A model generated the notes under the pieces. That model was not told the origin of the DNA. It searched no databases and worked only from the letters and a program-made list of their open reading frames with translations. A stretch of 64,000 bases of DNA from NCBI GenBank assembly GCA_000827325.1, contig KN832879.1:1-64000 (forward strand). The letters run 5' to 3'. A program made the translations under genes and the position numbers. This DNA comes from Oidiodendron maius Zn (lineage: Eukaryota; Ascomycota; Leotiomycetes; Myxotrichaceae). How positions within the stretch are numbered: position 1 is the stretch's first letter; every line of letters starts with the position of its first letter. Below, in pieces: positions 1 to 64,000 of the stretch.

Positions 1-3000
1 AGATATATCCTATATATACTTAAGTATATATTATATAGACTAGAATAATTATATAATTTTGATATTAATTATTAAGGCTAAATTTATATATATAGCCTTT
101 AATTAAAGAGCTTAAATAAAAGTAGTATAAAGATTACTATATTAAATTATATATAGTTATATATCTGAAATAATAGGTACCTATAGGTATCTACTAGGTA
201 GGTAGTTATATTTTATACTACCTATCTAGTTAGGTTAGATATCTAGTAGGTAGGTAGTTATCCTTAATAGGTTACTTATAGGTACCTATTATATAGCCTA
301 ATCAAACTAATAAAGCCTATTACTTTATATATTATAAGGCTAGTAATACTCTTATAGGTATTATTAGTGATTTATAGTTATTAATTGCTATATTTAAGCA
401 GTCTAAGCCTCTAAATACTTATATTATAGATCTACTAGACTCTAATCCTAATCCTGAACTAGATCCTAATATATATTATATTAACTATCAGTATTATAGA
501 CCTTCTTGACTACCTCTCTCTTGATTTAGATCTAGATAACAGTCTTATATACTATTAAAGGATCGAAAATACTACTAACCTTAAGACTATATTAAGAAGT
601 GCTTAGTCTATTAGAAAGCTAGCTGTTAGTTAACCAATTATATACCTTTAGAGTGTAAGGAAGCTACAAGTAAGCTAAGATAGCGTTTTAACTAAGTAAA
701 CAAGAGCTTTTAGTAATATATAGCTAAACTAGAGGATATAGATAATATAGATAATCTTTAAGAAGCTTTTAAAGCCTTGATTATAGATAATACTTAGCTA
801 AATTTAAATAATCCTGATTCTATAACCTACTTTATAATATATAAGATAGTAAATATAGAGCAGGCTTAATAGATAGTTGATATACTAGCTAATCAAACCT
901 TTAAGTATACTTTAATCAATACTACTACTTATAGAATTGATCAATTAGAGTAGCTATTAACCTACTTGACTTAGTATTCAGACAACTACTTTACTAGTAT
1001 AATAATCAATACAGGTATAGTATAGATCTCTATAGCTAGAAAGAACTAGTATCAAGCTTACTTAAAAGTGTTTAATCTTGATATCCTGGATACTATAACT
1101 ACTAGATTAACCTTAATATATTTTAGTATTAATACTACTACTTTAATTAGGTTAGTTATACTTAATATATCTATTGGATTAGCTGTATTCTATATAGTTG
1201 ATATAGATACTCTTTTCCTTCTTTATCTTTAGGACTTTAATAAGATAGGAGTATATTATAATAATCTTATAGATTAGATTATCTATCTAGAAGGATCTTA
1301 TCTAGTTATCTATAACTATAGATATCCCTTTATTATATAGGGAAACTCTATAGCCAGCTACCTTATAGAGCCTGAATTATACTAGCTATACTATTAATTC
1401 AGATACCTAACTATAGAACGTCTATATTCTGTCTTGAATTAGGCTAGGTATAATAATCCCTAGTATTTTAGCTTAATTTAGAAGCTTACTAAATACTATT
1501 CCCTTTACTAGAAGAATAGCTAGACTCCCTAATGATTTAAATTTATACTCTATAATAATGATATTGCTTTTAATTATACTATATATATAGATATAATATA
1601 TATCAATAGATCACTAGTCCTCTATATTGTTAATAAAGCTATATACTTCTAGACTACTAGATAGCTTGAAAATATAATAGCTTAATATATATAGGATATA
1701 CTTTGATTTTACTAGATTGATACCTACTTAGGACCCCTAGATCTAATAGTTTATAATATAGGAACTAACTTTATAGCTATTAAGTTCTAGTAGAACATCT
1801 AGATCCTGAGTATTCAAACTAAAGCAGTTTCTACTGAAGTAGCTTAATTAATAGGAATTATAGAACAATATTATATACCTTTATACTATATATATAAAGT
1901 GATATCAGAGGAATTAACAGATATAACTATAAGTAAAGCTATCCTTTTATAACTCTTAGTTAAGGTAGTTAATAATATAATAGGATCTGATAGACTAGTG
2001 CCTACTCTACTAGTATTTAGCTTATATCCTTGACTATCTAAATCTAACCCTCCTTCCCCTTTAATTATCTAGAAAGTAGCTACTATCAAGAAAGCTACTT
2101 AAGAACTCTTGAAGCTATAGGCAAATCGATAAGTTATAGACGCTCTACAATAGTACAATAGCCTACAAGTCAATAATATATATGATTTAGAGGCTGGATT
2201 AGAGATATTAGTTTGGAGGATTTATAAGAAGGTATAGAATAGATTATATAAGCTCTTGATAATTAAAGGGGAGACAGCTATAGTAGAAATCAACAGATAA
2301 CCTATCTAGTTTAGGACTATAGTTATAAAGCTGTATTTATAGGAACTACCAGCTTTAGAGCTAGCAATCCAACTAGATAAACCTATAACTGGAACCCTAT
2401 AGCTAGAAGGATCAATTTAACCAGCAACTTAGCTACCTATCTAGCTAGCTATCTAGCCAGCTATCTAGTCAGACAATACCCTTCTAGAAGATACTATTAT
2501 AGTAGAAGATCCTAGCTAATCAGAGCCTTTATAAAGACCTCAAGGTTGCTTATAGAAGCAACCTTGATTTGACTCTTTTATAGCTAATATTAGGATCTGA
2601 ATCCCTGATCCTGATCTCTAGAATACCTAACTTAATAGCAGTAGTAAACCTTTTGAGTAGTCTTGCTAGAAGGAATTGAATAGCTTATTTGAATATAGTA
2701 TCTTCAAAATTATCAACTATATCCTATCTAATAGTCAAGTCTTTAAGACTAGGTTTATAGATAAAGTTAAGTATATAGATACTAAAAAAGCCTTTAAAAA
2801 ATCCTGACTAATTGTTTAAGGATATAGTAATAGTAGTAAGGATAAGATCCTTATATAGACCCCTATAATCCAGCAGGCTAGTTAACGGATACTCTTAAGT
2901 CTTATACCTTCTCTTTATATCTAGAATATAAAGCTATATCTTTAGGATATTTCTTAAGCTTATATATAGTCTTAGATATAGCTAACTAGAGATATTTACC

Positions 3001-4340
3001 TTAAACTATCTACTAAACTAGCTCTTTAATCAAAGTTTTTATAGCTTATCTAACCTCTTTATAGATTAGCTAAATCAGGCACTTACTAGTATAATATATA
3101 CTATAAACACTATATTAAGAAGCTTAATATAGAAGATTTAACCTTTAATCCTTATCTCTTAATTAAGAAGTATAGCAATAGAGTCATTAATATATAGACT
3201 AATAATATACTACTACTAGCTAATACTACCCTGGCTAATAAGGAAGAAGTAGCCTTGACCTTTTCTTCAAAGCCTTGCTAGAAGTTACTGACTATATTAT
3301 CTATTCTTTTCAATAGTGTAGTTATTTAGCTTTATAATATAGACAACTTAATTATAATCAGCCAGACCTATCAAATCTTAAAGATCAAATTAGCTAAAGA
3401 CTATAACTCTTATATTGCCTAGTATACTTATAGAGCCTATATTATAACTGTATTATAGCTAGAGCAGGCCTTCAGATACTCCTTTACTATATAGATAACT
3501 AATTCAACTATTATAGATAAACAGATCGATTTTCTGAATAAACAGCTATTCTAGTAACTTAATCACCCTAAGAGAGGACTATACTTTATCTCCCTTAACC
3601 TGTAGACCCTTTATATAGTAGTCTTTATAGACTCTTCTTTTATAAACAACCATGATATATCTTCCTAGATTAGATATATAGTTATTATAGTAGACAAGGA
3701 TAATAGGGCAAATATAATCTACTAGAGTTCAGTCAAATACAAGTATATTATCTAAAGCATTTTAGCAGCTAAGCTGTATACTATATCCTTAGGTTTTGAT
3801 AATATAGCAGTAATCAAATCAACGATTCAGCAGATCCTATAACGACTAATCAACCTTATGATTTATATTGATTTGAAATCCCTTTATAATTGTCTTATAT
3901 AACTTGGAACAATATACAAGAAGCGTTTGATAATCGATATAATATACCTATAATAAGCCTACAAGTATAGAGAGATATTATAAGTAGTGTAGATTGATAG
4001 GAAGTACAATATAGCCAACACTATAACAAAAGAGAAGCCTGGCAATAGCCTCAAGACCCTTATTGATTTGAATTGGCTTGATATAACGGACAGGACGATT
4101 GGCTAGGTAGATCAGGTAGATATACAAATAGATACAGGTGATAAGGGAGGAAGTTTACGGGCTCAAGACGACTAAGTTATATCCAAATCCGAGGACTAGT
4201 CTCTGGGGTAAAACCTCTTTCTTTTAGGTTTGCCTAGTGTCGGTATATCCTTGAGGATATACTAGTAGTTGCCTTAGTGGCAAGGCAACTGCCCTCATCA
4301 GCCGGATTAGGGGTAAATCCATCCCGGCTAGCGATCGAAT
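1..4340 (+). mobile_element. Decayed Ty1/Copia LTR retrotransposon (fossil)
   Basis: This is an old Ty1/Copia-type element on the + strand, cut off by the left edge of the window. Weak translated similarity shows the usual order: a gag-like part with a zinc-knuckle remnant near 600-660, integrase-like and reverse transcriptase-like stretches in the middle, and an RNase H-like end near 3850-4080. A purine-rich tract near 4143-4153 suits the polypurine tract before a 3' LTR. The 4200-4340 part, with two perfect short palindromes, may belong to that LTR, but no second LTR copy is present to prove it. The sequence is very rich in A+T and TA and carries very many disabling changes, as RIP of a repeat would leave. 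It looks old and thoroughly broken. Family assignment is moderately sure; the outer limits are not. Confidence 0.75.
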
Positions 4341-4789
4341 ATATTTACATGGGATCGCGCTGTATTAGAACCTTAGACTGAATACAACCTTTATTTTGAA
4401 CCCTTTGAATGCATTGCTTTACCTGATGGGTAAAGCCACAACCTACATGTATGAGAGTTCTGTCGGTGTTTGTGATGCTCATTGCTAAAGTTAACTGCAC
4501 TATACACCAAAGGGGTCGGGTATGGTAATCGCAGTAATACCGCAAGGACCAATCAAGAAAAGAGTTGATAGTCTTATAACAGATCTCATTTCCAATATTA
4601 CAAGCATGGCAGTCACCTCTAGCCAGGGAAAACAGTGTTCTGAGGAAATTGAACTCGTTCTCACGCGCAGAGATGCGAATATTTATGTACGATTCGGTGA
4701 ACCCCGTATCCAAAGCCTCCCAGGCTCACCAAATCACTTAGTAGTATATACCATGAGAAGTATGTAAGGGGGCTCATTATGTTGCTTGC
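4341..4789. other. Spacer between retroelement relic and chitinase gene
   Basis: This stretch of about 450 bp has normal base composition, in contrast to the AT-rich element on its left. It lies just past the 3' end of the chitinase gene. Open frames on both strands start at non-ATG codons and match nothing I recognise. I see no supported gene. Confidence 0.4.
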
Positions 4790-5846
4790 TCAGCAAGCGG
4801 AACCAGTCGTTAAGATGTGCTTGGCCTCCCGGGCATAAGTGCAGCCGTTGTTGATGTTAGTGTCAGAGAAGCTCGCACTCCACATCATTACGCCGCCAAA
4901 GGCAGCGTCGCTATCATACTGGCCCACGAGCGTGGCGAGGGCGCTGGGCTCAAGATAGTATTGGGCACCACTCGAGGTTCCTGTGGCGCCTAGAGGAGAG
5001 GCCGGCACGCCAATAAAGATTTTAGCATTGGCAGAGGGCGTTTTGGCAATGTTGGTCTTCCAGTCGTCGTAGTTGATCGGACCATTGACGGAGCAGCCGG
5101 GGTTGTTATAGAACTGGACCCAGAGATAGTCAAACTGAGCATTGGTAATAATCACATTCATATTAGGTTCTGGAATCGGGCACTGTGGGGCACCAGTAAT
5201 GTACTTAGGCGGGATGCACGTTAGTGTCCTGTTCCAGAGACCGATAATTTTGGGTCCTTACATATGCTCGACTGCTATCAGACGCGAAGTTGGAGCGCAG
5301 TGTGGAGATCATGTACTGGTAATACTGGTTGCCGCTGTTGCTCTCAATATCGAAGTCCCAACCATTGACAAAGGTGCTCCCGAAGGGTCGCGGTACACTC
5401 CCGTTGGGTGCATTGCCGTAGGCGTCCCAAAGGTTCTGCCCTATAGTCCGAGCTTGCTCTTGGGATTGCAGAGAATATGCGCCGGCTGCACCGCCAAGAG
5501 ATAAAATCACCTTGACGCCGTTCGACTTGCACGCGTCGATAGCCGCGGCTAGCGCGTCGCACTGTTGGCCTTCACCGGAAGGAGCGATGTAACATGACGG
5601 TCCAAAGATGCCCGATGCAATGTTGTTGCCGTTGCCGTACTCATACAAGAATGCGAGAATGATGATGTCGATACCAGAGTCAGCCGTGCAGTACGTGGAC
5701 AGATTGGCCTCGAGGGTACCGCCGCCGTTCTGACCCCAGTAGACGACGTTCTGAGCACCAGACGCCTGGCGTGGGAGTATTGTAGGGGCTGCCAATGCAG
5801 CGCTAGCCATAAGGCTGAGGCTGGTGAGCATTACAGGGAAATGCAT
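4790..5846 (-). CDS. Secreted class III endochitinase, GH18 family
   Basis: A 332-residue protein is encoded by two exons (5262-5846 and 4790-5203) joined across a 58-nt GT-AG intron; the frame is kept. It is predicted to hydrolyse beta-1,4 links in chitin outside the cell, for wall remodelling, nutrition or attack on other organisms. Residues 1-19 form a signal peptide, followed by a Pro-Arg processing-like site. A WGQN motif lies at 37-40, the SxGG substrate motif (LSLGG) at 115-119, and the catalytic DxDxE core (DFDIE) at 164-168 with Glu168 as proton donor. The first Asp of the longer DxxDxDxE form is Asn161. The length fits single-domain class III enzymes without a chitin-binding module. 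The ATG start sits directly before the signal peptide. It is intact although it borders a dead retroelement. Confidence 0.93.
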
Positions 5847-6902
5847 GTCGATAGCCGAGGATCAAAAACGTATATACAATGAATAAAAAATATGGGCGCT
5901 AGAAGGAACGGACCTGATACGTCAAGGACCTTGAGTATATGATAGAGGCGAGAGACTCGTTTTTGAAGATGAGATAGGAGAGCCAGAGGCGGGTATCTTA
6001 GATATACTTATACCCTTGATATGGCAGAGACAAGTTTGCTGCTTGCCTCGGAGTGGGCACAGAGGTTCCATTATGAGCCTTGGGTTTCTAGAATAGGCAA
6101 TGAGTATCCTCCTGGTACCAGAGACAATTTTATGGTTGGGCCTACCAGGGAGATGTGACATGGACACACATGATGTGAAAATAAGAAGTTCACACGTAGC
6201 GCCGTGGCCGCTGAGCCACCTGGGGCGGGCAAGGGGGAAGCCACCAGTGCGAATGTTTAGAGCCGTAGAGTCGTGCCCATTGGAGATAGCCACCTAAATA
6301 TGCCGCAGGTAACCCCGGATGAGGTTATCGAGGGGAAGTGCACGACAGATGCGACGTTCCTGGACTAGGCCTCCGGCTACAGCGGGGTGGTCTGCAAACA
6401 CTGTCTCACAGAGTGCCTTTGTCCTTGGCACGTATCGACGGGATCACGACCGATCGTCCGACTCGATGAGGACTGCCGTAGATCTCCCGCCTCGAAGGGC
6501 TTTTGTGGATGGCAGGAGGTGTCAAAAAAGTGGGTTCCGTCGAGAAGGTGGCTTGTCGACACCGAGACACACACTGTCCACCATGTTGGCAGCATCACTC
6601 GTATCAACCGGAGGGACGAACACTGTTCGGCGGATCAAGAGAAAAAGAAGATAGGCGAACACCATCCTCCTGTGTTTCGATCCATGGGCTGAATGCAACA
6701 TCGGGCCTGATATGGGTAAAGCAACCCGGCAATTAAGCTCATGAAACGATCGAAATGTGAAGCCACTGACCAAACAGATGGGCCTAGTGATACCCCCACC
6801 AACTGATCGACGCCTCTAGTCGCTCTGTGCCAACCTCATGCCTGCAAAGAAGCACTTGGTGGCGTGATCTCGACGTCTACCTGTCTGACCAGGTGAACGG
6901 GG
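5847..6902. other. Upstream region of the chitinase gene; no gene seen
   Basis: About 1 kb lies upstream of the chitinase start and should hold its promoter. The part from about 6170 to 6900 is relatively GC-rich. It has overlapping open frames on both strands, but none shows a recognisable domain, a plausible start or codon use that singles it out. I make no gene call. Confidence 0.35.
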
Positions 6903-6995
6903 TGGAGCCGCCCCGGCGCGGATTGATGGAAAGGGCAGGTACCGAAAAGTCGGGCCGTGTTATCGGGGGTACGCTTAAAATGGCATCATAGGCAA
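6903..6995 (+). repeat. 92-bp direct repeat, left copy
   Basis: This stretch of about 92 bp recurs in the same orientation at 13507-13598. The copies differ by a few substitutions and one 1-nt indel, about 95% identity by eye. Sequence outside the repeat shows no likeness. The family is unknown to me. It could be a solo terminal repeat, a fragment of a larger dispersed repeat, or the edge of an inserted segment. Confidence 0.8.
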
Positions 6996-7490
6996 CGTAC
7001 CCATTGCTTGCTCACCCATCTCACCAGAAATTATCAACTTTTGTCGAGGAGCCTGAAAAGCCCCCCTTTCCTAGCAAAGGGTCCCAAATCTGTTCCCACT
7101 GTACACTCATTCCCAGACAGATATCCCAGTCTGCCTGTCTTCATGCATAGGAACTTTTCTGCGTCTTACTTCAGGTTGTTTAGCAGCATCCTCTGCGTTT
7201 TGCCTAGGGCTACTTACTCTATAAATGACCGTTTCCCTCCTGCCTTCACATATTTTCTCCTCCATATTCTCCTCCATATTCTCCTCCATTTTCCCACACA
7301 TCTTCTCACACATCTTTCACCTATCTTCTCACATACCCTCCCTCCTATCTTTCCCTCTTTTCTCTCTCTCTAACCCCTCTCTGATCCCTCTCCCGCTTCT
7401 CTAGCAAGACCTTCTTTTCTCGTTTCTATTCAAGATATCTGCATCACTGTATATACAACTCAGAAGTGTAGCGATAGTAGCGATTCACAT
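6996..7490. repeat. Pyrimidine-rich low-complexity tract
   Basis: The + strand is strongly C/T-rich. At about 7254-7291 a short unit built on TTCTCCTCCATA is repeated about three times, followed by CACA/TCTC-rich sequence. An open frame runs through it, but its composition is low-complexity and I do not regard it as coding. Confidence 0.5.
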
Positions 7491-8700
7491 GCTTTACGGG
7501 TCAGCTGATAGTCACCTGACGGTCCGTACTGGCCGCTAGCCTGGCACGTGGTGCTTTTCAGGTTATATAAGCCTGCTACTCTTCCTGTATTCTAAACCTT
7601 CTCTCCTTAGTTTAGAATCCTCACATAGACAATAAGAAGAGCTCTCGCGTCGCCACAAAGGGCAGGCTATAGAGCCTGAGGTAGGGCCTATTATTAGGGA
7701 AACAGCTATAAAAGCTGCTAGTGAGGCACAGAGAGCTATACTTTGTTACGAGATTCAGGAGTCTTAGAATTAGAATATTATTTATTATTATTTATTTATA
7801 GTAACCTTTATAGTAACCTACTTTCAGGTAATAGTAGTAGCTATTATTTTAAGGTCATGAATTATTGTTATTATTACTCTTATTTACAATACTAACTATT
7901 GAAGCCATTATCCTGAAACATTTGCCGTTATAACTCCCTTTCCTCACGTTGCGACTCCCTCTCCTCTCGTCATACCTGCTCTTGAGACTCACTCTCTTCT
8001 CGTTGTGCCTGTAGCTGTATCTCTTGAAGCCTTTCCTGGCTCTCAGCTTGAATACGTGCAATCTAGAGCTGTACGTCTGCCTATATTTTTACCTTTTTCT
8101 CCTCCCTCTCTGCCCAATCCCTCCTATTCTCCTCAATTAGGCTTCTAAGATCATTATACCCAGGCTTACGCTTTCGAGACTTTAATCCTTTCTGCCGACT
8201 TTGAGCGCCTCAACCTGAATTTGAAGGGAAGGGAGTCCCTAATAGACTATTGTCGTCACGAAAAGGGTCATCATCCTCCGCCTCCCTCCCTCTCCTACCC
8301 CCTCCTCCTCCCGTTGTATATTCTGCCCGTAGTCACTCTCTGACCAAGTCTCGATATCTGAACCAGGGGACTGTTGTTATAACTGTGATTGTAGAGGCTG
8401 CGACTATAGGGTATCGAATGCAACAATAGGAATGGTATTTGGTCGAGAGCTCCAGATCTCATCAAGCCTCCAAAAAAAGCGACATTTCTTATTTAGAAGC
8501 TCTAGTATTAAGGGTTAGTATAATAATTACTATAAATATATAAAGATCATACCATTAACATGATACTTGGCCTTAATCTTCTTAAGATCAATATCGTCTA
8601 CTGTAGCAAAGTCTCCAAGACGGAGAGATCACGTAGGGAAAGGATCTTTGACCGTCTTTGCTGCTCTGGCCGATGCTGTTGATTCTATAGCTACCGGTGC
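7491..8700 (-). mobile_element. Decayed transposon debris with a Myb/SANT-like gene remnant
   Basis: Around 7555-7640 a TATATAA motif is followed by C/T-rich sequence, as in the promoter end of many fungal transposons. On the minus strand, about 8100-8690, a broken coding sequence gives a pattern close to fungal Myb/SANT-like DNA-binding proteins that travel with transposons. A KKIKAKYHVNG-like piece is followed, across a possible small intron (about 8475-8555), by a FFWRLDEIW-like piece and a charged, low-complexity tail. In-frame stops show it is not functional. The family is uncertain. Confidence 0.35.
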
Positions 8701-8989
8701 TAGCTAGAGAAGAAGAAGAACTGTGTGTGTGTATGAAAAGCTATCCTGGTAGGCTAAACCCCGGAATGGTGGCCTGGGGCAGCCACCAGTTCCAGACAAA
8801 GACTGACTCTTTAACCTTCGTAGCCCATCGATTTGTATTTGAACAGCGTTCCTGATATAGGACGTATCGAGGCCAATGGTAGCTAGCTGAGCGAAGGAAC
8901 CTTTATGCGCTCGCCTATTGGCTGCGCACACATATAAATAGCTTCCTTTGAGTCCTACTTCTAGAATAACAATCAATCAATACAATCAC

Positions 8990-9430
8990 AATAATCAGAA
9001 CGTATTACTGCAGTTGATACGAACTGACAAATGATATTTGATTGCCTGTCCAACCGTGTGGTACGGACAATTTGTTGATCCACGAAGGAGCTCTGGGTTA
9101 TCCTCCATCCATGAAATAAGCTTTTCTAGCGATTTCCCACCCTCGAATTGGCATCTTCTAACTATTGAAAATAGTTTTGCAAGGGTAAAATATAATAGAG
9201 TAGAAGGGTTAGTTGATAAAATCAATGAAATAGCGTTGTTGTCTGATGAAATAAGGATTTTTGTCTGATCAGACACAGTCTGTCTATCAGAGCGCTCTGT
9301 CGCCGTCTAATAGATTTTTTCTATCTGAAAAATTTTAGCCAATCGGAACGAGGATTGGCGCCAAGCGTCTGACCAGATATCTGATCGGACGGTTGGCTAT
9401 AACTGGTTGACCACCCCTAGATACTATGCT
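8990..9430 (-). mobile_element. Possible fragment of a DNA transposon end
   Basis: The minus strand from about 8995 to 9276 is open without a known domain. The adjoining 9276-9425 contains repeated GTCTGA/TCAGAC motifs on both strands and ends, read on the minus strand, with GGGGTGGTCAACCAGTTATA. Such short motifs repeated near an end resemble the subterminal repeats of cut-and-paste transposons. The opposite end was not found, so this is a weak call. Confidence 0.25.
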
Positions 9431-9640
9431 AGAGAGAATCATGAAAATTAGACTGGGGGAAGGAAACTTTTAGAACGATAACTTAATAAAACAGCACTAG
9501 AATTTCACTTGGATGGTGGCGTGCTGGCAGAATAAAAGGCGTGGGCCAGTCTCTCCAGACGTGGGTAGGCATCGGCTGACCACGCTCGGTTAAGCTACTG
9601 GCCAAGAATGCCACGACCAAAGTCCAAAAATTAAGGGACA

Positions 9641-9649
9641 AAAAAAATT
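9641..9649 (-). terminator. Pol III oligo-T terminator of the serine tRNA gene
   Basis: Immediately after the discriminator base the transcribed strand reads AA followed by seven T residues, a normal RNA polymerase III stop. This supports transcription of the tRNA gene as its own unit. Confidence 0.75.
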
Positions 9650-9796
9650 CGACACCTGTGCGATTCGAACGCACGCTCTGTGATATATTAGTATGTATCT
9701 TGGTGAAGGCCTCGCCGAAACTTACCCCGAAGGAAATGCCTGAACTTCGCATATAACGATAGCAGGGCATCACGTTAACCACTCCGTCAAGGTGCC
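9650..9796 (-). tRNA. tRNA-Ser(GCU) with a normal 18-nt intron and a 48-bp GT-AG insertion in the variable arm
   Basis: Read on the minus strand, all arms of a serine tRNA are present. The acceptor stem GGCACCT pairs with AGGTGTC with one G-U. The D stem is ACG/CGT and the anticodon stem ATGCC/GGCAT with anticodon GCT. The T arm GTGCG-TTCGAAT-CGCAC is perfect, and an oligo-T terminator follows. An 18-nt insertion after position 37 is the usual nuclear tRNA intron. A second insertion of 48 nt (about 9669-9716) splits the variable arm. It begins GTAAGT, carries TACTAAT near its 3' end and ends CAG, the marks of a spliceosomal intron. Without it the variable arm folds as TCC-TTCG-GGA and the tRNA is about 81 nt, normal for serine. 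The A box has one mismatch. It may be a pseudogene, but every stem is intact. Confidence 0.85.
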
Positions 9797-10282
9797 ATTT
9801 GTTGGAATGAAATCGCTTATTTTTATATATAGATCTTCCTTGAGAAATCTCCCAAAGCCGATTTCGAGCCTTAGAATATTATGTAACCCTACGTATTTTT
9901 AGTATGATCTTATTTAAGTTCTACGCGCTTTACTTAAGAGACTTTATTTTTTATTTTTACCGTCATTGATAACTTGTTCCCATAGTATGTTTAACTTTAT
10001 ACTGTTATAAGGCCATGAACTGAGGCACTATATCACGCTTCGGCTAATTGAGTTTTTGCGAAACGCCGAGGTCAAGCACCATGACTTATCGGCGGAGGAA
10101 TTAGTCCCATTTGAATTTACTAAAATGCAAAATAACCCGTCGTAGGTTGTATGCATTTCTCTATCTAGTCCACTTTCATATTCCCCGCCACCTGATCTAG
10201 CTATGTTACATTCTTTGCTTTATCAATCCAGCCATTTTATTGTTCACAGCACAGAAAGGATTCCGAAGACTCATGATGATGC
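9797..10282. other. AT-rich spacer; no gene seen
   Basis: Sequence between the tRNA gene's upstream flank and the 3' end of the 912-residue gene. It is AT-rich in its first half and shows no coding signal on either strand. Confidence 0.4.
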
Positions 10283-13090
10283 TTAATTGATGGTACCCAA
10301 TCTTCTCATCCTCTTAGTCATACTTGAAATATGCTTCTGGAATCTATTGCATGCCTCCTCATCAGTTAGGCTTGCATTGCGATCAGCCCATTCTCGCAAA
10401 CCCCCTCCGCTAATACATGGAATAGACTTATCAGTCGGTACAAACCGAGTTTTAGAGCAAGTAAGACATTTCGGCTTGACTCCTATGTAAGTAGCTGGTT
10501 CACCTATCGTCCATTTAGGGTTTCTATCAACAGCCCACTTGCCTACTGATCTGTACGCCGAAGAAGAAGAGATTTCAGTTTTTTCTGTGCATGTTTGACA
10601 CCAAATCTCTAGCTGAGAAGGAAGCTGACTGCAACAAGAAGAATCACGAATTAATCGAAGAAGCGAGTCTTGATGAACTAGTAGGCGGAGAGGCTTACGA
10701 GTCTTCTGTACCTCCATATGTCGAATAGCAGGTGAATTTTGGATAAGGCCTTCTGTTGAAGAACGACTTTCTGGAGCCGAGCATATATCAGGAATGGCTA
10801 GGGCGTCTGAAAGGCCTTGCTCCAGAAGAATGCCGGGAATCTGCTCAGAGCAGAATGGCTCGCTCCCTTTAGCATGAGATGTGCTAGTGCGCTCACATTC
10901 ATACTCATCCCCTTCGGTTGGAACTCTCAGAGCCAGCGAGGGCAGGTAACTATCGAGTAAAATAGCCTGCACCGCTCTGTCGTAATTCTGATACGCTTCC
11001 CAAAATCTTTCAAGGCGGCGAGGATTAACGGAAGGGTTATCGGGACTTTTAGGAATGAAATTTCTACCAGGTATACCGGTCCTCTTTTCACAAGATAAAC
11101 AGCGAGGTCTTCTTTCGACATAAAGTGGACGGGTATTGCCTATCGTCCACCGTGCAGATGTATCAATAAAGACAGAAGAGCCGCTTGAGGTTTCAGTCTG
11201 CTTTTTGCAAATAATGCACCATAATTCAACTGTTTTTGGACATTGAGGGCTTTCTGTAGAATCCCGTAGCAAAGGAGCGAAATTTTCATCAGGTTGACGT
11301 CGAGGACCTTCTACTTGCAAGGTAGGTTTAGTTGCTCGTGTAAAGTCGACATTCTGTATTGGCTCCAAGATTTGTCGGGCCCCTTTTCTATAACCTTTTG
11401 GGTTGCATTTTATAGAATTACACATCCGTTCCCTTGTAACGTAGGCACTTGGTCTAGCACAGGAAAATCGAGGGTCAGAATCTATAATACTGACGGAACC
11501 GCATGGACATTTAGCTTGGATCGGATCTGCCCCTAATCGGTTGAATAGAAAATCCTCAAATTTGCATTGCTTGATAGATGCAAGCTGCCTTTGCTGTATT
11601 AACATAAGTTGCTTAAGAACAGCTTGAAAAGTTAAGTCTGAGATAGGCTCGTCCTTATCCAGATGCTCTGGAAATTCCGTAAGTTTATTGTTTCTGACTT
11701 CATCAATAATATCACTGGCACAGCAGATAGCAGTCTGATGAAACAAGACTTCTTTCTGCCCCTTAAGCCATTCTGCTACAGCAGAGTGGAGTCGAGACGG
11801 GGTCTGCCATCCGCCAATATTATTCTTGACGTCTTGAAGAGCTTCGATTGCTCTAGGAAGAAGAGTGCGAGTTGTATCGTTACTATATGGTTTAGAAATA
11901 AAGAATGTATTCCAAGTACCATCATTAACACTCGGGGTCTTAACTGATATATCAGGTTCTAGGGTTTTCCAGGGTTTCAGATTAGTATCAAGAGGTTCTT
12001 GCAAAGAGGATAGAAGATCTCTAACTTCTATCTTGCTTATATGCTTCATCCTTATTGATTTTGAAACATAAGTCTGCCAGGCTTTCATTCGGTAGTAATT
12101 GGGATCGAATTTCAGAGATGGGTCTGCTAATTTTACAGCAACCTCTAAAGTAAGATCTTGCAAAATAGAATCATTACTCATTTGCCGCTGATAAAGCATT
12201 TTTTGTGGATGTGCAGCAAAAAGCAAGACTTTTCGAAACATATAGTTGCTGTCCTGGTTCTGGAAATTCTCTTCATGAAGTAGAAAAATGATAATGCCTT
12301 TAAATAGACCCCAGAGAGGAATAGCCGTCATCTTCATAGCTTGAAGCATGTGTCTCTGTACCGGCTTTCCGTAAACGATCTCGACTTTTGCAGCGGATGA
12401 CGCTAGCAGGCGGTAAGTAAAGTCCACATGTGTTTTGAGTACATTCTGCGGATAAGTAGCAAATCCTTCTGATTTTCTGGACCGTCGATGTAAATGGTCG
12501 TATATTAACGTATCGCCTTCTCGATAGGCATTGCCCATAACCATGGCGATACAAGGGTTCGTTTTATCTGCGACTTCTGTACTAGGCGGTATTGAGGTTG
12601 TAAAGGACGGTTGGTGAAGATGATGAACTAGAAGAGCGTCTAGAGATCCTGATGGTTGAACCAGATGGCTTCCTAGCTCTGGCTCGGAACCTGAAGCTAT
12701 CCAAGCAAGTCGCTCTTCTGTCGCAAATTCTTTGAAGTTGCTAGAAAGATCAAGAATAGGACGAGAAGAAAGCTCTGTGGGATAGATGAACTAGTCAGCA
12801 CAATTGCTTTTGTAACGAGAACCAACATTTTAGATAGACTCACTGCGTAAGTCTCGGGAACCGAGCTCAGAGATATAGGGCAACAGATCTATAATTTTTT
12901 GAGTCCAACCATCTTCCTTTAAAAAGTGCTGTCGAGGATGTGGAAGCACAAGATCTCCGAATAATCGAATACTATGCAATGGCTCCAAAGACCTAGGCAC
13001 TATAGATGGCAGCGTTTGTATCAATTTGCAACGTTTGTTCGGGTGTTCGACGGCTCCATCATCTTCTCCTTCAGGCCTGAAAATGGCCAT
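10283..13090 (-). CDS. Unrecognised 912-residue protein with repeated CxxC zinc-binding-like modules
   Basis: I do not recognise the family. Two exons (12844-13090 and 10283-12774) join across a 69-nt GT-AG intron in frame, starting at an ATG. The N-terminal 450 residues are mixed helical and polar, with a hydrophobic patch near 235-250 that is too isolated to prove a membrane segment. The C-terminal half holds cysteine-pair modules. One lies near 504-540 (CPC and later CNSIKC). Two clearly related copies lie near 601-645 and 807-858: each begins Trp-Cys-x2-Cys, has Thr-Glu and Ser-rich residues next, then WTIG, and closes with Cys-Leu-x-Cys. The spacing suits zinc ribbons or knuckles from an internal duplication. 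The gene lies inside the segment bounded by the 92-bp repeats. Its frame is intact over 2.7 kb among decayed sequence, which argues that it is under selection or arrived recently. Confidence 0.7.
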
Positions 13091-13506
13091 GATCCTCAGA
13101 GCAAGTAATGAAAATGTATCTCAAAATGAGTGTTGACTGGATTTTGGTCGAGGAAGCTTAACGTTTGATTATCTATTGTGGTGAGATATTTGTCACATAA
13201 CGCGTGTGTCTAGCACATGATGTCAAAAGGGCTTCGAATTAGGTGTTCTGTACTAAGTGTGTCGTGAGACTGGGATGGAAGAAGGGGAAAACAAAGGGTT
13301 TGGTTTGGTTTGGTTGGTTGAATCATGTTGGTAAAGGGAGCAATTCGGGACCGGCAATTAGTTTGTACGATATCGCCTGACCCACGAAGCTAGGTTATCT
13401 GCAGTGCGATCCTGTAAATAAAACAACATGCATAAATTGACGAACCAACCAACCGACACTGATCAGTTTCTAGACTCAGATCAGCAAGTTAACTGAAGAG
13501 GATAAC

Positions 13507-13598
13507 TGGAGCCGCCCCGGCGCGGATTGATGGAAAGGGCAGGTACCGATAGTCGGACTGTGTTATCGGGGGTACGCTTAAAATGGCATCATAGGCAA
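13507..13598 (+). repeat. 92-bp direct repeat, right copy
   Basis: Second copy of the repeat at 6903-6995, same orientation, about 6.5 kb away. See that entry for the differences. The pair brackets the tRNA gene, the transposon debris and the 912-residue gene. Confidence 0.8.
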
Positions 13599-14797
13599 AA
13601 AGACGTTGACTATGATGCTAAGAAGAGGTGCAAGCAGAGGGCAAGATGATATATGTAGCAATATGGCTCCCAAATATGTGCAAGGCTGCGCTTCTCCAGG
13701 AGGAAGTTGGAGTTTATACCAAAAGGTTCATACCACGAAGTGAGGAGAGTAGCTGCTCCGGGACAATTCTGTGGCAGCAGGGACCTCCTGGTGCTAGTCG
13801 ACAACGCAAAAGGGGAGGAGAAGAAATGGATGAACGTCCCGCTTCCATCACCACCGGGTTCAAATATACTTAAAGATAGAGTTGCGAATGAGATGTTTGG
13901 AAGAAAAGGAGGAGCGAAGGGCGATAGGCGAGGATATATAAGGACATATGTCCAGAACCCCTAGCCAATAGAAGGTATTTCTTTTGTGATGAGTTGCCGG
14001 AACCCGTCCTAAAGAGTGAAAACGAGAAGCGGTTTTCTGGATGACCTTGTCAGAGATTGCTCATGTGCTTGGTACCCAACTCAGTGGATTGAAGTCTAAT
14101 CCTGAAAGCATGTATAATATCTAGCCAGAGGGTGATATCTCTTAGTCAATTAAGCACCTGAAGCACCCTTTACAGTTGTATTTACGTGCCTTTCACGGTT
14201 CGACCTTCTGTGTGGGATATCTATAGAGATACCACTGATCCTTAGTAATTAGCAGCCATATTGAGTTTAGCGCTGTATTGCTCGTAAACCTTGACCGACC
14301 TGCTGCTCCTTACATTCTTATTTCAGCGTTTCTGGTCAGCCAGGTTCTAGAGGCGATGTTAAAGCAGCGTGGGGTTTGGCAACTCAGCTGTGGGAAACAG
14401 CCACAAAACCTGCTGAAAACAGTAGTCAATTCGCCGTTTATTAGTTTAAAAGAGGTTGTGGCAAACTTCTAGATAGTCAATGCATTCCTTTGACCGAGAC
14501 TGGTATGCGTCTGCCTCTGCACCCTCCCGCCTGTGATTGCAAAATTTGCGGGCCAGAACGCGCATCATCACTAGTAGGGAGGATTAAGAGAGAGGAGGCT
14601 AGAGTCCATTCCTATCCTAGATGATAGCACTTATGATAGTGTGGAAGTGAAGATGCAGACTCCGGGTTTTTGACTGGCTGTAGTTTCAATGAGTTATATA
14701 ATTTAGTTTAAATAACAGTAACTATTCTACTATGTAGTGTGTATGTAAGTATACAAACTTGGCGATCACCTGATCTCCATTCAGGTGCTGGAACTCC
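13599..14797. other. Intergenic region; no gene seen
   Basis: About 1.2 kb between the right 92-bp repeat and the 3' end of the nuclease-like gene. Several short open frames occur on the + strand near 13630-13960, but they lack recognisable domains. I see no RNA gene or clear repeat. Confidence 0.35.
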
Positions 14798-17365
14798 TCA
14801 TGGAAGGATTACTCGTTCTAGGGCGGTATCTCGTGGCAACTGGCCCTTGAGGACCCGGACCCAATTACCAATGAGTGCCTTGTCACCCTGGTTATATGAA
14901 ACCACTTGCTTAGACACCCTGTAGAATTCTTTCGCCCTGTAGGATTCTTCTAATAACTCTCCAAGTCTCCTCTCCTCCCCAAGCTGGATGTGTTCGTTGG
15001 TAACCAAGAAGCAAAATTCTGGTGTCGTCTCACTCCAGCTATCTTTTGGCTTCTTGATTATGACTCCTTGGGTTGGAAAGTTCGGGATGTCGAGGGCTGT
15101 GGCTGGTGGCCCTCGTTGATCGCTGACCCCTGGAATTGTATATGGATAGGATTTCTTCTCGATGTATGGCGTTAAGAGACACGGTATAGACACATCTTGC
15201 GTTGTCAGTGCTTTGGACATTATATCGAAAAAGTCATCTCCTGTGAACCCTGAAAATCCTTTTGATCCTGTTGATCCTGCTACTACCTCGGTTCTCGGGG
15301 GGGAGAAAACGCTCCACTCAAACAGGGACGACCCAGAGCCATTGCTAACAGCCCTGAGGAATAGTTGAGGCCGCATCAGGGATAATCCTGCGGATCTATT
15401 CCCACCAATGAGATTTAATGAGTTAATTGCCCGAAGGAACTGCTCACACTCTGCGTCTGTGGTGCTGGAACGCCTATTGATAGACGGGTTGATTCCTGTA
15501 ATCTGAGCAAGCCCTTGTATTGCCTTCTCACTGCACAATACGCATAACATTTGCCGCGTAATCTGCCAGTCTTCGGGTCTCAATCCTGATCGGAAGTATG
15601 CCAAAGCTCGAACCTCTAGAGTAGTCTCCTCTAGTTGATTTCCTTGCCGTTTCATTGCCTTTACCGCTGTTGTAACCGCTAGGTTATCGTCCTGTAAGGA
15701 ATTTAGAAGCTTTGTCGCTGCTGCATTGGTCGTAAACCCTGGAAAGCATGAGTTTAAGCAGGTTTTGATTAAATGGATGTTTTCGGGCATCGCCACTTGC
15801 AAAGAAGTGAGTTCTATTCGGTTTGAGTGCCGAATAGTTGCTGCTCGGGTCCAGGGCGTGAGATCCTTGTCTGGAGTAACCCATCGCTGCCAAGAATAGG
15901 TATCTCCTCCTTCTGACAATGTGGCGGGGCTAACTTGAATTAGATGTCTAAATTCCAGAACCATAGGAGGACTGCTATCCACTGCGCCCAGCTCGTCACT
16001 CGAGGACTCTGGCGCTAAGGATGATCTTGAAGGAAGCGAAATTGTTCGAATTGCTGTTGATTGTGCGTCATCGGCTAGCGAAGATATGTCGGCAATACTT
16101 GGACTCATGCTAGGATAGAGAGAAAGTCTGTTGCGAGTTAGGCATTTCATAATGCTCCTTCGATAAATCTCGCTAGCCCAGTCACAGATATAGTCAACAA
16201 TCAACAGCAGTTGAAGCGCCCCCTCCTCAAAGAGGACTGTTCCATGCCAGAGATCAAAGATTTGCTACACCAGAGTCAGTAACAGGTCAATTAAGATGAT
16301 TCAATGTTCCATAAACTGACCACCTGTTTATTATTATTGGGGATAGCAGCCTGAAGACGCCATTCTTCCCCCATGATAGCAAATGACCAGACTATGCACT
16401 GATGTGAGATATCAGTCTCTTCAGCCTCTTCAGTCTCTTCCTTAAGATTCTGCTGTAGCCGCAGACATGTGCGAAGGACGAAAGCTGTTTGACGGAAAAT
16501 GCTTCCGAAACTTGCGCCACTGTTCTCGGCCGTTTTTGCTTCTACCACGAGAAAAGGATAGACAACGTTCTTCAACCTGTATGGGCAATATGCAGTCCGC
16601 AAAGATTGTAGATAGTGACGCATACTGTCGGGAACCCCAAGGCCAATCACTCTATCTGGTCTTTGTTTTAACTGCTTCTCGTCGCTGGGTGACACGTCCT
16701 CGTGTTTAAAGAACACGTCGAGCTCCCTAGTAAACATTGGCGAAGACTGGCCATTTCTGCAATTTATATGTTAGCAGTGTACAATACGTTCTGCTTCTGG
16801 GGCCTCTCATGTGGATCTTACGCATTGATGCCAGATTGTTGAAGAGAGGTGCACTTGCAGAAGACCCTTTCGTCCCGTCTCTTCTGAAGTCTTTCGGCTT
16901 GAGCTAGGTCGATCGGCTTCGCTTGAAACATTGATTTCCAACGGCGATTGTGGCAAATGTGACTGTTCAAGTCAGCCACAGCGGTAACGAGTTTCGCTGT
17001 ATGAAATCCACTAGGTGAAGTACCCACCAGATGACTTCTGAATCAAACCTGTCTAAAGCTTTAGATTCAACTTTTTGCCTCCAACCGTATTCGCTGTCCA
17101 TGCTTCTAAGGCAATTCCATGCCCCTTCCACTAGCTTGGACGCCGTTATCGTTTTATCAAGAAAGTAAGGATCATCCGAGTGGTGCATTTTAGCAAATTT
17201 CTTGGGTGTAAGGCTGCCGATGCTACGTATTTTGTGGAACAGCTTGGCATACTTCCCCCATTTTTCTGGAATGATACGTCCTTCAAACTCAATACCATAT
17301 TTCCTCATCAGAGGTACATAGTCCTCTTTAGACAGCTGCTTGGGCTTCTCACCAGGTTGGCTCAT
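14798..17365 (-). pseudogene. PD-(D/E)XK nuclease-like fungal protein, apparently broken by one frame change
   Basis: Four coding blocks on the minus strand read as one protein: about 17028-17365, 16822-17027, 16324-16756 and 14798-16264. The last three join in frame across GT-AG introns of 65 and 59 nt. The third block has an Asp (PDRVIGLG) followed by LVVEAK, the D...ExK layout of PD-(D/E)XK nuclease-like domains common in fungal accessory genes. A FGSIFRQTAF helix and a downstream VDYICDWA segment are also typical of that group. The fourth block adds a Ser-rich linker and about 330 residues I cannot assign. The first and second blocks are in different frames and meet without a believable intron near 17027-17035, so a one-base shift or an assembly error is likely. 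The N-terminus may also be short. Function is unknown; such genes sit in variable fungal regions. Confidence 0.6.
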
Positions 17366-17794
17366 GGTGGCATCGAACACCGTGGGGGATGCAGGATCAC
17401 CGTAGAACTTCCAGCAGTAGAATGCCTAGATGATCAGATGATCAAGTGCCCAGGGGTTCCGGCGGTGGCGCCTTATTATTCCGACAGACGGGGATCGTTC
17501 TCATCTTATAACGCGAGCTCCCTGGCCACACAGCTAACACTCGCGAGATAGACGAGCCTAAGCATAGCCACTGCGGCTGAGGCGACAGCCACAAAGCCAC
17601 TGTAGTGGTGGCCTCTGCAATTTGAACCCATTTGTACGAAGTAGTATTAAGCTGGAATGGCTGGGTTGGTGGATTAAAGTTACAGTCATTTATAAAATTA
17701 CTGCCAGTGTATTAACCAGCATACCGTTAATGGATGGATGAAACAATGGTGAACATGATTACGAGTGGTTCTCCAAATATCTAGAAATGAAGTT
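17366..17794. other. Spacer between nuclease-like and coiled-coil genes
   Basis: About 430 bp that should hold the promoter of the nuclease-like gene and the 3' untranslated end of the coiled-coil gene. A small upstream exon of the nuclease-like gene could end near 17424, where an acceptor-like TCATCTAG precedes an open stretch. I could not find a matching start. Confidence 0.35.
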
Positions 17795-19849
17795 CTACCT
17801 AACCAAAACCTGTGCCCGTCGCAGGATCTCCGGTGTGGCCAGCTTGGGTGCTTTCTTCGCATCAAAAAAACGGTTGTAGTTAAAATCGGCAGTAGAAGCA
17901 TATCGAATAATACCCGGAAAAATCGTGATATCCACCACTTCCTCTGGCTTGTCATTGGTGCTATTGCTAATTCCCTCGATTTTGTCCATAGTATTTCTGT
18001 CGAAAGGCGTGCCAGGCAGGTAGAGAGTGCACTCGTAGTTATAGGTGCTTAGGAGGAGATTGACCTTTGCATACAACGCCTGTTCGAAGATCTCGGCCAG
18101 CTGCCGATCGGCCCCAAGCCATTCATGCATGATGTCTGCGTATTGCTCGTCTAATCCTTTGTGCGCCTCCAGCAGAGGCATGATGTAGTCTCGAATCTGC
18201 CGCGCGAGGTGCTGCGCTCGTCCAGGAATCGCCCTTTCGCTGATCAGCGGGTCGTCGATACATTTTTCATGTGCTGCAAATTCAAAGCTGCGCGTAAGCT
18301 CTCTGTCTATAGAGTTATTAGCCAACCGACTCAATTAATTTTTTAGAAGGGGCACACGACCTGACGCAGCTAATATGCTTTGGAGCTTCGAGTAGGCGAG
18401 ATTGTTCTCCTGAAAAAGGGCTCCCACTTCAGCCTCGAACACCCACATGCAGAGCGCTGCAGAGACCAAACTCGAAACAACTAAACGTAGCTGGGTCTTG
18501 CAAATAGCAGTTGTAGAAATGTAGCCTCTGCCAGAGTCATCGATGCTAAGCCCTAGACTGAAAGCCCTTTTAAAGAGGGCTGAAATGCCGGATTTTGTGA
18601 CGCAGTCTAGTTGCTCAATAGCAAATAACGCATCTTGACCTTGTAGGACTGTGTCGAGCTTAAGGGAGAGCTGATCCACATATTCGATAACCCTTTGCAT
18701 ATTCTGTGCACTGAAATCTTCTAGATTAGGCTCTTTGAATTGTAATACGCCCCGACAGCTGTCTAGTCTATTCTGGAGATTATCGTTCTTCGATCGGAGT
18801 AATCGATTGTCGCTGGCTATCTCTTCCGGGCCTTTCTTTTGATCTGCTTGCATATCCTTGTATTGGCGTTTAAGAGAATCTCGTTGCTCTTGGGTCTCTC
18901 GATACCGCCTTTTCAAATATTGAGTGTCATGGGCTTTTTGATATCTCAATTTCTCTAAAGCTAACTTTAACTGATCGACTTGGCCTTTCATATCGTCCAA
19001 TTCCGATATTATTTGGATATTTTTGCGCTGCGCATCGTCTAATTCCGACGTGACTCGAGCGTTCTCGCCTCTCAAGTTGTCCAATTGCAACATCATCTGG
19101 GAATCGTAAGTTTGTTCCGTGCTCCCGCGCTTCTGCTCGGATGGGGATGGGCTATAGCTTGATAATAGTTCGACTTCTACCTTGGCGAGATGGTTGCTGG
19201 ACTTTGGGAACAAACTTGTTGATAATGCTCGTACGGGTGTTCGAGAATTTGGAGTTCGTCGAGTAGTCTGCGTGGGCTAGTCAGTCACAAGGTTGAGTAT
19301 CAAGAAATATTGCTCGTAGCTTACCGCTGGGGTGGTCATTCTTATCCTCACTTTTCTTTGAGTTGGAGACTCGTCATCTTTCCGGCTTTTTCGAACCCGG
19401 CTGCTACCTGAGATCGCAACTTGATTCCTAGATGATCTTGTAGCTGGACTCAGGAGAGCCCGCGGAACCGCTGAATCACTTCTCTTCCTTCGTGGAGTTC
19501 CTGTAATACCATCTTTCAATTCCATTGCTATTTGCCTCACCCACTCCTTCTGTTTTTCTGGAAGCCTTGGCAGCCCCTTGAGTCCTAAATCATAAATTTT
19601 CTTCCACGCTAATGGGTTATCGCCTGATGCGTGCCAGCGAACCCAAAACTGTTGTAGCTTGCTGTTGATCTCACTGGTAGAGATATCTCTCCTGCGATGC
19701 TCTTCGTAGTACCACTTAACGTCATGTTGGAAGTACTCCATAGAAGGCCCGCCTATATGAGAGCGCTCTAGGTAGGCTAGAATGTGAAGATCAGCGAAGA
19801 GAAATCTATCCTCCGGGTCCGGCGGCGGCTTGCGATTTCGTTGATCCAT
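17795..19849 (-). CDS. Coiled-coil protein of unknown function, about 648 residues
   Basis: My model has three exons: 19325-19849, 18361-19276 and 17795-18300. The first intron (48 nt) is clear. The second (60 nt, 18301-18360) is inferred because the frame otherwise meets a TAA at 18335-18337 and then continues in the same frame; the stretch holds a GCTAATAAC branch-like site. If that intron is wrong, the product is 488 residues with a separate downstream frame. The first 110 residues are compact and Trp-rich, followed by a basic Ser/Arg linker. Residues about 210-340 form a long heptad-rich coiled coil dense in Gln, Lys, Glu and Asp. The last third is mainly helical. I do not recognise the family. 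It shares strand and spacing with the nuclease-like gene and is divergent from the Hsp70-like gene. Confidence 0.6.
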
Positions 19850-20521
19850 TGCGCTGCAGACGGGTTCAAGAAATCCCGTAAGATCTCGCTGCTGGCAGTT
19901 AACTTGTTAGAGATTTAACGGGCTCGTTCACCCTTTCGCACATTCCTTGGGCCAAATACAGAGTTAAATTTGTTGCGCCAGAGTGAGATTGAGTCCCGCC
20001 CAGTTACAATACTCGCTGCTCAAACAATGCGAAAGTAGCCTACCTCTTTTTTGACCATTCCTTCGGCTGCGCCACAACACAACTCACAGTTACACAACAC
20101 ACGAGGGTATCCTTTGTCGGGACACAGCCTCTTTATGAAAGTACTTGACCAGCTCACGGGTCCTCGTGATACCACTTGAGTGTGTCCAGGCCATCAATGC
20201 GCTTGTGTGACCATCCTAAAGAGGGTAGCAGGTTTCAGGTTTGTGAACTTTCGATCGGACAGCCAATGAGTGCGCTACGGAAGCCCGGTTTGGCATCCCC
20301 ATCTCGTCTCGGTGTTGGTGGCGGTCGCGAGGCAGAGAGTGAGGCTGAGAGCGAGGCAGACCAAGGCAGAGACCGAGGCCTCGACGTTCAACATTGAGGA
20401 GTAGGCCAGGCAGCGGCCAGCGCAATTTACTCTTAGAGAATGCACTCAAGTAAGGTTATGTACATCTGTCGTTTGTCTTCCCCTCTGCCAGCAACTTACA
20501 TACTGCGAGGGCGTCTCCGCC
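19850..20521. promoter_or_regulatory. Divergent intergenic region between coiled-coil and Hsp70-like genes
   Basis: A 672-bp gap separates two genes that point away from each other, so both promoters must lie here. A run of GAGGCAGAGAGTGAGG-like purine repeats occurs at about 20329-20375. I cannot name binding sites. Confidence 0.4.
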
Positions 20522-22866
20522 ATGGCCGAGTATGCAGACTTTGTACGGGACGACCCAGAAGAGGGTTCCGAAGATATTGAGATGCTTGACGCCGTTCCAT
20601 CCCGGAATGGTGCGTCCTTCCTCGAGGCGCAATATCAGAACGGAACAGTCCGAGTGGACGACGATATGGACATGGCACGTAGTCCCCAAGATGAACCTCG
20701 CTCAAGCATCGAGCAAGATTCCGCACAACCAAAGTCTCCTGAATTCGTCATTGCAATTGATTTTGGCACGACATTCTCATCCGTGGCGTTTGTCCGCCTT
20801 AAATCGAACATTCAGGCCGATCTAATTACCCCCGAGGCCATCAAGTGTATCGACCACTTCCCCGACATACCGGGCTTGTCTGCGGATGTGACCAAGAGCT
20901 ATCAGACCGTTCCAACTGAGCTTTTGTGCTCTACACAGAAAAGCAAGAAAGATCACGCCGATATCGTCTCCGATTCCGAATCGATACGCTCTCTGGAAAA
21001 GGAGTGGGAGTCCTCAACATCGGGAGACTCCGATCAGGAGAGAGAACGGCACACGACATCTCCAGGTGTTAGAGACGGTGGAATCGGAGACTCAATATGG
21101 GGATGGGGTGTTCACACAAGACTAGAAAATTCCCAAAGCATACCCCAGGAGCTCATACACTTGACCAATTTCAAGCTACAATTAGACGATGGGGAGAGCG
21201 CAAGAGACCTTCGCAGCAAAAGTGCCCGAGACATGAAGGCCTTAAAGCATGTCAAGGTCGTCGATATCATCAGTGAATACCTTGGACAGCTGCTCAAGCA
21301 TACCAAAGCAAGGCTGATCGAATCACACGACTTTAGGGATGATAGTATTGTGGAATTTGTCCTCTGCGTGCCTACCTCCTGGTCTGACAAGGCCTGCCGC
21401 ATCATGCAAGATGCGCTAACTACGGCAGTCAAGACATCCCAGCTTGTAATCCTGAAGCATGGTATAATAAAAGATTTATTTATCGTTGCGGAATCCGAGG
21501 CTGCGGCAACCTACGCTCTGGAAGACCGGAAGTCTTTATCACAGATGACGAAGGGCGACTCATTCTTACTCTTGGACTGCGGTGGCGGTACAGTGGATGC
21601 CGTCACCTATAAATTAACTCGCGACGATCCTGTTCGGATGGAAGAAGTAGTTGGCCCTGATGGGATGTCCTGTGGATCAAGCCTCTTAAATGAGAATTAT
21701 AGAAAGTTGTTACAAGACCGGCTTAAGCATGCTGAATTTGTTGCAGATGCTCTGCCGCTCGAGACTATCATCGCCAACGCGGTCCAGGTCTTTGAAAGAT
21801 CGAAGAGGAGCATCAATATAGTTGACAGAAACGCCCATATTGATGCGGCCCTTATCCATGGCCTGAAAGCAGCAGAAGACCCAGAACTTAGATTTCGGAG
21901 CAATAGCTTAGGTGTTAGCTGGGGTGACATGTATGGAGTCTTTAAAGATTGCCTCCGCGGGGTTTCAGCTCTGATGCTAAAGCAGCTCAACGCAGCGAAA
22001 GCGAATGGGGTCAGTGTTGAAAGGGTTATCTTGACTGGGGGCTTTGGGGATTCGCCATCACTAAGGAATCATCTTAAGAAGGCCCTGAGAAAAGAACGAA
22101 ATTTTCTCGATATGCCAATAGAACTTGAGACACCCCACTATATCCAGTCAGCTGTCGCCCGGGGTGCTGTTTTGCGCGCCCTAAGGAAAGACTTCGGGCC
22201 TCACAGATATACTAGGTCAAGCTATGGCGTCCTCCGGTCAGAACAATGTGATTTAAATAATCCTAAGCATAAGAAGTTTCGAGCTCGCCGCGATCGGGTC
22301 GATGGAGAGCTATACATTATGGATACTATCGAATGGCTGATCGAGAAGGTACGTGGGTATAACTGTAGGCCAAAGGGCTTCTACCATTCTCTCTAACAGC
22401 CAGTGACCAGGGATCATATGTGGAAACCAGGCACACCAAAAGATTCAAGTCTAGGCACCTCTTCCGAATGAACGACAATTTTATATGCGAAGAAGTCCTC
22501 TATGTTTCTACACATATACATGAATCTGGATATAAAGTCAAGCATCCAAAGAACAAAGGTTAGAAACATACCAGTCCAATTCTTAGACCGGCAGACACTA
22601 ATAGACCACTGTGCGTAGGAGCTGAAGAGGCGGGCAGAATCACAGCCGATCTCACCTTTCTGAAGACAAATAATCAAATAAAACCCACTATCGCAACGAA
22701 CGAGAAGGGGAAACAGTTATCATATTATGAGGTTGAGTTTGATATCTGGCTTATTATCGAAGGGCGGAATTTGAGATTCGAGGCCCGCTCACCAGTCAAT
22801 AAAAACGAAGTGAGCGCTTCTGCTGACTTCTGCATTGCGGCGGGCTTTTCCCCCGGGACTATATAG
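20522..22866 (+). CDS. Hsp70-like actin-fold ATPase (fungal accessory family)
   Basis: Three exons (20522-22348, 22411-22558, 22619-22866) joined in frame give 740 residues. Phosphate-1 motif IAIDFGTTFSS lies near 77-87, phosphate-2 motif LLLDCGGGTVDAV near residue 350, and the adenosine motif VILTGGFGDS near 500. An acidic N-terminal extension of about 70 residues precedes the fold. After the ATPase part comes a beta-rich C-terminal region (exons 2 and 3) in place of the usual substrate-binding domain and EEVD tail. This is the layout of the expanded fungal Hsp70-like group, whose clients and roles are mostly unknown. It is not the housekeeping chaperone. The first intron was placed at GACCAG to keep the KGSYVETRHTKRF continuity expected in the family. 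All motifs are intact. Confidence 0.9.
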
Positions 22867-23164
22867 CGTAGGAGCTGTAAGGCTACTTTCGGCTGTTCAA
22901 TATACAGAATTGAATAGGGCTGGCGGATGTAGCTTTCTTGGACCCACCATTACTACATGAAGGTCTATTAGTTTTCTTTCAAGATGCGCCTGTTTGTACC
23001 ACTCTAGTACGTATGACTGTAGACAACAGGCTTTATGTACATTATTTAAGCTAGTTGGATATAGATGACGCATTTCTAAAAGAAAGGATTTTATTCAGGA
23101 TCCTGCTGTTAATCTACAGAGATATTAGCCTATAAGAGTATCGTCCATCTGGCAATCTGGCATC
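22867..23164. other. Intergenic spacer; no gene seen
   Basis: About 300 bp between the Hsp70-like stop codon and the start of the MFS relic. No coding or repeat signal was found. Confidence 0.4.
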
Positions 23165-23843
23165 ATGAACGAGGAGATGATCAGTTCTCCTTTCCAGCAA
23201 CCACGCAACGCCCAGTTATCGACAGAGAAATCAAAGACTTCTCATTACGTGAATGATTCTCAGCAGAATGAACAGCGGAATATTTTGGACATGACGGAAT
23301 CCGCGTCGCAGGAAGAGTCTCAAGACGAAGCCGACTTCCCTGACAAGTTCAAGTTAACTTTGATCACCATTGCGCTCTGTCTATCAATCTTTTGTATGAC
23401 ACTGGTGGGTTGCCACCGCTATGAAGCCGTTAGATTACGCAAATAATATTTGATTGCTGGTCATCAATCCTGGTTTGCCAACAGTTGTTCTATTTTAGGA
23501 TAACACGATCATCGCCACTGCGATTCCAAGAATTACTGATCAGTTCAAAGCCGTCGACGACGTGGAGTGGTATGGCGCTGCCTATCTTCTCACTACTTGC
23601 AAAGTGCATCTGATCTTTGGTAAATTCTACTCCCAATTCTCTTGGTCTTATCCTAGGACGTGCTGTGGCCGGGTTAGGCGTAGCTGGCCACTTTTCTGGT
23701 GCTATTTTGATTGTTAGCAGCAGCGTTCCGCTTCGCCAGCGTCCGACATACGTGGGACACTTTCTCTCGATAACTAATTCAACGGGCATCACTTCTGCCA
23801 GCCTCAACAACGGATCGTTCAGAAGATGTGAATATGGGTTGTA
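23165..23843 (+). pseudogene. Truncated MFS drug:H+ antiporter (DHA2 type)
   Basis: The 5' third of a multidrug-type major facilitator survives. Exon 1 (23165-23404) has an acidic cytosolic N-terminus and the start of TM1. A 94-nt intron (23405-23498) leads to [16 protein letters not shown], the signature of 14-TM DHA2 transporters. Soon after the [11 protein letters not shown] segment the frame breaks. The next conserved piece ([14 protein letters not shown], 23636-23677, motif of TM4) is in another frame, with about 25 residues missing between. Similarity ends after RPTYVG and a few scrambled residues. The remaining ten or so membrane helices are absent, so no transporter can be made. It is the host's own gene family and was probably lost by deletion. 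Confidence 0.85.
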
Positions 23844-25243
23844 AAACATTTCTATTCTCACTGCAAGCAATTTCGAAGTCTGTCAGAGGTGTTAACGATC
23901 CAGGACAGTGTAGGAGTGGTTCTTCTGGCCATAATTTGGAGTTGAGCGGCGAAACGGATGGTGACTTGCTTGATATGTTACCATATACTCCACCGCTGGC
24001 AACTAGCTGACATGCAGTTGTGTCCAAACATCACCTATATCATATAGAGAAGCTGATAAGGAATATTAAATGCTGGACGCACCATCAGCTTCTGTTCTTT
24101 AGAAATAAAAAATAAAAAAGTTGTGCTGGTTTTTGCCCCGAGCGACATAGGTAATTAAACGACTCCTCCATTTATACAGAGCAGGCAACCGCGGTTTATA
24201 ATAATCGCCCATATGCAGGGGACAAACTGGGCGGGGTGGGTTAATACACCTTGTAGGTATTTGAGACGGAATACTTGAAGGAAAGAATCATACTGAGCAT
24301 TCCTATAGTGATAGATTATATCCCTGCACATCTATTGCAGGTCAGCGACATGGTATATGCAATTGGTTTAACAGACTAGGTACGTTGGAAGAACTAATAT
24401 CGAAGAAATTTGATGTTAAATAACCTTATATACCTTTAGAAGTCACTAGAATCGATTAATTAATTTCAAACGGGTTTAGAAGACACTGATTCGATAAGCA
24501 AGAAACGCAGATGTCGAATAAGTGTTGCCATGATAAACTTAATTATCGATGAATAGACGGATAAACCTGGCAGGATAGAGAGTAAATAAGAAAATTAACC
24601 GTATAAGTATAAGAAGGTTAAAGTCCACATTGTCCATATGATTAATTGCCAAGTGTCTAGTTTAGTTGCACCTGCAAGCTAGCATTAGTCACCTATATCA
24701 CTGCAACCTGTTAGAAAATTGTGGGTATGGACTTTACAGTCATTCCGGAGTATAGTATTCAGAGCATACATTATCCCGTACCAACGTTCATAGCTGTTTA
24801 AAACCCCAAGGCTTTAATTTAATAATCACAGTAGCCAAAAAGCTTTACACTTTAGTTTAAAACTCATCGGTGTTGTTATTATTAATTTTATAAGAGGCGG
24901 TTTTTCACGATTTTGCGGTAAAAGCAGCCCGCTTATGAAACACGTTGGAGAATTTGTCAGCCAGGTGCAGAATAACTACGAAAAGCATTTTTACCCTATA
25001 TCGGATCTAGTGATTACTCTGACCTATAAAAGAGCTATTTTGTCTGCCTGATGGCTTTTTTTGACAAGGAATTTTCGAGATACTTGCCAGTACTTCACTT
25101 CTTAGCACTTGATGAACACTTGGGACCGACTCGACAACAAGACCGCGCGTCTTTAAGTGGCGGAGGGGTAATATTACCTGTGGTGCCATAGACTGCCTGT
25201 CAAATCCCGGAAATAAATCCCCAAGGTTGTTCGATTACGGCAC
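23844..25243. other. AT-rich intergenic region; no gene seen
   Basis: About 1.4 kb, AT-rich from 24000 to 24900. It probably holds the deleted remainder of the MFS locus and the promoter of the Zn2Cys6 gene. I found no transposase or reverse transcriptase remnant and no clear repeats. Confidence 0.35.
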
Positions 25244-26518
25244 ATGGCGCAAGAGAGAGCGCCTGATCCCCATGTCCCTGTTCAAAAGCGCCGGGTTATG
25301 TCAATGAGGCCACACCGTAAAGTCAGGTCCGGCTGTATGGAGTGTAAGTCACGGAAGGTTAAGGCATGCAGAAACCTACGGGATCATAACACCAAAGGAT
25401 GTGGTATTAATTTTCAATAGTGCGATGAAGAGCGGCCTCAATGTTCTCTTTGCGCAAGATATCTGATACATTGTGTGTATCCAGCTTTGGGCGGAGCCTC
25501 GGCGACTTCAAATTCAACTGTTTCACCCGATTCACGACACATGGATATTCCGAAAGACCTCAGTGATAAAACGACGGATTTACAGGTGGCTGATCTCGAA
25601 CTACTACACCACTGGACGGCTTTCGCGTGCTATGGTTTTGGTGACAGGCCAAGTGACGTAAAGGCATGGCAAGTGGAAATGCCTCAGGTGGCGTGTAAGC
25701 AACCATTCTTGATGCGTGGTATTTTGGCTATTTCGGCCTTACACATGTCGCGAGTTCGACCCGAGCAGAGGGGAAAGTATCTGGTGCGCGCTGTGCACCA
25801 TCAAAATATGGCCCTGCCATCCTACCGCTTTGTCATTGATGATTTTAGGAACAAGATGACAGCGGAGAACTGTCATGCTGTGATCGGCTTTGCAAGCCTC
25901 ACCAGTGCATACGCTATTGCTGAATCCCAGTATCTAGAAAGCAATCATTTTGCCGGCGGGTCTTCGCCGACAGGACTACCAGAGTGGCTTCATCTTCTGC
26001 GTGGCGCTCGCCAGATCCTTGATGTTGGAAGAGGCTGGATCAGCAAAGGACCAATGGCATTTCAAATTCGATCAATAGTAGGAGAAATCGAGTTGTCGCA
26101 CAATCCTGAAGATTCGAGGTTTGCTGCCCTTGAAAGCCTCTTTGACCAACGAAGAAATTCAAGTCCGATTTCCGAGAGGGAAATCGAGGCTTATCGTATA
26201 AGTCTGAGGCTCCTTCGAGAGAGCGCCGCAATCCCCCTTCTGCCGTGTCAGACATTGGGTATCAAACTCTCGATGTTTCGATGGGTGGAGCTCGTTCCTC
26301 AATTGTACCTCGAGCTGCTGGGCGAGCTCAAACCTCAAGCATTAATCTTGCTGGCTTACTTCTGTATCTTACTTAAGAGATGTAGCAAACTCTACTGGTA
26401 CATGGAGGGCGCGGCCGAACGGCTTATATCAAGTTTGCAGAATATCCTTGACGAGGAGTGGAAACCATGGATCGCGTGGCCGCTACAGATTGTTCAGAGT
26501 AATGTACATACAAAATGA
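25244..26518 (+). CDS. Zn2Cys6 transcription factor, Upc2-like sterol-regulator type
   Basis: Exons 25244-25363 and 25421-26518 give 405 residues. The zinc cluster C-x2-C-x6-C-x6-C-x2-C-x6-C (starting CMECKSRKVK, continuing CDEERPQC) is complete only if exon 1 runs through GTTAAG. The intron (57 nt) then starts with GC, not GT, and ends at CAATAG. A GT donor six bases earlier would remove Val-Lys and break the cluster spacing. After the cluster comes ADLELLHHWT, the entry to the fungal-specific regulatory domain of Upc2/Ecm22-like proteins, then PFLMRGILAISALH. These proteins act in the nucleus and in other fungi control sterol or secondary-metabolism genes. The C-terminus looks slightly short. 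An ERG4-type gene lies 10 kb away, but a regulatory link is only a guess. Confidence 0.85.
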
Positions 26519-27640
26519 GCAGGAGGACAGCTTCAAATATGTATTGAGGCAGTAATCTAAATATGAGCCGCATAGCCAAGAAACAAGTCAGCATTGAGCA
26601 AAATTATATCGACTTGAGCCGGGGGGTAGTAATTTCACTTAATAAATTATCTCATTTGAATGGCTCTTAAATTATCCATTCTTCGTCGAAGTAATTAGAG
26701 AAATTTGGACGTAGATGTTCATTACTACGGAATCTCAGTCATGGCGGTTTTCAAATTCTACCCTTTTAACCCTATGGCGTTCTTACCTATCTCATGTTCA
26801 CTATCTTAGTATATTACTTCTCTCCGCTTAGATTTAGAAGGTGGTGTGCTCGTGCTGTAATATAGCCGTGAGGGCCAGGGCTAAGACCAATGCCAACAAG
26901 AGTTTGCGAGGAGTAAAGTGAGGAATGCGAGTGCGAAGTGCGAAGTGCGAGTTGGGTAAAGCGGATCGAAATATGACACTAGAAAACAAGAAGCATAACT
27001 CGCTAGCCATATCGAGGAAATTGATGCAGACTGATATTCCCGCCTTCCTGTTAGGTCGTCTAACGTTCTGTCGACAGCCCTGAAGACACCTTATGATACA
27101 AAGATGCCGGCTTCCCCTGCCCTAGATTCTTTATCTGATGCTGAGCAGGGGTTGGCCTACTTACAAATGCGGTTAAGCGTTCTAGGCGTAAAAGGAATTG
27201 CTTAATAAGGCTATCTTGCCATTAAAGAGATTAGCGAACGCAACAGGAGATGCTCAAACTCTATACTGTAGTTCTAGTGGACGAATGGTAATAATTCAGT
27301 GCGGCTTTCCACAAGGAAACAAGGTTTGATCCTATAGTTAATTATCTTAAGAGAACTATGAAAGCCAAGCGATCAGCTGGGCAGTGTAGCATACCCGAAG
27401 CAGGACAACACGAGCTCCATCAGATTATTTGTTGCGGGTCACCAAACTTATTCTCACGACATTCTCGCGCCTCAAACTTTCGTGGCCGTTCTGCCTCCAA
27501 CCGGCGATCCTTTTACATGAAGCTATACCCTTTAAGGCATAGAGGCCACAATTCAAATTGCACCGCCATCCCACGCCACCTCTGCAAACCCGAGTTAGCT
27601 CCGCTACACTTAGTAAGTGCCAACAACACTATTTACCTTC
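26519..27640. other. Intergenic region with a short GTGCGAA tandem
   Basis: About 1.1 kb without a supported gene. At about 26926-26952 GCGAGT/GTGCGAA-type units are repeated about four times. The rest shows no domain or RNA gene that I can recognise. Confidence 0.35.
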
Positions 27641-27880
27641 TCAGCAGCTCCTAGGGCTCGTGCCTTTCCTTTCGCAACACTTCTCAAATTCCGCATAAAT
27701 ATTGTTGGCGATGGCGTAATACTGTAGAGTATGGAAGCAATAGCAGTCTAGTGAAGTGCCAAGTTCGTTCATACATGCTCTTGTCACTTCCCAATCACCA
27801 CCGCACCGGATTGTAGTGTCCTCGTCGCTACAAGCCAGAGAAAGGCTAATGGGTAGTAGGAGCACTAGTGCCAGCTTCAT
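27641..27880 (-). CDS. Small secreted cysteine-rich protein (79 residues)
   Basis: A single exon starts at ATG and ends at TGA. Residues 1-16 (MKLALVLLLPISLSLA) are a classic signal peptide. The mature part of about 63 residues holds eight cysteines in the order C, C, C, CxC, CC, C, enough for four disulfides. No transmembrane segment or GPI signal follows. I do not recognise a named family. Proteins of this size and composition are secreted by fungi as effectors, antimicrobial proteins or surface proteins; which applies cannot be told. No intron is needed. The gene is isolated between two non-coding stretches, the usual setting of effector-like genes. Confidence 0.7.
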   Translation of the reverse strand: MKLALVLLLPISLSLACSDEDTTIRCGGDWEVTRACMNELGTSLDCYCFHTLQYYAIANNIYAEFEKCCERKGTSPRSC

Positions 27881-28370
27881 ATTGAATGTGAAAGATATAG
27901 AGCTTCAGTGGCTTGGATAATGAACTTGAGGTTCAGGAAAAGTAAAGAAAGGTGAAAACAGGTTCTAGACTAAGGCCGTATAGATATATTAAGAACTTTT
28001 CATCGATAGCCTCTTGGTAATAGAGCTTATATAATTTGGAAAGCAAAACAAATTACCTGTCACAAGACAACCATTGCTTATTGGAGTCTGTGTTTTCGAT
28101 GAGGTGGTCTGTCTCAGATAGTTAGATCGCCTGTCTATCAGCGGCGATCCCAGGCTATTGGCGGCGATCTCAAGCTATTGGCGGTTGCTTTGGAAATGGC
28201 CCAACTTTACCAAGTCCGCAGCAGTTCACACTTGCACCACCGAAAACGTTGGCCGAACCTCTTCCAAAGGCCAGAAGAACACAAGGAACTCCTCCATTCT
28301 CTCTATTATATATTCTTCTTGTCAAGTACATTTTCGTTTCAAAATTATACGTACCAACATGAGTAAAGGT
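27881..28370. repeat. Intergenic region with a short tandem repeat near 28140-28185
   Basis: Upstream region of the small secreted protein gene. Around 28140-28185 a unit of about 21 bp built on GGCTATTGGCGGCGATCTCA is repeated about two and a half times. It contains CTATTGG, a CCAAT-box-like core, so it could be bound by the CCAAT complex. No gene is supported. Confidence 0.35.
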
Positions 28371-28495
28371 ACTGCCTATAAAAGTGAGGCAGATAAATGC
28401 ACTAATTTTAAGAAAATTTTACTCTAAATACGTCTATTTTAACCATAAAATTGCCCAATTAAGTATATTGTATCTGTCCCACTTTTATAGGCAGT
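28371..28495. mobile_element. MITE of 125 bp with terminal inverted repeats
   Basis: The two ends are inverted copies of each other. The left end reads ACTGCCTATAAAAGTG and the right end is its reverse complement; similarity extends to about 24 bp with two or three mismatches. The interior is AT-rich and non-coding. The bases just outside are TA on the left and TG on the right if the repeat begins at CTGCC, close to the TA target duplication of Tc1/mariner-type transposons. It is a non-autonomous element needing an enzyme from elsewhere. Confidence 0.8.
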
Positions 28496-30962
28496 GGCTG
28501 CTAGACGAAGGGATACTGAACCCACTCAAAAGAATCTCTCTCCTACCAGTCAGGCACCTTTCTATGTTTTGCGTTCCCGGTCAAGCGATATGTTTCCAAG
28601 GGTACAGTACATAGAGATTCCGGTATACACATACAAATTTTGGTGGGGCAACTGGAATAATCCGGTATATCCGAATTCCGGTATATCTCAAGCCGGTATA
28701 ACTAGAGAATCCTGTAAATAATTTCTATCCTTACATTTGAGATGTAGGGACTAACCCCTTTAGTAGGCCGCGATTTTTGTGCGTTGTCAGGAGACCCACA
28801 TTGAGGAGTTGACAAAACTTGGCCAATACTGTGCTGAAGAGACATGACGCTATTGAATGTGTACAATCGAAATACGCCTGCAAATGGCAATTGATATACA
28901 ACCCATCCAGATCTAGACGTGCAAGGCTATTCCTATGATTATATGATCCAAAAGATGATTTTACTACTCCCCCCCCTAAATACTATATATCTGGGGTTTT
29001 CGAAAGAGGCGTTTGGTGAGTAAAATGGCCTGGTCGATTGGCGCGATTAAAAAATTCGGGGGTGAGGGGAAGCTGGTCATGCAACCGACTGTAGTAAAGC
29101 TGCATACTCCTGCTTGCGCTCTGCAGGGTAGCTCCCTTTTGCATAAATGAAGCAAGATGACGAATCAGAGAAAAGACGTAAGGCATGTGCCCAACAGATG
29201 AGACAGCTAAGTAACTGAATGTATCTGAACAGGGTAGTCCCTGGTATAGACTTCGGAAATACTGAGATATGGTCCCTTGATTCTAAATGTTTACCTCATC
29301 GCTATGTTCAGGTTTTTACTTAATCTACTAACATCACTAAACTACACATGATAAGAATGGCAATTAAGGAAAGTAGTTCAGACGAAAGCAATTTAGCAAG
29401 GAGAATTTTGTTCGTACCCTTGTACTGGTATGGAGCTAGTACCAACCCTAATATCAAGCTCCTCTTTTGGCTAGGTTCAAGTTGTGGTCATAAAGAGTCC
29501 GATGGAGAGCGTTAGTGAGACGGAGCATAACTAAGCATTTGAATTAGGAAAGATTCATTTCTTGAGCCATTCAATTCTTCGTGAAGTAGGAGATATGTAT
29601 TGCACTCATTATCCCCTTGGTTACCAGTAATATTACATTCTGAATTTGCTAGACTAAACCGGTCTTGCAACACACTGGGGCAAAATCTCCAAGCAAGATT
29701 GAGCACCCGCTCTAGACCTCGGAAGCTAATTAACGAATATTTATACACCATCGTCAAACAATACTTTGAGATGCATGAAGGCTGGGTCGCTACTCACTCG
29801 ATCGTCAGTTCATCCGGCGTAGCATTATGAGACCCGTCACCCGGAGACCCGATTTTTTTTACAACTACGGTGTACGTGGAGAGCGATATGGAGAGCGACG
29901 TGCAGCACTCGGGGCAGTATCACTAGTATCCATATAAGAGGTCAGCTTTGTGGTACAGATTGACAGGGCCGCACAGCTCAAACGCATTTTTCGTCGTGCT
30001 CTTTTTTAGCTACTCTCTGACATTTGATGATGGGAAATGCCAGGAATGAGCTATTGGCAAATCACCAGGTAGACATCTCCACTGTTAGGACTCTACCAAC
30101 TCAGTGACTTAACCAACCAGAACGAACTTCCCCTTTAAATATCTCGAGTAACATCACATACCCGACATCCCTGCGAAGCGAAAATCCCGCAGTTACGCCG
30201 GTGATCTCGACCAAAAGGCAAATCTCCCAACAGAGAATATGGTTTCACTTCTTCCAGCCACGTAATCTCATACCTAGCTGTGCCTATTTTCTGCCATTGT
30301 ACTATTTTAATCTAAGCTTGTCTGGTGGCTACGTGATTGCGCTCTGACTGCCCTGTGACGAAATTTCGATCTTTGTAAAGTATACATTTTCCACCCCCTC
30401 AGAACGTTTCTACGTCTTCAAACTTACACATCCTTTTAGAGCAGGCATTTTAATAAATGTTGATAAATATTATGTGTTCAAAGATTTGAAGAAGCGTTGT
30501 AATGTTGTGGAAACAGCTGGTGGTCGTAAATGTGAAACGAACGACTCGGCTGTAGTTGCCGCATTGGAAGGGCCTATTCTGCAGGCACACCGGCGACGCT
30601 CTAGCAATCCTCCACCACGACAGGTTAGCCAACGTCTTAAACTTTCAGCGACCGGAAAGAAAGACAGAATGCGGCCAGCTTATGCTGCGAATAACATATC
30701 AGTAGTTAAAAGCTATCTAGTTTGCATTCTTCTAACTATTTTTAATTTCCTTACGCTGCAGAACTAATATTCAAACCTACCTTACTCTGCCTGCCATCTA
30801 TTCAATGTCTCCAGGGAGGATTTATGGGATGATTAACACCCAAGACCTGAGTCTGTAGCCATACACATTCCTCTAATATTTCACAAAAAGGGACGTGTCG
30901 CCTCCATGAAGATTGGGAATAAAATTAAAACTAACAGGACTCTAAACAATGGTGTAGCAGCG
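28496..30962. other. Long intergenic region with a CCGGTATA motif cluster; no gene seen
   Basis: About 2.5 kb. At 28618-28705 the motif CCGGTATA occurs four times in about 85 bp, which resembles subterminal binding sites at a transposon end. The rest has only short open frames without domains. A minus-strand stretch near 30070-30120 resembles the 5' half of a tRNA but lacks a T arm. I see no reliable gene. Confidence 0.35.
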
Positions 30963-31994
30963 TTAAGCTAGCAATGCAGTCTCTATTTCCGGAACATCCA
31001 TTGACTCAAGCAATCCGCCCGAAAAATAATGAACCTCCGCGATATCCTTATTGCCTTGGGTAAGAATAATAAACCTGATCTCAGGCGCCACCCAGTCCAT
31101 ATTTGTCCTTCTGAGTCGCATATATGCACCTTGCACGGACTGATATGGGCAACGTAGCCATCGCATACCAATATTTTTCGATCTCCACAGTCTTATTTCT
31201 ATTTCCTTCATGTTCCGGGCACTAAGAATTGTCCGGAGGCAATTATTGTCCTCTATGCCTAGCCCCCTGTCGTCGAACTCTAGAATAACCTTCTGGACGA
31301 TATCGAAGTCATCCTCGCGGAGGAGATGCGCGATATCGGCACCAAGATCGAGGGTTATCGGAAACGCCGCGAGGACCCCGCCACCGCGGTGGACTCCTTG
31401 GAACCTTCGCCGATAGTGTCGCGCGGCCGCCCTGTGTGACTCGTGGTTCACCAGCATCAGGGGCGGGAGTAACGCAGTTGCGGCGAAGATTCGAGGGGTA
31501 CCCCAGGCTGTCCCACAACCGCCTGCGCCCCGGTGGACCGTATGACCTGAGCACCTGATTTCTACTTCGGTTGCCACCATCATCGCAAGTCGCCATATCT
31601 TCTGCCGGATCTCTGGGGGCAACCTTGGGAAGGGATGGAACGTGCCTTGTGATGCGAACAGAAGCTCCTTGGCGGACTGCCGGCTCTTATCCAAGAGCTG
31701 TCTCTTGTGGTTGTAGTCCTCGACGTTGGAACTACTGCCCCACAGGACCTTGTCCTCACACCTAGCCTTTTCGGCAATCTTCACAGGGCCAATCACCATC
31801 CTCGGTGGGGGGCCCCAGACGCAGCTAGAAATGAAGCTGTGTGGGACTCTCTTGCCATCTTTATTCGTATAGGCACGCGGCGGGGATATGGTGTGCGTTA
31901 CCCAATTTTCATCTACGAAGGTGTAGCCAACAGGAGAAGTCGTGGGGAGGCCATTGGAAGAGGATAATCTAGAGAGTTGTCTGGTCATGACCAT
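30963..31994 (-). CDS. 2EXR-domain fungal protein (343 residues)
   Basis: A single exon from ATG at 31994. The core motif FPRLPPEIRQKIWRLA, near residues 120-135, followed about 70 residues later by LMLVNHESHRAAARHY, is the pattern of the fungal 2EXR domain. That is an F-box-like or protein-interaction module found in large lineage-specific families. No function is established for these proteins. The N-terminal 115 residues are Ser/Pro-rich and basic. Between the two motifs is a Gly- and Cys-rich stretch specific to this protein. There is no signal peptide. The neighbouring gene on the right is divergent. Confidence 0.8.
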   Translation of the reverse strand: MVMTRQLSRLSSSNGLPTTSPVGYTFVDENWVTHTISPPRAYTNKDGKRVPHSFISSCVWGPPPRMVIGPVKIAEKARCEDKVLWGSSSNVEDYNHKRQLLDKSRQSAKELLFASQGTFHPFPRLPPEIRQKIWRLAMMVATEVEIRCSGHTVHRGAGGCGTAWGTPRIFAATALLPPLMLVNHESHRAAARHYRRRFQGVHRGGGVLAAFPITLDLGADIAHLLREDDFDIVQKVILEFDDRGLGIEDNNCLRTILSARNMKEIEIRLWRSKNIGMRWLRCPYQSVQGAYMRLRRTNMDWVAPEIRFIILTQGNKDIAEVHYFSGGLLESMDVPEIETALLA

Positions 31995-32450
31995 GATTGA
32001 CAAGGCGTCCAGTCCAGCTGGCCAACGAAGCAGATAAGGTGAAAAGGTAAGTCTTCCATTTCTAACTACTTGTACGTATTACATGCGGCTAAGCTTTAAG
32101 CGGCACTAGTTTAAATTATCGTATATCAACCTTTATGCCTGAGGCACTAATGTGTTTTATCTTCTGTTGCGGTATCCAGGAAAGTAATTTTAGTGTTGCT
32201 CTGTTTCCGAAAAGCGAAGACCGGATACCGGTTATAATTGTATTCCTGTCAGTGGGTCAATGTGATCTTGAGTATCCTGATTAATAACTAGACAGCTGGT
32301 TGATTACTGCATTCTGCATGGATAGTCTGAATTTTACGAGGTATAAAGAGCTAGGTGCAAGTCTAAATGCCGCAATATTCCTCGTTCCAGTCCAAAGACT
32401 AGCAAATATTTAGCACACCCTATAGAAATCAACGCTATTCCGGTTTCAAA
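31995..32450. promoter_or_regulatory. Divergent region between 2EXR and ABM genes
   Basis: A 456-bp AT-rich gap separates the 2EXR start from the start of the secreted ABM-fold gene on the other strand. It must contain the promoters of both. No specific sites could be named. Confidence 0.4.
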
Positions 32451-33103
32451 ATGCGGCCAACTAACCTTTTGATGATTCTATCCACTGCTTTTGTTGCCAT
32501 TGCCTCAACTTCATCATACGTCGATGGCAGCCCATCACCAATCACTCTTACTAATAGGATTAGCATTGTTAACGATACAACTAAAATTGAGCGAGTAAGT
32601 CTCATACTATGGATAGCATAGACACCAAAATGACGCGGCTGATTTGAATTATTCAATAGGAGAAAACTCTCTTAGTCGACTTCATTAAGAAGGTCCATCA
32701 AAACGAGCCTGGTGTGCTCGATTTCAAGCTCAGCTTAGACATGACGAATGCAACATTCCTTACTTACGAGACGTATATGCAACTTTTATATTTTGTAATT
32801 TGCGATTATGTTCTCGCTTCTGATTTTCATTAGATATGCATCCCAGGACGCTATTTCGATCCACCTTAATTCGACCTATATGAAGGATCTCCTGACGACG
32901 GAACAGAACGAGGGCCTCAAGCGGGCTAACAATGAGGTATACTTCTTAGATCTGGTGACTCAATTCATTCGTTCTTAGAGGCACCATTCGTGTTTAAAGA
33001 ACTTGATATATTAAGAGTCAAGATTTTATATTTCGGACACCAGCGATGTTGGGCAGATATATACCAACTGGAGCTTTGTCAAATAATTTTACATGTCTTT
33101 TGA
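32451..33103 (+). CDS. Secreted ABM-fold protein (antibiotic biosynthesis monooxygenase family), about 156 residues
   Basis: This small spliced gene has no single long open frame. Exon 1 starts at ATG 32451 and encodes a signal peptide (MRPTNLLMILSTAFVAIAST). A first intron ends near 32675; its exact ends are uncertain because the strong GTAAGT donor at 32595 leaves the frame only if a later acceptor is used. Exon 2 runs to 32772, exon 3 from 32834 to 32936, and exon 4 from about 32981 to 33103. The protein contains FIKKVHQNEPGVLDFKL, then YETYASQDAISIHLNS and APFVFKELDIL. That series is characteristic of the dimeric alpha-beta barrel ABM fold (small cofactor-free monooxygenases). Secretion is unusual for the fold. 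The substrate is unknown. Confidence 0.65.
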
Positions 33104-33468
33104 CTTGAATTGAAGATCGCAGCAGAAAGAGGTGATGTATAAGAGAAACTACCCTAGATAGCATCTCATCTATTATTTGATCTATGTATTGATTTCGAAC
33201 AGTAGAGGAATTCGTGGCTAATTATTACTCTTACTATTATTCCCATAGCAAATCTAGTTTAGCTTGTTGCAGCCCCATTTAACTAAGCCAACTAGCTGAT
33301 CCTGCGCGCCGGCCGCATCACGGAATCCTCGGGATCCGCGGAGGCCGCGGAGGCCGCGCAGGCCGACCGACAACAAATTTACCCTCATACATCGCCTGCT
33401 CCTGTCCTCTTACACCCTTTCAGCGCAGAAGGGAAGACCTCTCAACGCTTGTCCTATCGTCGACCAGA
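33104..33468. promoter_or_regulatory. Promoter region of the Zn2Cys6 gene, with a GC-rich patch
   Basis: A patch at about 33300-33370 is rich in CGCGGAGGCCGCGG, which is partly palindromic and stands out from AT-rich flanks. CGG/CCG triplets are the half-sites of Zn2Cys6 regulators, so self-regulation is possible but unproven. Confidence 0.4.
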
Positions 33469-35887
33469 ATGGAACGAGGGAGGCTGTCAACCGGCATCGC
33501 TGATGGGGCCACGACATCTGTACCGAGGCTGGGGAATCTCGTACCGAAAGCGGTTTGTCCCATCCCCGTTGCAAAATTGTACCGACTCATTATCTAACCA
33601 ATCACTAGTGTGAAAACTGCAGAATTAGAAAAGTACGTATCATAACTTGTCTTACGCTACTTCTACTGATATTTATGGCAGATTCGTTGTGACAAGTTGT
33701 CACCATGCTCCAGCTGTCGAATGGTGAATTTGCCTTGCCGAATTGCAACAAGGACATCTGAAAAGTCTCGACAAGCTTCAAGTAGCAATCAGTAAGTTAA
33801 GCATGGTGAATTAATATTGAACACGTCTAAAGCCACAGTGAAAAATACTATGACCTTTTCCACCAAGATGTCCGTGATATCAAAGAGATGATTCAACAAC
33901 TAAGTCAAGGACAAGTCTCGTCAAAACCACGCTTTCAAAGCGCCGCTATATCAACCGACTATAACCTTCCATCTCACTCAGTGGTAACATTCCAAGGCGA
34001 ATCTTCTTTCAGCAGCTACTTAACGCAGGCCTCTCATACCGCAGAGTCATCTGCTAGAGATACTGACGGGGGCGATATTGGTCACCAAATACGTAGTTCG
34101 CTGTCCACGCTAAAGTCGTTACTTCGAAATCATGATCATCCTTCGTCAGCTGACAGTCTGAGCTTTCCACATTCAATCATAAAGTCGAAAGAGCCCAAAA
34201 TTGACCTTCCTCCACTGTCAGCGATTCTTGCAGTACTGAAGAGGACCGCTGGTTAGCAGTGCAGTGATTCCCACTCCAGAGAAACAAAACGTTAACATAT
34301 TCAAGCTCACGCTCCCTTTGTGGTCTTGCATAGTGCTCAGAGACATCATTCTATAATAGAAGACCTTTGCAGGAAGGTCTACTTTCCGTCGAATCCTTTT
34401 TCCATGGGAGAACTCACTTTGATGAACGGTATGCTATCGTTCGTGTTTGCAGAATACAGCATAAACGTTGATGCCAGTCTCTCGAGTTCTGATTGTATCA
34501 CTTATGCCAAGCTGTGTGAAGAAAATTTCATTGCAGGTCTTCAAGATTATGAGTGTTTAGTAACACCAAGCTTGGAAAATATTCAGTGCTTGATGATTGG
34601 GGTAAGTTTCTTCTACTCTCTGAAATCTTTGCATATAATTAATATTATTACAGGCCATGAAAGCTCAAGAAGAGTCTCGGCCATCACTATGCTGGACTTT
34701 TGTCTCAGCTGGAGCAAGGCTGTGCCAAATTCTAGGATACCATAGGGAAGCTATTGTAGCTCGCGATCCACCAAAATTAGCAGAAGCAAAGCGCCATGCT
34801 TTTTGGATGCTTTATATGATAGACAAGACTATGTCTCTGAACCTTGGGCGGACTTCGTGCTTTCCAGATGACGACATTGACGTCAATATATTCTTAGAAT
34901 CGCTGGATCCAAGATTTCGGCCCTGGGACCGGGCCTTTATTGCGTTTATTGAGTTCTCAAAGTTACAAGGCAGGATATACAATCAACTCTATACCATACA
35001 TGCGCAACGAGAACCACCTGAGTCACGGTCACGGACAGTACAGGAACTTACCTCTAAATTCTCTGCGTGGCGGGAAAAGTTCAGAGAGGTGAGAAGAAGG
35101 CTGCTGTGAAGATAAGGCCGCTAAGCTAACTATTGAGCTTATAAGATTGATACTGCCGGCTCTCAGGATAAAAACGACTTAGATCTTATCATCAATGCAT
35201 CGGATTTTATTTATTACTCTGCTTTGAATCTCCTTTACGGAGCAAAGACAACGCCTGGAGCCGCTACACATATAAGCTCACAACGGTATGAATGTGCAAG
35301 ACTGAGCCTGCAGTGCCATATACAAAATTGTGCGAAATTGGCATCTGCAGATGTTCCAAAGTGGAGGATTTATTCAGATTGGTCAGCATTAAACTTCTAC
35401 AAGATATGAACACACAACTACGACATTGGTAAAGCTAATGGCTGTTTGCTGCTTTAGGATACTGCTTTATTCGTCCTTCACTCCATTTCTCGTTGTATTT
35501 ACACATGCAATTGCCTCACAGAGCAAAGATGATGTTGAACTTTTATTTCAGGTGTTAAATACGCTAGAGGCACCCAGGAAGAACACAGAGGCGCTTAATA
35601 GGCTATATCAGGTATGCAAGGTCTTTGTAGACTTTGCTAAGGCCTTCATTCAATCGCAACAACCTTTATTTGGCTTCTACAATGCTCAAGAGGATTCGTT
35701 TACGTTTTCACTCAACGACGAGTGTACCACGTGTGAGTGGAGCTCGGCGTTCAACTACCTCGAGAGAAGGGGATCGGGAGCAAAAAATGACGAACTTGAG
35801 TCCATGTCGGCATTCTTAGGTTCTTGCCTAGGAGAAAATTCCGCTCTGAGTAGTCTCTGGAATATGGATATCCCGAATTTTCAATAA
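33469..35887 (+). CDS. Zn2Cys6 transcription factor with fungal-specific domain (675 residues)
   Basis: Eight exons keep frame throughout: 33469-33552, 33609-33632, 33682-33791, 33839-34251, 34306-34601, 34654-35088, 35146-35381, 35458-35887. The zinc cluster starts near residue 29 as CENCRIRK, encoded entirely by the 24-nt second exon, and continues IRCDKLSPCSSC in the third; the spacing C-x2-C-x6-C is right. A linker follows, then a fungal-specific transcription factor domain with AHAPFVVLHS, LGYHREAI, AFWMLYMIDKTMSLNLGR and DDDIDVNIF motifs. The last is usual in PF04082-type regulators. It should act in the nucleus. Targets are unknown. The ERG4-type gene lies convergent on its right, 307 bp away. 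Confidence 0.88.
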
Positions 35888-36194
35888 GTGTATACTATTA
35901 CTATTAAGGGACTCAACATGGCCAATCTATCGATTTATAGTCACCGCTTGTAGTGTGCCAAAGTACATTGTCTATTGTTGATTCCTCTTCAATAGCGTGC
36001 GAACTTGTAATTTATTTTACGGCGCTTTAGTAAGGAGTGAAATAATCCGCTTCTCTTACCATTTTCTATATATGCAATAGAGAAGAACTCTATTTGTGAG
36101 GCTTATAGACCAAGCCACGAAATCTCTCTTACAGAGCTTAACATACCATCGTGCTTAAAATCCCAGCCACCGACCGTAGCATTTAGATGATGTA
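35888..36194. other. Convergent spacer between Zn2Cys6 and ERG4-type genes
   Basis: About 307 bp between two convergent stop codons. It is AT-rich and should hold both 3' untranslated ends. No gene is seen. Confidence 0.4.
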
Positions 36195-37797
36195 CTACTT
36201 GTACATTAGTAATGATTGGAGCATGAAGATAAAACCACAACATACAGGAATGAATAGCCACGGAACCAGGTTCTCATATTCCGTCCATCTCTCCCCATAT
36301 TTTGCTCTGCACTTTTGAATATCTCTGTATGCTCTATGTGTAATCATGCACACAAAAAATACTGGATAGAACCATGGAAACGGACTGTCGAATCCAGTGA
36401 TGACTCCCCAAGAGACAGCAAAATAAATATCACAGGTGTAATGTATCTTGCGTGCATACCGGTACCAGCCATCTGTAAGTATTGTATTACCATTTGAGGT
36501 GATGAGAACGCGAGGATTTTTAAGTGTCTGCCAAGGGAGTTGTGGGAATGTCTTCCGTAGCAGGAGTTCACCACGCTGCTCTGCCCTGAATCGGTGCTTT
36601 TGACTGCCAGCTGTGTCCCAGATCCAGTAAATAAAGATATATGAGATGTACAAAATGGTGAGGAGCGGCATTCTAATGGTTGGATTAGACCATTCCCATA
36701 TTGTGTCGAGATGGTTAGCTAAATAAAGGGTAGAATGGCAATAGCTGAGAGGAACACCTGCAAGGTTCCAGAAGATGAGCATGAATCCCCATTTCTCATA
36801 ATAAATATCCCTGGCCAAGTTAGCAAACTGCACTTCTGCGAGTAGCTCGTCGGAGAAAAAGATATGAAGAGATGTTTTACCATGTTGTTACAATACATTC
36901 CTCGCCCTTAGCACATGCGTTAGCATACAAGAAATGCGCAAAGACGATGAAGGCGACTTCTGCAGAAATGTATCCATGTTCATCATGTTGTCGAGCAGCT
37001 GTAGCGCAAGATAAAGCGAAAAGAATAAACCAAGGCAGGCGGACCATTAAGAGCATTTTGAAGTCTAAATTTCCAATTCGAGGATTCAGTTCTGCACCCA
37101 TGAAGAAATCGTAGATGAGGTTGCCTGTCATTCTATGCTGCGCACCACGAACAAGAGCAGATGAATACGCAGCGAGCGACACGATATAGCTGGAGAGGAT
37201 TGCCACCGATAACAGAGGCCCAAATTCGTCGAGAATCGTATAAATGGGGAATATCCCAGTAAAGTGGAACACAGCCCCGACCACAATGGTAATATAGAAT
37301 GCCGAGATAGCGCTGCAATGGTACTTAAGCCGTCTTCCGCCCTCATGGTCAAGTGCTTTGCCATAACTTGTTACGCCAGGAAGAAAAGAGTAACCCATGG
37401 CCTGAAGAGCAAAAAATGTCCAGTAGATTGCCCATGCCTTTAAGCTTGGATACGCGTGTTGAGCAATCAGGCCGATTAAGTGCTTGAGAAATTGAAGGCC
37501 TGACTGTTGTGGACTTGGTGCTGGGAATTTCCCGTCGTAGAACATGGCCCCGATCCACATGTAGTACAGCAGGAGAGGGAATCCGCCCATCATTAGACCC
37601 ACGCCCCATGGCCCACCAAATTCGAAAGTTACAGAGTGGTTGGTTTTGATATCCTTTTGAGACTTGCATCTGTCTTTTGTAATGTCGTTCTGGTGACTAA
37701 GACTCCCTGCCGGAGTGACTAGCAGGAAATCAGAATTGGGAGCCACTGACTGGAAACGTGCCTTTAATGATCCGACTGGCACGACGAGGTTTTGCAT
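36195..37797 (-). CDS. ERG4: Delta(24(24(1)))-sterol reductase, ERG4 type (510 residues)
   Basis: Exons 36881-37797 and 36195-36810 join across a 70-nt intron, completing [17 protein letters not shown], a conserved stretch of the family. The enzyme reduces the C24(28) double bond with NADPH in the last step of ergosterol synthesis, in the ER membrane. Motifs include [15 protein letters not shown] near the N-terminus, several hydrophobic helices, and a C-terminal [50 protein letters not shown] and a final VPWLFIP. The reductase signature RK(I/L)xYTxD favours ERG4 over C14-reductase (ERG24). The first in-frame ATG at 37797 gives an ER-type N-terminus; an upstream exon cannot be excluded. It looks intact. 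Whether it is the only copy in this genome cannot be told. Confidence 0.9.
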
Positions 37798-38514
37798 TTT
37801 GTGCCTAGAATTGAAAATTGAAGAAGGATCGCGGAAGAGCTTCAGATGACTCAAGGGAAATAAGACAGATAAACGAAGATTTGAAGACTTAGAACGATTT
37901 ACCAGAATCCCAATGATCTGGGGCTTTATGGGTTTTATAGTTTAATTTCATAGTGATGGTGCGGCTACACAGGCAGAGGCAAGTAGCTTACATTCATGGT
38001 TTCACGAGAACCCACTATTACGAATCAATAATTTCATGCGGGTTGAAACATCCATGTATTGTTAAACATGGCGCTGATCAATGTCGAGTTTAGGTTGCGA
38101 GGGAAAGTGGCCCTCCTTGTTATCCGCGGAAACCGTGGAACCCGAGGATTGCTGAGCGCAGCATCGGCCAAGGACGATGACCAAGCATACGAATCTGCGC
38201 GGTTCCCACGGACTTGCCTCTCGCAAAAGTATGTCCAAACTTCCGTACGTAACGTAAAGATAAGTGAGGGTGAAGAAAAAGAACTGAGGAGAACAAGGGA
38301 CTGCCCGCCCAAAACCAAGTGTAGCCTAGCGGCAAGAGCGCTAAATTATTTCATACCCGCCATAAGCGCGGAACGGAACAATAAAATTCCCATTGTGCCT
38401 GAGTGTGACTCCGAGTCACTGTGAATACTTGACTCATCCTCATGCCAGATCGCCATGCTTCACTGACTTTTGGTGAAGGTTGTGTAAATCTATTCTCCCA
38501 ATATTTACAACTGG
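37798..38514. promoter_or_regulatory. Divergent promoter region of ERG4-type and CysRS genes
   Basis: A 717-bp region between two divergent genes must carry both promoters. A short stretch near 38310-38345 resembles the 5' half of a tRNA with an A-box-like core, but nothing completes it. I cannot identify sterol-response or other named sites with confidence. Confidence 0.4.
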
Positions 38515-41244
38515 ATGTACTCCTTTGCTAGCATTAAGAGATTTCACTTATCAATTAAGACGCTCGCAGTTCGGACACAGTCACGTGAACGGCCTTTTTC
38601 GCACTCGGCCATCATGGCATCCATCACAGTTCATAACTCTCTAGAACCTGGCGCACCTGTTCCATTCGTGCCCAAGGAGGCAGGAAAGGTATCGTGGTAT
38701 GCATGCGGGCCTACCGTCTATGATTCCAGCCATTTGGGACATGCGCGTACCTATGTCTCTACAGACATTATCCGGCGGATTATGATGCACTACTTCGGAT
38801 TGAAGGTCACTTTCGTGATGAACATAACAGATATCGACGATAAGGTATGTTATTGACACAGAATTCCTATTTTTGCCCAATACTTACTGCTCAGATTATT
38901 ATCAAAGCTCGACGGAAGCGATTGCTGGACCTTGAGAAGAAGAAAGTATACAGCCCGGAGCAAACTTACACCCTTGGTGTCGAAGCATTTCTGGGATATG
39001 CAAAGTCTTCTTTGCCTTTACTGCAACCTGCGGGCGCTCCAATGTTAAACACGAACAATTACTTGGAGCGGAGAGACGTCGCTTATGGTCGAGTTTTGGC
39101 TGGCGGCACGCTCTCTGGAGATGGGAAGCCAAGCGATGCCGAGGCGAAGTTGAAAATGCATATCGCCAATATGGATAGCGCGGCGCAAGCACTGAGAGAA
39201 GGGGGCGTATTTGAGGGCGCAGAGGAGATTCTGCTCCCATACCTAGACTCACTGTATAAAGAGACTATTGACACAAGCGACCAAACAATATTTACGGACC
39301 TTGCACGACGCATGGAAAACGAGTTTACAGGTGACATGGATGCTTTGAACGTTCTTCGACCAGATATCACAACACGAGTTACGGAATATGTTCCACAAAT
39401 CGTCACTTTTATTGAACGGGTTGTTGAAAAAGGCTTTGCATACGAGGCGAATGGTTCGGTCTACTTTGATATCGCGGCCTTTGAAAATGCAGGAAATACA
39501 TATGCTCGGCTGCGACCCGAAAGCAGGAATGACAAAGCATTGCAAGAGGAGGGCGAAGGATCTCTGTCTAAGAGCGTAGATGGTAAAAGGAATCTTGGCG
39601 ATTTTGCCCTGTGGAAGAAGTCGAAACCAGGAGAGCCCTACTGGCCTAGCCAATGGGGCAATGGTAGGCCAGGCTGGCATATTGAATGCTCTGTCATGGC
39701 TTCAGACAGGCTTGGGGAACAGATGGACATCCATTCGGGTGGAATTGACCTGGCATTCCCCCACCATGATAATGAGCTAGCACAGAGCGAAGCATTCTTC
39801 CATCAAAGCGACATGGGGGAGCACAGGTGGGTAAAATATTTTTTCCACCTAGGCCATCTCTCTATTGCCGGATCGAAAATGTCCAAGTCGCTGAAGAACT
39901 TCCAAACCATTCAAGATGCGCTGGCAACGGCCTACACTGCACGCAATATAAGGATTGTCTTCCTGATGAGCCGTTGGAATGATGGGGTTGAGATTTCCCC
40001 TGAGATGCGGAAGCAGGCTGACAGCTGGGAGGCTGCCATCAGTGTAAGTCGTGTCATTAATGTTAAATCTATCATGCTAATGACATAGAATTTCTTCATG
40101 AATGTTAGAGCCAGATTAGTGGAGACTGGATCGACGGAAAATGGTACCAAAGATCTCTCGCCGGAGGACAATGTTGCTCAACAGCTCGCAACAAAGCTGG
40201 AACAAGCCAAGAAGGACTTGGATGCGGCTCTCTGCAACTCTTTTGACACTTTCACAGCCATGCAAGTTATCTCAAGGATTATTAGGGATGCAAACATCTA
40301 TATGAATGAATCCAATGCCAACATTCATATTGTTGAAGGGATCGCCAGATGGGTAACAAAAATCGTCGGCATTCTCGGTCTTGACTCAAACGCGAAACCA
40401 CCTTATGATGGGCTTGGTTGGTCGTCCAGCAACGTAACTGCAGCTAGCAATGTTGACCCGAAAACTGCTGTACTCCCTTATGCAGCAGTATTTTCGAGGG
40501 TAGTGGATGAGATCAGGGCACTCAAACTGTCTGAACCTTCGCTCCAGAGGGTTGTGGACCAACAGTCACCCGAGTCTGAGTTTTCACAGCTTGAGATGTC
40601 CGGCGAGAAGGTTCCTGAGAACCTCGCCTTGCCATATATACGTGCAGTCTCTCGCTTACGCGATGAGCTACGTCGTACTGTATCATCGGCATCCCTTGAT
40701 GCCAGTACTAAGCCAACGGTACTAGGGCTTGCCGACCGTATCCGTGACTATGACCTAGCCGATCTCGGTGTTCAGCTCGATGATCAGGTGGATAAGCCGA
40801 GTCTAATCAAGTTTGTTCCGGCATCCAGGCTCATCGTTGCTCGCGAAGAGAAGGCCGCACTTATCGCCGAGAAGGCGCTTCAGAAGGAGCAAGGTATGTA
40901 TTTCTATCTTTGCAGATATGTTTCTTAGTCTATTATGGAATCGACTGCTGTAAATACTCTTTGCGTTCTCCCTTGATGAATTTGTTACTGACTTCGCATC
41001 TTGAATAGCTAGGAAAGCACGAGAGAAAGTAGAAGAGGAGAAATGGGAAAAGGCTAGGCTGGTTCCTCAGGATATGTTTAAGGGAGATGACAAGTACCGA
41101 GCCTGGGATGCCGATGGAATACCTTCCATCTTGGCGGACGGTAGTGAGTTGCCGAAAAGCCAGGTGAAGAAACTCAAGAAGGACTGGGAAAGACAGAAGA
41201 AGCTGCACGAGGAGTATCTAAGCAAGTTTGTCACTAGGCCTTGA
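38515..41244 (+). CDS. Cysteinyl-tRNA synthetase (839 residues), probably dual-targeted
   Basis: Exons 38515-38844, 38895-40043, 40089-40893 and 41009-41244 keep frame across introns of 50, 45 and 115 nt. The enzyme charges tRNA-Cys with cysteine using ATP. Class I motifs are present: HLGH near 73-76 and KMSKS near 438-442. The zinc site is seen as the Cys of ACGPTVY, the Cys of WHIECS and the His/Glu of HHDNE. The C-terminus carries a Lys/Glu-rich extension as in eukaryotic enzymes. Two starts are visible. The first ATG has T at -3 (weak) and opens a 33-residue basic, Ser-rich leader suited to mitochondrial import. The second at 38614 has A at -3 and G at +4 (strong). This fits leaky scanning to serve both mitochondria and cytosol. 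It is intact. Confidence 0.93.
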
Positions 41245-42788
41245 AAATGATTCTAGTTATGTCAGAGGCTATAGATCTTCCTGCTAATCAACCGTAATGT
41301 TTGTGCTGCCGAAACAGCATTCGCGTACTTGTTGAGCCAATTTGGTAGCAATATCAAATCTGCGGCGGTCCACCAGCATCCGAGCACCAGGATTTGCCTT
41401 TCATTGATTTTGAGGTCATCCGATTGATCCATAGCACCCATTTGAGTTAGGTTGCCCAAAACAGTGCGTTCCCAACTTGCGGTGATAACGCGAGCTACCC
41501 CACCACATCTCACCTTTTGGAGCCACCTATATCAATAAACCTTAAGCAGTTCATCATCAAGGCACACTAGCTCAACTCCCTTGCAGTTTCATGACCCAGG
41601 TTCACCTCACAGCTATCTCAGGAACAGCAGGATTCCATTGATTGGGTTGTGAAACACCTTCCCCGACCACAGAGCACGCAACCTGTCATTCCTACCAACT
41701 GGCTCAACAAGTACGCGAGTGCTGTTTCGGCAGCACAAACATTACGATTGAGCCTGCCTGAGTTGAAGGAATACTACAAATCCCACACAGAGACGGAAAG
41801 CACGAGTCTTGGAGACCAGAACAATCCAGATTCGATAGAGCCTGATTCTGAATTAAGCAGCCCACTCACGAATCTTACCATTTCAACTCCAATACCTCCT
41901 CCAAGCATACCACAAAGCTCAAATCAACATCACTGGGACAGCATGGCAGGGAACAGGAACGATTCTCAACATACCCCTCGGCCTGCTAGCAATGTCACCT
42001 TCTCAGAACAACTTTAGAAGATTACACATTTCTCTCAACTTAAATCCAAGATGACCTACGCCTGATCCTGCATCTTATATTATCTGATATCGTCGATCAT
42101 ACTCTGGTCCAGCACCAGGATCTTGCCTTCAGGAACCAGGTTGAAGTAGGAGCATAGAAATGCGGCCCTTGCAAAAAATAGATCGCTAACGCTAATGATA
42201 ACAGGCTAGAAGAGCGATTTTGAAAGTATCAGATTATTATGTTCTTTGTCAAAAAATGAGAGGCATATTACAACTCACATCCTCGGTGTACTAACAGATA
42301 CAGTTATTGTTTGTCGCAGTCTAGTGCGCATATTGGAGGGCATAAAGTTATTCTGCCAACACAGCTCCTTTTGGTTCCCGAAATCTCTTGATCCCATAAC
42401 CAAACCCTGTATTGTGTACCAACTATAGATACTCTATAGTGCGGTACCTATTTGTAAAATAACGTACATCTCCACGTCTTGGATCATTACCGGTGCGAGT
42501 AGACAGCTTTGAACCCTCTGATATCGAAAGATTTGCCATGAAGACGATTATGCCAGGATAACTTCAGGCTGCCCGCGTATACACATCTACTCTTACTTAT
42601 GCCATGGGCCAGAGCTTTGCGCCGGTTTGTGCCGCGACAATTTGCGCCGCTGCAACTCTGACCTTCATGACTCGAAGATTATTTCTCAGATCCACTAAAG
42701 TTAAAATATCCATCATGATTGCGCTCTGTAGCTAGGTGGAGCAATCACGGAAATGAATTCAACATGATAGTAGAGCGCCCATTGAGGT
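41245..42788. other. Intergenic region downstream of CysRS, with an inverted repeat
   Basis: About 1.5 kb. It holds the inverted repeat described separately and a + strand open stretch to 42017 without recognisable domain. From 42020 to 42780 I see nothing coding. Confidence 0.35.
41287..41752. repeat. Inverted repeat, arms of about 64 bp
   Basis: The arm at 41287-41351 and the arm at 41689-41752 are reverse complements with about five differences. Each arm, read in the opposite direction, translates to NWLNKYA followed by AVSAAQTLRL, so the arms probably derive from one ancestral coding piece copied head to head. The open frame continues past the right arm on the + strand to 42017 (Ser/Pro/Thr-rich, no known domain) and past the left arm on the minus strand. 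A decayed element or duplicated gene fragment is the likely source. Confidence 0.7.
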
Positions 42789-45427
42789 TCATTGAATACC
42801 GAAGAATTGGAGCCTAAAACACATGTCAGGGAATGTACGAAATCATCAGGCTTTAGATGTATGCAAGAGAGAGTGTGTGTGTTTAACTAACCATTCAGCA
42901 GCATTCAACCCCGTTGGGCCAGGTGTGGAGGGGAATTTATAACCCGTTCCAAAAGATGTTTCTTCTTCAAAATCTTTCGTTCGCGGAGCAAGAGGCTGAT
43001 CATCCAGCCCACTTTTGGGTTTCCCACGTGCAGCTTTACTGGATGCTCTTCCATCGGTAGAAGCATGTTTTGCTTCTTCTTTGCTCGGCGAAGCTGCTGA
43101 CTTTAAAGCAGCATCCATATGAGCGATGAGGGATGGAGTGAGGGTGAGCGATTTGATACCTTTCTCGGCCGCTTGTATATCAGCCGTAGAGCTATCATTG
43201 AACTCAACCTCTTTAAGGTCAGACTTATTGCTGGTTAGGTTCAGATTCAAATCTGGTGAGTGGTTTTCTCTCAGATAGCGGTCAAAACCATCAAGTGCTA
43301 GAATTGCTTCGAAAAGGTCATGGACCATTTTACCCACGAGCCAAATTCCTGAGACTCTCTCCAATGCATCCATACAAGCCACAATATTCCGCTGCTGAGA
43401 TGTTACTTCGGTTTGAATGTGCAGGTGGTAAATATGAACCATGAGAGCCGATAATAGAGAGTAAATACTGCTTGGCGTTAGCATTTATGCTGTAGAGTAT
43501 GTTCGGTGGTAGAGCATACATGAATGGTGGAGCGTGTCTAAGGTCATTATGCGCAATTAAGCTCTGGACAATGGTAGTAATCATATGGGCCGATTCAAAG
43601 GCCGGGCTCTGAGGCAAAATTGTAGAGGTGAGAGGAGATGAAGGTGCAGGTGGTAGGTGTGCCCGGTGCAGTAAACAGCCCGCTGTATTGTAAACACAGT
43701 TTAGGTACGCAGGCCAAAAGTTGTACTGAGACTGATTCCATCTGAGTTCTGATGGGCAGCGCTGGAGCCAGTCTGCTAATGCTAAGTCGCACTGTGTAAG
43801 AGCCATCGCCCTATTCTGTTGAGCCTTGAGAGATATCGAGTAGTTCTGGAATAGTATCATGTCCATTATCTCACAGAGTTTGACGTACTGCAAGAAGAAC
43901 TGCACATGAAAGGAATTTGGTCGCTCCCCAGGGTCCTCGATAAAATCATCCTCGCAAACCATTTCTACATCAGAACCTTCCAGACTGATGTGGGCGGGTC
44001 GTCCTAAGGCAACGGCGACAGAACGATCCCGGGTATAGAGAGTCCACCATATCCGGGTCCAGAGCCTCTGATCCGATACGCTAAGCCGGGAATTTTTGGT
44101 GCTTCGGTGCATTCCGCAACCCTGGGCGATGGCCGTTGCAAGTCCATTCCAATAAAAGACGTTTTTGGGTACTCGGGCACGATCTTCCCAATACCAGCCC
44201 ATCAGCATCAGTGCTTGCACTATGGTTACCCGATCTTCCTCGTAATCAGCGTCATAGAGTGCCTTCACCCGTTGATAGAGAAGCGTCGCAGCGGATATAG
44301 GTGAGCCATTTGAATCCAGCAGCAGAGGTGTATCGCAGACTCTTGACCCAGCCAAGAGAACCGCCTGCATGAGGAGAATAGAAGGAGGATTGCTTGGATC
44401 TCGGTAGCGGCGCAGAAAAGACGTGCGGTTTATAATCGGTACAATGGGCGCCACCCACTTGAAATAGGCGTCGATAAGTTCGTCACATAGTTCCTTCGGA
44501 GGGAGAGAGAGCGCCCCTCGCTTCCGTAGGATATCCAGCTCCACCTGGTTTACCCGAGAGGATAACGGTCGATCTTTCGGTACCTTTGGCAATTGGTAGT
44601 GGACGCCAATGGGACCTTGGTACGCCTGAATAATCAAAGACATGTTTGAGAATTCCTCAAGGTATGCAACTCGTCCCGGGTCCTCGATCTCGCTATGTGT
44701 GGTCCCCGGTTTAACCAATTTCACGAACGTACCAGTGTTATCAGGCTCCGGTTTGATTTGTCGAGGTACGTCGAGTATGGAAGAAATAAAGTCGTCGGTG
44801 CACGACGAGGCCGGAGCCTCTGCGTTCTGCTCACAATCGCTACGTTGTGCTGGTCTTCCTCTGGGTTTGCGGCTTAATAAGACGTCAGCAATATCCGAAA
44901 TACCACCCTGAATGAGCCGCCATACCCCCTCAGATTACCCGCCGCATCGCCCTTGCGCTTCTTCTTCTGTTTTGGAGGTATGCTGCATTCGAGCGAGAAC
45001 GCAGCGCAGTTTGTGCACGGCAGTCCATGGCTGCCCGCGTCACACCGAACCTGTCGCCGTCAATGGACTTTTCCTTATGAATCGAACCCTGGAAAGAAGC
45101 ATCTCACCCTTCTTGAATGACATGTCTATTGCATATAAATGGTAAGCCTTATCCCCTTCAAACATCAAGCTCACGGTAACTTACCCCGCATGCTCGACCT
45201 GCGCGTGGCCTTTCAGGATGCGTTAGCTTGGTGTTTCTGCCACTACGTGCCAAATTCCCGACCTACTTTCGAAAGAACGTCCGAGCTGGTTTCTGGCTGT
45301 CCTCATTCCCTCTGGGTTCGTCGTGTGCGGTCTTGGCCGCCGGCTGTCGCTCGGGGGTGAGCTGCTGCTGGAGATCAGGGTCGGCCTTGGGGGCCGCTTT
45401 CGATGCCCCGCTCGACTCGAAGCTCAT
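42789..45427 (-). CDS. Zn2Cys6 transcription factor with seven exons (761 residues)
   Basis: Exons on the minus strand: 45267-45427, 45185-45209, 45108-45125 (18 nt), 44926-45050, 43520-44872, 42892-43470 and 42789-42813. Frame holds at all six junctions, and most introns show a CTAAC or CTGAC branch site. The zinc cluster is built from three exons: RACG, then TCHSRR from the 18-nt micro-exon, then VRCD and CTNCAAFSLEC. This restores the C-x2-C-x6-C pattern. An AT-hook-like RKPRGRP follows. The middle region is a PF04082-type regulatory domain with LIDAYFKWVAPIVPIINR, LLAGSRVCDTPLL, ALMLMGWYWEDR and RIWWTLYTRDRSVAVALGRP, as in cutinase- or catabolism-type regulators. It ends EWLQFFGIQ. Targets are unknown. 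Confidence 0.85.
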
Positions 45428-46552
45428 ATTGGTGGCCAGTGTATCGATGTGTCGCGAGCACGGCTGTGAGCAGTGTCGCTGTCGATCATGGCAGGAAGCC
45501 CTTCTTTTGTATTGCAAAGCTGTCGTCGCAGGTCGGATAGGGCAAGACGCAGGATGCTCTAGATTTAGCTGCACCCAAACGTTTCCCCAGCTTTGCGGAG
45601 GCGGCAGAGCCTGTTCCTAGGGCCGTTTGCCGCGTGCTGATACGCTGAGAGTCGCCTCCTTTTCTGCAGCTTCTTGGCCGGTTCGGGGCTCAGCCACCCT
45701 CATGTGTGTGCAACCGTGCGCGATGACCGTGGGGATTTGGGGATTTGCCCATGCCAGGTGGGTGTGCCGACTTCTGCCTCTCGTGTGTACGCCGTAGTAT
45801 GCTTTGGCTGATCCACCCAAGCCCTATTACCGATTCTGTATCTTCGTCGCCAAGACTGCTGGCATCCGTTTCGGCTGTGCGTGTCAGGTGATACTTCACG
45901 TGAGACGGTAAATTCAAAGTACATCCTGAAACACGAACCCCGGCCTGGTACCTGATCTCCGTACTCTCCGTCAACGAATCTCGGTGCAGCTTTACGGTAG
46001 CACTCTCCACTATCCTGGACACGCCAGTTGGACGACGTTCCGCGGTGCCAAGTGGTCCCAGGAGCGCGGGATGGCGTACCGTCCGTGATCCTCTTTATCC
46101 CTTTTCTGGATACCCGAGCGCCTTCATCCGATGCGCCAGTCGCATATTCGGCCTGTGAATAGCTTTCTCCCGGCTTCCAACGTCTCGACTTTCGTTCTGT
46201 AGGAGAGTGTCGGATTGTGAGGAGTTAGAGTCCGACAAGTCGGAGGGAGCAGAAGAAAGCGACATCGTGAAGATTTGCAGGTGTGTAGTGTGTAACATGT
46301 CAGAGAAGGCAGGCGCGTTGAAAGATGGAAAGTGCTTTTAAGAAATGACGACAGGATATGTTGTTGCCTAAGGCATACAATGCTGAGCCAAGGGTAGCTA
46401 TTAATGACGGATTTCGGATTTCCAGAGGGACGAAAGCACTTGCTACGCGTGAATGAAAGCGTGGGCGAAACCGACATCAAAGTGGTGATCCGATTCTGGC
46501 GACGTGGTAGAGTAGAAAAGAGAATGTAATTTGATTAAGCGATTGTTAAATC
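45428..46552. other. Intergenic region upstream of the Zn2Cys6 gene; no supported gene
   Basis: About 1.1 kb, relatively GC-rich near 45500-46100. Minus-strand open frames at 45690-46298 are Ser/Arg-rich, in two frames, and show no recognisable domain. It should contain the promoter of the regulator on its left. Confidence 0.35.
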
Positions 46553-46820
46553 ACGTTCCTTCGCTATCTTGGCCTTCTTTAAGGGCCAAGTCAAGAAGTA
46601 CCAGGAGCGACTTGCCTTCAAATCTGTTAAGCATCCTGAGATTGCTTGTATCGTAGTCTCCACGGTCGACGCATTCCAGGGCAGAGAAAGTGGCTTCGGT
46701 GTCTTTGACTGTGTCCGTACCGCGGGAAGCATCCCACAAAACGAAACTTCCCGGTAAAGATTGGATTTGCCAGGCTCTCTGCACGAATTAATGTCGCTCT
46801 CACTCGATTCAAGCACGGTA
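46553..46820 (+). pseudogene. Fragment of an SF1 (UPF1-like) helicase C-terminal domain
   Basis: About 90 residues of a superfamily 1 helicase survive on the + strand. FFKGQVKKYQERL is followed by IACIVVSTVDAFQGRESGFGVFDCVR, and in another frame by KIGFARLSARINVALTRFKHG. These match helicase motifs V (STVDAFQGRE) and VI (RINVALTRFK) of UPF1/AAA_12-type enzymes. Everything upstream (Walker A, Walker B) is missing and the frame changes inside, so this is a dead fragment. Such helicases are multi-copy in many moulds. Confidence 0.75.
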
Positions 46821-47343
46821 TGGTCTTTAGCCTTCGAGATTTTAGTTATTAGCTTATAATGTGAGATTTTGTATCGCCTGTACTAGTCAATGGGTTACGG
46901 CAAACTTATATTTCAACTTTCAGTAACAAAGAGTTGCTACCACTTTTACTTAATAGAAATATTAATATCAAATTTTGGTGTGTGATGGCATGATCTATGC
47001 TCGTGTCTGACTTTAGTTCCCTAATTTTTAGTCATTGGCTTGGATTTCTAGATTTCTGTATTTGTGTGAGCAGAATTTAGCGTTAATCCGATTAGTCATC
47101 GCACTACTTTAAGCCGAGCTCATTATCTCTTATCTGGTGGGTCAATGGCGTAATATAAGCCTGCATATTGCCAAGCCGTTCTTGCACCCAAATAGTTGTT
47201 AGGAGCAACACAAATACGTATAGAAGAAAATCCCTATACAAATGAGTCATAGCCTCCAAGTTAATAGGTGAGGGTCTCTCTTGATATAATTTGCTCCTGC
47301 AATGTCTTGTTGAGCTATAGAAAGAAGTGTTTCAAACCTTATA
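46821..47343. promoter_or_regulatory. AT-rich upstream region of the ABCC transporter gene
   Basis: About 520 bp, AT-rich, between the helicase relic and the ABCC start. It must hold the transporter's promoter. No named motif is evident. Confidence 0.4.
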
Positions 47344-50300
47344 ATGGATAGGCTATCTAACTCGACTCCCTTTGAACAGGGCTTGCTGTATTTTGGGCCG
47401 GCGATAGCTCAACCGAATAGTTTTGATTTCTCTCCCTTTTTTGAACTCTCTGTTCTTTCAATACTACCATGTGCACTTCTGCTTTTTATTATACCTTTCC
47501 GACTATATGCATTATACAAGCAGCCTAGGAAGGTATCCCCAAGTGTACTCCATGGCAACAAGCTTGTAAGATAACCAGATCTATTACCATGTCAAACTGC
47601 CTTCAATTCGCATTTTCTAATTATCCCGCATTAGGCAATTCTGGCGCTCTTTGCAAGCTTGCAAGTAGCTATTTTGACTCTTTACGCCACCGATTCCGAA
47701 GTTAGAACGCCAATCTCACTGGCCGCTGGCACAATCGTCCTCATCGATGCTGTGGGCCTGTGTCTATTGTCCCACGTGGAACATGTCTACTCTACCCGGC
47801 CCTCAACTATTATTAATATATTCCTCTTCATTACTCTCCTTTTTGACATTGCCTATACGAGAAGTTTGTGGATTGAAAATGCCCCCACACCAATTGCTGC
47901 TGTCTTCACATGCGCCATAGCCGTCAAACTCATGAGCGCAATCGCAGAAGCGACGGAGAAGCGAAATATCCTCCTCTCTCAATACCAGACTTCAAACCCC
48001 GAGCCAACAAGCGGAATATACAATCGAGCGTTCTTCTGGTGGCTAAATAATCTTATGACGATTGGCTTCCGCCGAATAATCAAAGATGATGATTTGTTTC
48101 CAATAGAGGAGGAGATGAGCTCCGTTGTGCTGGTGAAGCGGTTCCAAAAAGTGTGGTCAACAGCTAATAAGGCTCGCCCAAATGTACTATTCTGGTCAAC
48201 TTTAAAAGCAACCCGACGCCCTTTGGTGCTATGTGTTTTCCCTCGCCTCTGTGTTATTGGCTTCAGATACTCGCAGCCGTTCCTGCTATCAAGAACAATC
48301 GATTTCGTTAAATCGACTAGTGACACTAAGAGCGTAGGTTGGGGCTTAACTGGGGCATTCGGCGTTGTCTTCGTAGGCATGGCCATTGCGAATGCTCTTT
48401 ACTCTCACATGACATTTCGCTTTTCCACGGCTGTTCGTGGCACTCTGGTAGGTATGATATGTATGAAGACAGTGGAGTTGAGAAGCAGTTTCACAGATGA
48501 GTCTGCGGCCGTTACATTGATGTCGACTGATACCGGTTGGTGGTCCACATCTACATGTCTACATAGACGATGACACCTGTTAATTCTGTACTAGAAACTA
48601 TCTGCGGAGGTGTTCCAAATTTGCATGAGATTTGGGCGGTACCGATAGAGTTAGGATTAGCTATGTGGCTATTATATCGAGAACTCGGATTATCCTTTCT
48701 GTCACCGGCTGCTATAGTTTTTATATCCACGGCATGTGTGATGGCGATTTCTCCATTAGTTGGAGCAGCACAAAAGAGATGGAACGAGGGAATTCAGACA
48801 CGCGTTAATATTACCACAGATGTGTTTGGCTCAATAAAAGTAAGCTCGTTTCAAGTCAATTCCCAGCATCGTATCTTGATCTGACTATGCTCTAGGCGGT
48901 AAAAGTGCTTGGATATACACCGAAAGTGACCGAGATTTTACAAGACCTTCGTGTGAATGAGCTGAAGCTATCGTCTATGTTCAGGCGTCTTCTGTGTGCC
49001 ACTACCTTTTTTTCAAATAATATGAGAGTGCTCGCTCCATTCATTACCTTTGCCGTCTATGCTCTTATTCCGACTTCAATAAAGCCAAGGTTAACTCCTG
49101 CCTCAGCTTTCACGACGCTTTCTCTCATTGGGATGTTGTCCAATCCTGTCAGCGCTCTTTTGAGAGCCATACCGATGCTTAAATCGGCGTTAGCCTGTTT
49201 TGACAGGATTCAAAGGTTCTTGGATTCGCCCTGTTACAAATGTAGCGCGTTACCAGGGGACGGATCCCGTGGAATTCGTGAAAACGAGTTAAGTCGAGAG
49301 TCGGGTACAAAGATTACACCCTTGGACGAGACACAAAGCGAAGCCATTGTTCTGGGAGCAGTACATAGACGAGCTCACGTTTATCTCGAACCAACGATTC
49401 TGGCAGTTCGAAATGCTAGCTTTTCATGGACTGCCGATAGCCCTGCAGTGATTGATAATATCACATTCTCTGTCAGGAAAAGTTCTTTTACTTTCATAAT
49501 TGGACCTGTAGGATGCGGCAAAAGTACTCTTCTTAAAGGTATACTAAACGAAACTCCCTTCTCTACAGGATACTGTACCAATTACTCTACGGGGATTTCA
49601 TTTGTGGCGCAGACCCCTTGGATTCAGAACGTCTCCATTCGTCAAAACATCATTGGAGCTTCTCAGCTGGATGGATCTTGGTATAGCAAAGTTGTTCAAG
49701 TTTGCGCCTTAGAACATGACATTGCTGGGTTCTCGGACTCTCATGGTATGAATTAGCCTTAAGCTGGTGGAAACTCTGTATACTAAATTTAGAAACAGAC
49801 ACTGTCGTTGGCAGCCGCGGAATCTCCTTAAGCGGCGGTCAGAAACAAAGAGTGGCACTTGCGCGAGCGTTGTATGCGAAGAAAGAATTAATGATAATTG
49901 ATGACGGGTTTTCTGGTCTAGACGCCGAAACTGAAGAAGCTATGTTTAGCGAGCTAATGAGCAAGAATGGGTTACTCAAACAAGCAGGCACTACAGTTAT
50001 TCTTGTCACGAATGCCGTTGGCCGACTGTCACTTGCAGACCATATCATATGTTTAGATGCCGCTGGGAGTGTCACTGAACAAGGCAAATTTGATCAACTG
50101 CAGAGTTCTGGAGGCTATGTTCAAAGCCTCTTGATCAGAGAAAAGTCGGAATATAGGCCAAAGGTTATTGCAAAACAGACACGATCCATAGACAATGAAG
50201 CAGGGCAGATATCTCTGGCAAGAAATGTCGATATCGACGATGTGGATCTTGACCGTCAAATCGGTGAATGGTCCACTTACAAGTATTACTTTGCTTCTAT

Positions 50301-52105
50301 CGGCTGGCTACGAAGCATTATTTCACTCTCCTACCTGGTAATCTCAGGTGTGGCGGTCAAATTAACAGAATTGCTCATTACATACTGGGCGAGTGCAGTC
50401 TCAGATCATGGAGATGTCGCCAATCCATTCTATCTGGGATTATACGGAATGTTATCAGGCATTGGAACAATTTTTTGGAATATCGCAACATACCACTACT
50501 TTCTTTACGTGGTTCCGGGCAGTGCTGAGAGGCTTCATGCAAAGCTCTTAAACTCGGTTATAAACGCTCCACTTTACTTCTTTACAAACACTGATACCGG
50601 GGTTACAACGAATAGGTATTCCATATTCCAACTGTCACTGTAGCATTGGCACTGTCTGATTCAATTACAGGTTTAGTCAAGACATGTCAGCGATCGACAA
50701 GGAGCTCCCATTTGCATTGATAGATCTCATAGTGGCTGTTGTACAAACTCTTGTCGGAGCAATCTTAATGTGCTTAGCCACCGGTTACTTCGCCTCCGCA
50801 TTACCTGTAGTCATTTTAATTCTCTGGGGTACGTTATATTCAGCAACAGAAGCTGGCACAAGTAAGCTGATATACCATGCAGTAATACAAAAGTTTTATC
50901 TGAGAACGTCACGTCAGATCCGTCTTCTAGATCTTGAGGCCAAATCACCTTTGTATACTCACTTCATTGAATGTCTCTCTGGTCTAGCAACCATTCGGGC
51001 CTTTGGATGGTCAAATCCATTTGTGGAGAGAGCCATGATTCTGCTGGACAACTCGCAAAAGCCGTACTATCTTCTCTTTTGCATCCAACGCTGGCTCTCT
51101 ATTGTTCTTGATCTCATGGTTGCAATTTTGGCAGTCTTGTTAATGGTGCTAGTTGTTGAACTTCGAGAATCTGTGCAGCCTGGCTATGTCGGCCTAGCTC
51201 TGCTAAACGTTCTTAGCTTCAGTTCATCTCTGATCTGGATTGTCAAGCAGTGGACTGCACTTGAGACTTCGATCGGAGCCGTATCTCGATTGAAGAAATT
51301 CACAGCTACTACACCGGATGAGAACTGCCAAGGAGAGAGCGAACGAGTATCTGATGCTTGGCCTACAAAGGGCGCTATCGAATTCAGAATCACTTCAGCG
51401 TCATATCATCCGTCTGGTAATCTCGTTCTGCAGGACATCAACTTGTCCATTAAAGCAGGTGAAAGAATCGGAGTTTGTGGTCGTTCTGGCAGTGGGAAAA
51501 GCTCTCTGATAATGGCGTTATTCCGATTGCTAGAGATATCTCCAAGCAGTTCCATAACAGTCGATGGCGTGGACATAACAAAGATCCCTCGACAAATAGT
51601 TCGATCTCGACTGAATGGTATTCCGCAGGACAGCTTTATGATGAAAGGAAGCGTTCGGTTAAACGCATCTCCAGAACTCAGACATAGCGACTTGGAAATT
51701 ATAGAAGCTCTGTGCAGAGTTGACCTATGGTCTCTTATCGATTCGAAGGGTGGGCTAGATGCGGAGGTAGATAGGGAGTTCTTCTCACACGGTCAACGAC
51801 AACTCTTCTGTCTTGCACGCAGTATTCTCCGGAAGAGTAGAATTATCGCGCTAGATGAAGTGTCCAGCAGCATAGACGTTGCGACAGACAAATTTATCCA
51901 GCAGGTGATCCGCCAAGAATTTGCTTCTGCAACCATTATCTCTGTTGCTCATCGGCTCGACACCATCATGGACTTTGACAAAATTGCGGTTCTGAAAGAC
52001 GGGCGCCTCGTAGAGTTCGAAGCTCCTCGAGTATTGTTGGCCTTGCCCAGTGCTTTCCGAGAGCTTTACAACTCGAGAGGAGACAGTAGTCACGCGCTTC
52101 TGTAG
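47344..52105 (+). CDS. ABC transporter, subfamily C (MRP-like), 1491 residues
   Basis: Six exons (47344-47565, 47635-48535, 48595-48839, 48896-49745, 49793-50615, 50671-52105) keep frame and give a full-length TMD0-TMD1-NBD1-TMD2-NBD2 exporter. NBD1 has Walker A GPVGCGKST near residue 659, signature LSGGQKQR and Walker B LMIIDDGFSGLD, with Asp where the catalytic Glu usually sits. NBD2 has Walker A GRSGSGKSS near 1284, the degenerate signature FSHGQRQL and Walker B RIIALDEVSSSID. One weak and one strong catalytic site is normal in fungal ABCC proteins. An apparent frame break near 48536 is removed by a 59-nt intron. It probably exports conjugates, toxins or metabolites at the plasma or vacuolar membrane; the substrate is unknown. 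Confidence 0.92.
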
Positions 52106-52842
52106 AGTGTCTGCATGAATACGAAGCACTGTAAGCAGCACGGGGTCTCTCTGTGTTGACTCGTTTACCGGCTAATAGGAGATTGTGAGCTGCACGAAAA
52201 TGCAACGAGAGTTTCCTCCGAGGAACTGCAGGCTGATACTTACCGATCGGTACCTAGACTCGCACGGCAGGGCTCTATACCTAGGTCCCAGGTAGAGCAG
52301 ATAGGTGGGTGGATAGAGTGAAGAGCGGTGTTCGCAAGCAAGTCGGGAGCTGCCATGTTCGCTGCCAGGTTCGTTGTCGGTATTGTATACTTCATGCAAA
52401 CTCTCATTTTACGTACAGTCTTGGCGGGGCCTTAAATATCAGCCTTGCCAAGGCCGCCCTGATAAAGCGAGTAGCTCAGAATACGCAGCAGATCAACACC
52501 CTTCATCAGCTATCGCCTGCCATATCAGGTTACCCCGCGGTCACATCTCTGTATACCTTCGGGGTCCTTTGTGCATACCCCTTGCCCTTGTTTCCCAGTT
52601 ATCAACGAGCAGCCAATCCAGAGTGGGGTAATCTGCAGTGAGTGGAGTGAGACAGGTATTCTGTCGTTATTGCGATACAAGATGGTGTGCTATCACCCTA
52701 TTGCATGGTGCTCTATCCTGCGTGACAATATGGCATTATCAGAGTAGCCATCCCTCCCCGGTGGGGTGTTCTCTACTATTTACCTACGCATCCCCGAAGT
52801 GCCAAGTCCCGCCACTGCTCTTTAGGTCAAACAATAATCACA
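52106..52842. promoter_or_regulatory. Upstream region of the PTR transporter gene
   Basis: About 740 bp between the ABCC stop and the PTR start on the same strand. It should contain the ABCC 3' end and the PTR promoter. Short open frames occur but none is convincing. Confidence 0.4.
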
Positions 52843-54870
52843 ATGGGTTCGTAGACCTAGTTTTCGTACTCCGATATATGCCATATATAGACAGCTAATC
52901 CATCTACTCAGCTAGCAAAAGCGCCAGCCCCCTGGAACCGTCCGTATTTGCGACGAGTGTACCTGCCGAGGTCGCTGAGCCTCATGGTCGAAGCTCATAT
53001 GCGCCAATCGAGGCCATCGGTAATCCGCATCACGATAAAGAGACAAGTGATGATAAGGCGGTAGAAGCGGCCACTACAGAGGGCCGGATCGACGATGACC
53101 CAAACTATCCTACGCCCACCGAGAAGGAGAAAGAAACACTTCGGAAGATCCCCGATTCTGTGCCAATGGTCTCCTACGCGCTCTGTGCTGTTGAATTTGC
53201 CGAGCGAGCATCGTATTACGGGGTGCAGACCATTTTCTCAAACTTTATGCAATTCGGCCTTCCTGCCGGTGGAAATGGGGCAGGAGCTCCTCCCAGAGGC
53301 ACCGAGGAAACCGCTGGTGCCTTGGGAAAAGGACTTCAATTCTCCAACGCTTTCGTTTTACTGTTCACTTTTTTGGCATACGTGATTCCTATTCTTGGTG
53401 CTTGGATTGCGGATACTAGGCTTGGTCGTTACAAGACTATTGCAATTGGTGTGTTTATCTGTGGTGTAGCCCACGTCGTTATCATAATTGGCGCAATACC
53501 AAGTGTGCTCCAAGGCCCTAATGCCATAGCGCCATTCATGATATCTTTCTTCATTCTTGCCTTCGGTGCCGGTATGCAACTGTTCATAATCTTTTTCTGT
53601 CTCTATAATACTTACTTTGTTCTGTGTAGGAATCTTCAAACCAAATATTGCTCCTACAGTGCTTGACCAATATCAGCATCAACGCCAATACACAAAGGTG
53701 CTCAAGTCAGGCGAGAAAGTCCTTGTTGATCCAGAAACAACGATTCAGAGAATGATGTTGATTTTCTACGGCCTCATCAATGTTGGTGCTTTCTATGCTG
53801 TCGCTACCACTTATGCGGAAAAATATGTCGGATATTGGCTTGCATACCTTCTTCCGGGTATTATCTACTTCCTGCTTCCCATTCTCCTCTTGATATTCTA
53901 CAAGCGGACCATTAGAAAGGCCCCTAGTAGGTCTGCGTACAGCAGTGTCAGCTCCATAATTTGGATAGCCATCACAAGAAATGGCTGGCGCATATTTCGA
54001 AAAGGATTCTGGGATCCAGCGCGGCCGTCAGTGATGAGGGCTAATGGCATCAGAACATACAAAGGTGAAGAGATTTCATGGGATGATCAGCTGGTCGACG
54101 ATGTTCGTCGAACGTTTTCAGCCTGCCAGATTTTCCTATACTTCATTGTGTACAATTTGAATGATGGTGGTATTGGCAGCGTGTTAACCGCACAGGGAGC
54201 TACCATGACCACAGCTGGCGCACCTAATGACCTCTTGAACAATTTCAATCCCTTGACCATTATTGTGGCCATTCCAATCCTCAGTTATTTTATCTATCCG
54301 CTACTTCATAGGTGGAGGATTCCATTCGGTCGTATCACTCGCATCACCACTGGTTTTACACTCGCTTGGATCTCCGGTGTCATCGGTGCCATAATCCAAT
54401 GGCGGATTTATGAGACTTCTCCTTGTGGCTATGCTGCGACCGGCTGTGATATTGGAGACGGGGTCTCCCCTCTATCTATCTGGCTCCAGATTCCCAACGT
54501 GGCCTTAGGCGCACTGTCGGAGTGTTTATGCAATGTGACAGCATATGAACTTGCTTATGCCCGAGCTCCCAAGCACATGCGTGCGTTGGTTATGAGTCTC
54601 TTTTTATTCACAAATGCTCTGAGCGCTGCAGTGGGGGAAGCAGTTACTCCAGCAATTGCGGATCCCCATCTCATTTGGGTTTGGGCCGGACCTGCAATCG
54701 CGTTGTTCATCCTTACCGTACACTTTTACTGGACGTATCGCCATCTGGACAGTGACGAGTTTATGACAGAACGAAATCAAAGTCTTGCCAATGATCGTAA
54801 TTCAGAAAACGGGACAACGACCGAGGAGGGCAACCCGGGAGAGGCTGAAAAGGCCATAGAAGCTAGCTAA
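52843..54870 (+). CDS. POT/PTR family proton-coupled oligopeptide transporter (634 residues)
   Basis: Exon 1 is only four bases (52843-52846, ATGG). It joins after a 65-nt intron to 52912-53571, then 53630-54870. The frame then reads MASKSASPLEPS, an acidic cytosolic N-terminus of about 95 residues. The family marker EFAERASYYG (ExxER motif, proton coupling) follows, then TM helices with LGAWIADTRLGRYKTI and the PTR2 signature FSACQIFLYFIVYNLNDGG. The FGAG-IFKPNIAPTVLDQY junction is made by the second intron. The length and about 12 hydrophobic segments are normal for fungal PTR2. It imports di- and tripeptides at the plasma membrane. The 4-nt first exon is inferred because no in-frame ATG lies further upstream of ASKSAS. 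Confidence 0.9.
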
Positions 54871-56149
54871 ATTGGATATCTCTCTGCAGCGGATGATGAT
54901 CGGGACAAAGCTGACTGGAAATTGTTGTTAGTTCATTCAATATATTTAACACTACAGTCTTTTGCACGATACTATAAGTGACCAATAGCAGGCAGCTCGC
55001 CCAGGAGGAATGGTCAAGTTCTGGATACTCAGTCCGACCCACTGTCGCCTGATGGAAATTGGTTTAACCCATGGCTACTGCCTGTAAAGTAGTAGATCTT
55101 TACTACTGCAGAAGTGCAAAGGTGGTTTACTACGATAAGCTTTAGTAGTAAAGTAGGACAGCACGCCGTTCGATTTTATATGTGGCATTAACTCTACTCG
55201 TATACAATAATAATTCTATCAATCTCAGTTGAAGCTAAAGCATAGTGAAAGCTTTGCCAAGGTGCTATATACTGTCTGCTTTCTATCCTCAATCAGAACA
55301 CGGAGAAGTACGTAGCTTACACGTCAGCTACATGTAAAGGAGGTCTTACAACGCGTATAACTCACTTTGGAAATCGCGGTATTGTTGACCCATCTCTCGC
55401 CAAGTAAAATCCCACCACGATCCATAAACTCACTCTTCTTTTCTTCCAATACCTCTTCTTACTACTTTGCTCGTTAGCCCTCTATCTACAATGGTCTAAA
55501 AAGTTAATCCATCCTGCCAACGCTCAGTCAACTCATGGGGAAATGATCTCAGCTAAACGAAAAGTCATCTTTTGGTCGAATTGTTATCCTTGTCATGCGC
55601 ACTTGTGATCCAAGTACACCTCCAGTTAGTGAAGAAATAGCTAATGGCTTGGTATCGGGGGGTTTCACGATATGGCTAGGGGTTATATGCTTTTTCGGTC
55701 TGCTCTATTACAATGGGTGTTCATTATTTGACTGTTGACTGAGTGCGTGTTCTCCGTTGCCCCCTTCCCCCAACATGCACAATGCTCACCCTCAGCAGCG
55801 AATATGACTTTGGGCACACCCTCCGCGTACTCGTGGGCCATGGTAGTTATCATGGAGCTACTTGATCCTGATCCTGATCTACTTGGCCCATGTCCGCGCC
55901 ATCAAGGCTCTCGGTTCCAACTCAGCAACCACTACTTAAAACTCCATCAAACCCACGTCGTTCCTTCTTTGCACTTTCTGCAACATCTCTTGGATGATAA
56001 ACATTCCAAGATATGTCAGCATCCCTAAACCTTAGCCCCAAATAACTAACCCTAAGATTCAAAGGCGTGAAGTCTTACATAACTCTTATTAGAGCTTCTC
56101 AAGTCAATCCTTTGCTTAGAGGATCTCAAGCACACTTTCGCTAACTACC
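54871..56149. other. Intergenic region with a TAGTAGTAAA palindromic patch; no gene seen
   Basis: About 1.3 kb. Around 55085-55158 the sequence TAGTAGATCTTTACTACT and nearby TTAGTAGTAAAG form overlapping short inverted repeats, perhaps a small transposon scar. A C/T-rich stretch at 55430-55490 looks like a fungal promoter. No coding gene is supported. Confidence 0.35.
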
Positions 56150-56898
56150 ATGGCTCCACCAGCCATTATTGCCCCGTCAATACTTTCGGCGGATTTCGCA
56201 GAGGTCGGGAAAGCATGTTCGGATACAATTGCACAAGGAGATGATTGGCAATATCATGTTCGGAGCACCAGTCGTTACGAAGATACGAGCACACATCCAA
56301 AGGTCGGACGACGAAACATGGACGGGGAACCTGTGATTGCCACATGATAATTGCGGAGCCAAAGAAATTGGGTCAAAGAATTCCAAAAAAAAAAAAAAAA
56401 AAAAAAAACTAAACAGGGTGCGACTTATACTGTTTTCACTACGAAGCTGCCGTCTTAGTATAGCAGCTAAGAACCCCGAAGCTGCAAGCGAGTCTAAGAC
56501 AAACACAAAAGAGATGATTCGATATATTCATGACTGTGGCATGCTAGCTGGGATTGCAATCAAGCCTGACACGAAGGTAGGCGTTTTGTGATACATCTTG
56601 GACAACCCCGCACCTGGTCGAGCGTCCAGACATGGTCCTGGTCATGACGGTGCATCCGGGATTCGGTGGGCAGAAGTTCATGGCATTGGAGCTGCCAAAA
56701 ATAGCAGAGCGGCCGAAACGATACCCCGACCTGAACATCGAAGTGGGTGGAGGACTTGGCCCCGGCACCATCGACAAGGCCGCAGACGCAGGAGCCAACC
56801 TGTTTGTGGCCGGGAGCGTAGTGTTTGGGATCAAGCATCCGGGCGAGATAATCTCCAAGTTTGGAGCGGCGCTGGAGAAGAGGAGAGGCAAGCTGTAG
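56150..56898 (+). pseudogene. Ribulose-phosphate 3-epimerase pseudogene
   Basis: The locus begins like a good epimerase ([20 protein letters not shown]) and ends like one ([22 protein letters not shown]), but the middle is damaged. About 15 residues after SDTIAQG, which should hold the metal-binding HVDIMDG segment, are deleted. The following [13 protein letters not shown] lies in another frame. A run of 24 A residues at 56385-56408 replaces the coding sequence after WVKEFQ. Then come [35 protein letters not shown] and, in a further frame, [17 protein letters not shown]. Active enzyme would interconvert ribulose-5-P and xylulose-5-P in the pentose phosphate pathway. This copy cannot; an intact copy must lie elsewhere. 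Confidence 0.88.
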
Positions 56899-58228
56899 TC
56901 ATGCCCGAGATTCACGTCGTTCCGAAAGGCCACAGAGATGCAGGCGAAGCGATTCTGTCTCGAACCTCCAGTAAACTCCGACGGTACTACCATGGAAGAG
57001 TACCAGCAGCGTGTGGCACGAGATAACCTGACTATGATGAGTCCATTTAAGAACGTTTAGAAGAAGACTCACGAGAAAGTCAATGCCCTCGAAGAGAAGG
57101 CCAGTCGGCACTCCAAGCAAAACAAGACACTCGCGGAGCAAGTTACTAATACATTGAGTAGACTAAGCAGCTTAGTGAGCGACCAATTGAGATATTCAAA
57201 GCGCGGATGGATTGTCTGAGGCTAATATGCTGGTCGATATGGCCAAGCTTGTCTTCGGGGACGGGAGCTCATCAACCCAGCGGTTACAACAATTGGCGGC
57301 AAATGCCAATAATAAACAACTTAGTGGTATTTCAAGCAAGTACTGGAGATATCTTCGATCTTTTCCCAAGGTACGCGAAGAGCTTTATTTTATTTATTGT
57401 CTACTTACTATAATATAGTTCATCCAAAATAGGAATGAAATGGCCAACAAATCTGACAAATCCGAGGTAGAATTCGCAGGGTTTTTACTCGCAGTAGATG
57501 ATAAGTCTAATTGTGACTTCTGGAAGGAACCCCTCCCCCTCTTGTATAATGGAAGCATTGAAAAAGTGGCAGCGAGAGAGTCTCGTCGCAATATGCTGAA
57601 ATCGCTCCGCTACTGAAGCACACAGATATGACCTGACGTGCTAAAAAGCATCTGTAGACTCGTGGTACTCCGATCAGTCAGTCAATGCAATACCAATTTA
57701 CGCATCTGAAGTGCTACCCTTATCTGGACCGCTGACCCTGTTTTCCGGCGTTTGCTCGCTGGTCACTAGGGCACCGCTGCTATTAAGGTACAGCGTATTT
57801 CCTATCTATGATAGAGAATCATAACATTTCTGCCTTTTCAATTTGAATTGGGCTACAAAGTCTGGATGAGGCAGTGAGTTATTAGTGAATAGAAGCATTA
57901 ATGTCGAATGTAAGCCCACCAGACATGGTATACTTTCCAAAGGAAGGCAAGATGAAGGAGATTGAGGTTCCAGTGAAGAGGACTGTCGAATCTGTCTCAG
58001 GTCCAAGTGAAGTCGAGGGGCAGGGGGGTTGACGGCTTGCAATATTATGTTGGGAAGACATTTTGGGATTCAAGTATCCTGGAAAAGGAACTCAGACGAA
58101 GAAACACTATTTTAGAATGGAGGCATAACGCTACTGCGGCCTTGTTGGACCACACAGAGATACGCAAGGGAGCTTTTGGAATTAAGTGTAGTCCTTACTT
58201 GAATCTATACATGTCTATCAATTGGGTC
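56899..58228 (+). pseudogene. Possible decayed coiled-coil gene (about 56990-57620) and spacer
   Basis: On the + strand, open pieces in changing frames read as a degraded helical protein. A Lys/Glu/Gln-rich piece from 57000 to 57200 (HEKVNALEEKASRHSKQNKT) is followed by NMLVDMAKLVFGDGSSSTQR and, after a possible intron near 57370-57420, NRNEMANKSDKSEVEFAGFL ending at 57615. I do not recognise it. From 57620 to 58228 nothing clear is coding; an open + strand frame there overlaps the mannosyltransferase 3' end. Confidence 0.3.
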
Positions 58229-59689
58229 TCAAACATCGAGCATCCAGTACCCGCCGAGCTCCTCGAAGGTCTTCTGAAACCCCGGAACAACTTCATCTAA
58301 TGGCCTAGGCTCAATATCGTAGAAATCCGTACACATCGCAGTGTGTAGATCTGCCGGCCTCTTAGGTAGATATTCTCCACCATCCAGTTTAATGCCTACA
58401 TGGATAGACATGTCATGCCTCTCGTCATAATTACTCCTTTTGTACACTTGAAAAATTCCACCATGGCTTTCTCGTTGCCATTTCATCACCTCTTTGGCCA
58501 TTGTCTTAACAAGACCTCCATGCAAAAAGGCAATGCTCCCATTTGGATGATGTTGTGCGAAGCTGTGGCCACAGTAGAAGCCGTCAGCAACTGTTCCCAC
58601 ACTTGTTAACCACTTTGGAGGGAAGCCGTATTTGGTTTTCAGGGCATGCCATGCGAATCGAAATAAGTCTTTGTCCCCAAGCATGAATTTATTGTAGTAC
58701 TCCAGATTATTGTTGTTAAACCACGCAGCTAGCTGTAAGTGGTAGAAGTACTTGTGCTTGTTGACAATCAGCTGCCCGCTCTCTTGCTCATATTCGTCCA
58801 TACGACACTTCGTGTTCGTAATAGCCCACATGGGATTGTTGGGGCGTGTTCTCGCAATGTCCGGCCAGAACAAGGTGTTATACTCTTTATAAATAGACGA
58901 TTCATAAAGCGACTCCGGATCCACAACAGGTATATTATCAGAGTCGAGTAAGAGCGGCTCGGCAAACCGCGAGTTCATGACGGCAGCAGTTTTAAGTTGA
59001 TAGTTTATGTAGAAGTGGTTGAAAGAGGTTTTGAGGATGTTTGACGGTGCGGAAAGGTCATTGAAATACATTGTTGGCCACATGGATGAGACTTCTTTCT
59101 TGAGTTCATCGGTCAGCTCACCATCCCAGTAATGGAGCTCGATAGCCATTCTGGAATTGAGCTTCTTAAGAGCCCGTAGTATGACCTTCACACGCTTCAT
59201 ACTATGCTCGTTGCCGGCGACGATGACGATCCCACGTCCATGAAATCGGTCTTTGTAGGGCGCATACGGTATCAGCTTGTTGTTAATGAAGTCGTGCCAT
59301 TCTATCCTCCGTGTTTCTAGCTCTCTGTCGTCTCGATCTTTCTCTGCCCATTCGGCATCTGCACCAAATTGAAAATTGACTTCACCCATATCTGGCCAGG
59401 TGCATCCTGACTTAGCCTCTGCAATTGGCATACTCCTCATTCTCGTGACAGCTTTGAAATGCTCAAGGAAGGCGTCCGCATTTGGAAGCTTATGGGCATC
59501 TTCAACCAACTTCGGCGCGGCGGCCGAATCAGTGGTAGGAGTCGTGTGGCCGATGGTCTCTAACAGATTCGACGAAGTGAGCGAGGAAGGCCAACGTGGT
59601 GACCACCGTGTATATATTAGACAGATGAGGGCAACGACGACCAAGGCGGGGGCTATCCTCGCCGGCCGAAGCATGACGGAGATGGCCAT
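58229..59689 (-). CDS. GT71 alpha-mannosyltransferase (type II Golgi membrane protein, 486 residues)
   Basis: A single exon from ATG 59689. Residues about 10-28 (IAPALVVVALICLIYTRW) form one membrane anchor after a short cytosolic tail, the layout of Golgi type II enzymes. The catalytic part has ELHYWDGELTDELKKEV, the DxD-type LLLDSDNIPVVDPESLY that binds the metal and GDP-mannose, and GQLIVNKHKYFYHLQLAAWF. These fit the Mnn1/Mnn2-like GT71 family. It should add alpha-linked mannose to N- or O-glycans of wall and secreted proteins. The linkage (alpha-1,2 or alpha-1,3) cannot be decided from sequence alone. An earlier open stretch upstream lacks an ATG. The gene is intact and faces the dead epimerase locus. 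Confidence 0.88.
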   Translation of the reverse strand: MAISVMLRPARIAPALVVVALICLIYTRWSPRWPSSLTSSNLLETIGHTTPTTDSAAAPKLVEDAHKLPNADAFLEHFKAVTRMRSMPIAEAKSGCTWPDMGEVNFQFGADAEWAEKDRDDRELETRRIEWHDFINNKLIPYAPYKDRFHGRGIVIVAGNEHSMKRVKVILRALKKLNSRMAIELHYWDGELTDELKKEVSSMWPTMYFNDLSAPSNILKTSFNHFYINYQLKTAAVMNSRFAEPLLLDSDNIPVVDPESLYESSIYKEYNTLFWPDIARTRPNNPMWAITNTKCRMDEYEQESGQLIVNKHKYFYHLQLAAWFNNNNLEYYNKFMLGDKDLFRFAWHALKTKYGFPPKWLTSVGTVADGFYCGHSFAQHHPNGSIAFLHGGLVKTMAKEVMKWQRESHGGIFQVYKRSNYDERHDMSIHVGIKLDGGEYLPKRPADLHTAMCTDFYDIEPRPLDEVVPGFQKTFEELGGYWMLDV

Positions 59690-60577
59690 TGCTGCTTGCA
59701 GGACACCTCTGCGACAGGTGTTGGGCGAGAACAAAGCGCGACCGGGAAATGTACAAGGACCGTGTGCGCTCACAGTCGGTCCCAAAGGCGATTACCCCGT
59801 AGATACTCTGCCCGTTGTGAATGTCTGTCCAGACTGCGAAGGATCAACCGATGCGACTGGTCGTGTGCGAGAATGCCATGAGAAAGGGGTCAATTCGAGA
59901 GCGGCCGGTCTCCTATTTCATTGCGTATCGGCGCAGCAGCGCAACAGGCAGCCGTCTCGTGAAGTACTCGTAGTGCTTGTTGACCCTGCACAAGAATCGA
60001 GGATGGAGAAAGAGGGACAGAAGAAGACAATGGAAGAGAAGATGGCTTTTCGGGGTCGATTGTAGGAAATCAGGGAAGACCCTGATACGATGCCGCGAAT
60101 CCTGCCCCATCCTTTTGGGTAGATCGGCTAATCCTATTCGGGCTTTTGCGGGAACGAATCAAAACCATTGTTCCCAGTCTCCGGGGCGGGGAGACTGGGC
60201 ACGTGACTTCGGTCTATGGGGGCCGAGGTATAATGAGCGCATGAGCAGAAACAGGCCAGCAGATTGAGCAGCAGGGTTGTCGCGTGGAGTAGCTGTCACC
60301 ATGGTACAGTGTGACGGTGCATGAATGGACAAGTCTGGAGAACGTCACAGCAGGTAGCTAAGACAGGGTCCGAGTACGACCGCTCCATATCTGGCAATGA
60401 AACCCACCGATCATAGGGTCTACCTGCAGCTCACGCAGCCACAGAAAGCATCTCGAAGGTGTGGAAATTTGTCTGATTGGAACAGTCGAGATCGAATCCT
60501 AAGAAGGAGAGTTTATATAATGTTACATCTATTAAATAGAGAAGGTGGCCGCATCATTATCTCCCTTTATATCCTTC
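59690..60577. promoter_or_regulatory. Upstream region of the mannosyltransferase and 3' flank of the ABCB gene
   Basis: About 890 bp. The first part should be the mannosyltransferase promoter. Paired inverted GGGGCGGGGA/TCCCCGCC-like and CAGTCTCC/GGAGACTG motifs occur near 60176-60199. The last part is the 3' flank of the ABCB gene. No gene is supported. Confidence 0.4.
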
Positions 60578-63500
60578 TCATCTATCAAGCGCTTGTGATT
60601 GACACTTAGTTGTGATATTAGCTTGCTGATGCGAAATAGACTCAAAAGAATATCATGGCTCACCATCTGATAATAGACTCCACGATTTTTGAGCAGAGTC
60701 TGATGATCACCCGTCTCCAAGACCTTGCCCTCCCCAAGCACGAATATAATGTCAGCGTTCTGCACCGTAGCCAGCCGGTGAGCAACGACAACCATGGTCC
60801 GACCCTTGCCGGCTCTCTCAAACGCAGCTTGGACCAGCTTCTCACTCTCCGAATCCAAGCTAGAAGTTGCTTCGTCGAGAAGCAGAATCTTTGGGTCTCG
60901 GATCAAAGCCCGAGCAATCGCAATTCTTTGTTTTTGCCCGCCGCTCAACGCGATGCCCTTCATTCCAACATCCGTGTTGTAGCCATCGGGCAGTGATGTG
61001 ATAAAGTCGTGGATTTCCGCATCACGGCATGCCTGGTGCAGCAATTCCATTGGGGTCGTTTCCTCAACGCCGAGTAGGATGTTCTCCTGGATCGATCCTT
61101 GAAATAAAGTGGGTTCTTGCGCCACAAGTGATATCGCCTTTCGATATTCCCTTACATTTAAATCGGCGATATTGCTGCCGTTGCAACTAATGGCTCCCTT
61201 TTGAACTTCATAAAATCTACATCGTGATTAAAATAAGTTTGTTTCAGGATATTATTAGTAATGTACTGCACCTTTCAAGTAGAGATACTATGCTTGTCTT
61301 GCCGCAGCCTAAATTTCGTTAATTCACCATGCATGATTATTCTATGTGGTTTGATTCTCATACCTGAAGCTCCTACAAGAGCTGCGAATTGTCCCTTCTT
61401 AATCTAGCGCCTGTTAGCAGAGGAGAATCAAGTATTACAACGTGCATACCGTCAAATTAAGACCTGTAAAGATCGGTATGTCGCGAGTCGGGTACTTGAA
61501 CCACACATCTTTGAGATCAATTTGCACGCCGCCGTCAGATTCTTCTAGCCATTGCGCTACTTTACCGCTTTCCTTTTCTCGCTCTCTGAAACTCAGAATC
61601 CTATTCGCAGCAGCCGATGCTTGCGCCATGTTTGGAGCAAAGCTTAAGAGACCGCCAGCGCCTTCGGAGCCGTTTATAACGCTCATATAAATGACGAAGA
61701 ACTGTGTAGCGGTGTATTCTCCATTTGCGAGTACTACATGCGTTAGCTAATATCGTTGAAAGATTCCACAAATCACTTACGCCTTCCACCGTACCATAAA
61801 GTCAAAGCTGCAATAGGAAGCTGCATACTATCACTTATGGCGAACAAAATATAACTAAATCTCGATTTTTTAAATGACTTCTTGACGTGACCTTCTAGCA
61901 GCGCACCATATCGATTACATATCATGTCTTCTAGGGTTAAAGAGTTGACAGTTCGGAAGGCACCGATAGCTTCTGCGGCGAATTTGGAGCTCTCAGCAAA
62001 GACTGCTTGGTTCGTCTTCTCGAATTGGACTTCGTACGAAAGTCTGTAATATCCTGTGCTGAGGAGGAGCGGCATGGCCACAAACACAGTCAAGACTGTC
62101 AGCCTCCAGCCGAAAACAAAAGCTATAATGATGCATCCCGCAAGGCTTAGGAAAGCCACTAAGACCATCCCCATGTTGATGCCGAGTAACTGTTGAAGTT
62201 GAGTTGGGTCATTGGCGACACGGGCAGTCAGGGTGCCGCTTGAATTATCTTCAGCATCGAAGAATGGGATCGGTTTTGCCAGTATGCAATCAAAGTACTG
62301 TTTGCGGTACGTACATGCAATATTCTACTCTCACGTTAGTTTTATATTGGGGAGAGGAAAAGATTACCTTACCATTGAGATAGCATGAGAAGATGCGCCG
62401 AGAGTGAAATAGGCCACTGCGACTGCAAGGGCCAGCACAAAAAACATAAGCGCCCAGTGGCTGCTGGCGGACGAAATTTCATCAGGTGCGACGGATATGA
62501 CATTCAAAAGTTTGGCAAAGAGCCATGCCTGAAGAGGAAAGGCAGCAGCCGCTCCGAAGCATCCAGACAGAAGCAGCACGTAGAACGGCCATTGGTTTGT
62601 CTGTTCGTAGAGTAGACGGCCAAAGCTAGTGAAGAACCCTTTGCGCTTCCAACTAGTTGGCTCTTCTATCTTTTTCTCTCCCCCGCTTGCAGCGCTCATT
62701 ATCGGAATAAGGGGCTCGGTCTTCGCACTTTCAATCAGGTCGGACTCATCGGCATAACCCTCTCCCATAGCAAGTTTTTGAGCGTTCACAAGAGCCCAGT
62801 AAGCACCGTCTTTATCGACTAGTAAACTCTCGTGGGTTCCTTCTTCGACGATCTTCCCTTTCTTTAAGACGATGATTTTATCTGCCTTCTTAATGGTAGA
62901 CAGTCGGTGAGCAATTGTGATAGTTGTCCGTCCTTCGCTAACCCTATCCAGAGCAGCTTGGACGAGTCGCTCTCCGCGAACATCAATTGAACTCGTCGCC
63001 TCATCCAGGATAAGGATTTTAGGTCGCTTAATGATGCTTCGCGCAATTGCTAGCCGCTGTCTTTGACCGCCCGAGAGTTTGATACCAGCATCTCCAACCT
63101 GCGTATTATATCCCTGTATTGCGTTAGGTTTATAAAGCCAGGTAATAATAGTCAGTCATAGAGTTACGAACCTCGGGCAGCCTTGTGATATACTCATCCG
63201 CAAATGCCTCTTTGCACGCTTCTTCCACAAGAGTTCTCTTCGTTGCGTCGTCTTCGTGCTCCCAGGCAGATCCTATCAAGCCATTTTCCACATTCTTATA
63301 AATTGTGTCATTAAATATGAACGGCTCCTGCTGGACGAGGCCAATCTGCGATCTCCACCATTTCAAATCCACGCTCTCCAAATTCTGACTACCCACGAAA
63401 ATGGAACCATTCAGTTGAACAGGAGGCATGGATTCGTCGAGAGCTTCCGTACTTTTCTCTTTCTCTGTGTCTTCTTCGTCCTTCTGTTGCTTAGTCTTTT

Positions 63501-64000
63501 CTTCCTTGATTACACTCTTTGGAAGCCTGTATTGCTTTTTTGGATCAAGATTGTACCACCGTTCGAGAAGACCAACGATGGTACTCTTCCCGGAGCCCGA
63601 GGCCCCAACAATAGCCGTTGTTTTACCAGCCTCAAAGCGTATGCTAAGATTATCCAGGACCTTGACGTGCGGTCTACTTGGATATGCAAATGTAACTGAA
63701 TCAAGGCTGATGTCGTCAAGGGGGGAAACATCAGGGTCTTTAAGGCCAGTGATTTCGGGTTTTGGTGCATCGATGACCGCAAAGAAGTCTGTAGCGGCAC
63801 TAGAAGCTTTGGAGATATTGATAATGGGTACTGCAGTCTGGCTGATACCGAAGGCGATCTGCAATGTGTACAGATTAGTTAACCATCAAATAATGCCATT
63901 GAAGAGGACCGGAGGGGATAATGGAGAGCGTTCACTCAAACCCAATTTATAAGACGAGGGGTTTATACCATCATTACAGCCATCAAGACAATTACAATAG
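60578..64000 (-). CDS. ABC transporter, subfamily B (full-size MDR type), 5' end outside the window
   Basis: Nine exons are visible: beyond 63969, 63172-63858, 62373-63113, 61781-62324, 61450-61733, 61364-61403, 61272-61308, 60664-61216 and 60578-60604; frame holds at every junction. The window starts within the end of TMD1 and covers NBD1, TMD2 and NBD2. NBD1: Walker [10 protein letters not shown], signature LSGGQRQR, Walker [16 protein letters not shown]2: Walker A GASGCGKTS (split by an intron after its third residue), signature LSGGQKQR, Walker [13 protein letters not shown]. Both catalytic Glu residues are present, so both sites should be active. The final 27-nt exon gives the expected MCQSQALDR tail. 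NBD1 carries a Lys/Glu-rich insertion of about 45 residues after Walker A. It is probably a plasma-membrane drug or metabolite exporter. Confidence 0.92.

Follow-up and report, generated by a model that had tools for sequence, protein, structure and literature searches.

The tRNA-Ser(GCU) gene and its two introns

The window is a 64,000-nt stretch of contig KN832879.1 of Oidiodendron maius Zn. Its minus strand carries a tRNA-Ser(GCU) gene at 9796-9650, which reads as three exons and two introns and covers tRNA positions 1 to 73. The features of the gene and its flanks are as follows.

9650..9796, minus strand: whole tRNA-Ser(GCU) gene; spliced form called tRNA-Ser(gct) by ARAGORN
9760..9796, minus strand: exon 1, tRNA positions 1-37, A box intact (sequence reading)
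9742..9759, minus strand: canonical tRNA intron, 18 nt, after position 37, not GT-AG (sequence reading)
9726..9741, minus strand: exon 2, position 38 to the 5' half of the variable arm, ends GGG (sequence reading)
9678..9725, minus strand: spliceosomal-type intron, 48 nt, in the variable arm (GT-AG and branch signals, arm restoration)
9650..9677, minus strand: exon 3, end of the variable arm, T arm, acceptor 3' strand and discriminator G, with an intact B box at 9670-9660
9816..9831, minus strand: upstream element TATATATAAAAATAAG, in form like that of other tRNA genes and a split U6 gene
9640..9647, minus strand: Pol III-type terminator, run of eight T (sequence reading)

An earlier note had claimed that this strand yields a complete, paired tRNA-Ser(GCU) once an 18-nt and a 48-nt piece are taken out; this is confirmed to the base. 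The 18-nt intron lies after position 37, at 9759-9742, and the 48-nt GTAAGT...TACTAAT...CACAG segment in the variable arm, at 9725-9678, both as had been described. The signals of the 48-nt segment are GTAAGT (9725-9720), TACTAAT (9693-9687) and CAG (9680-9678), the end reading CACAG; the branch A, at 9688, is 10 nt from the segment end. After removal, the acceptor (GGCACCT/AGGTGTC), D (ACG/CGT), anticodon (ATGCC/GGCAT) and T (GTGCG/CGCAC) stems form a complete cloverleaf with a long variable arm and G73 as discriminator; its custom score is 33.0. With both introns out, the product would be an ordinary tRNA-Ser of 81 nt.

Both internal promoter boxes (A and B) are intact, and the gene is flanked by a TATA/AATAAG element upstream and by the T8 terminator. 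Neither ARAGORN (bacterial mode) nor Rfam at the gathering score reports anything in the window, the unspliced gene included; once the 48 nt are taken out, ARAGORN recognises tRNA-Ser(gct) and an intron of 18 nt in it.

Cloverleaf score alone leaves the boundary of the 48-nt segment loose; the GT-AG product scores 33.0, and many other excisions score the same. As read here, the exact boundary rests on comparison with an uninterrupted tRNA-Ser(AGA) gene of the same genome (L005, C5:876427), which has the variable arm TTTCCTTCGGGAGC. This arm is restored by two of the 4301 possible excisions of 30-75 nt from the window gene; these give the same product with a register shift of 1 nt, and one of the two registers is GT...AG (GTAAGT...CACAG). 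A chance match to a branch site is unlikely: among the 4894 GT-AG segments in the window that are 46-56 nt long, only 71 (1.5%) contain a CTAAY whose A falls 9-14 nt before the end.

Positions 1-4000 of the window are very AT-rich (25-30% GC versus about 43-54% elsewhere). This region resembles the aftermath of repeat-induced mutation in filamentous ascomycetes.

Split tRNA and U6 genes elsewhere in the genome

The genome (45.9 Mb, 58 contigs) was searched piecemeal. In two runs of an Rfam tRNA search, 63 of 1439 candidates received scores; further loci came from patterns and exon queries. Eleven further tRNA loci carry GT-AG segments of 46-56 nt at non-canonical positions, giving 16 segments in 12 tRNA loci with the window gene included. 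Position numbers and some exact registers come from reading the cloverleaf by eye; the register of Pro(AGG) was set from the anticodon loop of eukaryotic tRNA-Pro. The eleven loci are listed below, the tandem Gly genes on one line.

Initiator Met (L064): segment at 8/9
Gly(GCC), two genes in tandem (L078): segments at 53/54
Arg(TCG) (L081): segment at 57/58
Arg(CCG) (L063, C6:510738-510872): segment at 7/8, acceptor stem
Pro(AGG) (L130): segment at 33/34
Leu(TAG) (L079): segment at 6/7, acceptor stem
Trp(CCA) (L186): segment in the variable loop
Ile(AAT) (L139): segments at 6/7 and 28/29
Ser(GCU) (L047): three segments, in the D arm, at 26/27 and at 55/56
Ser(GCU) (L039): two segments, in the variable arm and at 55/56

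A short canonical intron is additionally present in several split genes, and the three Ser(GCU) loci differ in intron content. The Arg(CCG) gene, with its split acceptor stem, has a cloverleaf score of 15.5 if read as intact. Sixteen tRNA genes of the same genome have no insert or an anticodon-loop insert only. That the window gene is a quirk of a single locus is rejected on the strength of the eleven further split loci.

The yield of the pattern searches varies. The anticodon pattern gives 1019 matches versus 841 for the reversed control. A B-box pattern gives 146 versus 139, with 95 distinct places among the matches listed (100 of 146); the 85 places examined brought a single new tRNA gene to light (Pro, L130), besides seven copies of a tRNA-like repeat. 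Screening of these 85 used a script that needs an unsplit acceptor stem and T arm (54 places), script and eye (11) or eye (20); split genes may therefore have been overlooked among them. One new gene each came from 20 examined matches of a D-arm pattern (Ile, L139; 62 matches, control 35) and from 11 examined matches of a further pattern (Trp, L186; 15 matches, four of them known, control 7). Another pattern (109 matches, control 174) led to one intact Val(TAC) gene (L192) among 8 examined. Genes for Phe, Tyr, Asp, Glu and other tRNAs were not found by this piecemeal search (63 of 1439 Rfam candidates scored, plus patterns).

The tRNA-like repeat, found via the B-box pattern and the tRNA model, is multicopy and SINE-like. 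It begins GCCTGGATGGCGCAGTGGTCG and has the B-box region GTTGGTTCGAATCCAGC; the 3' flank is cctcttctgttgcctcc or nearly so in 9 of the 10 copies (L072, L076, L077, L080, L110, L156, L162, L163, L165 and L166).

Variable arms tolerate length variation and the window segment sits in one, so its 48 nt could be kept in the mature tRNA as an enlarged arm. This is extremely unlikely. The unspliced arm folds worse than its shuffles (-6.2 versus a mean of -9.06 kcal/mol, z 1.23), and elsewhere segments interrupt the acceptor stem, the T loop and the anticodon loop, places in which retention is hardly possible.

One gene of this fungus (L180, G000:C1:2364872-2365177; C1:2364972) encodes U6, a Pol III transcript; its conserved core, AAACGATACAGAGAAGATTAGCATGGCCCCTGCACTAAGGAT, is flanked by two GT-AG segments. 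Read by eye, the first (GTTAGT...TTAACTAACACTCTGAATAG) lies between TTTGGTCAATTG and AAACGATAC and the second (GTAAGT...TTCGTTATAG) between CTAAGGAT and GACACGCTC. The intact reference was the fission yeast sequence, together with the Rfam consensus. A second U6-like gene (L179, G000:C3:851593-851895) has no segment and nearly the same core; its 5' hairpin and 3' end are divergent. It scores 74.4 bits with Rfam, versus 62.0 for the split gene.

Introns in mRNA genes of the same fungus can be read from the cysteinyl-tRNA synthetase (CysRS) gene. Without the three introns below it encodes a protein of 806 aa, which was aligned to five homologues.

38845..38894, plus strand: CysRS mRNA intron, 50 nt, GTATGT...CAG; junction ungapped in 4 of 5 homologues
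40044..40088, plus strand: CysRS mRNA intron, 45 nt, GTAAGT...GCTAATG...TAG; junction ungapped in 5 of 5
40894..41008, plus strand: CysRS mRNA intron, 115 nt, GTATGT...TAG; junction ungapped in 5 of 5

Candidate introns of 55 and 56 nt in an ABC-transporter gene were chosen by reading frame only, among several possible choices. The tRNA segments resemble the mRNA introns in signals and size, in a small sample whose 115-nt intron is longer than any tRNA segment.

Splice signals and excision tests

The 16 segments begin with GTATGT (4), GTAAGT (3), GTAATT (2), GTAAGC (2) or, once each, GTGCGT, GTATGC, GTACGT, GTCAGT and GTTAAG, and end in TAG (7), CAG (6) or AAG (3); they were spotted by eye with GT-AG in mind, so the universal GT start and AG end partly reflects selection. 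In 14 of 16 segments a CTAAY motif places its A 9-14 nt before the end, versus 2.0% of shuffled segments. The motif is absent from the T-loop segment of L039 and from the Ile 28/29 segment, which has CTGAC at 9 nt. Because some segments are homologous (the Gly pair, and the variable-arm pair of the window gene and L039), they represent fewer than 16 independent events.

The earlier note had also suggested an introner-type insertion. This is not borne out, as no sequence is shared beyond the homologous pairs. Among 15 segments (Arg(CCG) excluded), the best pair outside the Gly pair scores 15, equal to the shuffle maximum of 15, and an introner family is rejected.

In a splice-blind test, every stretch of 30-75 nt was removed and the product scored as a cloverleaf without regard to splice signals; in multi-segment genes the remaining segments were removed first. 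The GT-AG product is the unique best in 7 of 16 cases (Met, both Gly, Arg(TCG), Leu, L047 26/27 and L039 T loop) and tied best in three (window Ser, L047 D arm and L047 T loop). It is not the best in six: Pro (31.0 versus 31.5), Trp (28.5 versus 31.5), Arg(CCG) (29.0 versus 30.0), both Ile segments (26.5 versus 27.0 and versus 27.5) and the L039 variable arm (25.0 versus 25.75). For Arg(CCG) and Ile 6/7 the better product is of equal length and shifted by a few bases; the remaining cases fall in loops or in the variable region, where exact placement has little effect on the score, or belong to loci that are defective in other ways.

Before removal ARAGORN gets none of the 12 split loci right and makes two wrong calls; after it, the expected anticodon is found in 8 of 12. 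Trp then becomes Gly(TCC) and Arg(CCG) becomes Arg(CCT); Ile and L039 are not found. The isotype calls are weak, because the 15 intact control genes, although all found, receive the assigned anticodon in only 8 cases. Of six split loci submitted to the Rfam tRNA model, three (Pro, initiator Met and Trp) score above its cut-off in part or in full, as does most of Arg(CCG). Chance resemblance to introns is rejected on the branch-site statistics (14 of 16, shuffles 2.0%) and the excision tests.

Ordinary position-37 introns in the same genome, and non-canonical tRNA introns in some algae (passages of PMC4090602), lend some weight to another reading: the segments could be non-canonical tRNA introns of the kind that the tRNA splicing endonuclease cuts in the red alga C. 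merolae, and their likeness to GT-AG introns fortuitous. None of 12 canonical position-37 introns delimited by hand is GT-AG, however, and one has CTAAY (a count without Trp, His, both Gln, Thr(TGT), Asn, the second Gly and L039). The window segment lies in the variable arm and not at position 37/38. The branch-like CTAAY, the narrow size range of 46-56 nt and the presence of like segments in U6, which is not a tRNA, speak against endonuclease cleavage, and we consider it very improbable. A complete relaxed bulge-helix-bulge is formed at 0 of 12 junction pairs (of the 16 segments) and likewise at 0 of 6 canonical introns; this feature does not discriminate.

It is very likely that the 48-nt segment is a U2-type spliceosomal intron in a functional Pol III tRNA-Ser(GCU) gene, that this gene belongs to an intron-invaded set, and that the spliceosome removes the intron. 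The boundaries, splice and branch signals, recurrence in tRNAs and U6, match to mRNA introns, restored cloverleaf and Pol III-type flanks are read directly from the DNA. A spliceosomal intron in a Pol III gene was the first option of the earlier note; it gains support from the eleven other tRNA loci and U6, whose segments agree in size and signals and occur at many places in the cloverleaf, as against no GT-AG among the 12 canonical introns. Pol III most likely makes the precursor. The spliceosome would remove the GT-AG intron from the pre-tRNA, and the tRNA endonuclease and ligase would remove the 18-nt intron after position 37; both events, and any order between them, we infer. The intron probably originated by spliceosomal reverse splicing into a tRNA, followed by reverse transcription and recombination.

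Function of the split genes and relation to known systems

After removal, all stems are paired, G-U included, in 8 of the 12 split loci as read by eye. The exceptions are L039, L047 (C-C at 53/61), Ile(AAT) (G-G at 53/61) and Trp (A-C in the anticodon stem). TATA or AATAAG, sought as a simple pattern, lies within 110 nt upstream of 9 of 12 split and 13 of 15 intact genes; it is missing from Trp, L039 and Arg(CCG), the last of which has the similar GATAAGCGATTTT. All 12 split loci and all 15 intact genes have a run of at least four T within 45 nt downstream. As evidence of function these motifs are weak. The window gene, L047 and the split U6 gene have a strikingly similar AAAATAAGC element in common.

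The split genes could instead be decayed pseudogenes or relics, with functional intact copies in unsearched or unassembled parts of the genome. L039 fits this description: it has no upstream element, its stems are mispaired, it is a partial duplicate, and it is probably a pseudogene. A second initiator locus (L177) lacks the 5' half, and intronless Gly(GCC) relics (L176, L178) are degenerate. Searches were also incomplete; the spliced-tRNA query passed one candidate only and missed even L039 and L047, and intact copies may therefore exist elsewhere. Against decay stand the complete pairing in 8 of 12 loci and the downstream T run in all 12. The two split Gly(GCC) genes are complete, unlike their intronless relics, and of the initiator tRNA genes found, the one with a complete structure (L064) is split. 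No intact initiator Met gene was found among the 63 of 1439 Rfam candidates scored or by patterns and exon queries. Ser(GCU) genes free of GT-AG segments, which together with a silent window copy the earlier note would have counted against its reading, did not appear either in a search of limited sensitivity; the three loci found are all split. That the split genes are decayed, with functional copies elsewhere, is very improbable.

In L177 (G000:C6:1037550-1037898) the anticodon and T arms survive behind GTAAGC...GGCTAACATAACATAG, as though a 26/27 intron had once been there. The 3' flank of L039 (G000:C3) resembles window positions 9500-9650 by eye over about 100 nt; because the flank is also similar, the duplication probably copied DNA and not processed RNA.

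The internal promoters are interrupted in some genes. The B box is split in Arg(TCG), L047 and L039, and that of Gly is rebuilt across the junction by the final G of the intron; the A box is split in L047. The T-loop intron that splits the B box of L047 contains GTTCGAAGT, one mismatch from the B-box core, which could be a replacement promoter box or chance. Leaders of 70-90 nt separate the AATAAG element from the tRNA in L200 (minus strand, upstream of tRNA-Ile) and L064 (minus strand, upstream of initiator Met). They contain A-box-like stretches (GTTAGCTCAGTGGGAAAG and TGGCGGAGTGGAGCAACGCC), which may be external promoter boxes or else remnants of tRNAs. According to passages of PMC3978253, some plants and fungi rely on upstream TATA boxes in transcribing tRNA genes; such boxes may make split internal promoters tolerable.

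It is likely that spliceosomal introns have spread among the Pol III genes of this fungal lineage (tRNAs of at least nine anticodons, and U6), splitting A and B boxes in some genes, and that translation initiation and the decoding of AGY serine codons depend on spliceosome action on Pol III transcripts. Several tRNA genes, including that of the start-codon tRNA, are split; protein synthesis is therefore probably spliceosome-dependent. If this is confirmed, tRNA genes become spliceosome substrates and the endonuclease-only rule for nuclear tRNA introns needs an exception. It raises the questions of how a Pol III transcript recruits the spliceosome, how intron-split promoters work, and in what order spliceosome and endonuclease act on one precursor. 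Intron gain by reverse splicing also becomes testable, tRNAs being short, abundant and fixed in structure; the place of each insertion can be read closely, and paralogues such as the three Ser(GCU) loci allow gains and losses to be compared. Such genes are easily overlooked, since ARAGORN identifies none of the 12 correctly before removal.

A full-text search of open-licence literature brought up no report that we recognised as describing spliceosomal introns in tRNA genes. Several known systems are related. Non-canonical tRNA introns in the D, T and anticodon arms, several per gene, are found in nucleomorphs and Cyanidioschyzon merolae; passages of PMC4090602 treat those of C. merolae as bulge-helix-bulge substrates, and give the Guillardia introns as 3-24 nt, of unknown mechanism. 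The same passages call such introns rare outside these groups and suppose odd insertions elsewhere to be pseudogenes. They describe neither GT-AG ends nor a branch site. Canonical position-37 introns occur in the same fungal genes (18 nt in the window gene), but none of the 12 is GT...AG.

Ectopic spliceosomal introns are also present in the rDNA of lichen-forming ascomycetes, and yeast removed lichen introns from Pol I transcripts (passages of PMC8527467). These are likewise spliceosomal introns in an RNA gene outside Pol II; the hosts differ, being rRNA and Pol I there and tRNA and Pol III here. According to passages of PMC5832005, no small structured RNAs other than U3 and U6 are known to be frequent hosts of introns; the passages also call U3 a polymerase III transcript and describe its introns as normal spliceosomal introns. 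The U6 snRNA and U3 snoRNA introns of fungi share with the present ones that mRNA-type introns sit in short structured RNAs. The hosts here differ in being several tRNA isotypes with internal promoters, some of which carry endonuclease-type introns as well. We rate the intron class as known and the host class as new.
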